A DNA stretch of 64,000 nucleotides from Oasisia sp. SBJ-2009 (Eukaryota > Annelida > Polychaeta > Sabellida > Siboglinidae): positions 19,686,904 through 19,750,903 of the forward strand of contig OZ024866.1 in the NCBI GenBank assembly GCA_964017155.1, given 5' to 3'. How positions within the stretch are numbered: the first letter of the stretch is position 1; every line of letters begins with the position of its first letter. Shown piece after piece: positions 1-64,000 of the stretch. Both the position numbers and the translations under genes were made by a program. The notes under the pieces are model-generated. The model made no database searches, was not told the DNA's origin, and saw only the letters and a list, made by a program, of their open reading frames with translations.

Positions 1-290
1 AATGCACTAGAGACGACGGCGGTAACAGAAAAACAATACGGGGAAAGTCCAGGTTTGCGTAAAACAACCTGGTAAAAATAGTCGTGGGAGTTAAGAAAAC
101 TGATCAGAGAAAATGGATGAAATGAGAGTGGATGTTGGAGTGAAGGAATGTTCTAAGAATGTTCTAAGAAAAGAAAGTGGAGAGGACATGGAGGCGAAGA
201 AGACCGAAATTGCGAATGGAAAACTCATAGATAGAAGGAATTGTAGGCTGCTAACAAAGAAAGTAGTAAGATACAAGTGAGAGGAAGAAA
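1..290 (+). mobile_element. Possible 3' end of a decayed LINE
   Basis: This purine-rich stretch (GTGGAGAGGACATGGAGGCG near 176-198) resembles the region at 56060-56570, which reads like the C-terminal tail of a non-LTR element. No intact frame remains, and the resemblance is only to short blocks. Bases 291-798 show nothing recognisable and probably belong to an SLC25A11 intron. Confidence 0.25.
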
Positions 291-798
291 AAGAAAATTA
301 AAAAGAAATTCATGGCTTTATTTTATTGAATAGGCCATATGAATAGAAATTCATATTCAAGGAAATAATAAAAACAAAATACAATGTGACCTTGTTTAGT
401 AACCGGGGAACTATTATTTTGAATACTTAATAACCATTATCCATCATGCACATTGAGAATAATGACGTTTTCATTGCTCTGTCAACTCTTATCCTGCAGC
501 CAGCGACAGAAATGGAGAATTCCTAATTTAATCATATTTGAAAGATGACAATTTTTTGCGAACGGGTAGGACTGGGAAAGAAAATCTTACACAGGCATCC
601 TGAAACCTACTGTACTTTGTGACGCTATGAATCAGGCAGTCAATTATTGGTCCTCGGTTCCCCACCATCCTAATTTCTTTCCGGGATTTCCCCTCCCTCT
701 GGCTACGCCACTGGCAGCCACCCTCCATTCAACACAAATGCATCATGTGCAAAGGTGTTGAAACAAAGGTTGACACTGAGCAGCAGTCTCCACCCTAC

Positions 799-2400
799 CT
801 GCCGTCCGCTGTCATCCGGATGAGACTCAGGTCGGCAGGTGTTCCGACGAAGGCCCCCACGGCGCCAGCGAACATGCCTATTCCAGCTTTGATCGCGAAA
901 CCGGGCGGTTTTCCGTCGCTGTAAACCCAAAACTATATAGACCCCGCACTAACCATGTACGCGCGGTTACTTTTATGGACGTGTATCGTATACCAACGTG
1001 AAACGGAGTGCTTGAACATGTCTTAACCGTGCCCTAATATTCATCATATCAAGTCTGCTTTTAAGGTCTAGTTATTTGGGTGTATTGCTATTATGATTGT
1101 AATAATTATTTATTTACTAGCATGTTATTATATCTATTAATTTGCTTAGATTTCATATTTTAATCGTTCAGTGTCACAAATGGGGTCAAGCAAGGTTGTG
1201 TACTGGCCCCCACGCTCTTCTCCATCTTCCTATCAGCAATGCTCGACGAGGCTTTCCGAGACATGGGGGATGGCATCTACATACAGTCCAGACAGAACGC
1301 TGACCTATTCAACGTCGCACACTTCAGAGCAAAGACCAAGACTACTCGGATACTGATGAGAGAGCTGCTATTCGCAGATGACAGTGCACTGGTTGCACAC
1401 TCTGCTGAAGAGATGCAGAAAATAGTGGATGCTTTCTCCGATGCGTCAAAGAAGTTCGGCCTGAAGATTAACATCAAGAAGACCGAGGTGCTGTACCAAT
1501 CCAACTCTACAAGAACCCGAGAGGAGGATATCATGGTTGATGGAAACAAGCTGAACTCTGTTCTAGAATTCACCTACCTCGGAAGCACTATATCAAGTGA
1601 CGGATGCATTGACGACGAAATACAGAGGAGGATGGCCAAGGCTAGTGCATCTTTCGGCCGACTACGCCAGAGACTCTGGAACAACCACCATGTGTCCATG
1701 CGGGTTAAAGGCAAGATATACCGTGCAATTGTGCTGTCCACCCTCCTATACGGAGCTGAGGCCTGGACAGTGTACAGACGACAGGTTAAAAAGCTACATG
1801 CCTTCATGATGCGACATCTGCGTTCGATCATGAGGATAACCTGGATGGACAAAGTGACAAACAAGGAAATACTAGAACGAACAGGGCTGCCATCTATGGA
1901 AGATCTTCTGATCAGAAAGAATCTCCGGTGGACTGGACACCTCATGAGGATGTCACCAGACAGGCTACCGAAGCAGGTTCTCTACTCTCAACTGTCTTCT
2001 GGTCAGAGAAAGAGAGGGCGCCCTCGTCTCCGGTTCAAAGATACCATCAAGAGAAACCTAAAGATGAGAGACATAAAGATCGACTCATGGACATCACTCT
2101 CACAGCAGAGAGACAAATGGAGAGCAAGAGTCAAGTGATGGAAGCAGTCTTTGTCGCTTCGCGACCGACAGCACGATGATGATGAATTTGCTTAGATTTC
2201 ATATTTTATTTAATTAACTTGGTTTACAATTTTTGTTATTTTTGTCTTAGTTAATGTATCTATCTTTTTATACACGATTTCATAGTCACAAGTATATCAC
2301 TATATATTATTTTATTTTATTTGGGTATACATAAAGTTTCTAGAAGACTACGTAAACACTATTGAAAGTTTATTATTATTATTATTATTAACGAAGACGT

Positions 2401-2478
<78 letters not shown>

Positions 2479-2480
2479 TG

Positions 2481-2531
<51 letters not shown>

Positions 2532-2543
2532 ATATATATATAT

Positions 2544-2582
<39 letters not shown>

Positions 2583-2650
2583 TATACATGCACGCGCACA
2601 CACATTGCGCTCACACACGCACGCGCACGCGCACGCGCACGCGCACACGC

Positions 2651-2697
<47 letters not shown>

Positions 2698-4180
2698 ACA
2701 CCACACACGATGGACGTCGGACAACAGGAATGGGTGAACTTCAAGAGGGAAATGTACGAAACATTAAACAATAACATGTTCATTCATCCCATCGAGAGAA
2801 CAGATGATCCAGTTAACACTCAGGCAACCGTTGGACACAGCCGATAGGAGACACCGTTTCAGGGTCGTTCAAACTGGTTTGCCTAATTGTGATCTCTTGT
2901 CACTGCCTTTGTGATCTTATTAAAATTATTACTGCTACGTCATGGGGGTCGAAGTGTCCAGCGGGATTACTGCACAGTTAGAGGCACTAACGACATTTCG
3001 TTCTTATCGCATAACTTCCAACTTTTTAAAAATATATACTGTTAAGGCGAACGATAATGTGCAATACGCATAATTGTTTTAGCACGCATTTAGAGCGAGA
3101 GCTTTTCGCTGCGAATTGGACACGTGGTAAATATACGTACGCGGAGAATTTTTCAAAAAGATTTGTATAGACGCCCAGCCTCGTTGTCGTGTATGAAGCC
3201 TGACGGAGCAGGCCTGCAGACAAACTGAAGCACACACGTATTGGGTTAAATACGCCGGCAGTATACAGAATAACCCATTATCAATTATTGTCTGTTTAAA
3301 TCATGTTACAATGCAACTGTACATAGGATTGCAATGTATTGTATGTGCGTGCTTGTATGCGTGTGTGCGTGCGTGAATACCTGTGCATGATAATCATAAC
3401 CGTACCACTGTATTTAATAGAGAATTTACCAACACGTGTCTATAAAGATGGCATTAAACATATCAGAAAAAACTGCTTAGAACATGGACATATTGAATAT
3501 TATAAATGGTTCGGTCACCATAACTGTTGGCAATTTGAAATTATTGAAGTTGAGCAGTTAATCGGTGATTAAATGTGAAACATTATATGTGGATTTACAA
3601 CAGAAAAACAATTATCTTCACAAATATTTGTAAACATATGTTGACCCAACATGCTATTGAAGTTGCTTTTCTTCAAAAAAATTCTTTGTCCTTATATTAT
3701 AATGTTGTCTGTCTTCAAAAGATGATTTCTTAATTGTATTATTTGTCTCAACGTTATTGCGTCAATATGTTCTCTAGTTGTTTCCAGCACTCGGCAACGT
3801 TCTATTAAATGACTAGTCTGTGTATGTTGTGGTTACAACGTATGATCTTATGAGGTCTCATTTAACTAGTCGTGTAATCTATGTAGACTCTCTAGATCTA
3901 CCAACAACGCAGTTCTATGTCATGTTATGTTAGCGCGTTTGCGCCCGTGCTTGTGCTGATTCGTTACCTACCCATTGTAGAATCCAAAGACACCTTCGTT
4001 TTTAAGGATGGACCGAATGACCGCGAAACTCGTCTTGTGTTCCCTTGCTTTGCCACCCTCACCTAAGCAAACACATACACATTTAAAGTTGTTTCTCTTG
4101 GTTGCATTGCTAACTGCGTGCGTGTATACATACCAATCCAATACACGAACTTGTGAATGTCAATATATGTCAATATACAT

Positions 4181-4262
<82 letters not shown>

Positions 4263-4503
4263 CATAAGATCATCCGTGCGACGGGCCAGCAGGAACAATG
4301 TTCTTACGCATAAACTGACAATGGATACATCATGTTTATAATTACAACATTCAACATGGCGTCTATAATTATAAAAACAACTGGCTGTCAACTTCTGCAA
4401 GCATTTAGTGGCGACGTGTGGCGGAGAAGCTGTGAACTCACCACTTAATTGCATCCGATTCTTGATGAGATCGAGCGGCTGGACAAAGACTATGGCTGCC
4501 ATG
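799..4503 (-). CDS. SLC25A11: Mitochondrial 2-oxoglutarate/malate carrier, partial (four exons)
   Basis: Four consecutive exons on the minus strand read as the first half of the inner-membrane carrier that exchanges 2-oxoglutarate for malate in the malate-aspartate shuttle. Exons in coding order are 4503-4442 ([21 protein letters not shown]), 4062-3972 ([12 protein letters not shown] to GFYNG), 3224-3141 ([20 protein letters not shown] to FSA) and 918-799 ([20 protein letters not shown] to MTADGR). All junctions have GT and AG, and the phases (1, 2, 2, 2) join without breaking the frame. PLDLIKNR is the first carrier signature (PxDxxKxR); PADLSLIRM is the second. Exon 1, expected to end in GG before the first exon here, was not found; the exons after residue about 145 lie left of the window. 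The 918-3141 intron holds an antisense LINE and a long microsatellite. Identification rests on close family similarity; only the missing ends are uncertain. Confidence 0.92.
1163..2184 (+). mobile_element. 5'-truncated LINE insertion with 24-bp target site duplication
   Basis: A LINE fragment is bounded by a perfect 24-base direct repeat at 1139-1162 and 2185-2208 (core TTGCTTAGATTTCATATTTT). Its 3' end is a short GAT repeat tail (about 2175-2184), as in LINE classes that end in simple repeats rather than poly(A). The insertion starts inside the reverse transcriptase, so it is 5'-truncated. It lies in an SLC25A11 intron, antisense to that gene. The intact duplication and open frame suggest a young insertion. 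Confidence 0.9.
1164..2138 (+). pseudogene. LINE reverse transcriptase, C-terminal part
   Basis: One open frame runs from the truncation point to a stop at 2138; the first internal ATG is at 1239. It begins with the RT segment [19 protein letters not shown] and carries the catalytic FADD box ([13 protein letters not shown], about 1367-1405). It continues through thumb and C-terminal motifs such as [20 protein letters not shown] and [18 protein letters not shown]. The N-terminal endonuclease and the first RT blocks are absent, so it cannot be active. Closely related copies are at 18720-19962 and 20101-21160. The clade is uncertain; the GRPR-type tail is common in RTE-like and related elements. 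Confidence 0.9.
2403..2697. repeat. Compound microsatellite: (TA)n, (GATA)n, (CGCACG)n, (CA)n
   Basis: TA repeats at about 2403-2546 run into GATA repeats (2547-2581), then alternating CGCACG (about 2617-2650) and CA repeats (to about 2697). It lies in an SLC25A11 intron. Open frames across it are repeat artefacts. Confidence 0.97.
3339..3572 (+). other. Unrecognised open frame in carrier intron
   Basis: A 77-codon frame, antisense to SLC25A11, ends in a non-repetitive stretch ([17 protein letters not shown], then [18 protein letters not shown]) that looks more like protein than chance sequence. I do not recognise a family. A transposon relic is the likeliest explanation. Confidence 0.2.
4183..4259. 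repeat. (TA)n microsatellite
   Basis: About 75 bases of pure TA repeat in the intron between the SLC25A11 exons at 4062 and 4442. Confidence 0.97.
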
Positions 4504-5055
4504 CTGAAATGTCACGATATAAACGCTTAGCTTCGCTATCTAGCCCATACATCATCGTTTTTTTTAATAAATAAAATGTTAATAAAAACAAAATTCTTAG
4601 TGTACCCATTGTTTTCACTATCATTATAGGTTAGTGTTATTTGCAGTATTAAAATAATGTAACTTATCTGACTTCCGTAATCAAGACAAACAAAGTCGGC
4701 CAACTAGTTGTTCATGTAAACTGGCCTTCAATATGGCCAACGTCATCATGCCGCGAATTATGGCCGCATATTTCGGCCATGATAAATAATGATTGGTTGG
4801 AACTGTTTGGAACCAATGTAGACATGAACGTCATGGTTCCTGAGTTAACAAGCACCGATGATGAGCAGAGGTGCTTGTTTAATGTGTTAATAACTTAGTT
4901 AACTGCTCTAGTATCTCGATGTGTTTTTTTTGTCGTTTCTGCATCGAACCATAAACGAATAGAACACGCAGATTAATGATGTGGTCGAGGCCAGCACATT
5001 TGACGGGCCTCCAAATAATCAACTATAGTCACATGTAATTAACTTATTTAACTTG
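4504..5055. other. No recognisable gene
   Basis: AT-rich sequence upstream of the most 5' carrier exon seen. The SLC25A11 first exon could lie here or further right, but I found no matching frame. Confidence 0.4.
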
Positions 5056-5058
5056 TAT

Positions 5059-5150
<92 letters not shown>
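5056..5150. repeat. (GT)n microsatellite
   Basis: About 90 bases of nearly pure GT repeat, separated from the next TA arrays by about 20 bases. Confidence 0.97.
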
Positions 5151-5152
<2 letters not shown>

Positions 5153-5155
5153 AAT

Positions 5156-5229
5156 ACGTTATATATGTATATATTATATACATACAATATATATATATAT
5201 CATTCATATATATTATATATATATTATTA

Positions 5230-5285
<56 letters not shown>

Positions 5286-5309
5286 AGTAAACAAGTAAAT
5301 AAAGAATGG

Positions 5310-5383
<74 letters not shown>

Positions 5384-5426
5384 GTAAACAAGTAAATAAA
5401 GAATGGACAAATATATATATATATAC
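5156..5426. repeat. Tandemly duplicated (TA)n arrays with a unique spacer
   Basis: TA arrays at about 5230-5282, 5313-5378 and 5411-5425 are separated by two copies of the same spacer (GAGTAAACAAGTAAATAAAG, then AATGGACAAA), at 5284-5312 and 5381-5410. Array plus spacer was duplicated as a unit of about 97 bases. Confidence 0.9.
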
Positions 5427-5519
5427 GTGCTTCTTTATTTACATTTATATTGTTCGCTTCGCTCTTGTTTTCTCATACTTTATTTCATTACACAGGTTTA
5501 TTCTTCCTTTCTGTTTTAG

Positions 5520-5870
5520 ATCTTGTGCACCATGACGTCTTTATGTGGGGAAGCCCTTCCGGCGCAATGCATTGTGCATTTTGTAATCGTCAAAATTGTG
5601 TTGTACCGCCATTATCCCATGAGGTTTTTGGGTGTCTTTTTTGGTTTGACTGTGTCACAACTTGGCAAGAAAAAATTAGTGAAAAAAACGTTACGGCATA
5701 TAATCAAAGTATGTAAATCCGTTATCAAAGAGGGTCGCACCTTATTATTTTACTGGATATGCCATTCTATTTGACAGGTCAAACATCCGTGTCATTTAAA
5801 TCTTATCGAAGGGTTGTTTACATGTGGTGCAGATAAGACGCACGGACTTTGACAGTGGCGTCTATTTCAC
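5520..5870 (-). repeat. Dispersed repeat, inverted relative to 11100-11345
   Basis: Read on the minus strand, this shares blocks in the same order with 11100-11345: AGACGCCACTGTCAAA, a T-rich CACTA..TTTTTCTTG block, then GGGATAATGGCGGTACAA and TTTTGACGATTACAAAAT. Identity is moderate with gaps. It probably represents a degraded interspersed element; I see no coding function. Confidence 0.5.
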
Positions 5871-6057
5871 GATTTAGAATTAGTCATTTATTTTTTGTAG
5901 TACTTCACGCAAAGCAGCTATTGTAACTTTTTGCTTTAAGATAATATACGGTATAGATCTGCTATAGACATAGCACACAAGCCTTATAAATGTTTTCCTT
6001 TTTCAGATAGGCCTATGGCTATGCGTGTCCTACTACATCTTTACCTACTATTATCAC

Positions 6058-6940
6058 CTGGGCCCGTGGTTATAAAGCCGTACTCGGTGCTCATGCTTAA
6101 CTCCGTGCTCAGACTCAGATCTCATGCCCAGCTGAGAATGCGTGCTCACGGTGGTTATAAAACGTCTTGAGTACGTACTCAACTGAGTACGCCGCCTTGA
6201 GCATATGCTCAACGGCGAGCTAAAGAGGCAGCTCGTTTGACGCGATGACCCAGTTTTATTCAAATACGCAGCGGCCAGACGGAACTCTCTGGTTGACGAA
6301 GATAACAAACTTGCAACTATTTATAAACAATATCAACTGCCGACTATAAACCGATGATGGACGAATACTTTCGCAGTTGTGACATGTGGTTATATTTGGT
6401 GAAAAACGAAGGGAATATCGACAGAATATCTTTTGCATGGTCACGGAACCTACTTCGCAGTGAACAACGGAATAGCAATTATACACACAATCAAAACTGA
6501 CAAAAGATTAAATAGTACATAAACCAGAATTAGCCTGCATTTGCCACGCTGTAGTCGGTGTTTATAATAAATAAATAAATAAATATCTTAGAATCCGTGC
6601 TTGTATTACAGCTTATATTGTATGCAATAAATCAATCGTAATTTTCCAATGCTAAGATAGCGCAAAGGTTATTTATACTACTGAAATATAGATATGTTAC
6701 ACTGTAACAAGTCTCATATTTTGACAAAGTACTTGTAAGGGAGCGGCCGTAATTTATCACACCACATCGAATCATAGATGAATTATTATTTGCAACTAGT
6801 CTTAGACTAGTTCAAAGGGTCATTTGACAGGAATCCGTGTTCGAATACATGTGTAACACTTTTGCCTTAAGTAACTAAAACCTCTCAAAGTGCTGCGTCA
6901 AGTTATCGAGACAGCTCAAAGCGATTTAGAATTGTTATCT
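6058..6940 (+). repeat. Left arm of long inverted repeat
   Basis: It matches the reverse complement of 9476-10083 with scattered mismatches, including CTTACAAGTACTTTGTCAAA and TTACGATTGATTTATTGCAT on the opposite strand. Bases of about 6293-6545 have no counterpart in the right arm. Confidence 0.8.
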
Positions 6941-7716
6941 ACCCGGAGGAATTCACTGTTTTGAGAGGTGTATGACACTATGCAACCGTGCCAGATGTGG
7001 CATAGCGTCGCCGTAGTGCAATTCTGTCATGTTATTGTGAATGTAGACACTGCATTGAATGTATTCAACAAACAATGACATACAATGTGCATGTAATGTA
7101 CAAGGTAATTCACAAGTAACACATAAACATGAATCTAGACACAGCATCTATTTGCTGTGTATACATTCCATAAGAAACACAATCTATAGGCGTGTTGAAA
7201 GGAAATGCAAAAAACTAAATACTTATTATTTGTATTTTTGTATAGGTTTCTAAACTAATTTCAAGTATTACATAAACACAATGTTGACTAGAAAATTACA
7301 CACTCTTTGCTATGTATTTTGATACAGTAATACACCATCCTATACTTTATATTATAAACAATAAACATATTGATCATTGTTATTAGTACCTTTCATATTT
7401 TTATATAAGAATTCTTGTTAAATGTTTTTTAAACTAATAACCCACTCTAGAGGTCTGACTGTACCCGATTCCACACCTTAAAGCCCATAATACTAATTCC
7501 ACTATAATTTATTTTGTAATTAATATTTATGTTGCATGTATTATGTTTGTGATTATCACATACTATCTCAAAGTAAGTTAACATATATGATCTGGAAGCA
7601 AATTGTTGTTAACTATAACATAAACACCATACTGTTTAAATCATTCATATCGTACACACACAGCTAATAACTAATGATAGGTCTTGCTTGTGACAAGTAC
7701 CCTTCATCTTTACATA

Positions 7717-8420
7717 TTAGTCATTGTTTTTTTTCTGTAACATATATAACGGTGGTATCTTGTTCTCATATGTATTTCCCCCACACTTCATAGCAGTAAT
7801 TAAGCAAATTTTAGGCATGATGAGTACCGACAATATAATACATGAATATTTACTTTTGATCTTCTTACTATGATCATTCCAACCTGACAGTACAATCTGT
7901 AGTATAAAAGGTTTCGATATTATTTCCATTAATGCAAATTGTGAGATTGGTGCCATCAGCAAATGTTATATGTGTCATAACAGTTGATAATTTACACGTC
8001 ATAAAATATAGGCTAAATAAAATTGGACCAAGTATGAAACCTTGTGGAACCACATGTTATATTTTGGTAAGTTGAATTTGTTTCATTCATAGATGCATAG
8101 TGTTTTTTTTTTATTCAGTTGGCTATGTATAGAAGTTTATACTACAATTATAATGCACAATGTTCTAGTTTCTTTAACAAAATTATGTTGCCAACAGTGT
8201 TAAATGCCTTTTTTTTAATATGTAAACATTTCTATTGAGGATCTTGAGTTATTAGTTGTTGTTGTTGTTAATACTTCAACCATTTCTAATATTACTATTA
8301 CAGTTCAGTGTTTCTTTTCTAAATCCATACTGCCCATTGTAGTTTTTAACATTCAAGAAATACATTAATCAATTATGAATATAATTGCTAGTATTTTCGA
8401 GAACTGAGGTAAAACAGACA
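7717..8420 (-). pseudogene. Jockey/CR1-type LINE reverse transcriptase relic
   Basis: Translated in shifting minus-strand frames, this shows ordered RT landmarks: LPQFSKIL (near 8405), QYGFRKET (near 8325), ILLKKLEH (near 8180), VPQGFILGPILFSLY (near 8040), FADGTNL (near 7965) and GGNTYENKIPPLYMLQKK (near 7760). The usual FADD box reads FADG, and several stops and frameshifts are present, so the copy is dead. Part of its 5' end (8284-8420) is repeated inverted at 9352-9480. Confidence 0.82.
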
Positions 8421-8487
8421 CTCGCTCGTAGTTAGAGAGAATTCTTGTGCAACATACATTTTGCTCAACGCCGTACTCAAGCAAACA

Positions 8488-8950
8488 AAGATGGCAGCTC
8501 ACGCAGAAATTGGTCGATTTCATAGTCAAAGTTCGTCGTTTTTGACAAGATCTGCAGTCCGATTTCAGCGTCCGAGTCGCTTACGAGGTGTTATCGATCC
8601 ATTTGAAGAGGTGGTGTAACAAGAATGATTTGACAGGCACTGTGTTGTGCCTAAAACGGCGGTGTTTATTGAACATTTGCAAACTTAAGCGGCAGACGAC
8701 GACAGTACGATACAGTGTTGCAATATTATGTTTTGGTGGCAGTTTTTCGGTGATGGGACCATTCGTTTACTGCTTGGCGACACAAGCTCACGGCCAATTG
8801 CCAGACGAAAATTTCCCCAAAGCTGTGTGTTGTCGTTGGACGAGTAATGAAGTACAGTCGTGGACATTTAGCCATACCGATGGGACATATATGTACTATT
8901 CTGACCTTCTCGAAATAAACAAGAACAACATGAACGAAGGACACTTTTAA
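8488..8950 (+). pseudogene. Possible PIF/Harbinger transposase remnant
   Basis: An ATG at about 8491 opens a short frame (MAAHAEIGRFHSQSSSFL to PFEEVV). Later frames contain FFGDGTIRLLLGDTSSRP (about 8740-8800), reminiscent of the LRFxxxGSF..xxGD block of Harbinger transposases. Frameshifts separate the parts. Just upstream, TGCTCAACGCCGTACTCAAG (near 8462) matches the subterminal motifs of the surrounding inverted repeats, tying the frame to the element. The similarity is weak. Confidence 0.33.
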
Positions 8951-9475
8951 ATGCTCTAGTTAATAAAAAGAATAAGAATGTAAATATTATTATACTCCTT
9001 TTAAAAAGAACAAATCAAATCACTGCAGAAATAATATTGTAAATGTTTTAATTATTTTCAAATATAGGTCAAACACAATCCCAAATGCCCCAATAATGTT
9101 AACCATTACATGAAAGAAAGCATAGAAGGGTCCTTAAACCTGTTACTGTTAAGATATTTTGGCCTTAATATACATTGCTAAATGTAAAAAGATCATGATG
9201 GTATTATGTTGCTATTGATATAATCCCTAATTAAGATGGTAATGCCATATATCAATATTCTAAAATATCTTGAACACATTCAACAGATAACTATAAAATG
9301 GAGATTTTTCGGGTAAGGTGGAAATTGTGCGGGTAATCTCCTAGTCTGTAGTCTGTTTTACCTCAGTTCTCGAAAATACTAGCAATTATATTCATAATTG
9401 ATTAATGTATTTCTTGAATGTTAAAAACTACAATGGGCAGTATGGATTTAGAAAAGAAACACTCAACTGTAATAG

Positions 9476-10083
9476 TAACAATTCTAAATCGCTTTGAGCT
9501 GTCTTTGTAACTTGACGCAGCACTATTGAGAGGTTTTAGTTACTTAAGGCAAAAGTGTTACACATGTATACGAATACGGACTCCTGTCAAATGACCCTTT
9601 GAACTAGTCTAAGGCATTGCAAATAATAATTCATCGATGATTCGATGTGGTGTGATAAATTACGGCCGCTCCCTTACAAGTACTTTGTCAAAATATGAGA
9701 CTTGTTACAGTGTAACATATTTATATTTCAGTAGTATAAATAACTTTTGCGCTATCTTAGCATTGGAAAATTACGATTGATTTATTGCATACAATATAAG
9801 CTGTAATACAAGCACGGATTCTAAGATATTTATTTATTTATTATAAACACCGACTACAGCGTGACAAAATATTTGAATAAAACTGGGTCATCGCGTCAAA
9901 CGAGCTCCCTCTTTAGCTCGCCGTTGAGCATTATGCTCAAGGCGGCGTACTCAGTTGAGGACGTACTCAAGACGTTTTATAACCACGGTGAGCAGGCATT
10001 CTCAGCTGAGCATGAGATCTGAGTCTGAGCACGGAGTTGAACATGAGCACCGAGCACGGCTTTATAATCTCGGGCCCAGGAAT
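9476..10083 (-). repeat. Right arm of long inverted repeat
   Basis: Inverted copy of 6058-6940 lacking a segment of about 0.25 kb. Its outer end reads CGGGCCCAGG, mirroring CCTGGGCCCG at the left end. Confidence 0.8.
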
Positions 10084-11099
10084 CATGGACATTTTAATAA
10101 ACGTAAAATATGCACAACTAGACATACCAGATATGCAGGAAAATATTCCAGATGATCTTCGTAGGAGTGTGTGCTCCAAATCAGAGTCAATAGCAACTAA
10201 TACGGTAACTAAGGAAGGTGTCTATTATAAAATATCAATACAGTTCTCTCTATATGTTTGTTTGAGAACCACTTTCTCCAACAATTGCGCATAAATGGGG
10301 TTTCAAGAGGAATTCTAACTTTAACACATTTTAGGCATATCTGTAGGTTTGGCTACAGAACAATTACATTACACTTACTGCTCTTTGTAAACACCTATCT
10401 AGTGACGTTGTGCAATTAAACCTCATACAATTTTAATCACGGCTCGATACTAATAGAGTGAATGTTACGATTTATGTTACAGTTACTCACACTTACAAAA
10501 CTTGTACATACATTATAGCTATAAATTTACAATTGCGTTCTGTTAATGTGGCGATTGATGCTACAATATTTAATTTGCATGTCTATGTTGCATTACTATA
10601 CAATCAGAATGCATTCAAAAATGTATTTGCCTCCGGACACCAGCATGTGACATTGCACCACTTGCTGACATTCAGTTTACTTTGCAATTACAATACCTAC
10701 ATATACAATGATGCAGCCACGTGTAGATGTTTCATACATAAATCTGCGAACTAAACAAACCTCTATAACCTATAAAACCTCTATCTTAATCTATAATTCA
10801 ATTAAACTGAGCAGATGTTTCTGTAAAATACATGTCATAGGCATAGTCTTTTTTTCCGTCGACACCAACTTGTATATCGGCTATCTCCTATGAAGCGCAG
10901 TGACCCAGTGTGCTTTTTTCCACGCCGTCGATACAATCTTTTGATTCCGCCTGTCTACTTTCCAATTTTTTATGCAGACAACCGTTCTAACATTCTGTTT
11001 ACAAACAAATGACATAATATAATTATAACTATGCTTATCTCTAAGACATTTGGCAATCCCAGCTGCACAAAAAATCGACAGTACCTTATGTAGATATGC
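10084..11099. other. No recognisable gene
   Basis: An 85-codon frame crosses the right end of the 6058-10083 element into this sequence (10037-10294, containing MDILINVKYAQLDIPDMQEN). I recognise no family, and it may belong to a transposon. The rest is AT-rich sequence without signals I can support. Confidence 0.35.
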
Positions 11100-11345
11100 T
11101 TATCGAAGATGAAGACGCTACTGTCAAACCGGGCGGCAGTCGCGTGTCTTCACAAGTTGACTTCAACGAAAAATGTGTCCTGGCGTTTTTTTTCACTACT
11201 TTTTCTTGTTATATAGCCAGTTTGTGATACTTGCGCGACTCCCCAAAAAAATACGGCCTTTTAACATGGGATAATGGCGGCACAAGAACATTTTGACGAG
11301 TACAAAATATCCTCAATGCATTGCGGAGGGAATTACCTCGCTATA
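11100..11345 (+). repeat. Dispersed repeat, inverted partner of 5520-5870
   Basis: It contains AGACGCTACTGTCAAA, then CACTACTTTTTCTTG and GGGATAATGGCGGCACAA followed by TTTTGACGAGTACAAAAT, matching the minus strand of 5520-5870 in order. The pair brackets the long inverted repeat at 6058-10083. Confidence 0.5.
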
Positions 11346-12020
11346 TTGCACAAGGACTCTAAGCCTAGAGTCTAGGTCAATTGACATAAACGGCAAGAAG
11401 ACGATATACACACTTACCCGGCCCCTCCTCCCAGTAGAAATCTGGCATATTTTGGGATTTGTTTCGGTTCTTTTTTACCCGCCATCGTTGTAGGTTGTTT
11501 GATGAGGTTGGCGCGCTATACGATGTTTAACTGGGAGGTTGTCTTCATGTGACGGGCGGCGTAGCTCTACATGGGTTACCAGAGAACGCCAAGTATTATA
11601 TCATGGCTCCCGCTATGACGTTGTAGTTTTCAAAGAATTACGCAATAGACACATGTGATGCAGTCACGTGAACGGTAGCGTTATGCTCGGTTTTAAAGTT
11701 GCATTCTGACATAATTTTCCCTTTTTAACGCATTTTAGAAAAGTCAATGTACACCATGACCGATATTTGCTTATTAGTATACTTCCTACCACATGTCTCA
11801 CTTTGTGGTTTTATGCGTTATTTGATCAAATATATATGTGGTTTCCTGACAGCGTTTTTCACTGGAATTCCCTTCATCGAGGTCTAAACCAATCAGAGAA
11901 TTCTAACTGGTGAGGCTCACCGGAACAATTTTTCGTGTTTTGCTGCTTTTTATCTTAAAATGGCATATTATGTGAAAATAAGTTGATAGGTAGGTGAGGA
12001 AAACAATATATAGTGTATGG

Positions 12021-13329
12021 CAGAGCCGTAATGTAACGAAGTACTTTTACTTCGTTACTTTACTTAAGTAGAAAAGTTTACTTTTCTTGAGTAACGAATT
12101 ACATTTTTGGGGAAGTACTTTTACTTGTAACGAAGTACAAATGTGAGTACTTTTTCTAAATGTAACGAAGTACTCATAATTTCTTTATTAAATTTGCGAA
12201 GCTCCTAAAAAGTTCCGCGAATGATCTGTGTCAGAAGCACGTGCGGCACTGTTTACCGTCAGCGTAGATTTATTTTAAAATGTCACAAGAAACAACAAAT
12301 AGAAATAACAGATAAGCAGAGAGAGACGTGTTAAATGTCCCGGACTGGCCGGATTTCTTTTGTTACGTGATGAATTCGGTGAGATAATTGCAATCTTAAG
12401 GTCTGGCGCTGAGCCTGAATTAGGTGTCAGCAGGGCCACAGCCGGCTATGCTGGTTGACCCGACTGGGCCGCTCAGAAAACAATAGCCAAGAATTATTTA
12501 ACTCCTTGTTTTGACCAGACAAGTAAAAACAGCTGCCTTACTATCTTCTTGTGTCTTGCCTGTTGTTGACACAGTTTGTTAACTTTACATGATCCTTGTG
12601 AATGTCACATGCTAGTTGTATAACGAGAGTTCCCCATTATCGCCCACCGCAAATCTGCCGATCTTTATCATCTGTAGGCCTATATATCTGTAATATAGAT
12701 CAGTGTGTATAACTTAGTGAAATCAGTTTCTATACATATTTACATTAGTTTTTTGAAATAAATGTTGCAATTACACATGAAGGCATAATTATTATGAAAG
12801 GAATGTTGTAACCACATGGTCTAGACCTTCGTCAAATATCATAAATGAAAACAATTCTTCACACGTCCAAGATGACAACAATGTTAACAACCCTATAATA
12901 ACGTGTATATCTTCTACTTATTAATACGATGGTTGTTGTAGTCGTGTTAGTAATCAAACATGATGTAGGCTATTTACAGCCTGTGTGTAGTGCTGTTTGC
13001 ACTGTGATACTTATATTTCACACTGTTAAAACATTTATCTATTATGCAGCGAATAAAATATTACTAAAGAAAATTATATCACCTTGGTATATATGCTAAA
13101 TGATTTTGTGAATATTTTGTTTTATTCACATTAGTTGGCTGCATCGGTCATTTTAGATCATTACAGGAGAAAAGTACTTTTGTGTTTACTTCAAATACAA
13201 GTTTTTACTTTTTACTTGTACTTCAAGTACATTTTTATAGCAGTACTTTTACTTTTACTTGAGTAGCTTTTTCTAGAGTTACTTTTACTTTTACTCAAGT
13301 ACAAAATAAATGTACTTGTTACAGCTCTG
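12021..13329. mobile_element. Non-autonomous hAT transposon with perfect 8-bp TSD
   Basis: The element starts CAGAGCCGTAATGTAACGAA and ends GTACTTGTTACAGCTCTG, giving imperfect terminal inverted repeats of hAT type (CAGAGC..). It is flanked by the identical octamer GTGTATGG at 12013-12020 and 13330-13337. Both ends carry dense TACTTTTACTT / GTAACGAAGTAC subterminal repeats, typical of hAT transposase binding sites. No transposase frame is present in the 1.3 kb, so it must have moved using a partner in trans. Confidence 0.93.
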
Positions 13330-13478
13330 GTGTATGGGGAATGCTGGTTTACTGGGAAATTGTATTTTAAACATGGCGGAAGTCAGAATGCAACTTTAAA
13401 AGTGGGGGAATTCAGGGGACCAATTTATAGTGTATATAATATTATATATAATAAATTATATGTATATTTTTGGACATG

Positions 13479-13479
<1 letters not shown>

Positions 13480-13540
<61 letters not shown>
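13480..13540. repeat. (TA)n microsatellite
   Basis: About 60 bases of TA repeat between the hAT element and the giant palindrome. Confidence 0.95.
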
Positions 13541-13542
<2 letters not shown>

Positions 13543-13690
13543 TAGTTAGTAAATATAAAATATATTGTATTGTTGGTCTGGTGCTAATTCTAAAAAAACG
13601 AAGGCCTTTATATTATGCTAGTAGTAATATGGCGTTTGTTTCAGTACACTATAAATGTGGAGCAGTTCCGCAGCGAAAAGGAACGTTGTG

Positions 13691-14500
13691 ATTGGTTATA
13701 AATATAGACTCGCGCATGCGCGGAGGTGTACTTCCGGAGTTATATATGTAAGGAAGGCGCTGATTGGTTGTATGATGTCACCGCGCGTGCGTAGAGTGTG
13801 CTTCCGCTGAAACCTCAGTTGTCGCCCACGGCGCGGTGACATACGCGCCATCTATCGAATACGCTGCACGTTAGTGAAGGAGCGCCCTCTCGTGAAAGGG
13901 TCGATTTCCTGTCCTAATATGTATGTCGGCGCGCCGCGGCGTTCCGACGTCACGCGGGAAATGCGCGTACTCGCAATTTTCGTTCGGCGGCGTATACGGT
14001 GATGCCCGATTTAGAACGCTCCGCGCGGCTTGCCGACGTCACGCGGGAAAAAGTGCATACTCGCAATTTTCCTCGCCCACGGCGCAGTGACACGAACGCT
14101 ATCTATCGAATTAGTAAAGAAGCGCCCTCTCTTGAATAAGAGGACGGGTGTCGCTTGGCGGCTGTACCTATTTGTAGGGTAGTCGTAGTATATGTGTGTG
14201 CGCGAGCGCGTTGTTTTTGTCAGTATTGACAATGTTATAGTCGAGATACGCTGCACGTTAGTGAAGGAGCGCCCTCTCGTGAACGGGTCGATATCCTATC
14301 CATATGGATGTCGGCGCGCCGCGGCTTCCCGACGTCACGCGGGAAAAGCGCGTTCTTGCAATTTTCCTTTTGGCGCATTATACGGTGATGTCCGATTTAG
14401 AACGCCAAGTGCATACTTGCAATTTTCTTCGCCCACGGCGCAGTGACATAAGCGCCACAATTTGCCTCGCCCACGGCGCCCCAAAATACGGGTTTAGCCG
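13691..14500. promoter_or_regulatory. GC-rich repeat cluster at left arm tip, promoter-like motifs
   Basis: CpG-rich DNA holds repeated blocks. TCGCCCACGGCGC occurs at about 13822, 14073, 14428 and 14467. GACGTCACGCGGGAA occurs at about 13946, 14034 and 14330. ACGCTGCACGTTAGTGAAGG followed by AGCGCCCTCTCGTGAA occurs at about 13860 and 14248, with a diverged third copy near 14110. Near the tip, ATTGG (CCAAT box), TATAAATA and CGCGCATGCGCG (13711-13722, fitting the NRF-1 consensus) occur within 35 bases. They could be transposase-binding subterminal repeats or a promoter; the sequence does not decide. Confidence 0.55.
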
Positions 14501-15514
14501 CGCGAAGTCGTGGAAACGAAGCGAAGCCGACCGGCGTGGAGATAAGTGACACGCGTGGGAGTGTAGCCGAACCCCAGGCACACTTACAAGTCGGTATCCA
14601 AGTCCGAGACTCCGGACTATAAGAAACGAGTTCGCCAACTTCGCTGAACTTCGCTCGCAAATCGCGCACAACGCCTACAAAAATTAAGGCGCCAGCGCCC
14701 GAACTCGTCGCCCCGGCAACGAGATTTGTGACGGCCCGCGACTAAATATACGCGAGCTGTGGTAGGTCCGGCAGCTGTACTTATCAGTGAGCGGCGGTAT
14801 CGGGTGACGAGCCGGGTCCTGGTTTGAGCTGCGTCGTGGTAAATAAAATCAACGATAGCTTGACATCGATAGATGTATCATAGCAAGTGCGAGTGGACAT
14901 TAGTTTTGAGCCGCGCTAAGTAAGGCATTTTGATCCTCGGTCCAAATAACAGGATTTGGGATTAAAGCTTGAGCAATAAGTAATATTGGCGTAATTAAAG
15001 TTAAGTAATCAAACGAGAACAGTGAACTGGTTAATATTTAATTGGCCAGTTAAAAGTTGCCATTCGACTGAAGCGCCAACATCCGCTTCTAACAGGTACG
15101 CTTGAAATTGTATTCAAAACGCATGGTGACATCGTGCTATGTTAATCTTATTGATCGGAAGTATGTAACGAATTGCATTGTTATTTTTTAATCTTACCAT
15201 TATGCATTTTGACCAAAACCCCGGGCACGGGACGCTAAAGTGATAGTCTAGCGCAAGTCGTAACGTGATGCATGGATGCTTAGCTCCAGAGCTGCTGATA
15301 ATCCCGACAGTGTGTGAATAATATAATTGAATAAATAAAACCTAACAAAGTAGTTGATGACATGTTATGAACTGTAATGATATATGTAAGTGTAGTCCGT
15401 ATGTTATGATATTTGCTGCTGCTAATAAACTTAGACAAATAATCGTCAAACTTGACAGCGCGCGTATATTGGCTACGGTGGCAGCCGAGCAAAACTGAAT
15501 ATTTTTATTCGGTT

Positions 15515-15705
15515 GGCCACAAAACTTGTCAGAAATGTAGTGTTTCCCAATCTGAGATAACGTATAAAAGAAATTTGATGGTTATTCAAACAGAACTCGG
15601 TGCACGTGCATAGCAACGGTACTAAGCAACGAGTTTCATTGCGCACTGAGCTTCATTCACCGGATATCAGTCGCGGCTGGGCGGCAGCTTTTAAAGTTTC
15701 GCAGT
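15515..15705 (+). repeat. Direct repeat copy 1 within left arm
   Basis: It shares with 16655-16835 the ordered blocks CAAAACTTGTCAGAAATGTA, AGAACTCGGTGC, GTGCATAGCAACG, CTAAGCAACGAGT and GGCAGCTTTT. Both copies are mirrored in the right arm (about 24414-24603 and 23043-23223). Confidence 0.75.
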
Positions 15706-16044
15706 CGTTGTCGTTGTTTTTTTGTGTGAACAGTTGTAACTAATGTGATATGGCACAGAGAAGTGTACATTTCGTTTGTATGGCCGACAAAATTCTATAT
15801 TATAATACACACTCGCTATACGCAGACTACTTAAGGCGTTTCGCTGCGCGGTTACAGTAACATATCATCCATTCAATTCGTAACTGAATTTGGGGATACA
15901 GCACTGGACATGTAATTAAAGTCTGCAGTCTTGGTGTATCGTCGCAGCTATTCTTTATCCCTGTATTTTTATTACGTGCAGTAGATGACATAATACATGT
16001 TATTCCCAAATCGCCGTCTCGTCAGTATGGCAAATTTCCGCGTA

Positions 16045-16615
16045 AAACCGGGAACTCACTAAGCCGGCCGGCCGGCCGATTTTGCATCGGCCGGACGTCG
16101 TAGGGCATCGGCCGGGCATCGGTTATGTGAGTTCCAAAAATCGTGGCACCGGCCGGGCGTCGTGCGTCGAGCCGATGCCCGCATGCCGTCGGCCGGCGGT
16201 ATCAAATATGTTTGATATTGCCGGCCGGCCGACGCCTACCCGACGCCCGGCCGGCAGATCCTCTGAGACATTGCCACAAAGCGGCACTTGCAGCAACACA
16301 ACTCGGCATGAATTCATCCTCTGAGTCCGCCATGATGAACCTTTGGATGTAGGTCACCTGGGCGAGCATATTGAATACCTCTATGGAAAAAAAAATCAAA
16401 CTAATTCGAATTTAAATTAATAGCGCTTAAATTATGAAATCGGCCGGCTGTGTGTGTTCGAAAAATCGTAGCATCGGGCGGGCAACGGCCGGCCGGTCGG
16501 CCGGTTCTGTGAGTTCCGAAATGAACAAACCGGCCGACGGCCCGATGTTCCCACGACGCCCGGCCGATTTCATTTTTCGTGAGTCGGCCTGCCGGTTCAG
16601 TGAGTTCCCGGGTTT
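16045..16615. mobile_element. GGCCGG-rich MITE (left arm copy)
   Basis: The ends are inverted: AAACCGGGAACTCACTAAGC at the left and, as the reverse complement of the right end, AAACCCGGGAACTCACTGAA. The interior is packed with GGCCGG/CCGGCC and GGCATCGG motifs and nested hairpins. On the minus strand near 16333 a short frame begins MADSEDEF, which may be a transposase N-terminal scrap. The 3-base flanks (TAA / TAG) hint at a PIF/Harbinger TWA target but do not match exactly. Confidence 0.65.
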
Positions 16616-16654
16616 AGGTGCAGGAAGTGTGAATTGAATTTGTTTCCGAGCATG

Positions 16655-16835
16655 GCACCAAAACTCGTCGGAAATGTAGTGTTCATCAAACTGAGAAAAC
16701 GTATGAAAGAAATTGTGTATTTGTTTGACTAGAACTCAGTGCCCGTGCATAGCAACGAAACTAAGCAACGAGTATCATTGCGCGCTGTGCGCCAATAATC
16801 TGCTGCGCACGGCAGCTTTTGAAGTATACCGTCGC
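16655..16835 (+). repeat. Direct repeat copy 2 within left arm
   Basis: Diverged duplicate of 15515-15705 (CAAAACTCGTCGGAAATGTA, GTGCATAGCAACG, CTAAGCAACGAGT). The two copies flank the GGCCGG-rich MITE. Confidence 0.75.
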
Positions 16836-18719
16836 TAGTAGGCGCCATGCATCATCGCATTGACTCTATTCTAGTAGCTCAATTAGTTTAATCCTTTAAC
16901 TCAATTAGAAGTTTATATTGACAGCGATGTTAGCAATGCAGCGGTTAGTACACTAGCTGCATATTTATTTGGATCATTCGCGTTAAGATTCTGTCGAATG
17001 TGTAAGTGTAGAAACATATCTGCTTGAGCTACGTGAAGGATGGTTTGATCTTGTTGTGTGGTTTTGCATATGTATTATCGAATACACATAATTAATCAGT
17101 TTCAGATAACGTAGGAAATATATTCGTTTATTGATCAGGCAGATTTCTTATACATAGCAACCGCTCTGTGTATAGTCTCTGCTGGAATTCTCAACTTGTT
17201 ATTTCATATATCCACTTTTACAAAGCGTGCCCCACGTGGAGGTCTCGTAGTCGATAGAATAATTCTGTCCGACGGTGTTGAGACATTCCAGGCAGTACCG
17301 ACAATGTGCCGAAATAAATTATACTCGACTTGTCGTTGACTATCCGTTCTATGTATTGTTTCTATAGTGGCGATCTTGGTGCGTCACAAATAAAAAAGTG
17401 CATTTATCTACTTTGGATTTCGCAGATTTTGTGTGCGATCTGGCGTGCCAAGTCGTCTTTGCGGTGGAGGCCCCGGGGTCACAAGTTCAAAACTAAATTT
17501 AACGCGCGTAAGGCCGGTTAACTCAGCTAATGTTTTTGTATAACACAATTCACATTCGACTCCCGACAAACTGTGTAATGATAACGGGTGGTATATATGT
17601 TATAGGTTCAATATGAAATCACAATCACCACTATCGTTATCACCACGCAGTGCGAGTTAGGTATGTATGCGCGGCCTAGACTAGTATGACCTAACACAAG
17701 CGTTTTGACAATAAGCGCTTTTCCATTTGATAGACTAATGGAACAACATAGGGTGTGCACTGTGAACAGAAATGCATAAATGAACTTAGTTTCGACAGGT
17801 AAGCAATAGAGATGTTACAACGAGAAAACAGTCGCTGCAACTTCGGCGCGGTTTTAGCCGCCGCACCTCGGGCGCCCAACTTTCACGCCGCACCTCGGGC
17901 GCCCAAGTTTCATGGATTGATCAACGAGCCCGTGGATGTAACTTAGCCTTACCATATCTCGATATATGTTAAAATAATAATCTTTTATTATTGAGATAAA
18001 TCAGTTGTTCGAAACATAAAACGTAACACGCAAAACATAACTTAACAATCACGGGAAATACCGGCCACGCATCAAGGGCGTAGCAATATGAAGTAGACGC
18101 TGATTCAGTAATGATTATATTAACGTCAAGTATGGTAATAGGAATATTATAATGACAATTCGGCAACATCACTATCAACTAAGTAATGTCGATCGATAGC
18201 GTGGATTTTACATTATCCCCGTTCTTCGTTATGTTTAACATACAACGGGTGTTTATGTGACGGTGTTGTGCCTTCTCTAACACAACCGCGTATGGAGATA
18301 GATGTATAATGGTGTATATGTAGTTTGCGTACCATTGTCGGCAGTGTGACAATACACAATACCGAAGTGTAAAGGTCATAACCCGAGCGAAACCGGGAAG
18401 GCCCGAAGGAAGACTGGATAGATGAGAAGATTAACCGTCTATACCAACATGGTTGAACTAATTCCTATACAAAAATCAAATTGATCTACGATACATTATT
18501 GATATGTGCACTGGTTAACGGGTACTTCCTTGTAAATCGTCGTGGTCAGTAAATGTTATAACCTGTCTATGGTAAGGATCATATTCTCGGTGTCGAACGT
18601 AACAACTTTATTAAACATGGCAGACAGGCAGACGAATACGCGGGAACTAACTCAGTTCCAATGAGGCGTATACAAAAGATCAAATCGATCTACGAGATAT
18701 TATCGCAAGTTCAACCATC
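16836..18719. other. Palindrome arm body without recognisable gene
   Basis: Mixed unique sequence with only short open frames, each duplicated at the mirror position (21161-23042 on the opposite strand). The near-identity of the frames simply reflects the palindrome and is not evidence of selection on protein. Confidence 0.5.
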
Positions 18720-19962
18720 TCGTCCTCTCCTTATGATCGTTTTCATCGTCATGCTGTCGGTCGCGATGCGACAAAAGACTGCTTCCATCACTTGACTATT
18801 GCTCTCCATTTTTCTCTCTGCTGTGAGAGTGATGTCCATGAGTCGGTCTTTATGTTTCTCAGCTTCAGGTTTCTCTTAATGGTATCCTTGAATCGGAGAC
18901 GAGCGGCGCTCTCTTTCTGTGACCAGAAGGCAGCTGGGAGTAGAGAACCTGCTTTGGTAACCTGTCTGGTGACGTCCTCATGAGTTGTCCAGTCCACCGG
19001 AGATTCTTTCCGATCAGAAGATCTTACATAGATGGCAGCCCTGTTCGTTCGAGTATTTCCTTATGTGTCACTTTTGTCCATCCAGGTTATACTCATGATC
19101 GAACGCAGATATCGCATCATGTAGGCATGCAGCTTTTTCATCTGTCGTCTTTACACTGGCCAGGTCTCTGCTTCATATAGGAGGGTGGACAGCACGGTTA
19201 GACGGTATAACTTGCCTTTGACCCGCATGGACACGTGGTGGGTCTTCCAGAGTCTCTGGCGTAGTCGGCCGAAAGATGCACTAGCCTTGGCCATCCTCCT
19301 ATATTTAATCGTCAATGCATCCATTACTTGATATAGTGCTTCTGGGGTAGGTGAATTCAAGAACAGAATTCAACTTGTTTCCATCAAACATGATATCCTC
19401 CTCTCGGGTTCTTGTAGAGTTTGGTTGGTACAGCACCTCGGTCTTCTTGATGTTAACCTTCAGCCCGAATTTATTTTGATGCATCGGAGAAAGCATCCAC
19501 TATTTTCTGTATCTCTTCAGCAGAGTGTGCAACCAGTGCACTGTCATCCGCGAATAGCAGCTCTCTCGTCAGTTCTCTCATCAGGATCCCAGTAGTCTTG
19601 ATCTTCGCTCTGAAGTGTGCAACGTTGAATAGGTCAGTGATCTGTCTGGACTGTATGTAGACGCCATCTCCCATGTCTCGGAAATAGTCGTCGACCATTG
19701 CTGATAGGAAGATGGAGAAGAGCGCGGGGGGCCAGTAAACAACTCTTCTTGACCCCATTTGTGACACAGAACGATTCCGAGACTTTCCATCCAACACTAA
19801 CGTTCGCCATCATTCCGGTATGTAGTGCCTCGATCATTGATGTGAACTTCTCTGGGCAGCCAAACTTCCTCAGCAGCTGCCATAGCCCGGTCCTCCCAAC
19901 TGCATTGAACGCCTTACTGAAGTCGACAAATACTATATACAGTAGTCGGTCCTGCTCAACGC
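18720..19962 (-). pseudogene. LINE reverse transcriptase fragment, left arm of palindrome core
   Basis: Minus-strand relative of the LINE at 1163-2184. Order: VEQDRLLYIVFVDFSKAFN (near 19950), [39 protein letters not shown] (near 19550), [20 protein letters not shown] and the 3' end near 18730. Frameshifts and stops separate these segments, so it is inactive. It runs away from the palindrome centre and keeps RT residues deleted in the right copy. Confidence 0.9.
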
Positions 19963-20143
19963 AGTTGATATGTCTTGGTACAATGAATCTCCCATTGTCG
20001 CATTGATATACACTGCGGTACTCAAAGCTCCGCATTATCGATTACAACGTGATTGATGTCGATCTCCTTTCTTCGACATCTTCAAAACGCACCCAACTTT
20101 CCATTTGATATGATATTTTGTATCAGACAGCTACAAGAAAAGC
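19963..20143. other. Spacer of giant palindrome
   Basis: These 181 bases are not shared between arms. The right part (about 20101-20143) is original LINE sequence: it translates to IFCIRQLQEK and runs in frame into VEQDRLLYIVFVDFSKAFN. The left part does not fit the LINE protein at the same point, so the left copy was truncated or replaced right at the symmetry centre. Confidence 0.75.
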
Positions 20144-21160
20144 GCGTTGAGCAGGACCGACTACTGTATATAGTATTTGTCGACTTCAGTAAGGCGTTCA
20201 ATGCAGTTGGGAGGACCGTCTACATACAGTCCAGACAGATCACTGACCTATTCAACGTTGCACACTTCAGAGCGAAGATCAAGACTACTGGGATCCTGAT
20301 GAGAGAACTGACGAGAGAGCTGCTATTCGCGGATGACAGTGCACTGGTTGCACACTCTGCTGAAGAGATACAGAAAATAGTGGATGCTTTCTCCGATGCA
20401 TCAAAATAAATTCGGGCTGAAGGTTAACATCAAGAAGACCGAGGTGCTGTACCAACCAAACTCTACAAGAACCCGAGAGGAGGATATCATGTTTGATGGA
20501 AACAAGTTGAATTCTGTTCTTGAATTCACCTACCCCAGAAGCACTATATCAAGTAATGGATGCATTGACGATTAAATATAGGAGGATGGCCAAGGCTAGT
20601 GCATCTTTCGGCCGACTACGCCAGAGACTCTGGAAGACCCACCACGTGTCCATGCGGGTCAAAGGCAAGTTATACCGTCTAACCGTGCTGTCCACCCTCC
20701 TATATGAAGCAGAGACCTGGCCAGTGTAAAGACGACAGATGAAAAAGCTGCATGCCTACATGATGCGATATCTGCGTTCGATCATGAGTATAACCTGGAT
20801 GGACAAAAGTGACAAATAAAGAAATACTCGAACGAACAGGGCTGCCATCTATGTAAGATCTTCTGATCGGAAAGAATCTCTGGTGGACTGGACAACTCAT
20901 GAGGACGTAACCAGACAGGTTACCAAAGCAGGTTCTCTACTCCCAGCTGCCTTCTGGTCACAGAAAGAGAGCGCCGCTCGTCTCCGATTCAAGGATACCA
21001 TTAAGAGAAACCTGAAGCTGAGAGACATAAAGACCGACTCATGGACATCACTCTCACAGCAGAGAAAAATGGAGAGCAATAGTCAAGTGATGGAAGCAGT
21101 CTTTTGTCGCATCGCGACCGACAACATGACGATAAAAACGATCATAAGGAGAGGACGAGA
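20101..21160 (+). pseudogene. LINE reverse transcriptase fragment, right arm of palindrome core
   Basis: Plus-strand mirror of the left copy, with a 226-base internal deletion: AFNAVGRT is joined at 20218/20219 to VYIQSRQITDLF, which in the left copy is separated by positions 19662-19887. It keeps the 5' stretch IFCIRQLQEKRVEQDRL and the FADD box near 20330. The remainder is broken by the same frameshifts as the left copy, so the decay preceded the inverted duplication or was homogenised between the arms. Confidence 0.9.
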
Positions 21161-23262
21161 TGGTTGAACTTGCGATAATATCTCGTAGATCGATTTGATC
21201 TTTTGTATACGCCTCATTGGAACTGAGTTAGTTCCCGCGTATTCGTCTGCCTGTCTGCCATGTTTAATAAAGTTGTTACGTTCGACACCGAGAATATGAT
21301 CCTTACCACAGACAGGTTATAACATTTACTGACCACGACGATTTACAAGGAAGTACCCGTTAACCAGTGCACATATCAATAATGTATCGTAGATCAATTT
21401 GATTTTTGTATAGGAATTAGTTCAACCATGTTGGTATAGACGGTTAATCTTCTCATCTATCCAGTCTTCCTTCGGGCCTTCCCGGTTTCGCTCGGGTTAT
21501 GACCTTTACACTTCGGTATTGTGTATTGTCACACTGCCGACAATGGTACGCAAACTACATATACACCATTATACATCTATCTCCATACGCGGTTGTGTTA
21601 GAGAAGGCACAACACCGTCACATAAACACCCGTTGTATGTTAAACATAACGAAGAACGGGGATAATGTAAAATCCACGCTATCGATCGACATTACTTAGT
21701 TGATAGTGATGTTGCCGAATTGTCATTATAATATTCCTATTACCATACTTGACGTTAATATAATCATTACTGAATCAGCGTCTACTTCATATTGCTACGC
21801 CCTTGATGCGTGGCCGGTATTTCCCGTGATTGTTAAGTTATGTTTTGCGTGTTACGTTTTATGTTTCGAACAACTGATTTATCTCAATAATAAAAGATTA
21901 TTATTTTAACATATATCGAGATATGGTAAGGCTAAGTTACATCCACGGGCTCGTTGATCAATCCATGAAACTTGGGCGCCCGAGGTGCGGCGTGAAAGTT
22001 GGGCGCCCGAGGTGCGGCGGCTAAAACCGCGCCGAAGTTGCAGCGACTGTTTTCTCGTTGTAACATCTCTATTGCTTACCTGTCGAAACTAAGTTCATTT
22101 ATGCATTTCTGTTCACAGTGCACACCCTATGTTGTTCCATTAGTCTATCAAATGGAAAAGCGCTTATTGTCAAAACGCTTGTGTTAGGTCCTACTAGTCT
22201 AGGCCGCGCATACATACCTAACTCGCACTGCGTGGTGATAACGATAGTGGTGATTGTGATTTCATATTGAACCTATAACATATATACCACCCGTTATCAT
22301 TACACAGTTTGTCGGGAGTCGAATGTGAATTGTGTTATACAAAAACATTAGCTGAGTTAACCGGCCTTACGCGCGTTAAATTTAGTTTTGAACTTGTGAC
22401 CCCGGGGCCTCCACCGCAAAGACGACTTGGCACGCCAGATCGCACACAAAATCTGCGAAATCCAAAGTAGATAAATGCACTTTTTTATTTGTGACGCACC
22501 AAGATCGCCACTATAGAAACAATACATAGAACGGATAGTCAACGACAAGTCGAGTATAATTTATTTCGGCACATTGTCGGTACTGCCTGGAATGTCTCAA
22601 CACCGTCGGACAGAATTATTCTATCGACTACGAGACCTCCACGTGGGGCACGCTTTGTAAAAGTGGATATATGAAATAACAAGTTGAGAATTCCAGCAGA
22701 GACTATACACAGAGCGGTTGCTATGTATAAGAAATCTGCCTGATCAATAAACGAATATATTTCCTACGTTATCTGAAACTGATTAATTATGTATATTCGA
22801 TAATACATATGCAAAACCACACAACAAGATCAAACCATCCTTCACGTAGCTCAAGCAGATATGTTTCTACACTTACACATTCGACAGAATCTTAACGCGA
22901 ATGATCCAAATAAATATGCAGCTAGTGTACTAACCGCTGCATTGCTAACATCGCTGTCAATATAAACTTCTAATTGAGTTAAAGGATTAAACTAATTGAG
23001 CTACTAGAATAGAGTCAATGCGATGATGCATGGCGCCTACTAGCGACGGTATACTTCAAAAGCTGCCGTGCGCAGCAGATTATTGGCGCACAGCGCGCAA
23101 TGATACTCGTTGCTTAGTTTCGTTGCTATGCACGGGCACTGAGTTCTAGTCAAACAAATACACAATTTCTTTCATACGTTTTCTCAGTTTGATGAACACT
23201 ACATTTCCGACGAGTTTTGGTGCCATGCTCGGAAACAAATTCAATTCACACTTCCTGCACCT

Positions 23263-23833
23263 AAACCCGGGAACTCACTGAACCGGCAGGCCGACGCACG
23301 AAAAATGAAATCGGCCGGGCGTCGTGGGAACATCGGGCCGTCGGCCGGTTTGTTCATTTCGGAACTCACAGAACCGGCCGACCGGCCGGCCGTTGCCCGC
23401 CCGATGCTACGATTTTTCGAACACACACAGCCGGCCGATTTCATAATTTAAGCGCTATTAATTTAAATTCGAATTAGTTTGATTTTTTTTCCCATAGAGG
23501 TATTCAATATGCTCGCCCAGGTGACCTACATCCAAAGGTTCATCATGGCGGACTCAGAGGATGAATTCATGCCGAGTTGTGTTGCTGCAAGTGCCGCTTT
23601 GTGGCAATGTCTCAGAGGATCTGCCGGCCGGGCGTCGGGTAGGCGTCGGCCGGCCGGCAATATCAAACATATTTGATACCGCCGGCCGACGGCATGCGGG
23701 CATCGGCTCGACGCACGACGCCCGGCCGGTGCCACGATTTTTGGAACTCACATAACCGATGCCCGGCCGATGCCCTACGACGTCCGGCCGATGCAAAATC
23801 GGCCGGCCGGCCGGCTTAGTGAGTTCCCGGCTT
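23263..23833. mobile_element. GGCCGG-rich MITE (right arm copy)
   Basis: Mirror copy of 16045-16615, nearly identical because it lies inside the palindrome arm. Confidence 0.65.
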
Positions 23834-24139
23834 TACGCGGAAATTTGCCATACTGACGAGACGGCGATTTGGGAATAACATGTATTATGTCATCTACTGC
23901 ACGTAATAAAAATACAGGGATAAAGAATAGCTGCGACGATACACCAAGACTGCAGACTTTAATTACATGGCCAGTGCTGTATCCCCAAATTCAGTTACGA
24001 ATTGAATGGATGATATGTTACTGTAACCGCGCAGCGAAACGCCTTAAGTAGTCTGCGTATAGCGAGTGTGTATTATAATATAGAATTTTGTCGGCCATAC
24101 AAACGAAATGTACACTTCTCTGTGCCATATCACATTAGT

Positions 24140-24385
24140 TACATTGTGTATTCGATGATATATATCACAATATCATCCATACACACAAACCATATCCTTC
24201 CTGTATCTTATGCAGAAACTGTTCACACAATGATAAGCTATAGGCCCTAGGCCTACATTCGGCACATGATGAATGACCGAAACAAAAACTGTATGTAGTT
24301 ATATATTCTAAACGCAACAATGTATAATATATCGTTGTCAGTTTGATTTGTTTAACTGAACAACTGTTCACACACAAAAACAACG
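24140..24385. repeat. Right-arm-specific insertion (about 246 bp)
   Basis: The left arm reads straight through GTGAACAGTTGTAACTAATG (near 15728). In the right arm the same junction is split by about 246 AT-rich bases. I see no terminal repeats or coding content in the insert. It could equally be a deletion from the left arm. Confidence 0.7.
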
Positions 24386-25624
24386 ACAACGACTGCGAAA
24401 CTTTAAAAGCTGCCGCCCAGCCGCGACTGATATCCGGTGAATGAAGCTCAGTGCGCAGTGAAACTCGTTGCTTAGTACCGTTGCTATGCACGTGCACCGA
24501 GTTCTGTTTGAATAACCATCAAATTTCTTTTATACGTTATCTCAGATTGGGAAACACTACATTTCTGACAAGTTTTGTGGCCAACCGAATAAAAATATTC
24601 AGTTCACCCTTCACACACCTTACGTGGAATTTTGCTCGGCTGCCACCGTAGCCAATATACGCGCGCTGTCAAGTTTGACGATTATTTGTCTAAGTTTATT
24701 AGCAGCAGCAAATATCATAACATACGGACTACACTTACATATGTCATTACAGTTCATAACATGTCATCAACTACTTTGTTAGGTTTTATTTATTCAATTA
24801 TATTATTCACACACTGTCGGGATTATCAGCAGCTCTGGAGCTAAGCATCCATGCATCACGTTACGACTTGCGCTAGACTATCACTTTAGCGTCCCGTGCC
24901 CGGGGTTTTGGTCAAAATGCATAATGGTAAGATTAAAAAATAACAATGCAATTCGTTACATACTTCCGATCAATAAGATTAACATAGCACGATGTCACCA
25001 TGCGTTTTGAATACAATTTCAAGCGTACCTGTTAGAAGCGGATGTTGGCGCTTCAGTCGAATGGCAACTTTTAACTGGCCAATTAAATATTAACCAGTTC
25101 ACTGTTCTCGTTTGATTACTTAACTTTAATTACGCCAATATTACTTATTGCTCAAGCTTTAATCCCAAATCCTGTTATTTGGACCGAGGATCAAAATGCC
25201 TTACTTAGCGCGGCTCAAAACTAATGTCCACTCGCACTTGCTATGATACATCTATCGATGTCAAGCTATCGTTGATTTTATTTACCACGACGCGGCTCAA
25301 ACCAGGACCCGGCTCGTCACCCGATACCGCCGCTCACTGATAAGTACAGCTGCCGGACCTACCACAGCTCGCGTATATTTAGTCGCGGGCCGTCACAAAT
25401 CTCGTTGCCGGGGCGACGAGTTCGGGCGCTGGCGCCTTAATTTTTGTAGGCGTTGTGCGCGATTTGCGAGCGAAGTTCAGCGAAGTTGGCGAACTCGTTT
25501 CTTATAGTCCGGAGTCTCGGACTTGGATACCGACTTGTAAGTGTGCCTGGGGTTCGGCTACACTCCCACGCGTGTCACTTATCTCCACGCCGGTCGGCTT
25601 CGCTTCGTTTCCACGACTTCGCGC

Positions 25625-26434
25625 GGCTAAACCCGTATTTTGGGGCGCCGTGGGCGAGGAAAATTGTGGCGCTTATGTCACTGCGCCGTGGGCGAAGAAA
25701 ATTGCAAGTATGCACTTGGCGTTCTAAATCGGACATCACCGTATAATGCGCCAAAAGGAAAATTGCAAGAACGCGCTTTTCCCGCGTGACGTCGGGAAGC
25801 CGCGGCGCGCCGACATCCATATGGATAGGACATCGACCCGTTCACGAGAGGGCGCTCCTTCACTAACGTGCAGCGTATCTCGACTATAACATTGTCAATA
25901 CTGACAAAAACAACGCGCTCGCGCACACACATATACTACGACTACCCTACAAATAGGTACAGCCGCCAAGCGACACCCGTCCTCTTATTCAAGAGAGGGC
26001 GCTTCTTTACTAATTCGATAGATAGCGTTCGTGTCACTGCGCCGTGGGCGAGGAAAATTGCGAGTATGCACTTTTTCCCGCGTGACGTCGGCAAGCCGCG
26101 CGGAGCGTTCTAAATCGGGCATCACCGTATACGCCGCCGAACGAAAATTGCGAGTACGCGCTTTTCCCGCGTGACGTCGGAACGCCGCGGCGCGCCGACA
26201 TACATATTAGGACAGGAAATCGACCCTTTCACGAGAGGGCGCTCCTTCACTAACGTGCAGCGTATTCGATAGATGGCGCTTATGTCACCGCGCCGTGGGC
26301 GACAACTGAGGTTTCAGCGGAAGCACACTCTACGCACGCGCGGTGACATCATACAACCAATCAGCGCCTTCCTTACATATATAACTCCGGAAGTACACCT
26401 CCGCGCATGCGCGAGTCTATATTTATAACCAATC
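25625..26434. promoter_or_regulatory. GC-rich repeat cluster at right arm tip
   Basis: Mirror copy of 13691-14500 with the same CCAAT, TATA-like and NRF-1-like motifs near 26400-26435 and the same repeated CGCCGTGGGCGA and GACGTC blocks. Confidence 0.55.
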
Positions 26435-26644
26435 ACAACGTTCCTTTTCGCTGCGGAACTGCTCCACATTTATAGTGTACTGAAACAAACGCCATATTAC
26501 TACTTATGGTATTTAAAAATATGGTTATTTTGGCTACATGTATTTGAATTTTATTTTACATGTATTACAATATTTGATGATTTCATTTAGCAAAAATATA
26601 CACCATTTGGATTAATTATCAGAATGCAAAACTACATTACCGAG

Positions 26645-26860
26645 CTGATATGACGTCTGTTAACGTCACGGGTGGACGTAATTTTGCGACCATTAAGGTA
26701 CGTCAAGATGACGTTGCCTGAGCGTCATCACCCAACGTTGCGACGTGACGTTGTCACAACCGTTGTGCAACGTCCTTGATGGCATCACCAAACCGTGACC
26801 AAAAGGCGGCGTCGCCTGGACGTCACGTGAGAGGTCAAACGAATTTGCCGCCCCTTCTGA
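26645..26860. other. ACGT-dense patch
   Basis: About a dozen ACGT tetramers (GACGTC, AACGTC, GACGTTG, CGACGTGACG) occur in about 200 bases just outside the palindrome. It could be an end of an unrecognised transposon or a CRE-like cluster; no frame is present. No gene was recognised from 26512 to 27332. Confidence 0.35.
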
Positions 26861-27332
26861 CAACATGAGGAGATAGGGGTCCGAGTTTAGTGCCCGTAGT
26901 TTATTATCAGCAACATGCCAGTTCGGATCGTTTGTTAATTTTCTTATGCTGTTATAATGTCAGTCCATGATATTCTGCGGTGAAAACTGATTTGTTGGTG
27001 GTGCTTAAGAGCAGTTGATGATTTTTTTCCTATCGGTGTCGTATCTTTGTCTTCATTATTTCTGCCTGCGGCCATCTTGGATCACGCTGACATGCAGGCC
27101 CATCTTTAAAAATTATTTACGAAATTATGTTAATGAGTACGTCCATTTTGTAAAGTTACGAACAAAGACGAAACATAAATGAATGTGATCTTACCAATAT
27201 ATCTCGCTAATACGTCGATAAAACGTTGTAGTAATTAGGCAGTTAAAATTGCCTATGTTTGACGATGATTTATGATTAATAATAGTATTAATATTCGTGA
27301 AATGTTCATCAAGTTGGCATTAGGCAGTATAT

Positions 27333-27556
27333 TATTCCAAACAAATTTCATAATTACGTACACAACTAGCAATGTTCGACTTACTTCTACGATCAGACTA
27401 AGTCACGTGTACGTGGGACCGTCTGCTCGCCACGCCATCTAGCGAGCAGTGACCACTGAACATTCAGTTCCTGAAGTAGGCCGCGGATGGTGGTCGAAAC
27501 GTAGAAGTAAGTATAGAACATTGCTAGTTGTGTAATTATGAAATTTGTTTGGAATA
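27333..27556. mobile_element. Fold-back MITE, possible TA target
   Basis: The left arm (TTCCAAACAAATTTCATAAT through AACTAGCAATGTTC to CTTACTTCTACG) is inverted at the right end (CGTAGAAGTAAG to ATTATGAAATTTGTTTGGAA), about 58 bases each with small indels. Both outer ends abut TA, consistent with a Tc1/mariner-type target. The loop of about 110 bases has no coding capacity. Confidence 0.7.
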
Positions 27557-27684
27557 CTATTATTAATAGTTAGCAAGTATAAATATGCCTGCACATGTGA
27601 CTGAGTAAACTAATTAATTACTGCCATGTTTAATGTAGCTAATTTATATTAGTTTGTTTATTGCTATTGTATTGTTTTCCTTTA

Positions 27685-27688
27685 CACA

Positions 27689-27767
<79 letters not shown>
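27685..27767. repeat. (ACGC)n and (AC)n microsatellite
   Basis: ACGC tetramers (about 27685-27736) pass into AC dinucleotides (to about 27767). Confidence 0.95.
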
Positions 27768-27771
<4 letters not shown>

Positions 27772-29342
27772 TAGCATATATCGTTTGTACTGTTGTGTGT
27801 TAGTTAGGCTAAATTACATTTATTATTATTTTTTATTTATGATAATTTATCACTAATGTTTATAAAATAAAAAAGGCTGTACGTTGTATATCATTACTGG
27901 GTTATTCTTTGATGACAGTTTTATATGAATTAGTATTTAGTTTTGAGTATATAAGTAATTTGTATAATATTGTTGAACAATTATGATACATTATATATTA
28001 ATTGAATACAAAAATTAGGCATATTAATATTTCATATATGTACTTGAAGGAAGCACAAATGCATTTTTATTAATTAGTATTATGAGAAGAAAAATAAAAC
28101 CAATCCTAACGATTTATTGGCAAGATCAAATCTGTCAGAAAATTGTCGGAATTTTGTTTCATTTGAAATTTCATAAAATTGCAGTTTCCTTAATATTGCA
28201 TCTACCTACATAAAACAATTCACTATTCCACTTCAATTAGTGATTATGACAAGGTGAAAATAAAAACAAATTAGATGTATATATGGTTGAATTATAAGTA
28301 AATTAAAGTACATAATATTAGCAAATGTACCGTCAGAAAACGTCATGAAATTTGTAACTTTAAACTGTAGTTTGCTTATTACACTTAAATACATGAAACA
28401 ACTACCATACTTCCTATAGTGACTACTATCAGGGAACATTATATAAACAAATTATAAAGAAAACTTTTTTCCGACCTGCAGGTTCTAAAGGAATTAAAGA
28501 GCAAATGTCATATCGTCCGCCCTATTGTTGAAGACAGCTAGCTGTACCTACACTAATAAATAATATAAACACTCTCGAACAAATACAAAGAATAGCAGCA
28601 CGTTATTCGAAGGACGATTAGCAGCTAGTACGAAAATTATGATTAATTACGCTTAACAAATTAATGCAAAGGACCCTTAAAAATTCAAACACTTAATCAA
28701 CCGTATGCAATGCTGGTAGAACTTCCAACATCATTTGAGCGACATCCATCTGTGATTTTCGCATTATAAAATAGAAATATCATTGGGCTGTTTTGTAATT
28801 ATAATAATTATTAAATTTACAGAAATGACCTTGTTTCACATCAAAATTTCTTATGTTGAACATGAGAGCTATACACTCTAGAAAAACTTCCGGTTTTGTT
28901 GCTGGACGTGGAACTTCACGATTTACGAATACTAAACGCAGTAAATTGTCTACAATAGATACATCTTTTCGTTAATACAGTATATTGGTGATTGAAAGAC
29001 GGAATTACGTTGTGCTGAAAGTTTCAGTTCATGTTTATAACACTACATAACACAATATTAGCCGACATTGGAGTACCAATCATTGATAATACCATATTAT
29101 CGCCCACAGTGCTCTAGATGACAGCTTCTTCAGCGATAAGACTGGCATGCAACATCATGCCATAGTGAATACAGGATGCAAACTTAATTTGTATAAACAT
29201 GTCATTAGTTCAGAAAAAGCAAAACTGAACAAACACAACAAACATGATAGAATTCTGCACAAAAAGACGAATGGTTATTGCCATTGCTATGTTGATGGGG
29301 TAAGTTCTACTTCTTAGACTTAGACTAAGGCTTCGCTTAAAC
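27768..29342. other. AT-rich intergenic sequence
   Basis: No frame, RNA gene or repeat recognised. The missing 5' exon of the JTB gene could lie here or in 30179-31039. Confidence 0.4.
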
Positions 29343-29346
29343 TTAA

Positions 29347-30174
29347 AGGACAAAAAAACGCAACGGTTTCGCGTCATATACCTAATAGAGTTTATACAAA
29401 GTAACAATTTCCACATATACTCAATTTTTTAACATCAGTGGTTTACTCAGAATGTGACTTTAAAGTCTCAAATTCTAACGAAATCCACGATGGTCTAGAC
29501 GCCGCCATCAGTGAAGTGTTAACTTGGCTTGGCCATTCAGCGCGCTGCATTATATGTCTCTGCTGAAGCCGGTCAGCTTCCTGCGACGTTGTTAAGGGTC
29601 AACAACTTCGAGTCTTCGACAGTTCGTTCAGTTGGCGTGACATCTAGCAGCTGCTTATAGACGTGTATCTAAATCTGTGGTTAAATCTATGGTAAACTTT
29701 AGTAATTATGCCTTACTGTTCAGCATACGGTTGCAATAATAGTTGAAACAACCGGTAGTATTGAAGCAATGGATTCACGTTTGCGGGCGTACTGTTTGGA
29801 ATCCCTCCAGTCCATTTTGAGGAGAAATGCTTTGAAGTAGACATGTATAATCAGTTGATAGGATGATTTCAGCGATAACAATAATAGACAACTTTATATT
29901 TACCGTCATCAGCATGTTACACGCATTGCCGAGTTGCAGCCATTTCATGACAACAGCCAAACCCCATGCAGGGAATCTGCGTGGAGAGGGTCTCACCGTC
30001 GTGTCGTCATTCTTCGTCTAAGATGGAGTAGCGCATAGTATTTCGATGGCTGGGTGTTCAAAAATATTTTTCTGGTAAACAGCTGGCGTAAAAAAATTGA
30101 GTATATGTGGAAATTGTTTCTTTATATTAACTCTGTTAGGTGTATGCCACGAAACAGTTGCGTTTGTTTGTCCT
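29347..30174. mobile_element. Kolobok-like DNA transposon with TTAA target duplication
   Basis: TTAA lies at both borders (29343-29346 and 30175-30178). The element starts AGGACAAAAAAACGCAACGG and ends with the inverted form CAGTTGCGTTTGTTTGTCCT; inverted homology extends about 105 bases inward (CAATTTCCACATATACTCAA and its complement near 30085). Inside, on the plus strand from 29708, MPYCSAYGCNN matches the start of a THAP zinc finger (C-x4-C), followed by GFTF. TTAA duplications together with THAP-bearing transposases are the combination known for the Kolobok superfamily. At 828 bases it is non-autonomous. Confidence 0.8.
29708..29865 (+). pseudogene. Decayed THAP zinc-finger domain
   Basis: MPYCSAYGCNN supplies the first two cysteines (C-x4-C). 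GFTF follows, then, after stops and a frame change, HFEEKCFEVDMYNQLIG, which corresponds to the THAP C-terminal half. The residues before HF, including the C of C-x2-H, are missing through a 25-base deletion; the copy at 53222-53925 still has SLCLVHFEEKRFEVDM. Normally such a domain binds transposon ends. Confidence 0.65.
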
Positions 30175-30499
30175 TTAATTATGTAAATTTTACATGGGTA
30201 CTTGTGTAAAATCAGGTCCCATAATAACAACTGCTATGATATATATGTGTGACCTGTTCTAACGAAATGAGTCGCATGTCAACAAATACAAAATTTGAGT
30301 TAGTCACACCGTTGGAAAGAACATTCATTAAGCTTTGCAACGGTGCAAAAATCATGGACAGCCAAAGTTATTCGACACCGAACATGCCCGGGGTACACAG
30401 CTTCAAACTGAGAAAATCAATTTCAATTCATTCCAAATTCAGTAGTTTCACTTCTATTTGACATTTTGATGTATTCTAAACACCCATATATATAAATGT

Positions 30500-30502
30500 A
30501 TG

Positions 30503-30542
<40 letters not shown>

Positions 30543-30550
30543 CATATACA
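30500..30550. repeat. (TATG)/(TA)n microsatellite
   Basis: Short compound array of GTAT and TA units with inverted CATA at its right edge. Confidence 0.9.
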
Positions 30551-31039
30551 TGAGCAACAGCTAACTTCATCCAAAATCCAAATACACCTTCAAGATATTA
30601 TTCGCGTAACAAGTATGAACACGTTTGGAGGTATGGGTAGTTGGGTACATGTACTTTTGACATTCTAGTGTGAGTGTAGGTCATATCAAAGTGGTGGTCA
30701 GTCTTGTTCAAGTGATTTGAACCAGTTAATATACAGCATACATGACAGTCTATACCTAAATATTATGAAGACATCACATATATACAAAATATGAGACATT
30801 TAAACTGAATATTAAAATGTAAGATATAATGATAAAATACACTCCCAAGTACAAAAGTACTCTCAAAGTCATTGTGAAAACTCATATATTACTTATACAA
30901 GTATGAATACGTTTAATGCCTTACTTTTGTTTCCTTTAACTAAATGCTTAATGAAACTGAATTGTTGCAGACAATTTACGATTGCCATTATAATTATGCT
31001 ACACATAACACATTACATATTATACATGTACATTTGCAG

Positions 31040-34000
31040 GGTGTCAATTATGGTGGTGGTTCTTGAGAACCGAATGTCCCCTGGTCGACACATTGCCAGA
31101 AATCACACGCTACTCCCAGGTAATTATTTCACTTTCTTCTTCTTCTTCAGTCAATTTATTACTTATTAGTCCTTTCATTTGGGCCGAAGGTCCAATGCAC
31201 TTATGGCATCACTTTCAAGTTTGTGTCCACCATATCTCGTTAGCTCCCATATCTCAGAAATCATTCAGGATTGATTTTATAATTTTGCAGATTCTGCATA
31301 TCTTATGGCTCTGCTAATGTGCATGAAAAATATTTGTTTGATTGGATCATTCCGAAAGCCTCAAAACTGGTACAAAAAGTGTTGCCAATCTATTCTCAAA
31401 TTTTGCATCTGGGCGTTTCTTAGTACACCAGAAATGTGAGTAAAAATTAGTGAACAAATACGGAATGATAATTTATGGGCATGTCTATAAGGAAATAGTA
31501 ACGTAACATAAATGTGTTTATTTTTACACAGCTAATTTTTATTTAATTGCTTTAAACTACAGATGATAATGTGGAAACCAGAGCCAAGTGTTCAAACCAC
31601 AGCCTGTAGTGTGAAAACCACAACTGCCTGACTTAGAAATCAGAGCCAAAAAAGTAAAAGCCACAACTGACAAAGTCAAAACCACAATTGAAACTAAGAA
31701 AATCACAGCCTGTGGAGTGGAAAGTTTGACGCTGTTTTTCTAGAAACCATATTTTTTACATTCAATCTGCTGGAATCTTTTGAACTAGGCTGAATGTAAC
31801 TTGGAATTTTAAGACAACTGTTCATCCTTCTGAATGTGCACTATTTGAATAAATGCAATATAAAACACCCTAAAGTTTTTTGAGCAGCACCTCATTTTAC
31901 AATGTTAATCAGAAACACCACCAGTTTACCACGGTATACAATGGGGTATATGAAGGGACTGGTGCTCACTGTCTTGTGCTTCAGGAAACACATCTGGCCC
32001 ATGTCTGAAGACGAGCGACGTGGTGGTGATTGAGAAATGTGTCAAATGTTCCGCATTTGATATGGTGAGATGCCCACACTTTCTCTTACAAACTTTCAGT
32101 TTCATTTTGAAATGCACTCTTTGATTTTCTTCAGTCAATATTTATATGATGGTCGGAATTTTAAAATGTAGCACCTGGATAAGATTTTTGGATGAACAAA
32201 ATTTGATAGTGCAGGAAATAGGTAACTTTTTTTACACGTTAACAAGCACCATAACTTTCATGGTGTTTGTATTTGAAATGATAATATTTCATACGGCTAT
32301 GTTACATTACACTAGCAACACACTAAGTCTACTTACATGCATCCATATAAAGTTCTGGAAATATTTATACATGTGTAATGATTTTACAACATAAATGTGA
32401 GCAATTTTTTGTAATGCCAATTTCATAAACACCCCCAACTGATTGACAGTCCAACTCATAGCAATAAACTCAGAAAATATGCTGTATTCTGCCCAGGTTT
32501 TCATAAAGGCATGGTGCCATTTTAGAAAAATACACAGAGCACTATGAACAATGGTTACGAAGTACATGTGACACGCAGCTAAATAAATTACCATGATACA
32601 ACATAAAGCCTGAAACAGTGCCCATTTTTATTTATGCACTCAACAACACAGGTTGATAGAGTTCACATTTAACACGCACACAAACATGAACAGGTAAAGG
32701 TAAGTTCTTATATAGCATAGTATCCAATCCCCCGGGTTGAAGCACTTTACATTTTATTCTCTGGCGTTTCTATCCAATCGAACACCATCTCAGCTTCTCT
32801 GGGAAGCATCCAGCCACATTGCAATTAAAATGTGAAGAGTATTCACACACAAATATCCACCACTGTCTGTAGCCATGTTAACACTGCGCCACAATCTTTT
32901 TGCAGCCGTACTGATACATTTCCTCTACACACATATTGTCACTGACACATATGCTACCACATATATGTGGCTAATTCCGTAACAATGATATGTCCAAGGT
33001 TGTCTGTACTCATTAGCAAACAAAATGACCTGTCAAAAAGACACTTAAGGAGGGCTGTTTGCCAATTTTCTAGGCAAGATCAAAGATTACGGGAACCCCA
33101 ATTGTAGGCCTAACTTGCATTAAATATTTTAGACTTGTATTTACTATTTTGTCTTGTCATATGAAATCAAGGTACAAGTTTCTCTGTAACATCTGTGGTA
33201 TTTGTATATTTTACAGACACTACAGCAAGAATATTGCACGAAGACAGGTTATAGAGAACAAATCGAATGTACACTTAAAACTGGTGTCTTCAAGAGTTTC
33301 TACAGAAGGTATGTATGATGGTATTAATGTTATTTGTTTATATTTAGTTTTGTGGTTTTGCTGAGAATTAGTTTGTTTCATATTAAGTAATACTAAACGT
33401 TGCAAATCACGGCATCTTCATTGGGTAATGCATTGTCTGTACTATTCAGTCCATTGTACAGTGAGTACAACAGACAGCATGTTTAGTCAGAATTCCTGGG
33501 TTTACAGCCACATGTAAATTGTTTAGAGGCACACTGACCATTAACTACCTGCAATATTAACTGCAGGTTTGTGTTTTGTGGTAAGTCCCACAGCATATAT
33601 GAATACTTCTGCTAAATTTCATAATTTTTTTATTTAAATGGAAAATGGCATTATTACAAGCTCTGCACAAGCAGTATGACATAGCCACATTTCGCAACAC
33701 TGACAAATTCATAATCAGTTTAAAGAGTAAAAAATGAACTTATTTTATTCTAAGTTTGAATGAAATATACTGTAAAAAATTGTGACCTGCTATTCAAATC
33801 TTCATCATCCTGTTTGAGGCCACTTGAAACACATTTCAAGAATAAAGTATGAAGATGCATTTCAACATAATAATGATAGATTTTATTTAATACATTCAAT
33901 TATAAATTGCTCTTAGCTCTTTACAGCATGTCAAACTGTACATTTATATGATAAATCCTAACTTAAAATACGTTAAAATCCATTGGAATAATCCTAAAAT

Positions 34001-34618
34001 ATAAATACATATTAGCAGAATACACGTGAATGCAGTATTGAAATAATATTCTTAGAAAAAAAAACATCTAAGTAGAATGAAATGAATTCTTTTAGTTGAA
34101 CCAATATAAATAGGTATAATAAAGATATAAGTAGGTTAATATAAAAGATCAGTAAAAGTAATGAAGACATTTTAAAAATATGCCGCAAGAAAACAGAGTC
34201 AAAATAAATTAAACTTTAGGATGCCATGAAAGTTGCTAGACAACCAGACATTTTAATGTCATGTGGTAAAACATTACATAATAATAAGTGGAGACATGCC
34301 ATATTCATTCTGTTAATCACACCTACCCTAATTCATAGGAGCATCTTATGCCATTTACAGCAGCGTCCGTTCATCAGTATTTTGTAAAAGTTGCATTAAC
34401 TTTAAACAACAGAACGTAACGATTTTAAGAGTCCGTTGCTCGCCATGTGTTGTAGCTGTCCAAAGGTTTATTGGGACGAAGAGAAGAACTTCTGGGGATT
34501 TGAGTGTGTGACCCTAATCGTTGGGGTCATCTCCTACAGCGTAGTTCATATCCGACGGCGTAGACTCGACCGTATTCTCATGGAGAAGGTACATCGTCAG
34601 ATTGCAGCAGGTGTATGA
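31040..34618 (+). CDS. JTB: JTB homologue, four exons (5' end missing)
   Basis: Exons 31040-31119, 31985-32064, 33217-33308 and 34456-34618 join with GT/AG borders and matching phases (1, 0, 2) into about 137 residues, close to the length of vertebrate JTB. JTB (jumping translocation breakpoint protein) is a small single-pass membrane protein linked to mitochondria and cytokinesis. Exon 2 gives VVVIEKCVKCSAFDM, with the family CxxC in the luminal domain. Exon 3 gives YCTKTGYREQIECTLKTG then VFKSFYR. Exon 4 gives SCPKVYWDEEKNFWGFEC, one membrane helix (VTLIVGVISYSVV) and the basic tail RRRRLDRILMEKVHRQIAAG. The first exon here (VSIMVVVLENRMSPGRHIAR) is placed by phase only and is the least certain. 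A signal peptide exon should lie upstream but was not found. Confidence 0.86.
31560..31730. repeat. Degenerate tandem repeat in JTB intron
   Basis: Five or so loose copies of an A-rich unit around AAACCACAACTG / AATCACAGCCTGT, spaced about 30-40 bases apart. Confidence 0.5.
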
Positions 34619-37600
34619 GAACATTGTAGAATTTCTCTCTGTGTCTGCCTGTCTGTAACTGATATGTAATATAGGTATGTGGTATTGTGTCTATGGAAAC
34701 ACAAAATGTTGGGCATGAGGTGTTAGTTTTTGGTAACCAAAGGAGCCAGTAACTAACGGCGGAATTGCATTTTGTTAACTTTCTCGTCATAAAATTGTGT
34801 ATTTGTGACGTAAATGTTGGTCAGTATTAGAGATGTGATGTTGAAAAATGGAAATGCACATGTGCAAGTTTGGCGTCTGAGAAATGAGTGACGTTGTATG
34901 CCGTTTGTCCAGTCAAAGAACCTCCTCCTATGTCTTGTCATGTGGTGCAATTTAACTGCCTTTGTATGTATTTAACATGTTGTGAACTGCCAGAGAATTG
35001 TCTGAATGTTTGGTGCCAGACCTAGGGCATTCTGGGATAGCTGGGATAGTTACCCAGACTGCCTCAAATTCCCCATACTATAAATGTTATGCATGTCTCT
35101 GGAAAACACTTTTTGGGTAATTTCTTTGGGTTAGATGCACTGCAACTTGAGTTGTATATGTAATGCAAATTGGTAGAATTCTAAACTGTCAACATTTGTA
35201 TGTTCAGTTATATCACTTCTAGAGACAGTAAGAAGGAGCAATAGCTATTATAGTACCTGCCAGTCACTTCCCCCAAATTGTAATGCCATGGTGTGGATAT
35301 TAACAGAATGTATAGGGATAATGTGTGTGCTGCAACATGAATCATCCACCTGGTGTTAATGACGTGCCTGGATGACACTGTGATCACGACAAGAGGTCAC
35401 GGCAAGAGGTCACAGCAAGAGGTCACTGCAGTTCGTCAAACATGTACAAATACTAACTCTTGTCTAGATCGTTATCAATGAATTGTTTATGAATATATGA
35501 TCATAAATGATCATTACTGTCCATGCCATATCATCATAACGTCTGGTCGTGTTATCATATGTGTGATTGTAGTTGACATTTTGAGTGTGATTTACTTGAA
35601 ATAGTAGGGGTGTTGCTGACATGACACTTCAGGAGTAAAAGAAGCTGATTTTATGTAACTTGACCCAACCATGAACGTGATTGACAGTACGGGCTGTGAG
35701 CTGTACATAGGCAGAGTGATGAAACAATTGAAGTAAGGTCACTAAAGTGTTGTCTATGATTCAGAGTTCAGGCAAGTCTAAGCAGTTGAGTTTCCTGTCA
35801 TTTGCTGTGTTAATATTCCTTGTAATAATCGCCAGCATTCATTTGGAATTAGCCCTTAGGAATCTCCACAGTCCCTTTCCAGTTACATCTACACTTAGTG
35901 CTTAGCTTTTATATTCGATTTGAATCTGACATAGATTGTGTCGCTACTTCAACTAAACAGGCTTATTGGGCACTTAGCATCATGGATGGACATATTTGTA
36001 AAGAAAATTAATCACATTTCATATTTTTATGTCAGAAACAGCACTTTCTAGATAAAGCTGCATCTGTGCCAAAGGATATTTAAAAATTATAATCTTAGGG
36101 AGCACACCCAAAATCTTCAGGACTCGGATGTGAACCACACATTTTTTTCACTGAAATTACAGTGCCGTTGTATATAAAAGTATTGCAAGAATTATTGTGA
36201 CCATTAAAAAGAATCTCACTTTGAATCGCCAACACTTTTATCAAACATTCTAAAAATTGAATTTAAAACTGAGCCCACACTTGATCTCTTCGACCCATTG
36301 CAATGACAAATTATTTTGTTTATGTTAAACTGAGATTTAAGAAAACGTTAATACATCCTGAGTACCGGTAATTATCTCTATTATAATTATAGCCTGATTT
36401 CCATACACACACAAAATTGCAACAATGTGACGACTTTAAAATGTCTATACATCCAATGACTTACTTGTAAATGGCAATATTATTGAACTGATGACATTGA
36501 AAAAATACAATTACTGATATGCTGAATGGGCCCAGGTCCGTATCATACAGGGGGGTGAAATAAAAGTCAACATCTGTGAAACGCCCTTATTGAATATAAT
36601 GTATAAATATGTCAAACGTCAGCCCCCGTATATGTGAAAATGTCTGAGATGTATTCGGATGTCTGAACCGACATAAGTGGGAAACCTAAAGTGTATCTTA
36701 TGATATTCAATGGTGTCTTTCTGCTAGGTTTATGTGTGTGTTCGTGTATAAATGCATGCATTGGTACTGTAGGAAGGATGAAAAAATGTCACGTGTAACT
36801 ATAGGTAATTGTTATTCAGTTTCATATGTCGTTACATGACTTTTGCTATTTTGAAAAGATGTTTTACTGTGATTGTGGTTACTGGCGTTTGAATTTTGGC
36901 AGTTTGTTCACTAATTGTTCTTCTGTCCATGTTTAGACAGTTTTATTGTAACTATTCAGGAGCAAAGTGCTGACTTCGATGTATGGTGGTTTCTGCACTG
37001 GCTGCTTATATGTGTGGGTCATTTGGAAAACATTTGTCAATAATGTCTTGTATGTGCTATGTACATATGTATAAAGATCTAGTACTGATAGTTGTTGATA
37101 ATTATGGTCTCATTTATTTAATGGTTGGATCTTTGCAAGTTATGTATTAATTGACTGAACATACCCTTCATGATTTACACACACTGTGTAATAATATCTT
37201 ATAATTCAGCATGGTTTATAAATATGCTAAAATATGAGATATATTTAAATAATAAATGGTGCAAATGGTATGAATGTCTGCAGACGTAAATGTTGTAAAA
37301 GGTTTGTTTTAGACACGAAGGACACTGTGTCGAGTGGAAATAATAATACACAAAACAAAATAATATCTCATATTTCTGTAAATAAATTGTGGTTGATCAG
37401 TTCATCTTTGTCACTACAGCTATGTTGAATCACATTTTTTTGTCTTGTCTGCATTCTTGTGAGGAAACTACAGTGACTATGAAGTAAAAATCGAACAAAA
37501 CCGGAGCGAATACACATTTTATATATTAAAGTATTCATATCTTCCCCCAAGATACAATGTTTTATAAAAAAGAATCCACACTTATTCTGCTGGATATAAT

Positions 37601-39475
37601 CTAATCTCACTAGGCATGCGTTAAAATGTCACCTATTACATTGACTGTGTTTCCTCCGAACCTGTTGCTTATATCTGGAGCTGTATCACAAGCACATAAC
37701 AATTGCCAAAACAATAGTTGTTTATTTTACAATCTCCAATGATGAATGAACAGAAAATTTAAGTCTTTAATTTTTATACAACAATGAACTGTAGAACTTT
37801 GTATACAGTGCAATTATCATATGTTACAGTAAAACAAGTCTCAGGTAATAATCCTACAATAACCCTTGGTAACTGATGCAGACATGCAGATGCTGATGCA
37901 GAATCTGGTATATAACATGCAAAAGTACACAAGACAGTGGTTTTGTATCATGTCAGAACAATATTAATAAATACCAAAACTCTAATTATATACACACAAT
38001 GGCAATACACTTGCTAAATTTGTTAACGTGTTAAAATATATCACTCTAAAGTGTTATCCACTATTGTCAATTCCAATCGTTTGCCCTCTTCTCACAACCA
38101 GCTCCAATATCGCTAAATCAAAATGATTTAACATCATTCATACTTTTCCTCTAAAATTTCCCACAAATAATGGACACATCATATTTTAATAAACATATGC
38201 ATTGCTAAATTTATTCAGCAGTCATTTTATTAGTTATTATAATGAGCAGTTATTTATATATGAAACCGGAGGTGCACCAACATTGTTGGCTATATTACAA
38301 CTAATTTAGTAGAATTGTTCCACTAATATATAGTGCAAAACACAACTATAATTGGCCACTGGCATGCTAGCTAGGTATGCTAGCAACTCATTAACTTGCA
38401 CTTCAAATCATTCCATTAAAATTATTGCTGTAAATTGGCAAAACTCCATCATACAGCAACAAGCTTCTGTCCTAAGTCATATCACACTTTAAACCACTAC
38501 TGGTTCCCACAACCTATGTAACATTAATTATCTCCCCTACAAACTATTCACTCCAGGTATGGTGGATCCGTTTTTTGTCTTCCGGTCCCATTTGGTGTTT
38601 TTCATCTTTAAAAAATACAGCTGTAAAATGCATTCCTGGCATAATTCGCACACTAAATGCAATCTCTCAACTTTTAAAAATCTCACGCGAAAATCACCGA
38701 GATTTGTTTGTATTCCGAGAGAACCACAAAATATCGGGAAAATGTGAGAGGGTTGGCAAGTATATTGCAGGTCTCTAAAAAGTACTGACATGTTTTCTAG
38801 ACAAGCACGTTTAACATGCTTAGACCATAACCAACAGTTTTTTGAACTTGTGGGAAAGCACTAAAAAGTTTGCAATTATATTCACTTGCCGACATCAAGT
38901 CTTTGGCAACTGGCAGAAAGCTCAGGTATAATTACACACAAACAACGCCAGAAGCATTACCTAATATATGTATATATGTATATATATAGATATATTGTGT
39001 TGACTTGGGTAATTATGTGCTCAGTGACCCACCACCAAAGTCTTGCAGAAACGTGTCCCTTCATGAGAGATGCGTGTCAGATATATATTTGTATACACAT
39101 TTTACGTATTTCTATTCTGCTTGTTTCATAAGCCTGTATTTTTATCCGATGCATCTGGAGTATTTGATCCAATACACACAAAATACAGCAACTGCCATTT
39201 GACGAAACTGATCTACTTGAAATATGCATCACAACATTGAATGCACACTTTCACTGTTCATAGAAACTTTTTCTATAGATTCTCAACATTTTGTACGCCA
39301 CATATTTATAATTCAGCATGTCTAAACTTAACCTGAAATTGTAGCACAGAATGCGTATTTTATCAAACGCATTTGTAACCGACTTTAAAAACGGGTCATT
39401 TACATTTGAAATAAAAAGCCACATTTGTTTATAACCCGTTAAATCACTCGCAACTGTTCTTGTGTGTACGTCTCG
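34619..39475. other. JTB 3' flank and intergenic sequence
   Basis: AT-rich with no further coding exons recognised. It probably includes the JTB 3' UTR; AATAAA occurs at 37251. A triplicated GCAAGAGGTCAC-like motif lies at about 35385-35430. A moderately open frame at 38537-38791 (minus strand) has no recognisable family. Confidence 0.4.
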
Positions 39476-41551
39476 TCACAGCAGCAACGGCATCTGATTG
39501 CGGATCTGTCGCACTTCGTCGCACTTCGTCTTCACCTTATCGCGAAACATCTTGAGACAGTTAAAACATGTGTCGTTGATGCGCCGGGACTTGCATTCCG
39601 TACAGAAACTCCCGTAGCCGGACGCGAACTCATTGATGCACCCGTAGAGCCGGACATCTCGCTCCGTTACCATCTTCCTGCTCTGCTCCAGTTTGTCCTC
39701 CAGGTCCCCGCAACGCATCGTCAGGATCTGGATGACATTCTCCGGGTGGATGCTCTTGAAGAATGCATCCTTCTGCAGCTCCGGGAGTGTCTTCCTTCGC
39801 GCGAATTCGATGCATTTCTCGAGCACGCTCATCAGACCGTATGTCTGGGCGGTGATGAGGAGCTCCATGCTGCCAGGCCGAGTGAGGAGGTACTCCTCGC
39901 AACGTTTCTTCACCTCACAGATCTGGTACTCCTCAGTGAGAGGCAACAGGTGGAAGACATTTGAATCTGGAGCAAAGAAACACCACTTTCAGTTTCGCTT
40001 TCACGTTAGTATATTAAGTTTAGACAAGAATACCATCAAGAACAAAAAGCCAGTTGAATTAGGAAGCCACTGATTTTTTGGCGAGTCCAATATTGTGTGC
40101 CTGTGTGTATTTTATTTGTGTGCATTGTGTGTTTCTGGACAACTGAGAATTTAATTATTTTTATGCATCCAAATACAGTAATCATGGTGTGTAATATATA
40201 ATAATGTATAATCTTAGTTGTTAGATATTTGTTAATTTGTTGACAGATATCTGTGCTGCTAGCACTGACTGTGTTACATTTTTAAAGAGACCTCTCTTCC
40301 CATTTTAGACAATTTATTTGTGCTTGTATTTGTCAAATAGCATGTTAGCAACAGATTGCCTGTTCAAAACACATCCCAAAAACATTTCCATGAATAATTT
40401 CTGCTGTCTGCTGTGCCAAAGTTCTCCAGCATCTTTCTAGTTGACAAACAATCAATAACCAGGCTGCATGAATGTCTGTTCCTGTCTTACAAGTGTAGTC
40501 AGCTTTGTGTTGCCACCGCCACAGGCTGTCAACTGGAATGAGTGCCAGAGCAGGTTGGAACAGACTTAAAACATGTGAAATGTATACTTTGTCTATTGTT
40601 GAATAGTGGAATAATGTAACTCGTGTTATTTAGTATGATGATAAAATATATAGAATGGGGAGATTCATCAACAATAGCACTAAGTTGAGTGTTTTGTTAT
40701 GGAATTTCCATAGTTCCATCCTTCATCATTAATGTACCTTATTCTATTTATTTTTTCTTCACACTAACACATGAGTTACACTGTGCCATTATTCAATGAT
40801 ATACAAAGGATAGATTTCACTAAAACCATAAAGATGTGTTCTAAGTCTGTTCCAATGCTTGTTCCACCCATTCCAGTGCTTATTCTGGCAATTACAGAGC
40901 ATCTAGTGTATGTCGTTGTTATCATGTGACTATATCATGTGACTATATCATGTGACTATTGTATCATGATGCGAGTTGGATATTAAAAAAAATTCTTGCT
41001 AAGCACCCTTAGATATGTTCTGCAGATGAATTCATTTGTAACAAGATCAGTTGTAGAAATAAACATTTTGACCCTTCCCACATGAACCTTACCCGTTTTA
41101 TAACTTTAATATGCTCTTAATTGGGAAGACTGGTAGTAGGTAAACACTACACAGTATTAATTTCTTAGACATATTATTCCTGTACCAAAAATATCAATGA
41201 CACCTTGCTATGTCTTGTGACGCATTAATCAAGAGAAGAGGTATTCCATTTTCCAGGAGATTTTGGCAATGCTCAGTGACATATTCTCATAGGGTAATTC
41301 TCCCTACCTGTGATTTCCTGAATTGGGGGGTAGATACAGTGCAGCAGCTGTACAAAGTCTTCAACCTTCTTCCCCGGCAGTTCAATTTCAGCCATCGACT
41401 TCTCTTTGAAGTCCTGTACGAACATAGCCCTGAAGACGGGGGACCAGGCGGCCAGCACTTCACGGTGGACATACAGCCGGTGGCCCTCAATGACCAGGGT
41501 CACACTGGCCATCTCGTCCACCACCGTGAAGTCGGGGTAACAACCCTCCAT
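39476..41551 (-). CDS. BTB-BACK domain protein, two coding exons, 244 aa
   Basis: Exon 41551-41308 (MEGCYPDFTV to PPIQEIT) and exon 39966-39476 (DSNVFHLLPL to RNQMPLLL, stop) join at consensus GT/AG sites within the aspartate codon. Residues about 6-108 form a BTB/POZ fold: SVTLVIEGHRLYVHREVLAA, SPVFRAMF, VEDFVQLLHCIYPP, SNVFHLLPLTEEYQ. A BACK-like helical region follows (VKKRCEEYLL, GLMSVLEKCIEFARR), then a short coiled coil (DLEDKLEQSRKMV) and a C-terminal cysteine cluster (CTECKSRRINDTCFNC). It resembles the BTB part of invertebrate BATH-36-like proteins, which act as cullin-3 substrate adaptors; no MATH domain is visible here. A splice acceptor lies two bases before the ATG, so an upstream exon, non-coding or coding, must exist. 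Confidence 0.9.
40920..40962. repeat. Short tandem repeat in BTB gene intron
   Basis: Three copies of ATCATGTGACTAT in the intron between the two coding exons. Confidence 0.8.
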
Positions 41552-42959
41552 GCCTGAAACACCAACACTGGGCCACTTAGAGAAAGATAAACATATATGT
41601 CAAGTGCATGCCATAGTGGTCTACTACTGATATAATTTGAGGATTATTTTTATTATGTGCAGAGAGTGTATAAATTCAGGATAGTAGCAACTGTGCATGA
41701 ACTGCATCATAACATAATAAGCAAAATGCAGTGGCATATGTACATGTACACTAAATAACAGTAATTTTTTTATTTATGTTTTGATAATTTAATATCACCT
41801 AGCTATATAGCTTACAGATCCCAATATATGTATGGAAAATGTGACATTTTGTGCTGTTCACAACCATTTCTGTAGGGGTTTTCCCTAACATTTATGAAAG
41901 GGTGCGATTTTTGTGTGAACATCTTTTGAAGGGCCTGAAATTGGGTTTTCGAAAGCCCAACAAGTAATGCAAATTGAGGTTTAACATATATTTTGAAGTG
42001 GTGAAAAATGCTGCAAAACCATTTGAGTTAACGCTACACTACATACGCACTGTCTCGAGGTGTATAATTTACCCCCGACAAACGCCCCTCCCACCCACAC
42101 AAAAGAATAATGAATATAACCAACTCAATGTAGTCCGGGAACCTGCAGCATTCGCGCTGCGTTACGTTGGTAAGCGTTTGGCTCGCGAAGTCCAAGGTCC
42201 GGATTCGTGGACACTTTCATGATGTAATCACGCAAAATGTATACATTATGGCACACGGTCGTCGACGCGCATACATAAACAAACTAGCAATATAAATAAG
42301 AGCTAGCGAAACCGTTTGGTGCAGCGCGCAAACTGCGCAGCTAGTTCACACTGGAGGTAACCTCGCCACACCTTGGACGCGAGCCACCGAGTGACGCTAT
42401 CATCATCACGCCGTCTTTGTTTACATCCTCCAGACTCGAGCGTCATCCATCACCCACCTCAAACTAAATCTACAACCTGCTTACCGTCGTCTGCACTAGA
42501 TGCGTCCAAATCTTTGAATCGACTCGACATCCCTTCCACGTTCGCTCTATACAAAACTTCAGATACACCAATGACGAAATTTCACGAAAGCGACGTTTTT
42601 CTGTCCCAATCGTGGTTCACTTCGCAGACGACGCTAGTCGTTCCCAGTGCTAATCTAGGTCACGAGCGATGTTATGAGCTATTTTTAGGCCAAATTATAA
42701 TATGCTAATGTGGTAAACAAACGCACATGCTGGTCGAGCGGGCCCCGTGCCAGCGGACACGTAGACGTACTCAAATGAACCCACAAAGCGTTTATTGTTC
42801 GCCTTTCACTCGGTCGTGACGAATTCGATGTTATGATAATGTGGGTCCGTGCTTATGTAACTTAATTCAAGTCGACGGCCATACTTATACATAAAAGGCA
42901 AATAGGGGACCCGTAGACCTAATTTAATTAACCAATTCGAACGGTCGCAGCAGGACTAT

Positions 42960-42999
42960 AGTTATTATAAAATTATATATATATATATATATATATAAT

Positions 43000-43080
<81 letters not shown>

Positions 43081-43084
43081 TATA
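42960..43084. repeat. (TA)n microsatellite
   Basis: About 120 bases of TA repeat interrupted once by a short ATAATAG variant. Confidence 0.97.
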
Positions 43085-43623
43085 TTAATTTGCTAAGCGT
43101 AAAAATTGTTCGTTGCATTTTACAATGCATAATATGCATACATTGTGATCAGTAACCTAAAATAGTAATAGTAATTAAGGCAGTCATTTAAATTCACCAT
43201 TATGTCAATAATTATAAAGTATTAATTAATAAATATATGTATTTAAATTTTACATAAAAATTAAGCAAAACAGTAGGAATATGATTTTGAGTGCGACTTC
43301 ACAAAAGAAACGTAACCAGGTAAAATCACAATAAAACTCTGAACGTCTCAGTGCAAATTGTCCATCTAAAAATAATTTATTTACGTATTACATAGGAACA
43401 AACGCATTACGTAACAGACGTTAATCAGTGACGTCACACAACGAACAAACCTGACGTCGTTCGCGCTGCGCTGCTCGAAGACACCAATCGACATTTACAC
43501 GGATACTGTTCCAGCCCCGGACCACTGATTGCAGTGATGTCACAAACACAACTAGTGACGTCATGTCAGAAGTATTTTAAGGCAGTCACACAAAACTGTT
43601 AATGCAACTCAGCCTGAAATAAT

Positions 43624-43766
<143 letters not shown>

Positions 43767-43809
43767 ATGACGAGTTGTAGACGATGTCATAAAAAGACAG
43801 ATAATAATT

Positions 43810-44290
43810 CAGTCATCACACCGCATTGTTGACTTATGCCTCTCCATGTCCCTCTCCCTTCCCTCATCCTCACTCTCATCCTCGCCGTCTTCCTCAACCT
43901 CATCCTTTACTTCACCATCAACCTCTTCCTCTAAGAAATTGGTTAAACAAGATACCCAGCTAACGTTTTGGAATGTATTTTGAAATTCATTTATTAATTT
44001 GTGTTTTACAAGAAATTCTACCTTGTGGTGTCTATACACGTTTCTAATAATTTGCATAAAACTGATGTTATGCTCACCGGTCTATAATTCTCTGTCTTAC
44101 TTCTCGAACATTTTTTTTTAATAAAAATAATAGTGTCATATTTGCTAAATTGTTTCCACTCTGGTGGAACGATTCCCTCTTTATGTGACAAATTTAAAAA
44201 TATAGCAAATGGTGTACTGATTTGGTATACAATTTCCTTAAACAGCTTTAATTGGTGCATTCCGTCAACTCCAGGTGATTTAATTAATTG
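43810..44290 (-). pseudogene. Jockey/CR1-type LINE reverse transcriptase fragment
   Basis: Minus-strand translation gives the RT entry region: IKSPGVDGMHQLKLFKEIVY, HKEGIVPPEWKQ, then KTENYRPVSITSVLCKLLE. After a frame change comes EFLVKHKLINEFQ..VSWVSCLTNFLEE. The order matches RT blocks 0-2 of Jockey/CR1-like elements. After LEEEVDGE it passes into an acidic GAG/GAT-rich stretch (43810-43935) unlike RT. It is dead: frameshifted, with no catalytic box. Confidence 0.8.
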
Positions 44291-45106
44291 TTTTATTTCA
44301 TCATCTTATTTTTTATAATTTCAGGAATTACAAACAATTAATTAACTGCCTGTCTTGATTCTTCATCCTCAAATGTCCTAACAGGTAACGGCAATGAACT
44401 TATATCTTCTTTAGGGAGATCGAGAATTGTAATATATATAGTCTGAACTATTTGCCGACTATTTGTTACCAAAAATGCGATGTTAACGATTTTTTTATAT
44501 GCGCATGCGGCAAGGCCGAAGAGCCATATGCATGGTTGGTTAATTGAACAAATTAACGTTCTTTTGTGCACATTTTTAATGGGAGTGATCGCGTTTTAGG
44601 CTATGCTTTGGTAAACACTAGTTCAACACGTGTTTCATATTAGCTTGAGCGAAATAAAAAATGTCGTTTATCGCGTTTTGTTCAAATGTATACCCATTAT
44701 GACATTTTGATAATAATTATTATTACAATAATTCCTGTCCTAATTATGTTCACATAGATTGCTATTAGAAAACTGTAATTTTAGTAATTTGTCAACAGAA
44801 TGGTGGAATAGTTAGCAAAGGTGACAAATGTCGTAACAAACTTCTACAAAAGGTTTTCTAACAAAAGCAAAATTTATTTTCCGGTTGACGCCATGAACCA
44901 CGCAAGCACACGATCGATTGGGACATGCTGTCCTTAAGGTTCGGATGTCACATACCAAGCTACTTCCAACGGCCTTGACCTAATGCGGAACCAACACAAA
45001 TCCCGTGACTTCGAATCACGTAGTCACTGTTCGAATCTCATTATGACTATGAGTCCCGTACTTACTCTTTCAGTTTGCGTGTCTCACTGACAGAAGTCTA
45101 CCAGCC

Positions 45107-46255
45107 ATGATTTCGATACTGGCGCTGAAGCTTGTTGTTCTCGGTACGTTGTTGATATTAACGTTCCTATTCAGCGTCTTGCCGCTGAAATTCGTCGCGT
45201 CTGTTCGTCACCAAGCCGACCACCATCGACGGAGACGATGTCGACACTGGATCAGTCTGCTGAGCTGTTTTGCAGCTGGTGTGTTCCTCGCTACGTGTCT
45301 GCTCGATCTGTTGCCCCAAGTGCGAGACAAACTGCGCTCGGCTATGGAAAGTTTGAACGCGCCTACTGCGTTCCCGGTCAGTGAATTCGTGTTGTCAGTT
45401 GGTCTCTTCATTATACTCATCGTCGAGCAGCTGGTGTTGATGGTGCAGGAACGCAGCACGGAGGGCTACAGTCCGATACATGGGCCCGAGAGTCGGGAGA
45501 GCCTGGCAGATCACTCTAATCACCACCAAGAGGAGGGTATGAGACGTGATAGTAGGACTAGATCTGGCTCGACAGGGTCACGGCACAGTGACGGAAGTTA
45601 CGCACATCCACTCTCCAGCAGCGATGACGACGATGCAACTGACGATGTCGATGGACAGTCAGCATCCGGTCATTCACACCACCACATGTTTCACAAGCAC
45701 ACAGACCAGAGTTCGCACTCATACATACGATCGGTGTTCCTCTTACTTGCCCTGTCAATGCACTCAATATTTGAGGGCCTGGCAGTCGGTCTACAAGGAG
45801 ACATCAAAAACATACTGCAAATATTCGCTGCTCTCACCATCCACAAATGCATCTTAGCATTCAGCCTGGGACTGAACTTTGTACAGAGTCACATGACTAT
45901 ACGTGGCATCCTTGGATCTGGTTTCCTCTTTGCGGTAACCTCACCGATTGGCATTGGTATTGGGATCACTGTGTTTGAGTTCACAGTCAATCCGGTGATG
46001 TCGAATCTTGTGTGTGGCTTGCTCGAGGGAATTGCCTGTGGGACATTCCTGTTCGTTGTGTTCTTCGAGATTCTGCCACACGAGTTCAACACGAAGGCAC
46101 GTCTGCCGAATAGGATGCTGAAAATGCTGTTTCTGCTGGTTGGATATGCGACCATCTCGCTGCTTCTCTTCCTCAGCACAATGGGGGAGCCAGGACCGGT
46201 GAAGCCGATGCCCTCAAATACTACCAGCGCGTTACGCATGGAAGACATTATCTGA
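45107..46255 (+). CDS. ZIP zinc transporter, SLC39A1/A3-like, 382 aa
   Basis: A single coding exon predicts an eight-helix ZIP-II transporter that moves zinc into the cytosol across the plasma or vesicle membrane. Helices lie at about 4-28, 48-67, 91-113, 206-230, 235-258, 265-290, 296-320 and 338-357. Helix 4 has the signature HSIFEG (residues 219-224), with the binding-site His and Glu. Helix 5 has HKCILAFSLG (from 246), supplying the second His. The large loop 114-205 is polar and acidic and carries the metal-binding run HSHHHMFHKH (189-198). The ATG follows CCAGCC, and a likely 5' UTR splice acceptor (CTCTTTCAG) ends at 45073, so a non-coding first exon is expected upstream. It diverges from the BTB gene. 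ZIP1 and ZIP3 cannot be told apart by eye. Confidence 0.93.
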   Translation: MISILALKLVVLGTLLILTFLFSVLPLKFVASVRHQADHHRRRRCRHWISLLSCFAAGVFLATCLLDLLPQVRDKLRSAMESLNAPTAFPVSEFVLSVGLFIILIVEQLVLMVQERSTEGYSPIHGPESRESLADHSNHHQEEGMRRDSRTRSGSTGSRHSDGSYAHPLSSSDDDDATDDVDGQSASGHSHHHMFHKHTDQSSHSYIRSVFLLLALSMHSIFEGLAVGLQGDIKNILQIFAALTIHKCILAFSLGLNFVQSHMTIRGILGSGFLFAVTSPIGIGIGITVFEFTVNPVMSNLVCGLLEGIACGTFLFVVFFEILPHEFNTKARLPNRMLKMLFLLVGYATISLLLFLSTMGEPGPVKPMPSNTTSALRMEDII

Positions 46256-49200
46256 GAGTGTAGCTACTGTGTACAGAATCCATCGTGAAATTTATGTATT
46301 AATTTCGCATTATCTAAATAATATATAATTTAAATGCTGTCACTGTTAGATATACAGTGTTCATGGATGTTTGTGTGCATGTGCGTGTTGTATACATATA
46401 CACCAGCCATATATATATATATATATTGTATAATCAGTTTCATGTAGTGCATTTATATGTTTCTTATTGTTTTTGGTTCCTCTTCTGTTGCTTGGAGAGC
46501 CAGTTTGAAAACACATTTAATGCATACATATAAAATTAAATTCATATTTTTGTAAGGGTGAGCAACTATATACTCACCTATTTGTTTCATTGGTGAGAAA
46601 CTATCTGGTAAAGCAACTGCCTGAGCATCAATTCTGTTGTCATGGCTTCAAATTGAAGGTTACCCCATAACAGTTAATGTGTATGTATGTGTAAGTGTAT
46701 ATATAATAAAATATATTATAATTATATATATATAAATATCTATATACCCGGTATTATTTCATGGTAAACTGCACATAATAAATAAAAAATTTACCTACTG
46801 TTCTGCTGGAAAACGGCATTCTAAACAACTAATGTGATTAATGTATTTTATATGAGAATGAGCTTGAAATTGTTATTACAGTAACAATAAGTAAAACAGG
46901 TTAATAATAAAACTATATGAAAATGTGTGTTTACACACCATGTATATAAAACAATTTATTTTATTTCTGGTGTTACATGTTATAAAGTTTGGTACCATTA
47001 GAGGAATTGAGTACTATTCTGTCTATGTTTGGTCAACTATGGCTCCCTGAATTTGTATCAGTGTTGTTTGTGGACACTTACATCTCAAACCATTGATGCA
47101 GTGTTGGTCTTTAATATGCCATTATGTTCAAGGTACATTTCAATCTGTGAACAAACATGTGCCATAATGGTCAGTAATATGTGCCATAAAATTCTGTGGT
47201 TTTGCAGTACATTTTGAAGTAGTGGTGTTATGCAAAATTATACACATTGCCACATTACTTGCACTCTGAGATAACATTATTGTGTCATCGTTCCACACAA
47301 AACATTGCGGTTCTTTTTGGTATTTATCTCGGTGAATCGCCTGTTTATTACGAAAACTTGAGCCGAGTCTGTCTGAGTTATGGTGGTAACGGATGAGATA
47401 AGATGGTAATACAATTAATGTAATGCTTGTACATGGAGGTGTATGCAAGGTAATTTCTCAACGTAAGGGTTCAGGAAATACACTAATGCCATAATTTCAG
47501 CAGTTCTAGTGTTTGTATTGTAAAATATAATATATAACGTGTATATTCTAGCAGCAAGTATGGTTACTCGTATTTCTTTGCAAATGTATGAAGAAAAACG
47601 GCTGACATTAATAATGACATTCTGCATCAGGAATGACATATGTGCAATCCCCAATATAGAGAACCAGGTTGTTATTTACAATGTACAGAACCTTGTGGAG
47701 ATGTTGACCTCAGATTGATGGCATCCAACAGGGCCATGTGTTAACCATGATGTGTAACTATAAATAACAGTGCAATGTTTGTACAAATGATTTGCCACAA
47801 GTTTATGACTTTTCTAATCTACTTTGAAGTAGCACCGTTGCATTCTGTTTGTACTGGAGTATCGTTATCTACAAATTCCCCAACTGGAGATTAATAATAA
47901 TAAGGATTCAGGAGGATTGTTTCTTAGAATCCAAGCTCAGAGGTGCAGTGAGAGAAATGGGCTGGCCAGTGTCAAAATTGATTCACTCTACACAGTATTC
48001 AAGTTGCCATCAAGTGGATTATTACAATATGAGTACAATATGACTCCAGTTTAAATAATTGGTGATCAGATTTATTCAGAAAGAGGGCTTTGTTTTACCT
48101 AACAAATGTCTCCACAGGTGCTATTTTTTATTTTGTGCTAATAGTAATTTTACAGTCAATATTTACGCTTGAATAAAAGTTCGAATCAGGTACCATTTAC
48201 CATTACTCAGAACTTATTTGTAATCATGGTGGCGATATATTGAGCCAACTGCTTATTCTAAAAGTTGATTAAATATTTGTTCATCATATATCATAATGAT
48301 ATAAGCTTTGCTGAATTTGGATATTTTGTACACATAAATATATGTGGTTGGTATTCACATAGTATGAGTTAGGATTTAAGTTTGTGGTATGAGACTTTTT
48401 TTATTGCCATAGCAATTGCAGAAAACAAATTAAACACATTTTTTGCATTATTTGGAGTATTTTGCATATAATTAAATTTATAATGGAATCAACCTTACAT
48501 AAATTGATCTACTTCGTGCCATTTTTCACTACAGTCCTATTCATAAATGGTGTGTTGTTTCAGTGTCATCTATTGACAGATATTTATGGGGAAATAGAAA
48601 TCAAGACAGGCTTCAGATCATTTGGCTGTTGTTTGCTAGACTAAAGTTATATTGACCCTTTAAACATTTCTTTGCCTTGATTAGTCAAAATATTGATTAC
48701 TTTAATAAGGAGGCTTCTATTGTTTGATAATGAATGAGTATATTATGCTGTATTGTTTTTATCTGTAGTTAATAGTAATACATGTATGTGTGTATGTTAT
48801 TGCATGAATTACTGTATTCCCGGTATACTGAACATGTATGTTAGGTGCTTACTACTACCATTTTTATGGTATTTTAGGCTGAAAAATATTCTGAATAAAG
48901 ATCAGTGTTGCAATGGATATTGATGAAACTTGTGTTGTAAAATAGCTTCCCGTTATACTGACAGTCAAATTGCATTGTTATTGTACATTACTTAGTTTTA
49001 TTTAGACCTTGGATCACCAATGTTAACAAGTAAAAGGTAAAAACAGCTATTAATAAACATAATTTAAATCGACAGCCTGGCTAATTACTGTTTGCCAGCA
49101 CGTCAGTTATGCATTCCATGGGGGTGTCTTCCAAAGTCGAGAAAGGACTGTCCTTAGTGTCTATGTGCTGTAATAAATAAAGGGACAAACCTGGTTGTAA

Positions 49201-50500
49201 TTTGTTATCCCTTAAGTCCTTATTTTTGCATGAACATAAGTTTAAATAGTCGGATGAGAAAAAGTGGTGATATTTGTCTATAAATACATACTTAGTTGTC
49301 ATTAAAACGGTGGCTATATGAATTTTGAGGACCACATTTGTAGGAGCTGTTGAAACAAAAGTTCATGAGAACAAACTGTTTTATTCCCCCAAAAGGCATT
49401 CTCTGCAATGGTTTATCAATCTTCATTAAATAACATGTTTTAGCAGATGCAACGAGCCACATTGATCCAAACATGGTTGCTATTTTAACACGACATCTAC
49501 ATTAGAACAAATGTAATGATACCACTGCACAGTGTACTTGTCATCTCAGTGAATTCCACTGAATATTTCAGATTGATATCAGTACCGACCCCCTGTAGAT
49601 AAGGATAAGGGCTTTCAAGGTGAGCAACATAACTTTTTACACAAATGATAGAATTAAGTGTATATGTAGCATGCCGAACAGCGCAGACAATACTCTGAAG
49701 TATTGTCTGTGCTGTTGGCATACTTTCTCACATTATATACAGAAAATGCCAATTAGAATATTTCTTTATATCAATACGAAATAGCTTGGATCATGTTTTG
49801 TAGACAACTGATTATAACTATTGGCTGTCCCCTCAGTGCAGATCATATGTCCTGGAGTCTTGCATGATACTTTTTACATATTAGAACCACTATATGGTGG
49901 ATCTACTGTCAAGCAATTTATGACGAAATAACAACAGCTCATGTAAATGCATAACATTTGTTATGGCTAAATGGGACAGTCTGGCCAGATCTCACTGGGA
50001 CCAGCTGTGACAGTCTGAGAACAAGATGCAAGAACAGTTTTTTTTGACATTGGACGCAATTGTGGGCTAGCTACTTAACCGATCATGTGAACATGAGTAC
50101 TTGGTCAGAATCCCGGGTGTGAATCCCTGTGGATGTCAAGAGAGGGTATATCATGTGACTAGACATGATCCTGGGCCAGCAACTAGATCAATGGTCATGT
50201 GATGGCAGTCACATGACATGAGTCTGAACCCAGCCAAGTGTCAAGCCTTTTGAGATACTAACTGTCCTATCAGTTACAATGATGGAGAAATGGGGCTGGT
50301 TGATGAGTGACATGCTTCTTTGTTCATGCTACAGACAAAGATAGCACCGAGAAAGAAGTGGTTATGGAAATATAACTTTATTCATACAGTGGAATACAAT
50401 GAGAAATGATAATAACCCATGTCCCATGAGAATACAGTAAATAACTATGTCTTGTAGTAATACTGGCATACTGTTGCTGGGTGATTTTTTTTTTTTAACA
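46256..50500. other. ZIP gene 3' flank and intergenic sequence
   Basis: AT-rich with short TA runs (46411, 46700, 46720). No coding exon recognised. AATAAA motifs occur, for example at about 48894. At 50045-50260 two diverged units of about 115 bases share GGGC(T/C)AGC(T/A)AC and TGAA(T/C)CC blocks and may be SINE-like, but this is weak. Confidence 0.4.
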
Positions 50501-50524
50501 CTGGGCAAATGTGGAAGACTGGAT

Positions 50525-50760
50525 GAATGTAGGTAACAAAGTCACAGGGAAAAAGTCTCAGGTAGTAAAGTCACAGGGGAAAAAGTCATGAAGGAAATTC
50601 ACAGGTATAGTAAAGTAACAGGGAAAAGTCATGGAAGAAAGTCACAGGTAGTAAAGTCATAGGGAAAAAGTCACGTAAGAAAGTCACAGACAGTAAAGTC
50701 ACAGGAAAAGTCACGGAAGAAAGTCACAGGTAGTAAAGTCACAGGAAAACTTTGAACAGG
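50525..50760. repeat. Minisatellite, unit about 42 bp
   Basis: About five diverged copies built from AAAGTCACAGG and AAAGTCACGGAAG with GTAGTAAAGTCACAGG. A short inverted piece (CCTGTGACTTTTACTTGTGA) lies at 50990-51010. Confidence 0.85.
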
Positions 50761-51177
50761 AAAAAGACACTTTAACGGTTTTAATGCTAAGCCAACATAT
50801 ATCTAATACTAATCACTATACCGTAATATTTATTTGAAAACCATCAATTGATCTATTAAAACAAAAATTGCACCTACAACAGTAAAGATGAATTATTTGT
50901 GTTCACTTACCAGTAAACATGTGACACACTGGCTGGTATTCTACAGACTGTTTTTTTTATGTTATGACGTTAATTCCTCTGACTGTTTTACCTGTGACTT
51001 TTACTTGTGACTTTATTACCATCCAACAACTGGATAGCTTCATGTCCTCTTCCACAAGATGTACAGGGTGCAGGACGTAAAGATGAGGGGCAGAGAGATG
51101 TGATTAGATTGCCACCCCCTGCAGAGAGGAATGCCCTGAGATCACCCTCTCAGTCCAAACTGACTTGTTGTTGTTGT

Positions 51178-53065
51178 TCTGTCAGTGTGTAATAGTGAGG
51201 TGGCAGACTCAGTTCTTAAGTCGTCCTCTAGACTGTGTCAGTGTGTGATAGTGAGGTGGCAGACTCAGTTCTTAAGTCGTCCTCTAGACTGTGTCAGTGC
51301 GTAATAGTGAGTTGACTGTCTCAGGTCTTAAGTCGTCCTCTAGCTAGACTGTGTCCGTGTGTAATAGTGAGGTGACTGTCTCAGTTCTTAAGTTGTCCTG
51401 TAGACTGCGTCAGTGTGTGATAGTGAGGTGACAGTCTCAGTTCTTAAGTTGTCCTCTAGACTGCGTCAGTGTGTAATAGTGAGGTGACTGTCTCAGTTCT
51501 TAAGTTGTCCTCTAGACTGTGTCAGTGCGTGATAGTGAGGTGATTGTCTCATTTCTTAAGTTGTCCTCTAGACTGTGTCAGTGTGTGATAGTGAGGTGGC
51601 AGACTCAGTTCTTAAGTTGTCCTGTAGACTGCGTCAGTGTGTAATAGTGAGGTGACAGTCTCAGTTCTTAAGTTGTCCTCTAGACTGTGTCAGTGTGTGA
51701 TAGTGAGGTGACTGTCTCAGTTCTTAAGTTGTCCTCTAGACTGCGTCCATGTGTAATAGTGAGGTGACAGTCTCAGTTCTTACATAGTCCTCTAGACTGT
51801 GTCCGTGTGTAATAGTGAGGTGACTGTCTCAGTTCTTAAGTTGTCCTCTAGACGGTGTCAGTGTGTAATAGTGAGGTGACAGTCTCAGTTCTTACATCGT
51901 CCTCTAGACTGTGTCCGTGTGTAATAGTGAGGTGACTGTCTCAGTTCTTAAGTTGTCCTCTAGACTGTGTCAGTGTGTGATAGTGAGGTGACAGTCTCAG
52001 TTCTTAAGTCGTCCTCTAGACTGTGTCAGTGTGTGATAGTGAGGTGACAGTCTCAGTTCTTACATCGTCCTCTAGACTGTGTCCGTGTGTAATAGTGAGG
52101 TTACTGTCTCAGTTCTTAAGTCGTCCTCTAGACTGTGTCAGTGTGTGATAGTGAGGTGACAGTCTCAGTTCTTAAGTCGTCCTCTAGACTGTGTCAGTGT
52201 GTGATAGTGAGGTGACAGTCTCAGTTCTTAAGTCGTCCTCTAGACTGTGTCAGTGTGTGATAGTGAGGTGACAGTCTCAGTTCTTACATCGTCCTCTAGA
52301 CTGTGTCCGTGTGTAATAGTGAGGTTACTGTCTCAGTTCTTAAGTCGTCCTCTAGACTGTGTCAGTGTGTGATAGTGAGGTGACAGTCTCAGTTCTTAAG
52401 TCGTCCTCTAGACTGTGTCAGTGTGTGATAGTGAGGTGACAGTCTCAGTTCTTACATCGTCCTCTAGACTGTGTCCGTGTGTAATAGTGAGGTGACTGAC
52501 TCCGTTCTTAAGTTGTCCTGTAGACTGTGTCAGTGTGTGATAGTGAGGTGACAGTCTCAGTTCTTAAGTTGTCCTCTAGACCGTGTCAGTGTGTGATAGT
52601 GAGGTGACTGTCTCAGTTCTTAAGTCGTCCTCTAGACCGTGTCAGTGTGTGATAGTGAGGTGACTCTCTACGTTCTTAAGTCGTCCTCTAGACTGTGTCA
52701 GTGTTTGATAGTGAGGTGACAGTCTCAGTTCTTAAGTCGTCCTCTAGACTGTGTCAGTGAGTGACAGTGAGGTGACAGTCTCAGTTCTAAAGTCGTCCTC
52801 TAGACTGTGTCAGTGTGTGATAGTGAGGTGACTGTCTCAGTTCTTACGTTGTTGTCTAGACTGTGTCAGTGTGTGATAGTGAGGTGACAGTCTCAGTTCT
52901 TAAGTTGTCCTCTAGACTGTGTCAGTGTGTGATAGTGAGGTGACAGTCTCAGTTCTTAAGTCGTCCTCTAGACTGTGTCAGTGTGTGATAGTGAGGTGAC
53001 TGTCTCAGTTCTTAACTTAAGTCGTCCTCTAGACTGTATCAGTGTGTGATAGTGAGGTGACAGCA
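51178..53065. repeat. 56-bp tandem satellite array, about 33 copies
   Basis: The unit runs GTGTCAGTGTGTGATAGTGA, GGTGACAGTCTCAGTTCTTA, AGTCGTCCTCTAGACT (56 bases); repeat starts at 52921 and 52977 confirm the period. Variants alternate at fixed sites: CAGTGTGTGATA or CCGTGTGTAATA, GACAGTC or GACTGTC, AAGTCGTCC or ACATCGTCC. The CCGTGTGTAATA variant recurs at 52081, 52305 and 52473, that is 4 and 3 units apart, showing higher-order structure. 56 is not divisible by 3, and all frames contain stops. Confidence 0.97.
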
Positions 53066-53221
53066 AGGATCTTTATAGTGTTACTAGGATGTCTCACTCT
53101 GCAGATCTAGATAGGCCGTGCATGCAAATCAACCATCAGCGCCACCTGTCCGCCGAAGTGTAACCATGACCATTATCAGAGAAGATCTAACAGAGAAGGG
53201 TTACTTCGCAAATTATAATGG

Positions 53222-53925
53222 GCCGCCACTTTAGCGAAGAATGACGTCACGACGGTGAGGCGCTCTACACGCAGATTCACTGCATGGGGTTTGGCTGTTG
53301 TCGTGAAATGGCTGCAACTCGGCAATGCGCGTTACATGCTGATGACGGTAAATATAAAGTTGTCTATTATTGTTATCGCTGAAATCATCGTATCAACTGA
53401 TGATACATGTCTACTTCAAAGCGTTTCTCCTCAAAATGGACCAAGCAAAGTGAACTGTACTTGGACTGGAGGGATTCCAAACAATACGCCCGCAAACGTG
53501 AATCCATTGCTTCAATACTACCGGTTGTTTCAATTATTATTGCAACCGTATGCTGAACAGTAAGGCATAATTACTAAAGTTTACCATAGATTTAACCACA
53601 GATTTAGATACACATCTATAAGCAGCTGCTAGATGTCACGCCAACTGAACGAACTGTCGAAGACTCGAACTTGTTAACCCTTAACAACGTCGCAGGAAGC
53701 TGACCGGCTTCAGCAGAGACATAGAATGCCGCGCGCTGAATGGCCAAGCCAAGTTAACCCTTCACTGATGGCGGCGTCTAGACCATCGTGGATTTCGTTA
53801 GAATTTGAGACTTTAAAGTCACATTCTGAGTAAACCGCTGACGTTAAGAAATTGAGTATATGTGGAAATTGTTACTTTGTATAAACACTATTAGGTATAT
53901 GACGCGAAACCGTTGCGCTTTTTTC
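53222..53925 (-). mobile_element. Second copy of the Kolobok-like element, inverted
   Basis: Read on the minus strand it matches about 29347-30020: THAP start MPYCSAYGCNNN, then GFTFAGVLFGIPPV, and in another frame SKYSSLCLVHFEEKRFEVDM, which holds the C-x2-H pair. It lacks the counterpart of the left copy's right terminal inverted repeat, and its other end is diverged at the tip (CGCTTTTTTCTGG in place of GTCCT), so it is a truncated fossil. It begins about 155 bases after the 56-base satellite ends. Confidence 0.75.
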
Positions 53926-54580
53926 TGGTGGACAGACAGACACGTTTCTAAGTAGTTTATGTTGTCGACAACGGTTTGTTAGTTGGCTAGTATGTAGGTG
54001 TAAGTGCTCATCCGGAGAGAGTAATATCGGGGAGGGGGACAACACCAGTTAACTATTTTGAGGTTCGTGAACCACTCCACTCGTTTCTACATCTTCGTCC
54101 CGTCACGTAAGATAACTTAGTAACGATAACTTTAGTACTATGCACTAAATGAATTATGTAGGAACCTTCAATCAAAGTAAACAACACCAAGATTGAAAAG
54201 ATGAAACATTGCGAATATGAAAATGCATTAACATTTGCAATACTTAAGTTCATTAACATTTGCAATACGTGAATGTATTAACGTTTGCAACAGGTACATT
54301 TATTCACAGCAACAATCGGACGTGTTGGATGATGGAACAAACGAGTGAGCCGTATTATCATTGATACAGGACAGTGTTATGTTTAGTGGCGGGTGAAAGG
54401 GACCCCGGTGGCAACACTTTCTTGTGGTATCAACGAGATTGTCCTGAACGTTCGATTTTACGTAATAATTAATTTGGAGCATAATGTCGTTCCTTGTGGA
54501 CTCAAACTAAATAATTTCTATCCCGTCTGTTTGTTTGTACATAATCTACCACTATGTAATGAAATCGAGAGAAGGTTACA
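53926..54580. other. No recognisable gene
   Basis: Sequence between the Kolobok-like copy and the GAGGGA array. It contains three loose copies of TTAACATTTGCAA / TTAACGTTTGCAA (54227-54290). Confidence 0.4.
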
Positions 54581-54757
54581 GAGAGGGAGAGGGAGAGGGA
54601 GAGGGAGAGGGAGAGGGAGAGGGAGAGGGAGAGGGAGAGGGAGAGGGAGAGGGAGAGGGAGAGGGAGAGGGAGAGGGAGAGGGAGAGGGAGAGGGAGAGG
54701 GAGAGGGAGAGGGAGAGGGAGAGGGAGAGGGAGAGGGAGAGGGAGAGGGAGAGAGAG
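54581..54757. repeat. (GAGGGA)n hexanucleotide array, about 28 copies
   Basis: Nearly perfect GAGGGA repeats of about 175 bases. Gly-Arg and Ser-Leu frames through it are artefacts of the six-base period. The purine strand could form triplex or G-rich structures. Confidence 0.97.
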
Positions 54758-55373
54758 ACCGACAGAGAGCGAGACCAAGAGAGAGTAGTTCTTATGTAGT
54801 CTTCATAAGTTTGCCTATTTTCCACCCCAAATCAAAAGTATGTGATCTCGCCACGGAGATAAATAGTTCGCGAAAAGGTGGCACCATCTCACGGCGATTG
54901 AAATGCCAACTAGTATGTAGTCTCGCTTGAATAACATATTTCTTGGTGTATTGCTGCGCCATACGCCTGGTTTGCGACAGAATAGACTTGTCTGCAGTAC
55001 TACGTGCGAAACGTTTCTTCCTGCGCGAAACATTAAGTCCATCGACAATAATCATAACACCTTGGGATGGACACGTCAACTAATGTCAGCCAAGACAGAC
55101 GGAATGTTTTTACACATTGACGACCTTGTTCCGCTGACACAGGCTACGTTTCCTGGTTGCAGCTTTTGACAATCGTTGTCGAACCAAACTTTGACGTCAA
55201 CAGCTTCAGTGCGCCTCGCGGAGAACAATACAAGTGATTATCATTTTCCTACTGGGCAGTCGGCAAAGCCTTCAACGCTTTCACACAATTGAATAACATG
55301 CGCACAATGCACGCACATACTCACACATAGACGCACACACATATACACATATACACATATACATTCTGCATGA

Positions 55374-55645
55374 TTACATACATACGTACGTACGTACGCA
55401 CGTACATACATACATACACACATACATACATACATACATACATACGTGCATGCGTGCATGCGTGCATGTGTGCATGCGTGCATGCGTGCATGCGTGCATG
55501 CGTGCATGTGTGCATGCGTACATGCGTACATGCATACATGCATACATGCATACATGCATGCATGCATACATACATACATACATACATACATACATACATA
55601 CATACATACATACATACATACATACGTAATTACATACATACGTAA

Positions 55646-55676
<31 letters not shown>

Positions 55677-55765
55677 CATACATACATACATACATACATA
55701 CATCCATACATACATACATACATACATACATACATACATACATACATACATACATACATTCATAC

Positions 55766-55842
<77 letters not shown>
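55374..55842. repeat. Compound microsatellite: (CATA)n, (CATG/CGTG)n, (TA)n
   Basis: CATACGTA, CATGCGTG and CATA tetramers run from 55374 to about 55780, then TA repeats to 55842. Long frames with Tyr-Cys-Met or His-Thr-Tyr periodicity across it are artefacts. Confidence 0.97.
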
Positions 55843-55844
<2 letters not shown>

Positions 55845-56059
55845 CATACACATACACGCACACATTCAGACATGCACGCAGGGAGGCAGATATGCACGCA
55901 TACGTACGCGAGCACGTACGCACGCAAGCACAGACACGTGGAAAGCTGGGCGTTCGGGTTGTAAGTGACCATGCCTTTGCAGTTCAAGAAAAGCAACGAG
56001 GCAGTGTTGTATACCTGGGTGGAGCGATGTTGTTTTGAGACGATGTTACTAACAGAAAT

Positions 56060-56570
56060 AACAGGATAATGTACAGGTGGGTGAAAACAACGGGACAAGA
56101 CGTGTTGGTGGAGTGAAAGAGACGATTGGACGAACTGAGTGTGGAGGTTGGCGTGGAGAACAGTTTTAAGAAGAAATTGGTAAGGAGTAGGTTGAAGTGG
56201 AGAACAGTTTTACGAAGCAATTGGTAAGTAGTAAGTTGAAATAGGCCGGTGATATGATTTTTTTTAAAGAAGATGAAAACTGGCAAAAAGATCGGATGTC
56301 TATAAAATAGAGGGGAGAGGAGGCGAGGAAGACCGAGAATGCGACGGGAAATGTGGATTAAGAGAGGTATGAAAAGAACGGGAGGTGAATGGAGAAAAAA
56401 CAGCAAAATATAGAAAGATTTGGAGAGTGCTGGTAGAGAAAGTACTGAGAGAAAAGTGAGGAAAGTGAAGTGGAAGAAAGAGACGACGATATCCATGGCC
56501 AACTTCACCCTGACGACAGGGATAACTAAAGGAGATGTGTATTGTATTGTATTGTAAAATTATAAATAAG
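56060..56570 (+). mobile_element. 3' end of a decayed LINE
   Basis: Purine-rich sequence with a frame containing RRGRPRMRREMWIKRGMKRT (near 56308-56367), like the GRPRxRW tail of RTE-type elements. It is followed by a 3' tail of TGTATTGTATTGTATTG repeats (about 56536-56557). The 174-codon open frame on the opposite strand is a shadow of this purine bias. Confidence 0.55.
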
Positions 56571-56940
56571 AGTGGTCATTTGAAGATTAAGCAAATGTTT
56601 TAATATACCACATGAACGCACAGGCATAACTATTTGTGTGATGTTTTAATGAAGTCGTTATGCTGTAGAACAGACAAGATAACGCAGCTGCGTAGGTCTT
56701 CCGGACAGCCGCCGGGTGCGCCACCGACGCCCCACTTTTCGACCGGCGTTTATAACGATCAATGACGCCTCTTTCTGTATATTCTTGTTGATAATATTAT
56801 AATACTTCCAGCCACATCATAAAAAACAATTACACTACAAATTGCCCTTCTCTAAAAATGCCATGCAAAGACCCATGTGTTCGACATTTAGGCCTGTGCA
56901 TAACTTAGATCAATATCCGATTACTTATATATTTAATTAC
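56571..56940. other. No recognisable gene
   Basis: AT-rich except for a GC-rich patch at 56690-56750. Nothing assignable. Confidence 0.4.
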
Positions 56941-56943
56941 GTA

Positions 56944-59188
<2,245 letters not shown>

Positions 59189-59386
59189 GCTATAACGCAA
59201 TCATTACATATGTCATGCAATTCGTCATGGTGATGACTATACAACGCAAACCAAGGCAGCAGTCAGCGTCGAAACTGTGACAATAATATATGTAAACAAC
59301 GTATAGGATTTGCCTGAAGATATGCGTTTATTTCATCAGTTTACATCTGTGCATCAGGTCGAGCGTTGGTGCCGTGGGAAAGTCGC

Positions 59387-59887
59387 TTAAGCGGCGAAAT
59401 TGTCCCAGCGACGGATGATGCCGTAGAGTACGTTTCCGGGGCAGGTGGATGAGGAGACGTCACGATGTCCAAGCAGTTTATAGTTCCACCTGATATATCC
59501 ATTGCGCACTCCGCACGCAATGAGCTCCTGGGTGGCGGCCAACTGTGCCCACGTCGGACGGGCCTTGGTGAAGTTGCCAATGAGGGAGATGCCTGAAGAT
59601 AAAATATGAGGTCACAAGACGATACAACTGGATTAAATATTATGCTATCGGTGACACAGTTTTAAACGTGTACTTTACACAATCCAGATGTGTTGTGACG
59701 TCTGTTCAAATTGAAACAGGATCGTTGAAATGCAATAACGTCTTCCTGAAGGACGACTGTGTTACACTCGTACAGACAAAATCGAAAAGCGCATTCACAT
59801 GTAATTGAAATGCCAATGCTAAAGACTAGAACGAAAATATGTTGGCGCGCGCGTTCGTGCATGCGTGCATGCGTGCGTGTATGTATG

Positions 59888-59930
<43 letters not shown>

Positions 59931-60037
59931 ATGTGTGAGTGTGTTTGTGCGTTCGGGGTGTATGCGTATATGCGTATGCGTGCGTATTTGTGTATTAATG
60001 TATGTGTATATATACGTACGATTGTATGTAAGTGTCC

Positions 60038-60089
<52 letters not shown>

Positions 60090-62080
60090 TGTGTGTGTTT
60101 GTGTTTGTGTTTGTGTTTGTGCGTGAGGTGGGTGTGCGTGTGTGCGTATGCATGTCTACGTGTGTGCGTATATATGTGTATATGTACGTAAGATTGGGTA
60201 TAAATATCCTAACCAACGCCCCTGCTGTTGTAGTTGTAAGTGTGAGCGCCCGCTACGTTCCATCCACGACCCTGGTACACCCTGCCGTCACCGCCAACGA
60301 GGAAGCTGTAGCCGATATCACTCCACTCTGCCGGAGAGAACATAACCATTGTAACACAACCATCGCCGTGTGACCAACGTTCTGCAGGCCGCACTTGATA
60401 ACAATTCAGACACTGGAGTCATAATTACAGTTGTGTACCGCCTTCGTTGTCATCTTTCTATTTACATAGTAGTATTCACATTTTTAGGAAACGTTGCTAA
60501 TGTTTTATGCTATTCATCAGGACATGCAGTGTAGCGCCATTGTTAATGTCAAATGTATGCTGTATGCTATTATGAACAATAATGGGGTCAATTCAACAAC
60601 AACAAAATTGAAATTGGTTGGAGTCGTTATGTATCAAAAAACCAAACATATTTATACTGACATCAGCGTTCCTTGAACTAAAACCAGCACTGAAACAAAT
60701 ACAACGGGTAACCTCAAGTATATAACTGAACTCACCCTACTAACGTTATTCACCCTCATGCAAAAATTTACCTAAGTGAGTTGACCCATGTTTAATTGAA
60801 ATATGACTACCATCACCTGAAAGACGTCAGAAACCACACAGCAAAGTTTCCCTCGTCAGTTGGTTGTTTGTACGCCAATGCGATCACGTTAACTATAGTG
60901 AGGTTTTCTTAAGTCTAACGATTTTTGCTAGCCTGCTGTTACACACTGCGATGTTAATTACTGTATTTACCACAGCTGCTGCGGTGACATTGATCGCTTT
61001 GAGAACGTTTCGGATATAGCGCTCTATAAAAATAAATATTAAATAAGTATTATTATTACGTTACGCTTGATTAGGTTCTCCTAAGCGAATCAAGTTATCT
61101 GTCCTCAAAGGTAAATTTGTAGATAGGGACGGAGCTTGTGACTTGTAGCCGAGACTGTGTAATGTGAATGAAGTCAATCAATCGACCTACTTTTGCCGTT
61201 CATGTGGTAGTTCTGGAAGCTGCGGACCTTTGCCGAACACGTGCTGAGGCTGTTGCATGTGGCGCTGGCCGAGTGATGGATGAACACGTAGGAGACGGCG
61301 GGTATTGTCGAGTATCTTCCGTGTCTCTTCGCGCCCCACTGACTGCGGGTGACATCGGCACAGTCGTAGGCGAACACTGGAAACATACACTGGAAATTAC
61401 GTCACCACTTAAACAGTTGATGTCGTCTTCCGTTGCTACTCGTCAAATTCTTTCACCTGGAAACTTGTCAAGATGATTAATGATCTGATTTGACTTTCAA
61501 AGGTCCACAGGTCCACATAACGTGTGCATCTGCACTTTATGCCTTTTGTTGCATTTTTATTAATTATAGACCTTTTAATATGAAACTTACTGTTCGTAAT
61601 GAAAATATACTTAATGGACTCCTGAAACACATTGACCTTTGTTAAAATAAATGTGCATACGTTTGTGTAATCTTTCGAAAGTATTGACTATGCACATTGG
61701 TTGCTTTTGGTGATAGGTCAAAGGCAGACGCCGGGGCGTATAACTTGTACCTTCAAGTGAATTCACTGATTGGGTTTGAGAGAGACGGAATAGTTAGGTA
61801 ATGTGTTATATAGTCATCTAAATATTAATAATATTATTTGCAAATCTATAGTTCAATGTTCGGAGAAAAAAAAATAGTGTGTACCTTGACATGTGCTGGA
61901 AGTGCGTAAATAAATGTACACACATTTGCTAGCGTGTCTTGTAGGTCGTTATTTTTTATAGCAAAATACATTTTGATTGAGACTAGAGAAAGACCCTTCA
62001 ACACCGTGAGGACGTCACTCACCTGCGCTCACCGCCACTGACACGGCGAAGACAAACAACAACGCACCGGAGCTTGCCAT
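59387..62080 (-). CDS. Short secreted peptidoglycan recognition protein (amidase type), 187 aa
   Basis: Exons 62080-62023, 61376-61191, 60327-60214 and 59592-59387 join at GT/AG sites in matching phase to a complete 187-residue protein. Residues 1-19 are a signal peptide ([19 protein letters not shown]). The rest is one PGRP/amidase-2 domain: [67 protein letters not shown]. All zinc ligands of the catalytic class are present (His53, Tyr88, His162, Cys170), so it should cleave the lactyl-amide bond between muramic acid and the peptide stem of bacterial wall. Cys60-Cys66 is the conserved PGRP disulfide. Its likely role is secreted antibacterial immunity or scavenging. The last intron contains microsatellites. 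Confidence 0.94.
59877..59925. repeat. (TATG)/(TA)n microsatellite in PGRP intron
   Basis: TATG and TA units in the last PGRP intron. Confidence 0.93.
60038..60125. repeat. (GT)n microsatellite in PGRP intron
   Basis: GT repeats with a GTTT-type variant at the right edge, about 90 bases upstream (in coding order, downstream) of the exon at 60214-60327. Confidence 0.95.
60950..61062. mobile_element. SINE/LINE 3'-tail-like fragment in PGRP intron
   Basis: The string GATCGCTTTGAGAACGTTTC, then GGATATAGCGCTCTATAAAA and an (ATT)-rich end, resembles the widespread conserved 3' tail of L2-type LINEs and their SINEs. No body of an element is recognisable upstream. Confidence 0.4.
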
Positions 62081-62518
62081 ATTGATGTGTGATTAGACCT
62101 GGGAAAACGCATTACATATCAGCCAGCTGTCAAGTTTTGCATGTCTGGTAGCAATAGCCCACGAAAATGTATTTCATTTTATTGTTACCCATTGGCTGTC
62201 TCGGCTGTGTTTATTACATTCTTATATCCTACAGACGCACACGTTCATTCAAACAGAAATGGACACACATAATGCTAACGTGTACACACACGAGAATAAA
62301 CATATTTGCAGAATCAATGATTTGTTGCAGAATGGCAGATGCCTATAAACAGGTATCATAATTTAGGTAGACAAAACACACACAGAATTTGCGATATGTA
62401 ACACTACACCAATAATATACTTTCTGAGAGTTCCTCCACTAGTTTGCGAACAGTGTAACCGTTGAAGATAATCTATGTTTTAGTTTCTGCACAGTTAGTA
62501 ACAGTGTAACCACTTACC

Positions 62519-62575
62519 TCGACTGCAGTTCACAGGGCTACACAATCTCATGGTCGAGACTGCGCCTTATATAGT
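62519..62575 (-). promoter_or_regulatory. PGRP core promoter and non-coding first exon
   Basis: On the minus strand, TATATAAGG (62573-62565) is followed after about 30 bases by a likely transcription start, then a short exon ending CTGCAGTCGAG at 62518 with donor GTAAGTGG. The matching acceptor TTTTCCCAG lies just before GTCTAATCACACATCAATAT, which leads directly into the PGRP start codon. Spacing fits a TATA-driven gene with a split 5' UTR. Confidence 0.7.
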
Positions 62576-62599
62576 GCAGCTGAAGCGGGTATTGACCAA

Positions 62600-63480
62600 A
62601 CATATTATGAAATGATGACCAAACGAATCATGGCAAATATATACACTGTTTCTGCAATTTCAGCTAACCTGAGCAGCTAATGAAAGATGACACGACAAGT
62701 CCTAAAACGAAAACGAATGCACTGTGTGTTTAGCGGCATTAACCTCTTTGTTGTGTCGTGTCTCCGGGCGGTGTCATCATAAGATGTCTCCTTCTGGTAA
62801 GAATTGTAACGGATAGCTTGCAACTGTAAATAGGAACAACATAAGGCTCACGTCTTAGAACCTTTAATTGTATGTTTATCGACTTATTTCCCATTTTCAA
62901 TTGACACCATGAAATAAACAAACGTCATTGTAGCGGTGTTGCTTTCGTTGACCTTCGTACATTTGCACATTTGGGATGGCCAGTAATGGCGGCACAAAGT
63001 AACTTACATTACAGTTTTGTTCGCTAAGGCCACACATTTGCTAAACCGCTATTTGGTGGATAAAAACGATAAAAACGTGAACATTGGGCCTTGTACGTAA
63101 AGTGTTATATAAGCATATTGGTTCTCAGCCGGACTGCCCAATACTATTCTGGTATATTATTTCCCATTAGAGGCTGCAGTGTAGCAGTGTAGACTAGATA
63201 TTAGAAAATTCTAATTTTCACAAAGAACAGTAAATGCATGGAACAGATTATCAACTTATTGCGTAGGTGCTAGTAGTGTTAATATATTTTAAAATAAAAT
63301 CGATATTTACCTAAGAACGACGGGATACACTGAGATGTATAGGTTGGGCTCTCGATAAGCCAAAGGGTTTCCTGGTCCATCTGCCATCTAGAGTTGATTC
63401 TCTAGGTTGGCAATCTGGTTAAATCTTATTAATCCTCTATCGCTGCGTTGATTTCTGTCGTGAAATAAATCCACATTGGC
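62600..63480. other. PGRP upstream region, no gene recognised
   Basis: AT-rich DNA without a convincing frame. It would contain the PGRP distal promoter; I did not find motifs I could assign to a factor. Confidence 0.4.
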
Positions 63481-63502
63481 GGTTTATGAAATTGAAGTAT
63501 AT

Positions 63503-63503
63503 A

Positions 63504-63598
<95 letters not shown>
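63503..63598. repeat. (TA)n microsatellite
   Basis: About 95 bases of pure TA repeat. The remainder to 64000 is AT-rich with nothing recognisable. Confidence 0.97.
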
Positions 63599-63601
<3 letters not shown>

Positions 63602-64000
63602 CTTTTATTTACGAAATTACATTGTACGTTGTAGTAACATGAAGTGTCCACAAATATTCTCATTTTTCTAACTGAAACGATCCATTGTAAAGTTAGAGAA
63701 ACTGTATTAATATGCATGTGTAAGGACATAAAGGGTACTAATTTATTAGAATATATTCTGGGTATATTTCTATGTTATTCGCTCTAGTTAACCAGCTAGC
63801 TCTGTCAAAATTGTTTATATACGAGTAGGGTAAATGTATAAGTGTAGTTACAGGCATTAATATCACCCTCTATCATATGAAATATCATATTTTGCTGTAT
63901 TTGTCACGACGTCAAAGTATTGGACCAATTGTACATTTTTATTACATTTGTCGTTAAATTACAGTGAACATTCACAGTTGAGCACAATCATACAGCGTTA

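Follow-up and report, generated by a model that had tools for sequence, protein, structure and literature searches.

The window, a 64,000-nucleotide stretch of an Oasisia genome, contains a near-perfect 12.9-kb palindrome, as the earlier note had described. Its arms, 6.1-6.3 kb long, differ by 22 substitutions across 6,115 aligned bases (self-BLAST and arm alignment) and by four indels. The inner parts of both arms consist of the same LINE, which on the left is about 90% identical to another LINE at 1162-2182 and matches RVT_1 at E 0.00018, below the standard of the curated cut-off. The features are as follows.

13614..13619, no strand: target site duplication, left copy, TATGCT (register from other loci)
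13620..19962, plus strand: left arm (self-BLAST and arm alignment)
13620..14071, plus strand: outer end common to non-palindromic relatives, tip AGTAGTAATATGGCG
14146..14251, plus strand: subterminal block
18743..19962, minus strand: 3' part of the LINE, left arm
18813-18814: 2-bp indel, left arm only
19662-19887: 226-bp indel, left arm only
19963-20143, no strand: spacer between the arms (19963..20106 up to the LINE start)
20097..20126, minus strand: inner fold junction between the inverted LINE and the spacer
20107..21135, plus strand: the same LINE, right arm (start read by eye)
20144..26504, minus strand: right arm (self-BLAST and arm alignment)
24144-24362: 219-bp indel, right arm only
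24605-24631: 27-bp indel, right arm only
26053..26504, minus strand: right-arm mirror of the outer end
26505..26510, no strand: target site duplication, right copy, TATGGT (5/6)

In a six-frame scan, the window arm outside the LINE gave no match to any Pfam family, a DDE integrase included, and neither a protein-primed PolB nor a packaging ATPase, cysteine protease or capsid protein was found in the window. No tRNA or Rfam content was detected at the thresholds used, positions 13621-15621 showed no similarity to plasmids, and the tip patterns had no matches in viral contigs and in genome contigs. The palindrome does display the features of a foldback element, namely long inverted arms, a non-coding middle (part of a LINE) and mobility.

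The flanking letters, with TTATGCTA preceding 13621 and TTATGGTA following 26503, are those that the earlier note read as an 8-base direct repeat with one mismatch. When flank positions were paired at random (200,000 pairs), at least 7 of 8 bases agreed at a frequency of 0.0009, and any duplication-like match of 6-10 bp occurred at 0.005. The letters stand, but other copies place the element limits at 13620..26504, one base outside 13621..26503 at each end, and show the true duplication to be 6 bp; each of the two extra matching bases of the octamer pairs the outermost base of the element with a flank base. The GC content shifts sharply at both ends of the palindrome.

A genome search with the tip, which the earlier note had proposed as a test, returned at least 40 near-full-length copies, in each of which 251 or more of the 281 query bases were aligned, a count that is a lower bound because 40 of 98 candidates were scored. 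Twenty-four of these matches form 12 inverted pairs spaced 7.9-18.0 kb apart and flanked by their own 6-bp duplications, which are perfect (6/6) at 10 pairs and 5/6 at two, the window and C12b; those at C8b, C12c and C14 were read by eye. These tip copies and pairs bear out the proposal of a giant fold-back element mobilised as one piece. Other palindromes flanked by duplications, which the note had suggested looking for, were likewise found, with a duplication length of 6 bp and not 8. An earlier hint of low copy number, drawn from a two-member protein cluster, is overturned by the number of tip copies.

Palindromes occupy 9 of the 16 loci examined. Seven of them, the window included, have the same type of arm within differing flanks, and six of these seven have the same inner fold junction (the window, C3, C12a with one base different, C13b, C8a and C14b), which points to one founder. 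The junction, read by eye, has little or no microhomology, so simple fold-back priming is not favoured. Other copies hold 853 bp more of the LINE at the spacer than the window does. At least one other palindrome is folded at another point, making two fold points: C14 does not fold where the window does, but reads on into different sequence and has its fold at another position. C12b is also differently folded, but is not counted as a third fold point because its middle is rearranged. As far as their sequence was fetched, C2, C5 and C7 carry a single window-type arm. We had considered that a NADAR-containing segment was swapped into both arms after folding, and dropped this idea because the single-arm copies already have the window-type segment.

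In regard to classification, the elements end in AGTAGT...ACTACT, and this (AGT)2//(ACT)2 motif together with 6-bp duplications marks Mavericks, according to PMC8097293. The outer end at 13620..14071 is near-identical to that of C10, a coding member in the same genome (98.0% over 452 bp), and is 97.6% identical to that of C7, another non-palindromic relative. Among the coding relatives compared, the block at 14146..14251 matches ATPase-side ends only, with 98% identity to C10 and 95% to C9 over the whole block and 90% to C8b and C12c over its inner 57-59 bp. C10 and C12c encode an integrase with rve and chromodomain, and C8b and C9 contain integrase homologues (blastp). The coding relatives also matched an A32-like ATPase, an RPA-C domain and, weakly, a cysteine protease (E 0.067), and no capsid protein was recognised in them. 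A 1557-aa ORF in C8b carries motifs of a putative polymerase (regular expressions for three motifs) and has no DNA polymerase domain in Pfam. The palindrome has the ends of a Polinton (Maverick), a virus-like transposon, with no recognisable Polinton gene. Its length falls inside the 12.7-24.6 kb of the intact vertebrate Mavericks given in PMC8097293, whereas its inverted repeats reach 6.1 kb compared with 46-1,447 bp there. It also departs from Polintons in that both of its ends appear to be of the ATPase side.

We favour, with a probability of roughly 0.78, the reading that this is a palindromic Polinton-end element that was likely inserted in one piece by integrase acting in trans from coding Polintons of the same genome; judging from the identity of the ends, that source of integrase is likely. 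An ATPase-side Polinton end and its LINE were likely duplicated in inverted form and then spread as a single unit. A decayed Polinton may have gained a LINE insertion and retained its ATPase-side end, after which a broken or stalled linear copy would have undergone inverted duplication within the LINE, most likely through template switching of the snapback kind or through fusion of ends while it underwent protein-primed replication, and so acquired two identical functional ends. Repeated rounds of replication and integration could then have carried this palindromic product to new sites. In each such replication, the strand that is displaced would probably fold into a 6-kb hairpin, making the arms alike again before integration and leaving them to diverge afterwards.

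An inverted duplication must have made the founder, and the 5/6 flank match at the window is imperfect, as would be expected had the palindrome formed in place from local DNA with chance agreement of its flanks. However, the mobility attested by the tip copies and their duplications refutes this idea for the palindrome as it stands: seven loci have the same arm type in different flanks, 10 of 12 pairs show tips of like kind with perfect 6-bp duplications beside them, and the GC content changes abruptly at both ends, so that we regard formation in place as very improbable. Just as improbable, in our view, is a fold-back element of hAT, P, Merlin or Mutator type that moves by cut and paste and makes duplications of 8-9 bp, despite the general fold-back layout and the flanking 8-mer of the earlier note. 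An origin from hAT, P or Merlin elements, which that note had raised, does not apply because the duplication is 6 bp, and both the ends and the coding relatives are of Polinton/Maverick type. At other loci the duplication is neither 8 bp nor about 9 bp, the coding relatives carry an integrase with chromodomain and an ATPase, the arm lacks Pfam families outside the LINE, and no hAT, P, Merlin or Mutator transposase was matched in the scanned frames of C7, C8b, C9, C10 and C12c.

Hairpin reads and whole-genome-amplification chimeras do produce palindromes, but an assembly artefact is scarcely credible for a structure that has unique flanks on both sides, has duplications and recurs at several loci on different contigs. 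An unlikely but more serious alternative is that every palindrome arose by a folding event of its own, at a hotspot in an element with one arm, in which case the common junction would not indicate one founder. The single-arm elements C2, C5 and C7, as far as fetched, and the evidence from C14 that folding happened more than once are in keeping with this, whereas a junction with little microhomology that is common to six of seven window-type members argues against it.

The two arms of one element are closest to each other in four of the seven window-type members: C12a (0/4231 differences, versus 0.284% to the nearest other copy), C11 (3/4437 versus 0.284%), C13b (5/4829 versus 0.497%) and C14b (8/3626 versus 1.101%). 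This suggests that arms are re-copied at transposition. The exceptions are the window (arms 0.352% apart versus 0.331% to the nearest other copy), C3 (0.950% versus 0.766%) and C8a (1.584% versus 0.490%), and the differently folded C12b behaves similarly (3.378% versus 2.477%, over 888 bases). Thus, either re-copying is not universal or these insertions are older. A possible, though doubtful, alternative is that ordinary gene conversion after integration keeps the arms alike, as in sex-chromosome palindromes. Conversion would also yield the private changes found in both arms (13 in C13b, 11 in C14b, 5 in C11, 4 in C12a). On the other side, private changes lie mostly in one arm rather than both in C3 (29 versus 3), the window (16 versus 1) and C8a (12 versus 0), and conversion after integration is therefore not strong there.

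Foldback elements such as Drosophila FB, Tetris and the sea urchin TU resemble the palindrome: their inverted arms are long and contain internal repeats, their middle varies, and they lack genes. The palindrome differs from these in its 6-bp duplication and integrase-type relatives. The arms of Tetris measure up to 1,735 bp, with 8-10 bp duplications (PMC4079207), and those of the palindrome are about 3.5 times longer. Galileo is similar in that its inverted repeats recruit internal sequence, but it belongs to the P superfamily and has arms up to about 1.25 kb; PMC3573991, which describes this recruitment, also mentions a report of expanded inverted repeats in Polintons. A model for the possible origin of the palindrome is offered by the snapback genomes of adeno-associated virus, described in PMC8235507 as self-complementary half genomes, symmetric or looped. 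Their priming differs, and they have no known sequence kinship to the palindrome. They are not known to be inserted by an integrase. The literature searched, mainly titles and abstract openings, contained no description of a palindromic or fold-back Polinton.

How Polintons replicate, and whether they exit the chromosome, has largely been inferred. Palindromic derivatives with Polinton ends alone suggest that the ends suffice in cis, and the family may serve as a naturally occurring sign that linear replication has gone astray. We tentatively propose, as an idea with somewhat less than even odds, that Polintons generate snapback genomes, one end of a linear copy being converted through replication errors into a palindrome with a functional end on either side, and that the palindrome is a gene-less parasite of its parent Polinton whose arms are re-folded to identity in each cycle, so that arm divergence would be a dated record, left in the chromosome, of extrachromosomal Polinton replication. 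Arm divergence could provide an insertion clock. More speculatively, near-perfect 6-kb hairpins across an animal genome may affect small-RNA silencing and genome stability.

The near-perfect palindrome described in the earlier note was borne out by alignment of its arms: over 6,115 aligned bases they differ by 22 substitutions, with four indels besides.

13620-19962, left arm (arm alignment)
19963-20143, spacer
20144-26504, right arm (arm alignment)

GC content shifts sharply at both ends of the palindrome. Outside the LINE, the left arm has a CpG observed/expected ratio above 1 in 21 of 21 250-bp steps (13601-18850); this ratio is 0.83 in the window outside the palindrome, and the right flank has a further CpG-rich stretch at 26601-26850. 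Both arms carry the same LINE fragment at the palindrome centre, about 90% identical to the window's other LINE at 1162-2182; RVT_1 falls below the Pfam cut-off in the central fragment (E 0.00018) and above it in the other LINE (E 2.3e-07). Scanned with Pfam in six frames, the part of the arm beyond the LINE gave 0 families. The arm also contains, at 16043-16616, GGCCGG-rich sequence whose 32-nt inverted ends are 88% complementary; this may be a small element in its own right that travelled with the arm.

The genome search with the arm tip that the same note had proposed did reveal further copies. With the outermost 281 bp of an arm as query against the assembly (764 Mb in 33 contigs; 40 of 98 candidates scored), we found at least 54 matches, at least 40 of them spanning at least 251 bases. 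Twenty-four of these 40 near-full-length matches form 12 inverted pairs, the window included, with tips 7.9-18.0 kb apart. A 6-bp duplication adjoins the AGTAGT...ACTACT ends at every pair, perfect at 10 of 12 and matching at 5 of 6 bases at two.

Inverted tip pairs (the window and numbered loci of the same genome) and their 6-bp duplications; those of C8b, C12c and C14 were assigned by visual inspection, since variation of these tips beyond AGTAGTA had put the automatic register out
Window: TATGCT/TATGGT (5/6)
C11: CTCCAC
C3: GATATT
C12a: ACTGAC
C13b: CATGTT
C8a: GTCGGC
C7: AACGAA
C9: ATCATT
C12b: AACGTT/AACGTC (5/6)
C14: CGGGTT
C8b: CATGGT
C12c: GTCGTC

In these ends and duplications the family resembles Mavericks, for which PMC8097293 gives (AGT)2//(ACT)2 ends and 6-bp duplications. 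We examined 16 loci, namely the window, the other 11 pairs and four of 16 unpaired tips (C2, C5, C14b and C10), and nine are palindromes: seven of the window type (the window, C11, C3, C12a, C13b, C8a and C14b, whose left arm lacks its outer part and starts at arm position 15240), along with C12b and C14. The fetched stretches of C7, C9, C8b, C12c, C10, C2 and C5 contain no palindrome; C2, C5 and C7 each have one window-type arm, incomplete in C2 and C5.

Four of the non-palindromic loci, C8b, C12c, C9 and C10, carry Polinton-type genes. In C12c and C10, Pfam identified an integrase that combines rve and a chromodomain, with blastp homologues in C8b (97%) and C9 (91%); an ATPase resembling Poxvirus A32, above the cut-off in C12c and just below it in C10; and a protein with an RPA C-terminal domain in both. 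The adenovirus-protease match among these relatives is weak (E 0.067), and no capsid protein was recognised in them. A 1557-aa frame in C8b (fetched stretch L024:3957-8627) showed no polymerase domain by Pfam and no match to a stricter first regular expression for polymerase motifs; a second search placed DFE at 594, DANALY at 978 and DTDS at 1384, motifs that we take to be those of B-family polymerases. A Vsr-like endonuclease lies near residues 1057-1125 of this frame, between what we take to be motifs A and C. Because the RPA-side end of C10 is 98.0% identical to the window tip over 452 bp, elements of the C10 type are the likely source of proteins.

The arm itself probably derives from an ATPase-side end that has decayed. 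In the comparison with coding relatives, block 14146-14251 matched ATPase-side ends only (98% in C10, 95% in C9, and 90% over the inner 57-59 bp in C8b and C12c); the C12b and C14 arms retain a short ATPase match (25-28 residues, 50-56%); and C7 has an RPA gene at its left end and a window-type arm as its right end.

Six of the seven window-type members have the same inner fold junction, bar one base in C12a. The full middle, read by eye as the 5' part of the arms' LINE, is kept in C12a, C13b and C14b; of its 853 bp, C3 keeps 399, the window and C8a keep none, and C11 is missing nearly its whole centre. C14 runs past the window-type fold point into 190 bp unmatched in the other fetched loci and is folded at 2647/7386; folding thus happened at least twice. 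The C12b arms meet at 3387/5191 with a rearranged middle, and C12b and C14 may share one fold. Both also hold an unexpected cargo in each arm, an open frame of 185-186 aa (C12b, L022:2034-2591 and L022:5993-6550; C14, L023:1916-2470 and L023:7563-8117). The one copy scanned per element matches the NADAR domain (E 1.6e-24 and 6.4e-26); the remaining two frames share 96-97% identity with the copies in the other element. Left-arm inserts with no right-arm counterpart occur in C11 (about 3.0 kb, L009:1080-4066) and C12a (about 4.2 kb, L013:969-5131).

If all window-type members descended from a single founder, the two arms of one element should be no more alike than arms taken from different elements. 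In C12a, C11, C13b and C14b, an element's own arms are closer to each other than to the nearest other copy, and element-private changes are present in both arms.

Differences between an element's own arms; distance to the nearest other copy; private changes (only stretches matching at least 93% of a block counted)
C12a: 0/4231; 0.284%; 4 in both arms
C11: 3/4437; 0.284%; 5 in both
C13b: 5/4829; 0.497%; 13 in both
C14b: 8/3626; 1.101%; 11 in both
Window: 17/4827; 0.331%; 1 in both, 16 in one
C3: 42/4421; 0.766%; 3 in both, 29 in one
C8a: 29/1831; 0.490%; 0 in both, 12 in one
C12b: 30/888; 2.477% (earlier run, other blocks)

The window, C3 and C8a show no excess likeness of their own arms over the nearest copy; the earlier run on other blocks gave the same picture of arm likeness. 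The simplest reading of these sequence comparisons is that arms were made alike before integration and then drifted, the window, C3 and C8a being older insertions, or C8a a chimera, since its two arms are placed apart in the tree (support 0.61-0.78). Alternatively, arm likeness could have come from conversion after integration or from new folding at a hotspot.

Polintons probably replicate as linear DNA. A copy might break inside the LINE and then either change template to its own opposite strand or fuse with a second broken copy; the product would carry the same end twice and so have in cis everything that integration requires. The polymerase that Polintons encode for their replication is protein-primed (PMC6431247), and adeno-associated virus produces snapback genomes similar to the molecule proposed here (PMC8235507). 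Our search of a literature collection found no described palindromic or fold-back Polinton; PMC3573991 mentions a reported expansion of the inverted repeats of Polintons.

Elsewhere in the window, ZIP1 shares 95% identity with its Ridgeia piscesae counterpart and 81% with that of Lamellibrachia satsuma, which makes a vestimentiferan tubeworm the likely host. Another inverted-repeat element, about 4 kb long, lies at 6057-10080; its tips are CCTGGGCCCG and CGGGCCCAGG, and its arms match in pieces of 211 bp (94.8%) and 403 bp (95.3%). A tandem array at 51180-53063 consists of units of about 56 bp, its shifted copies roughly 88-93% alike.
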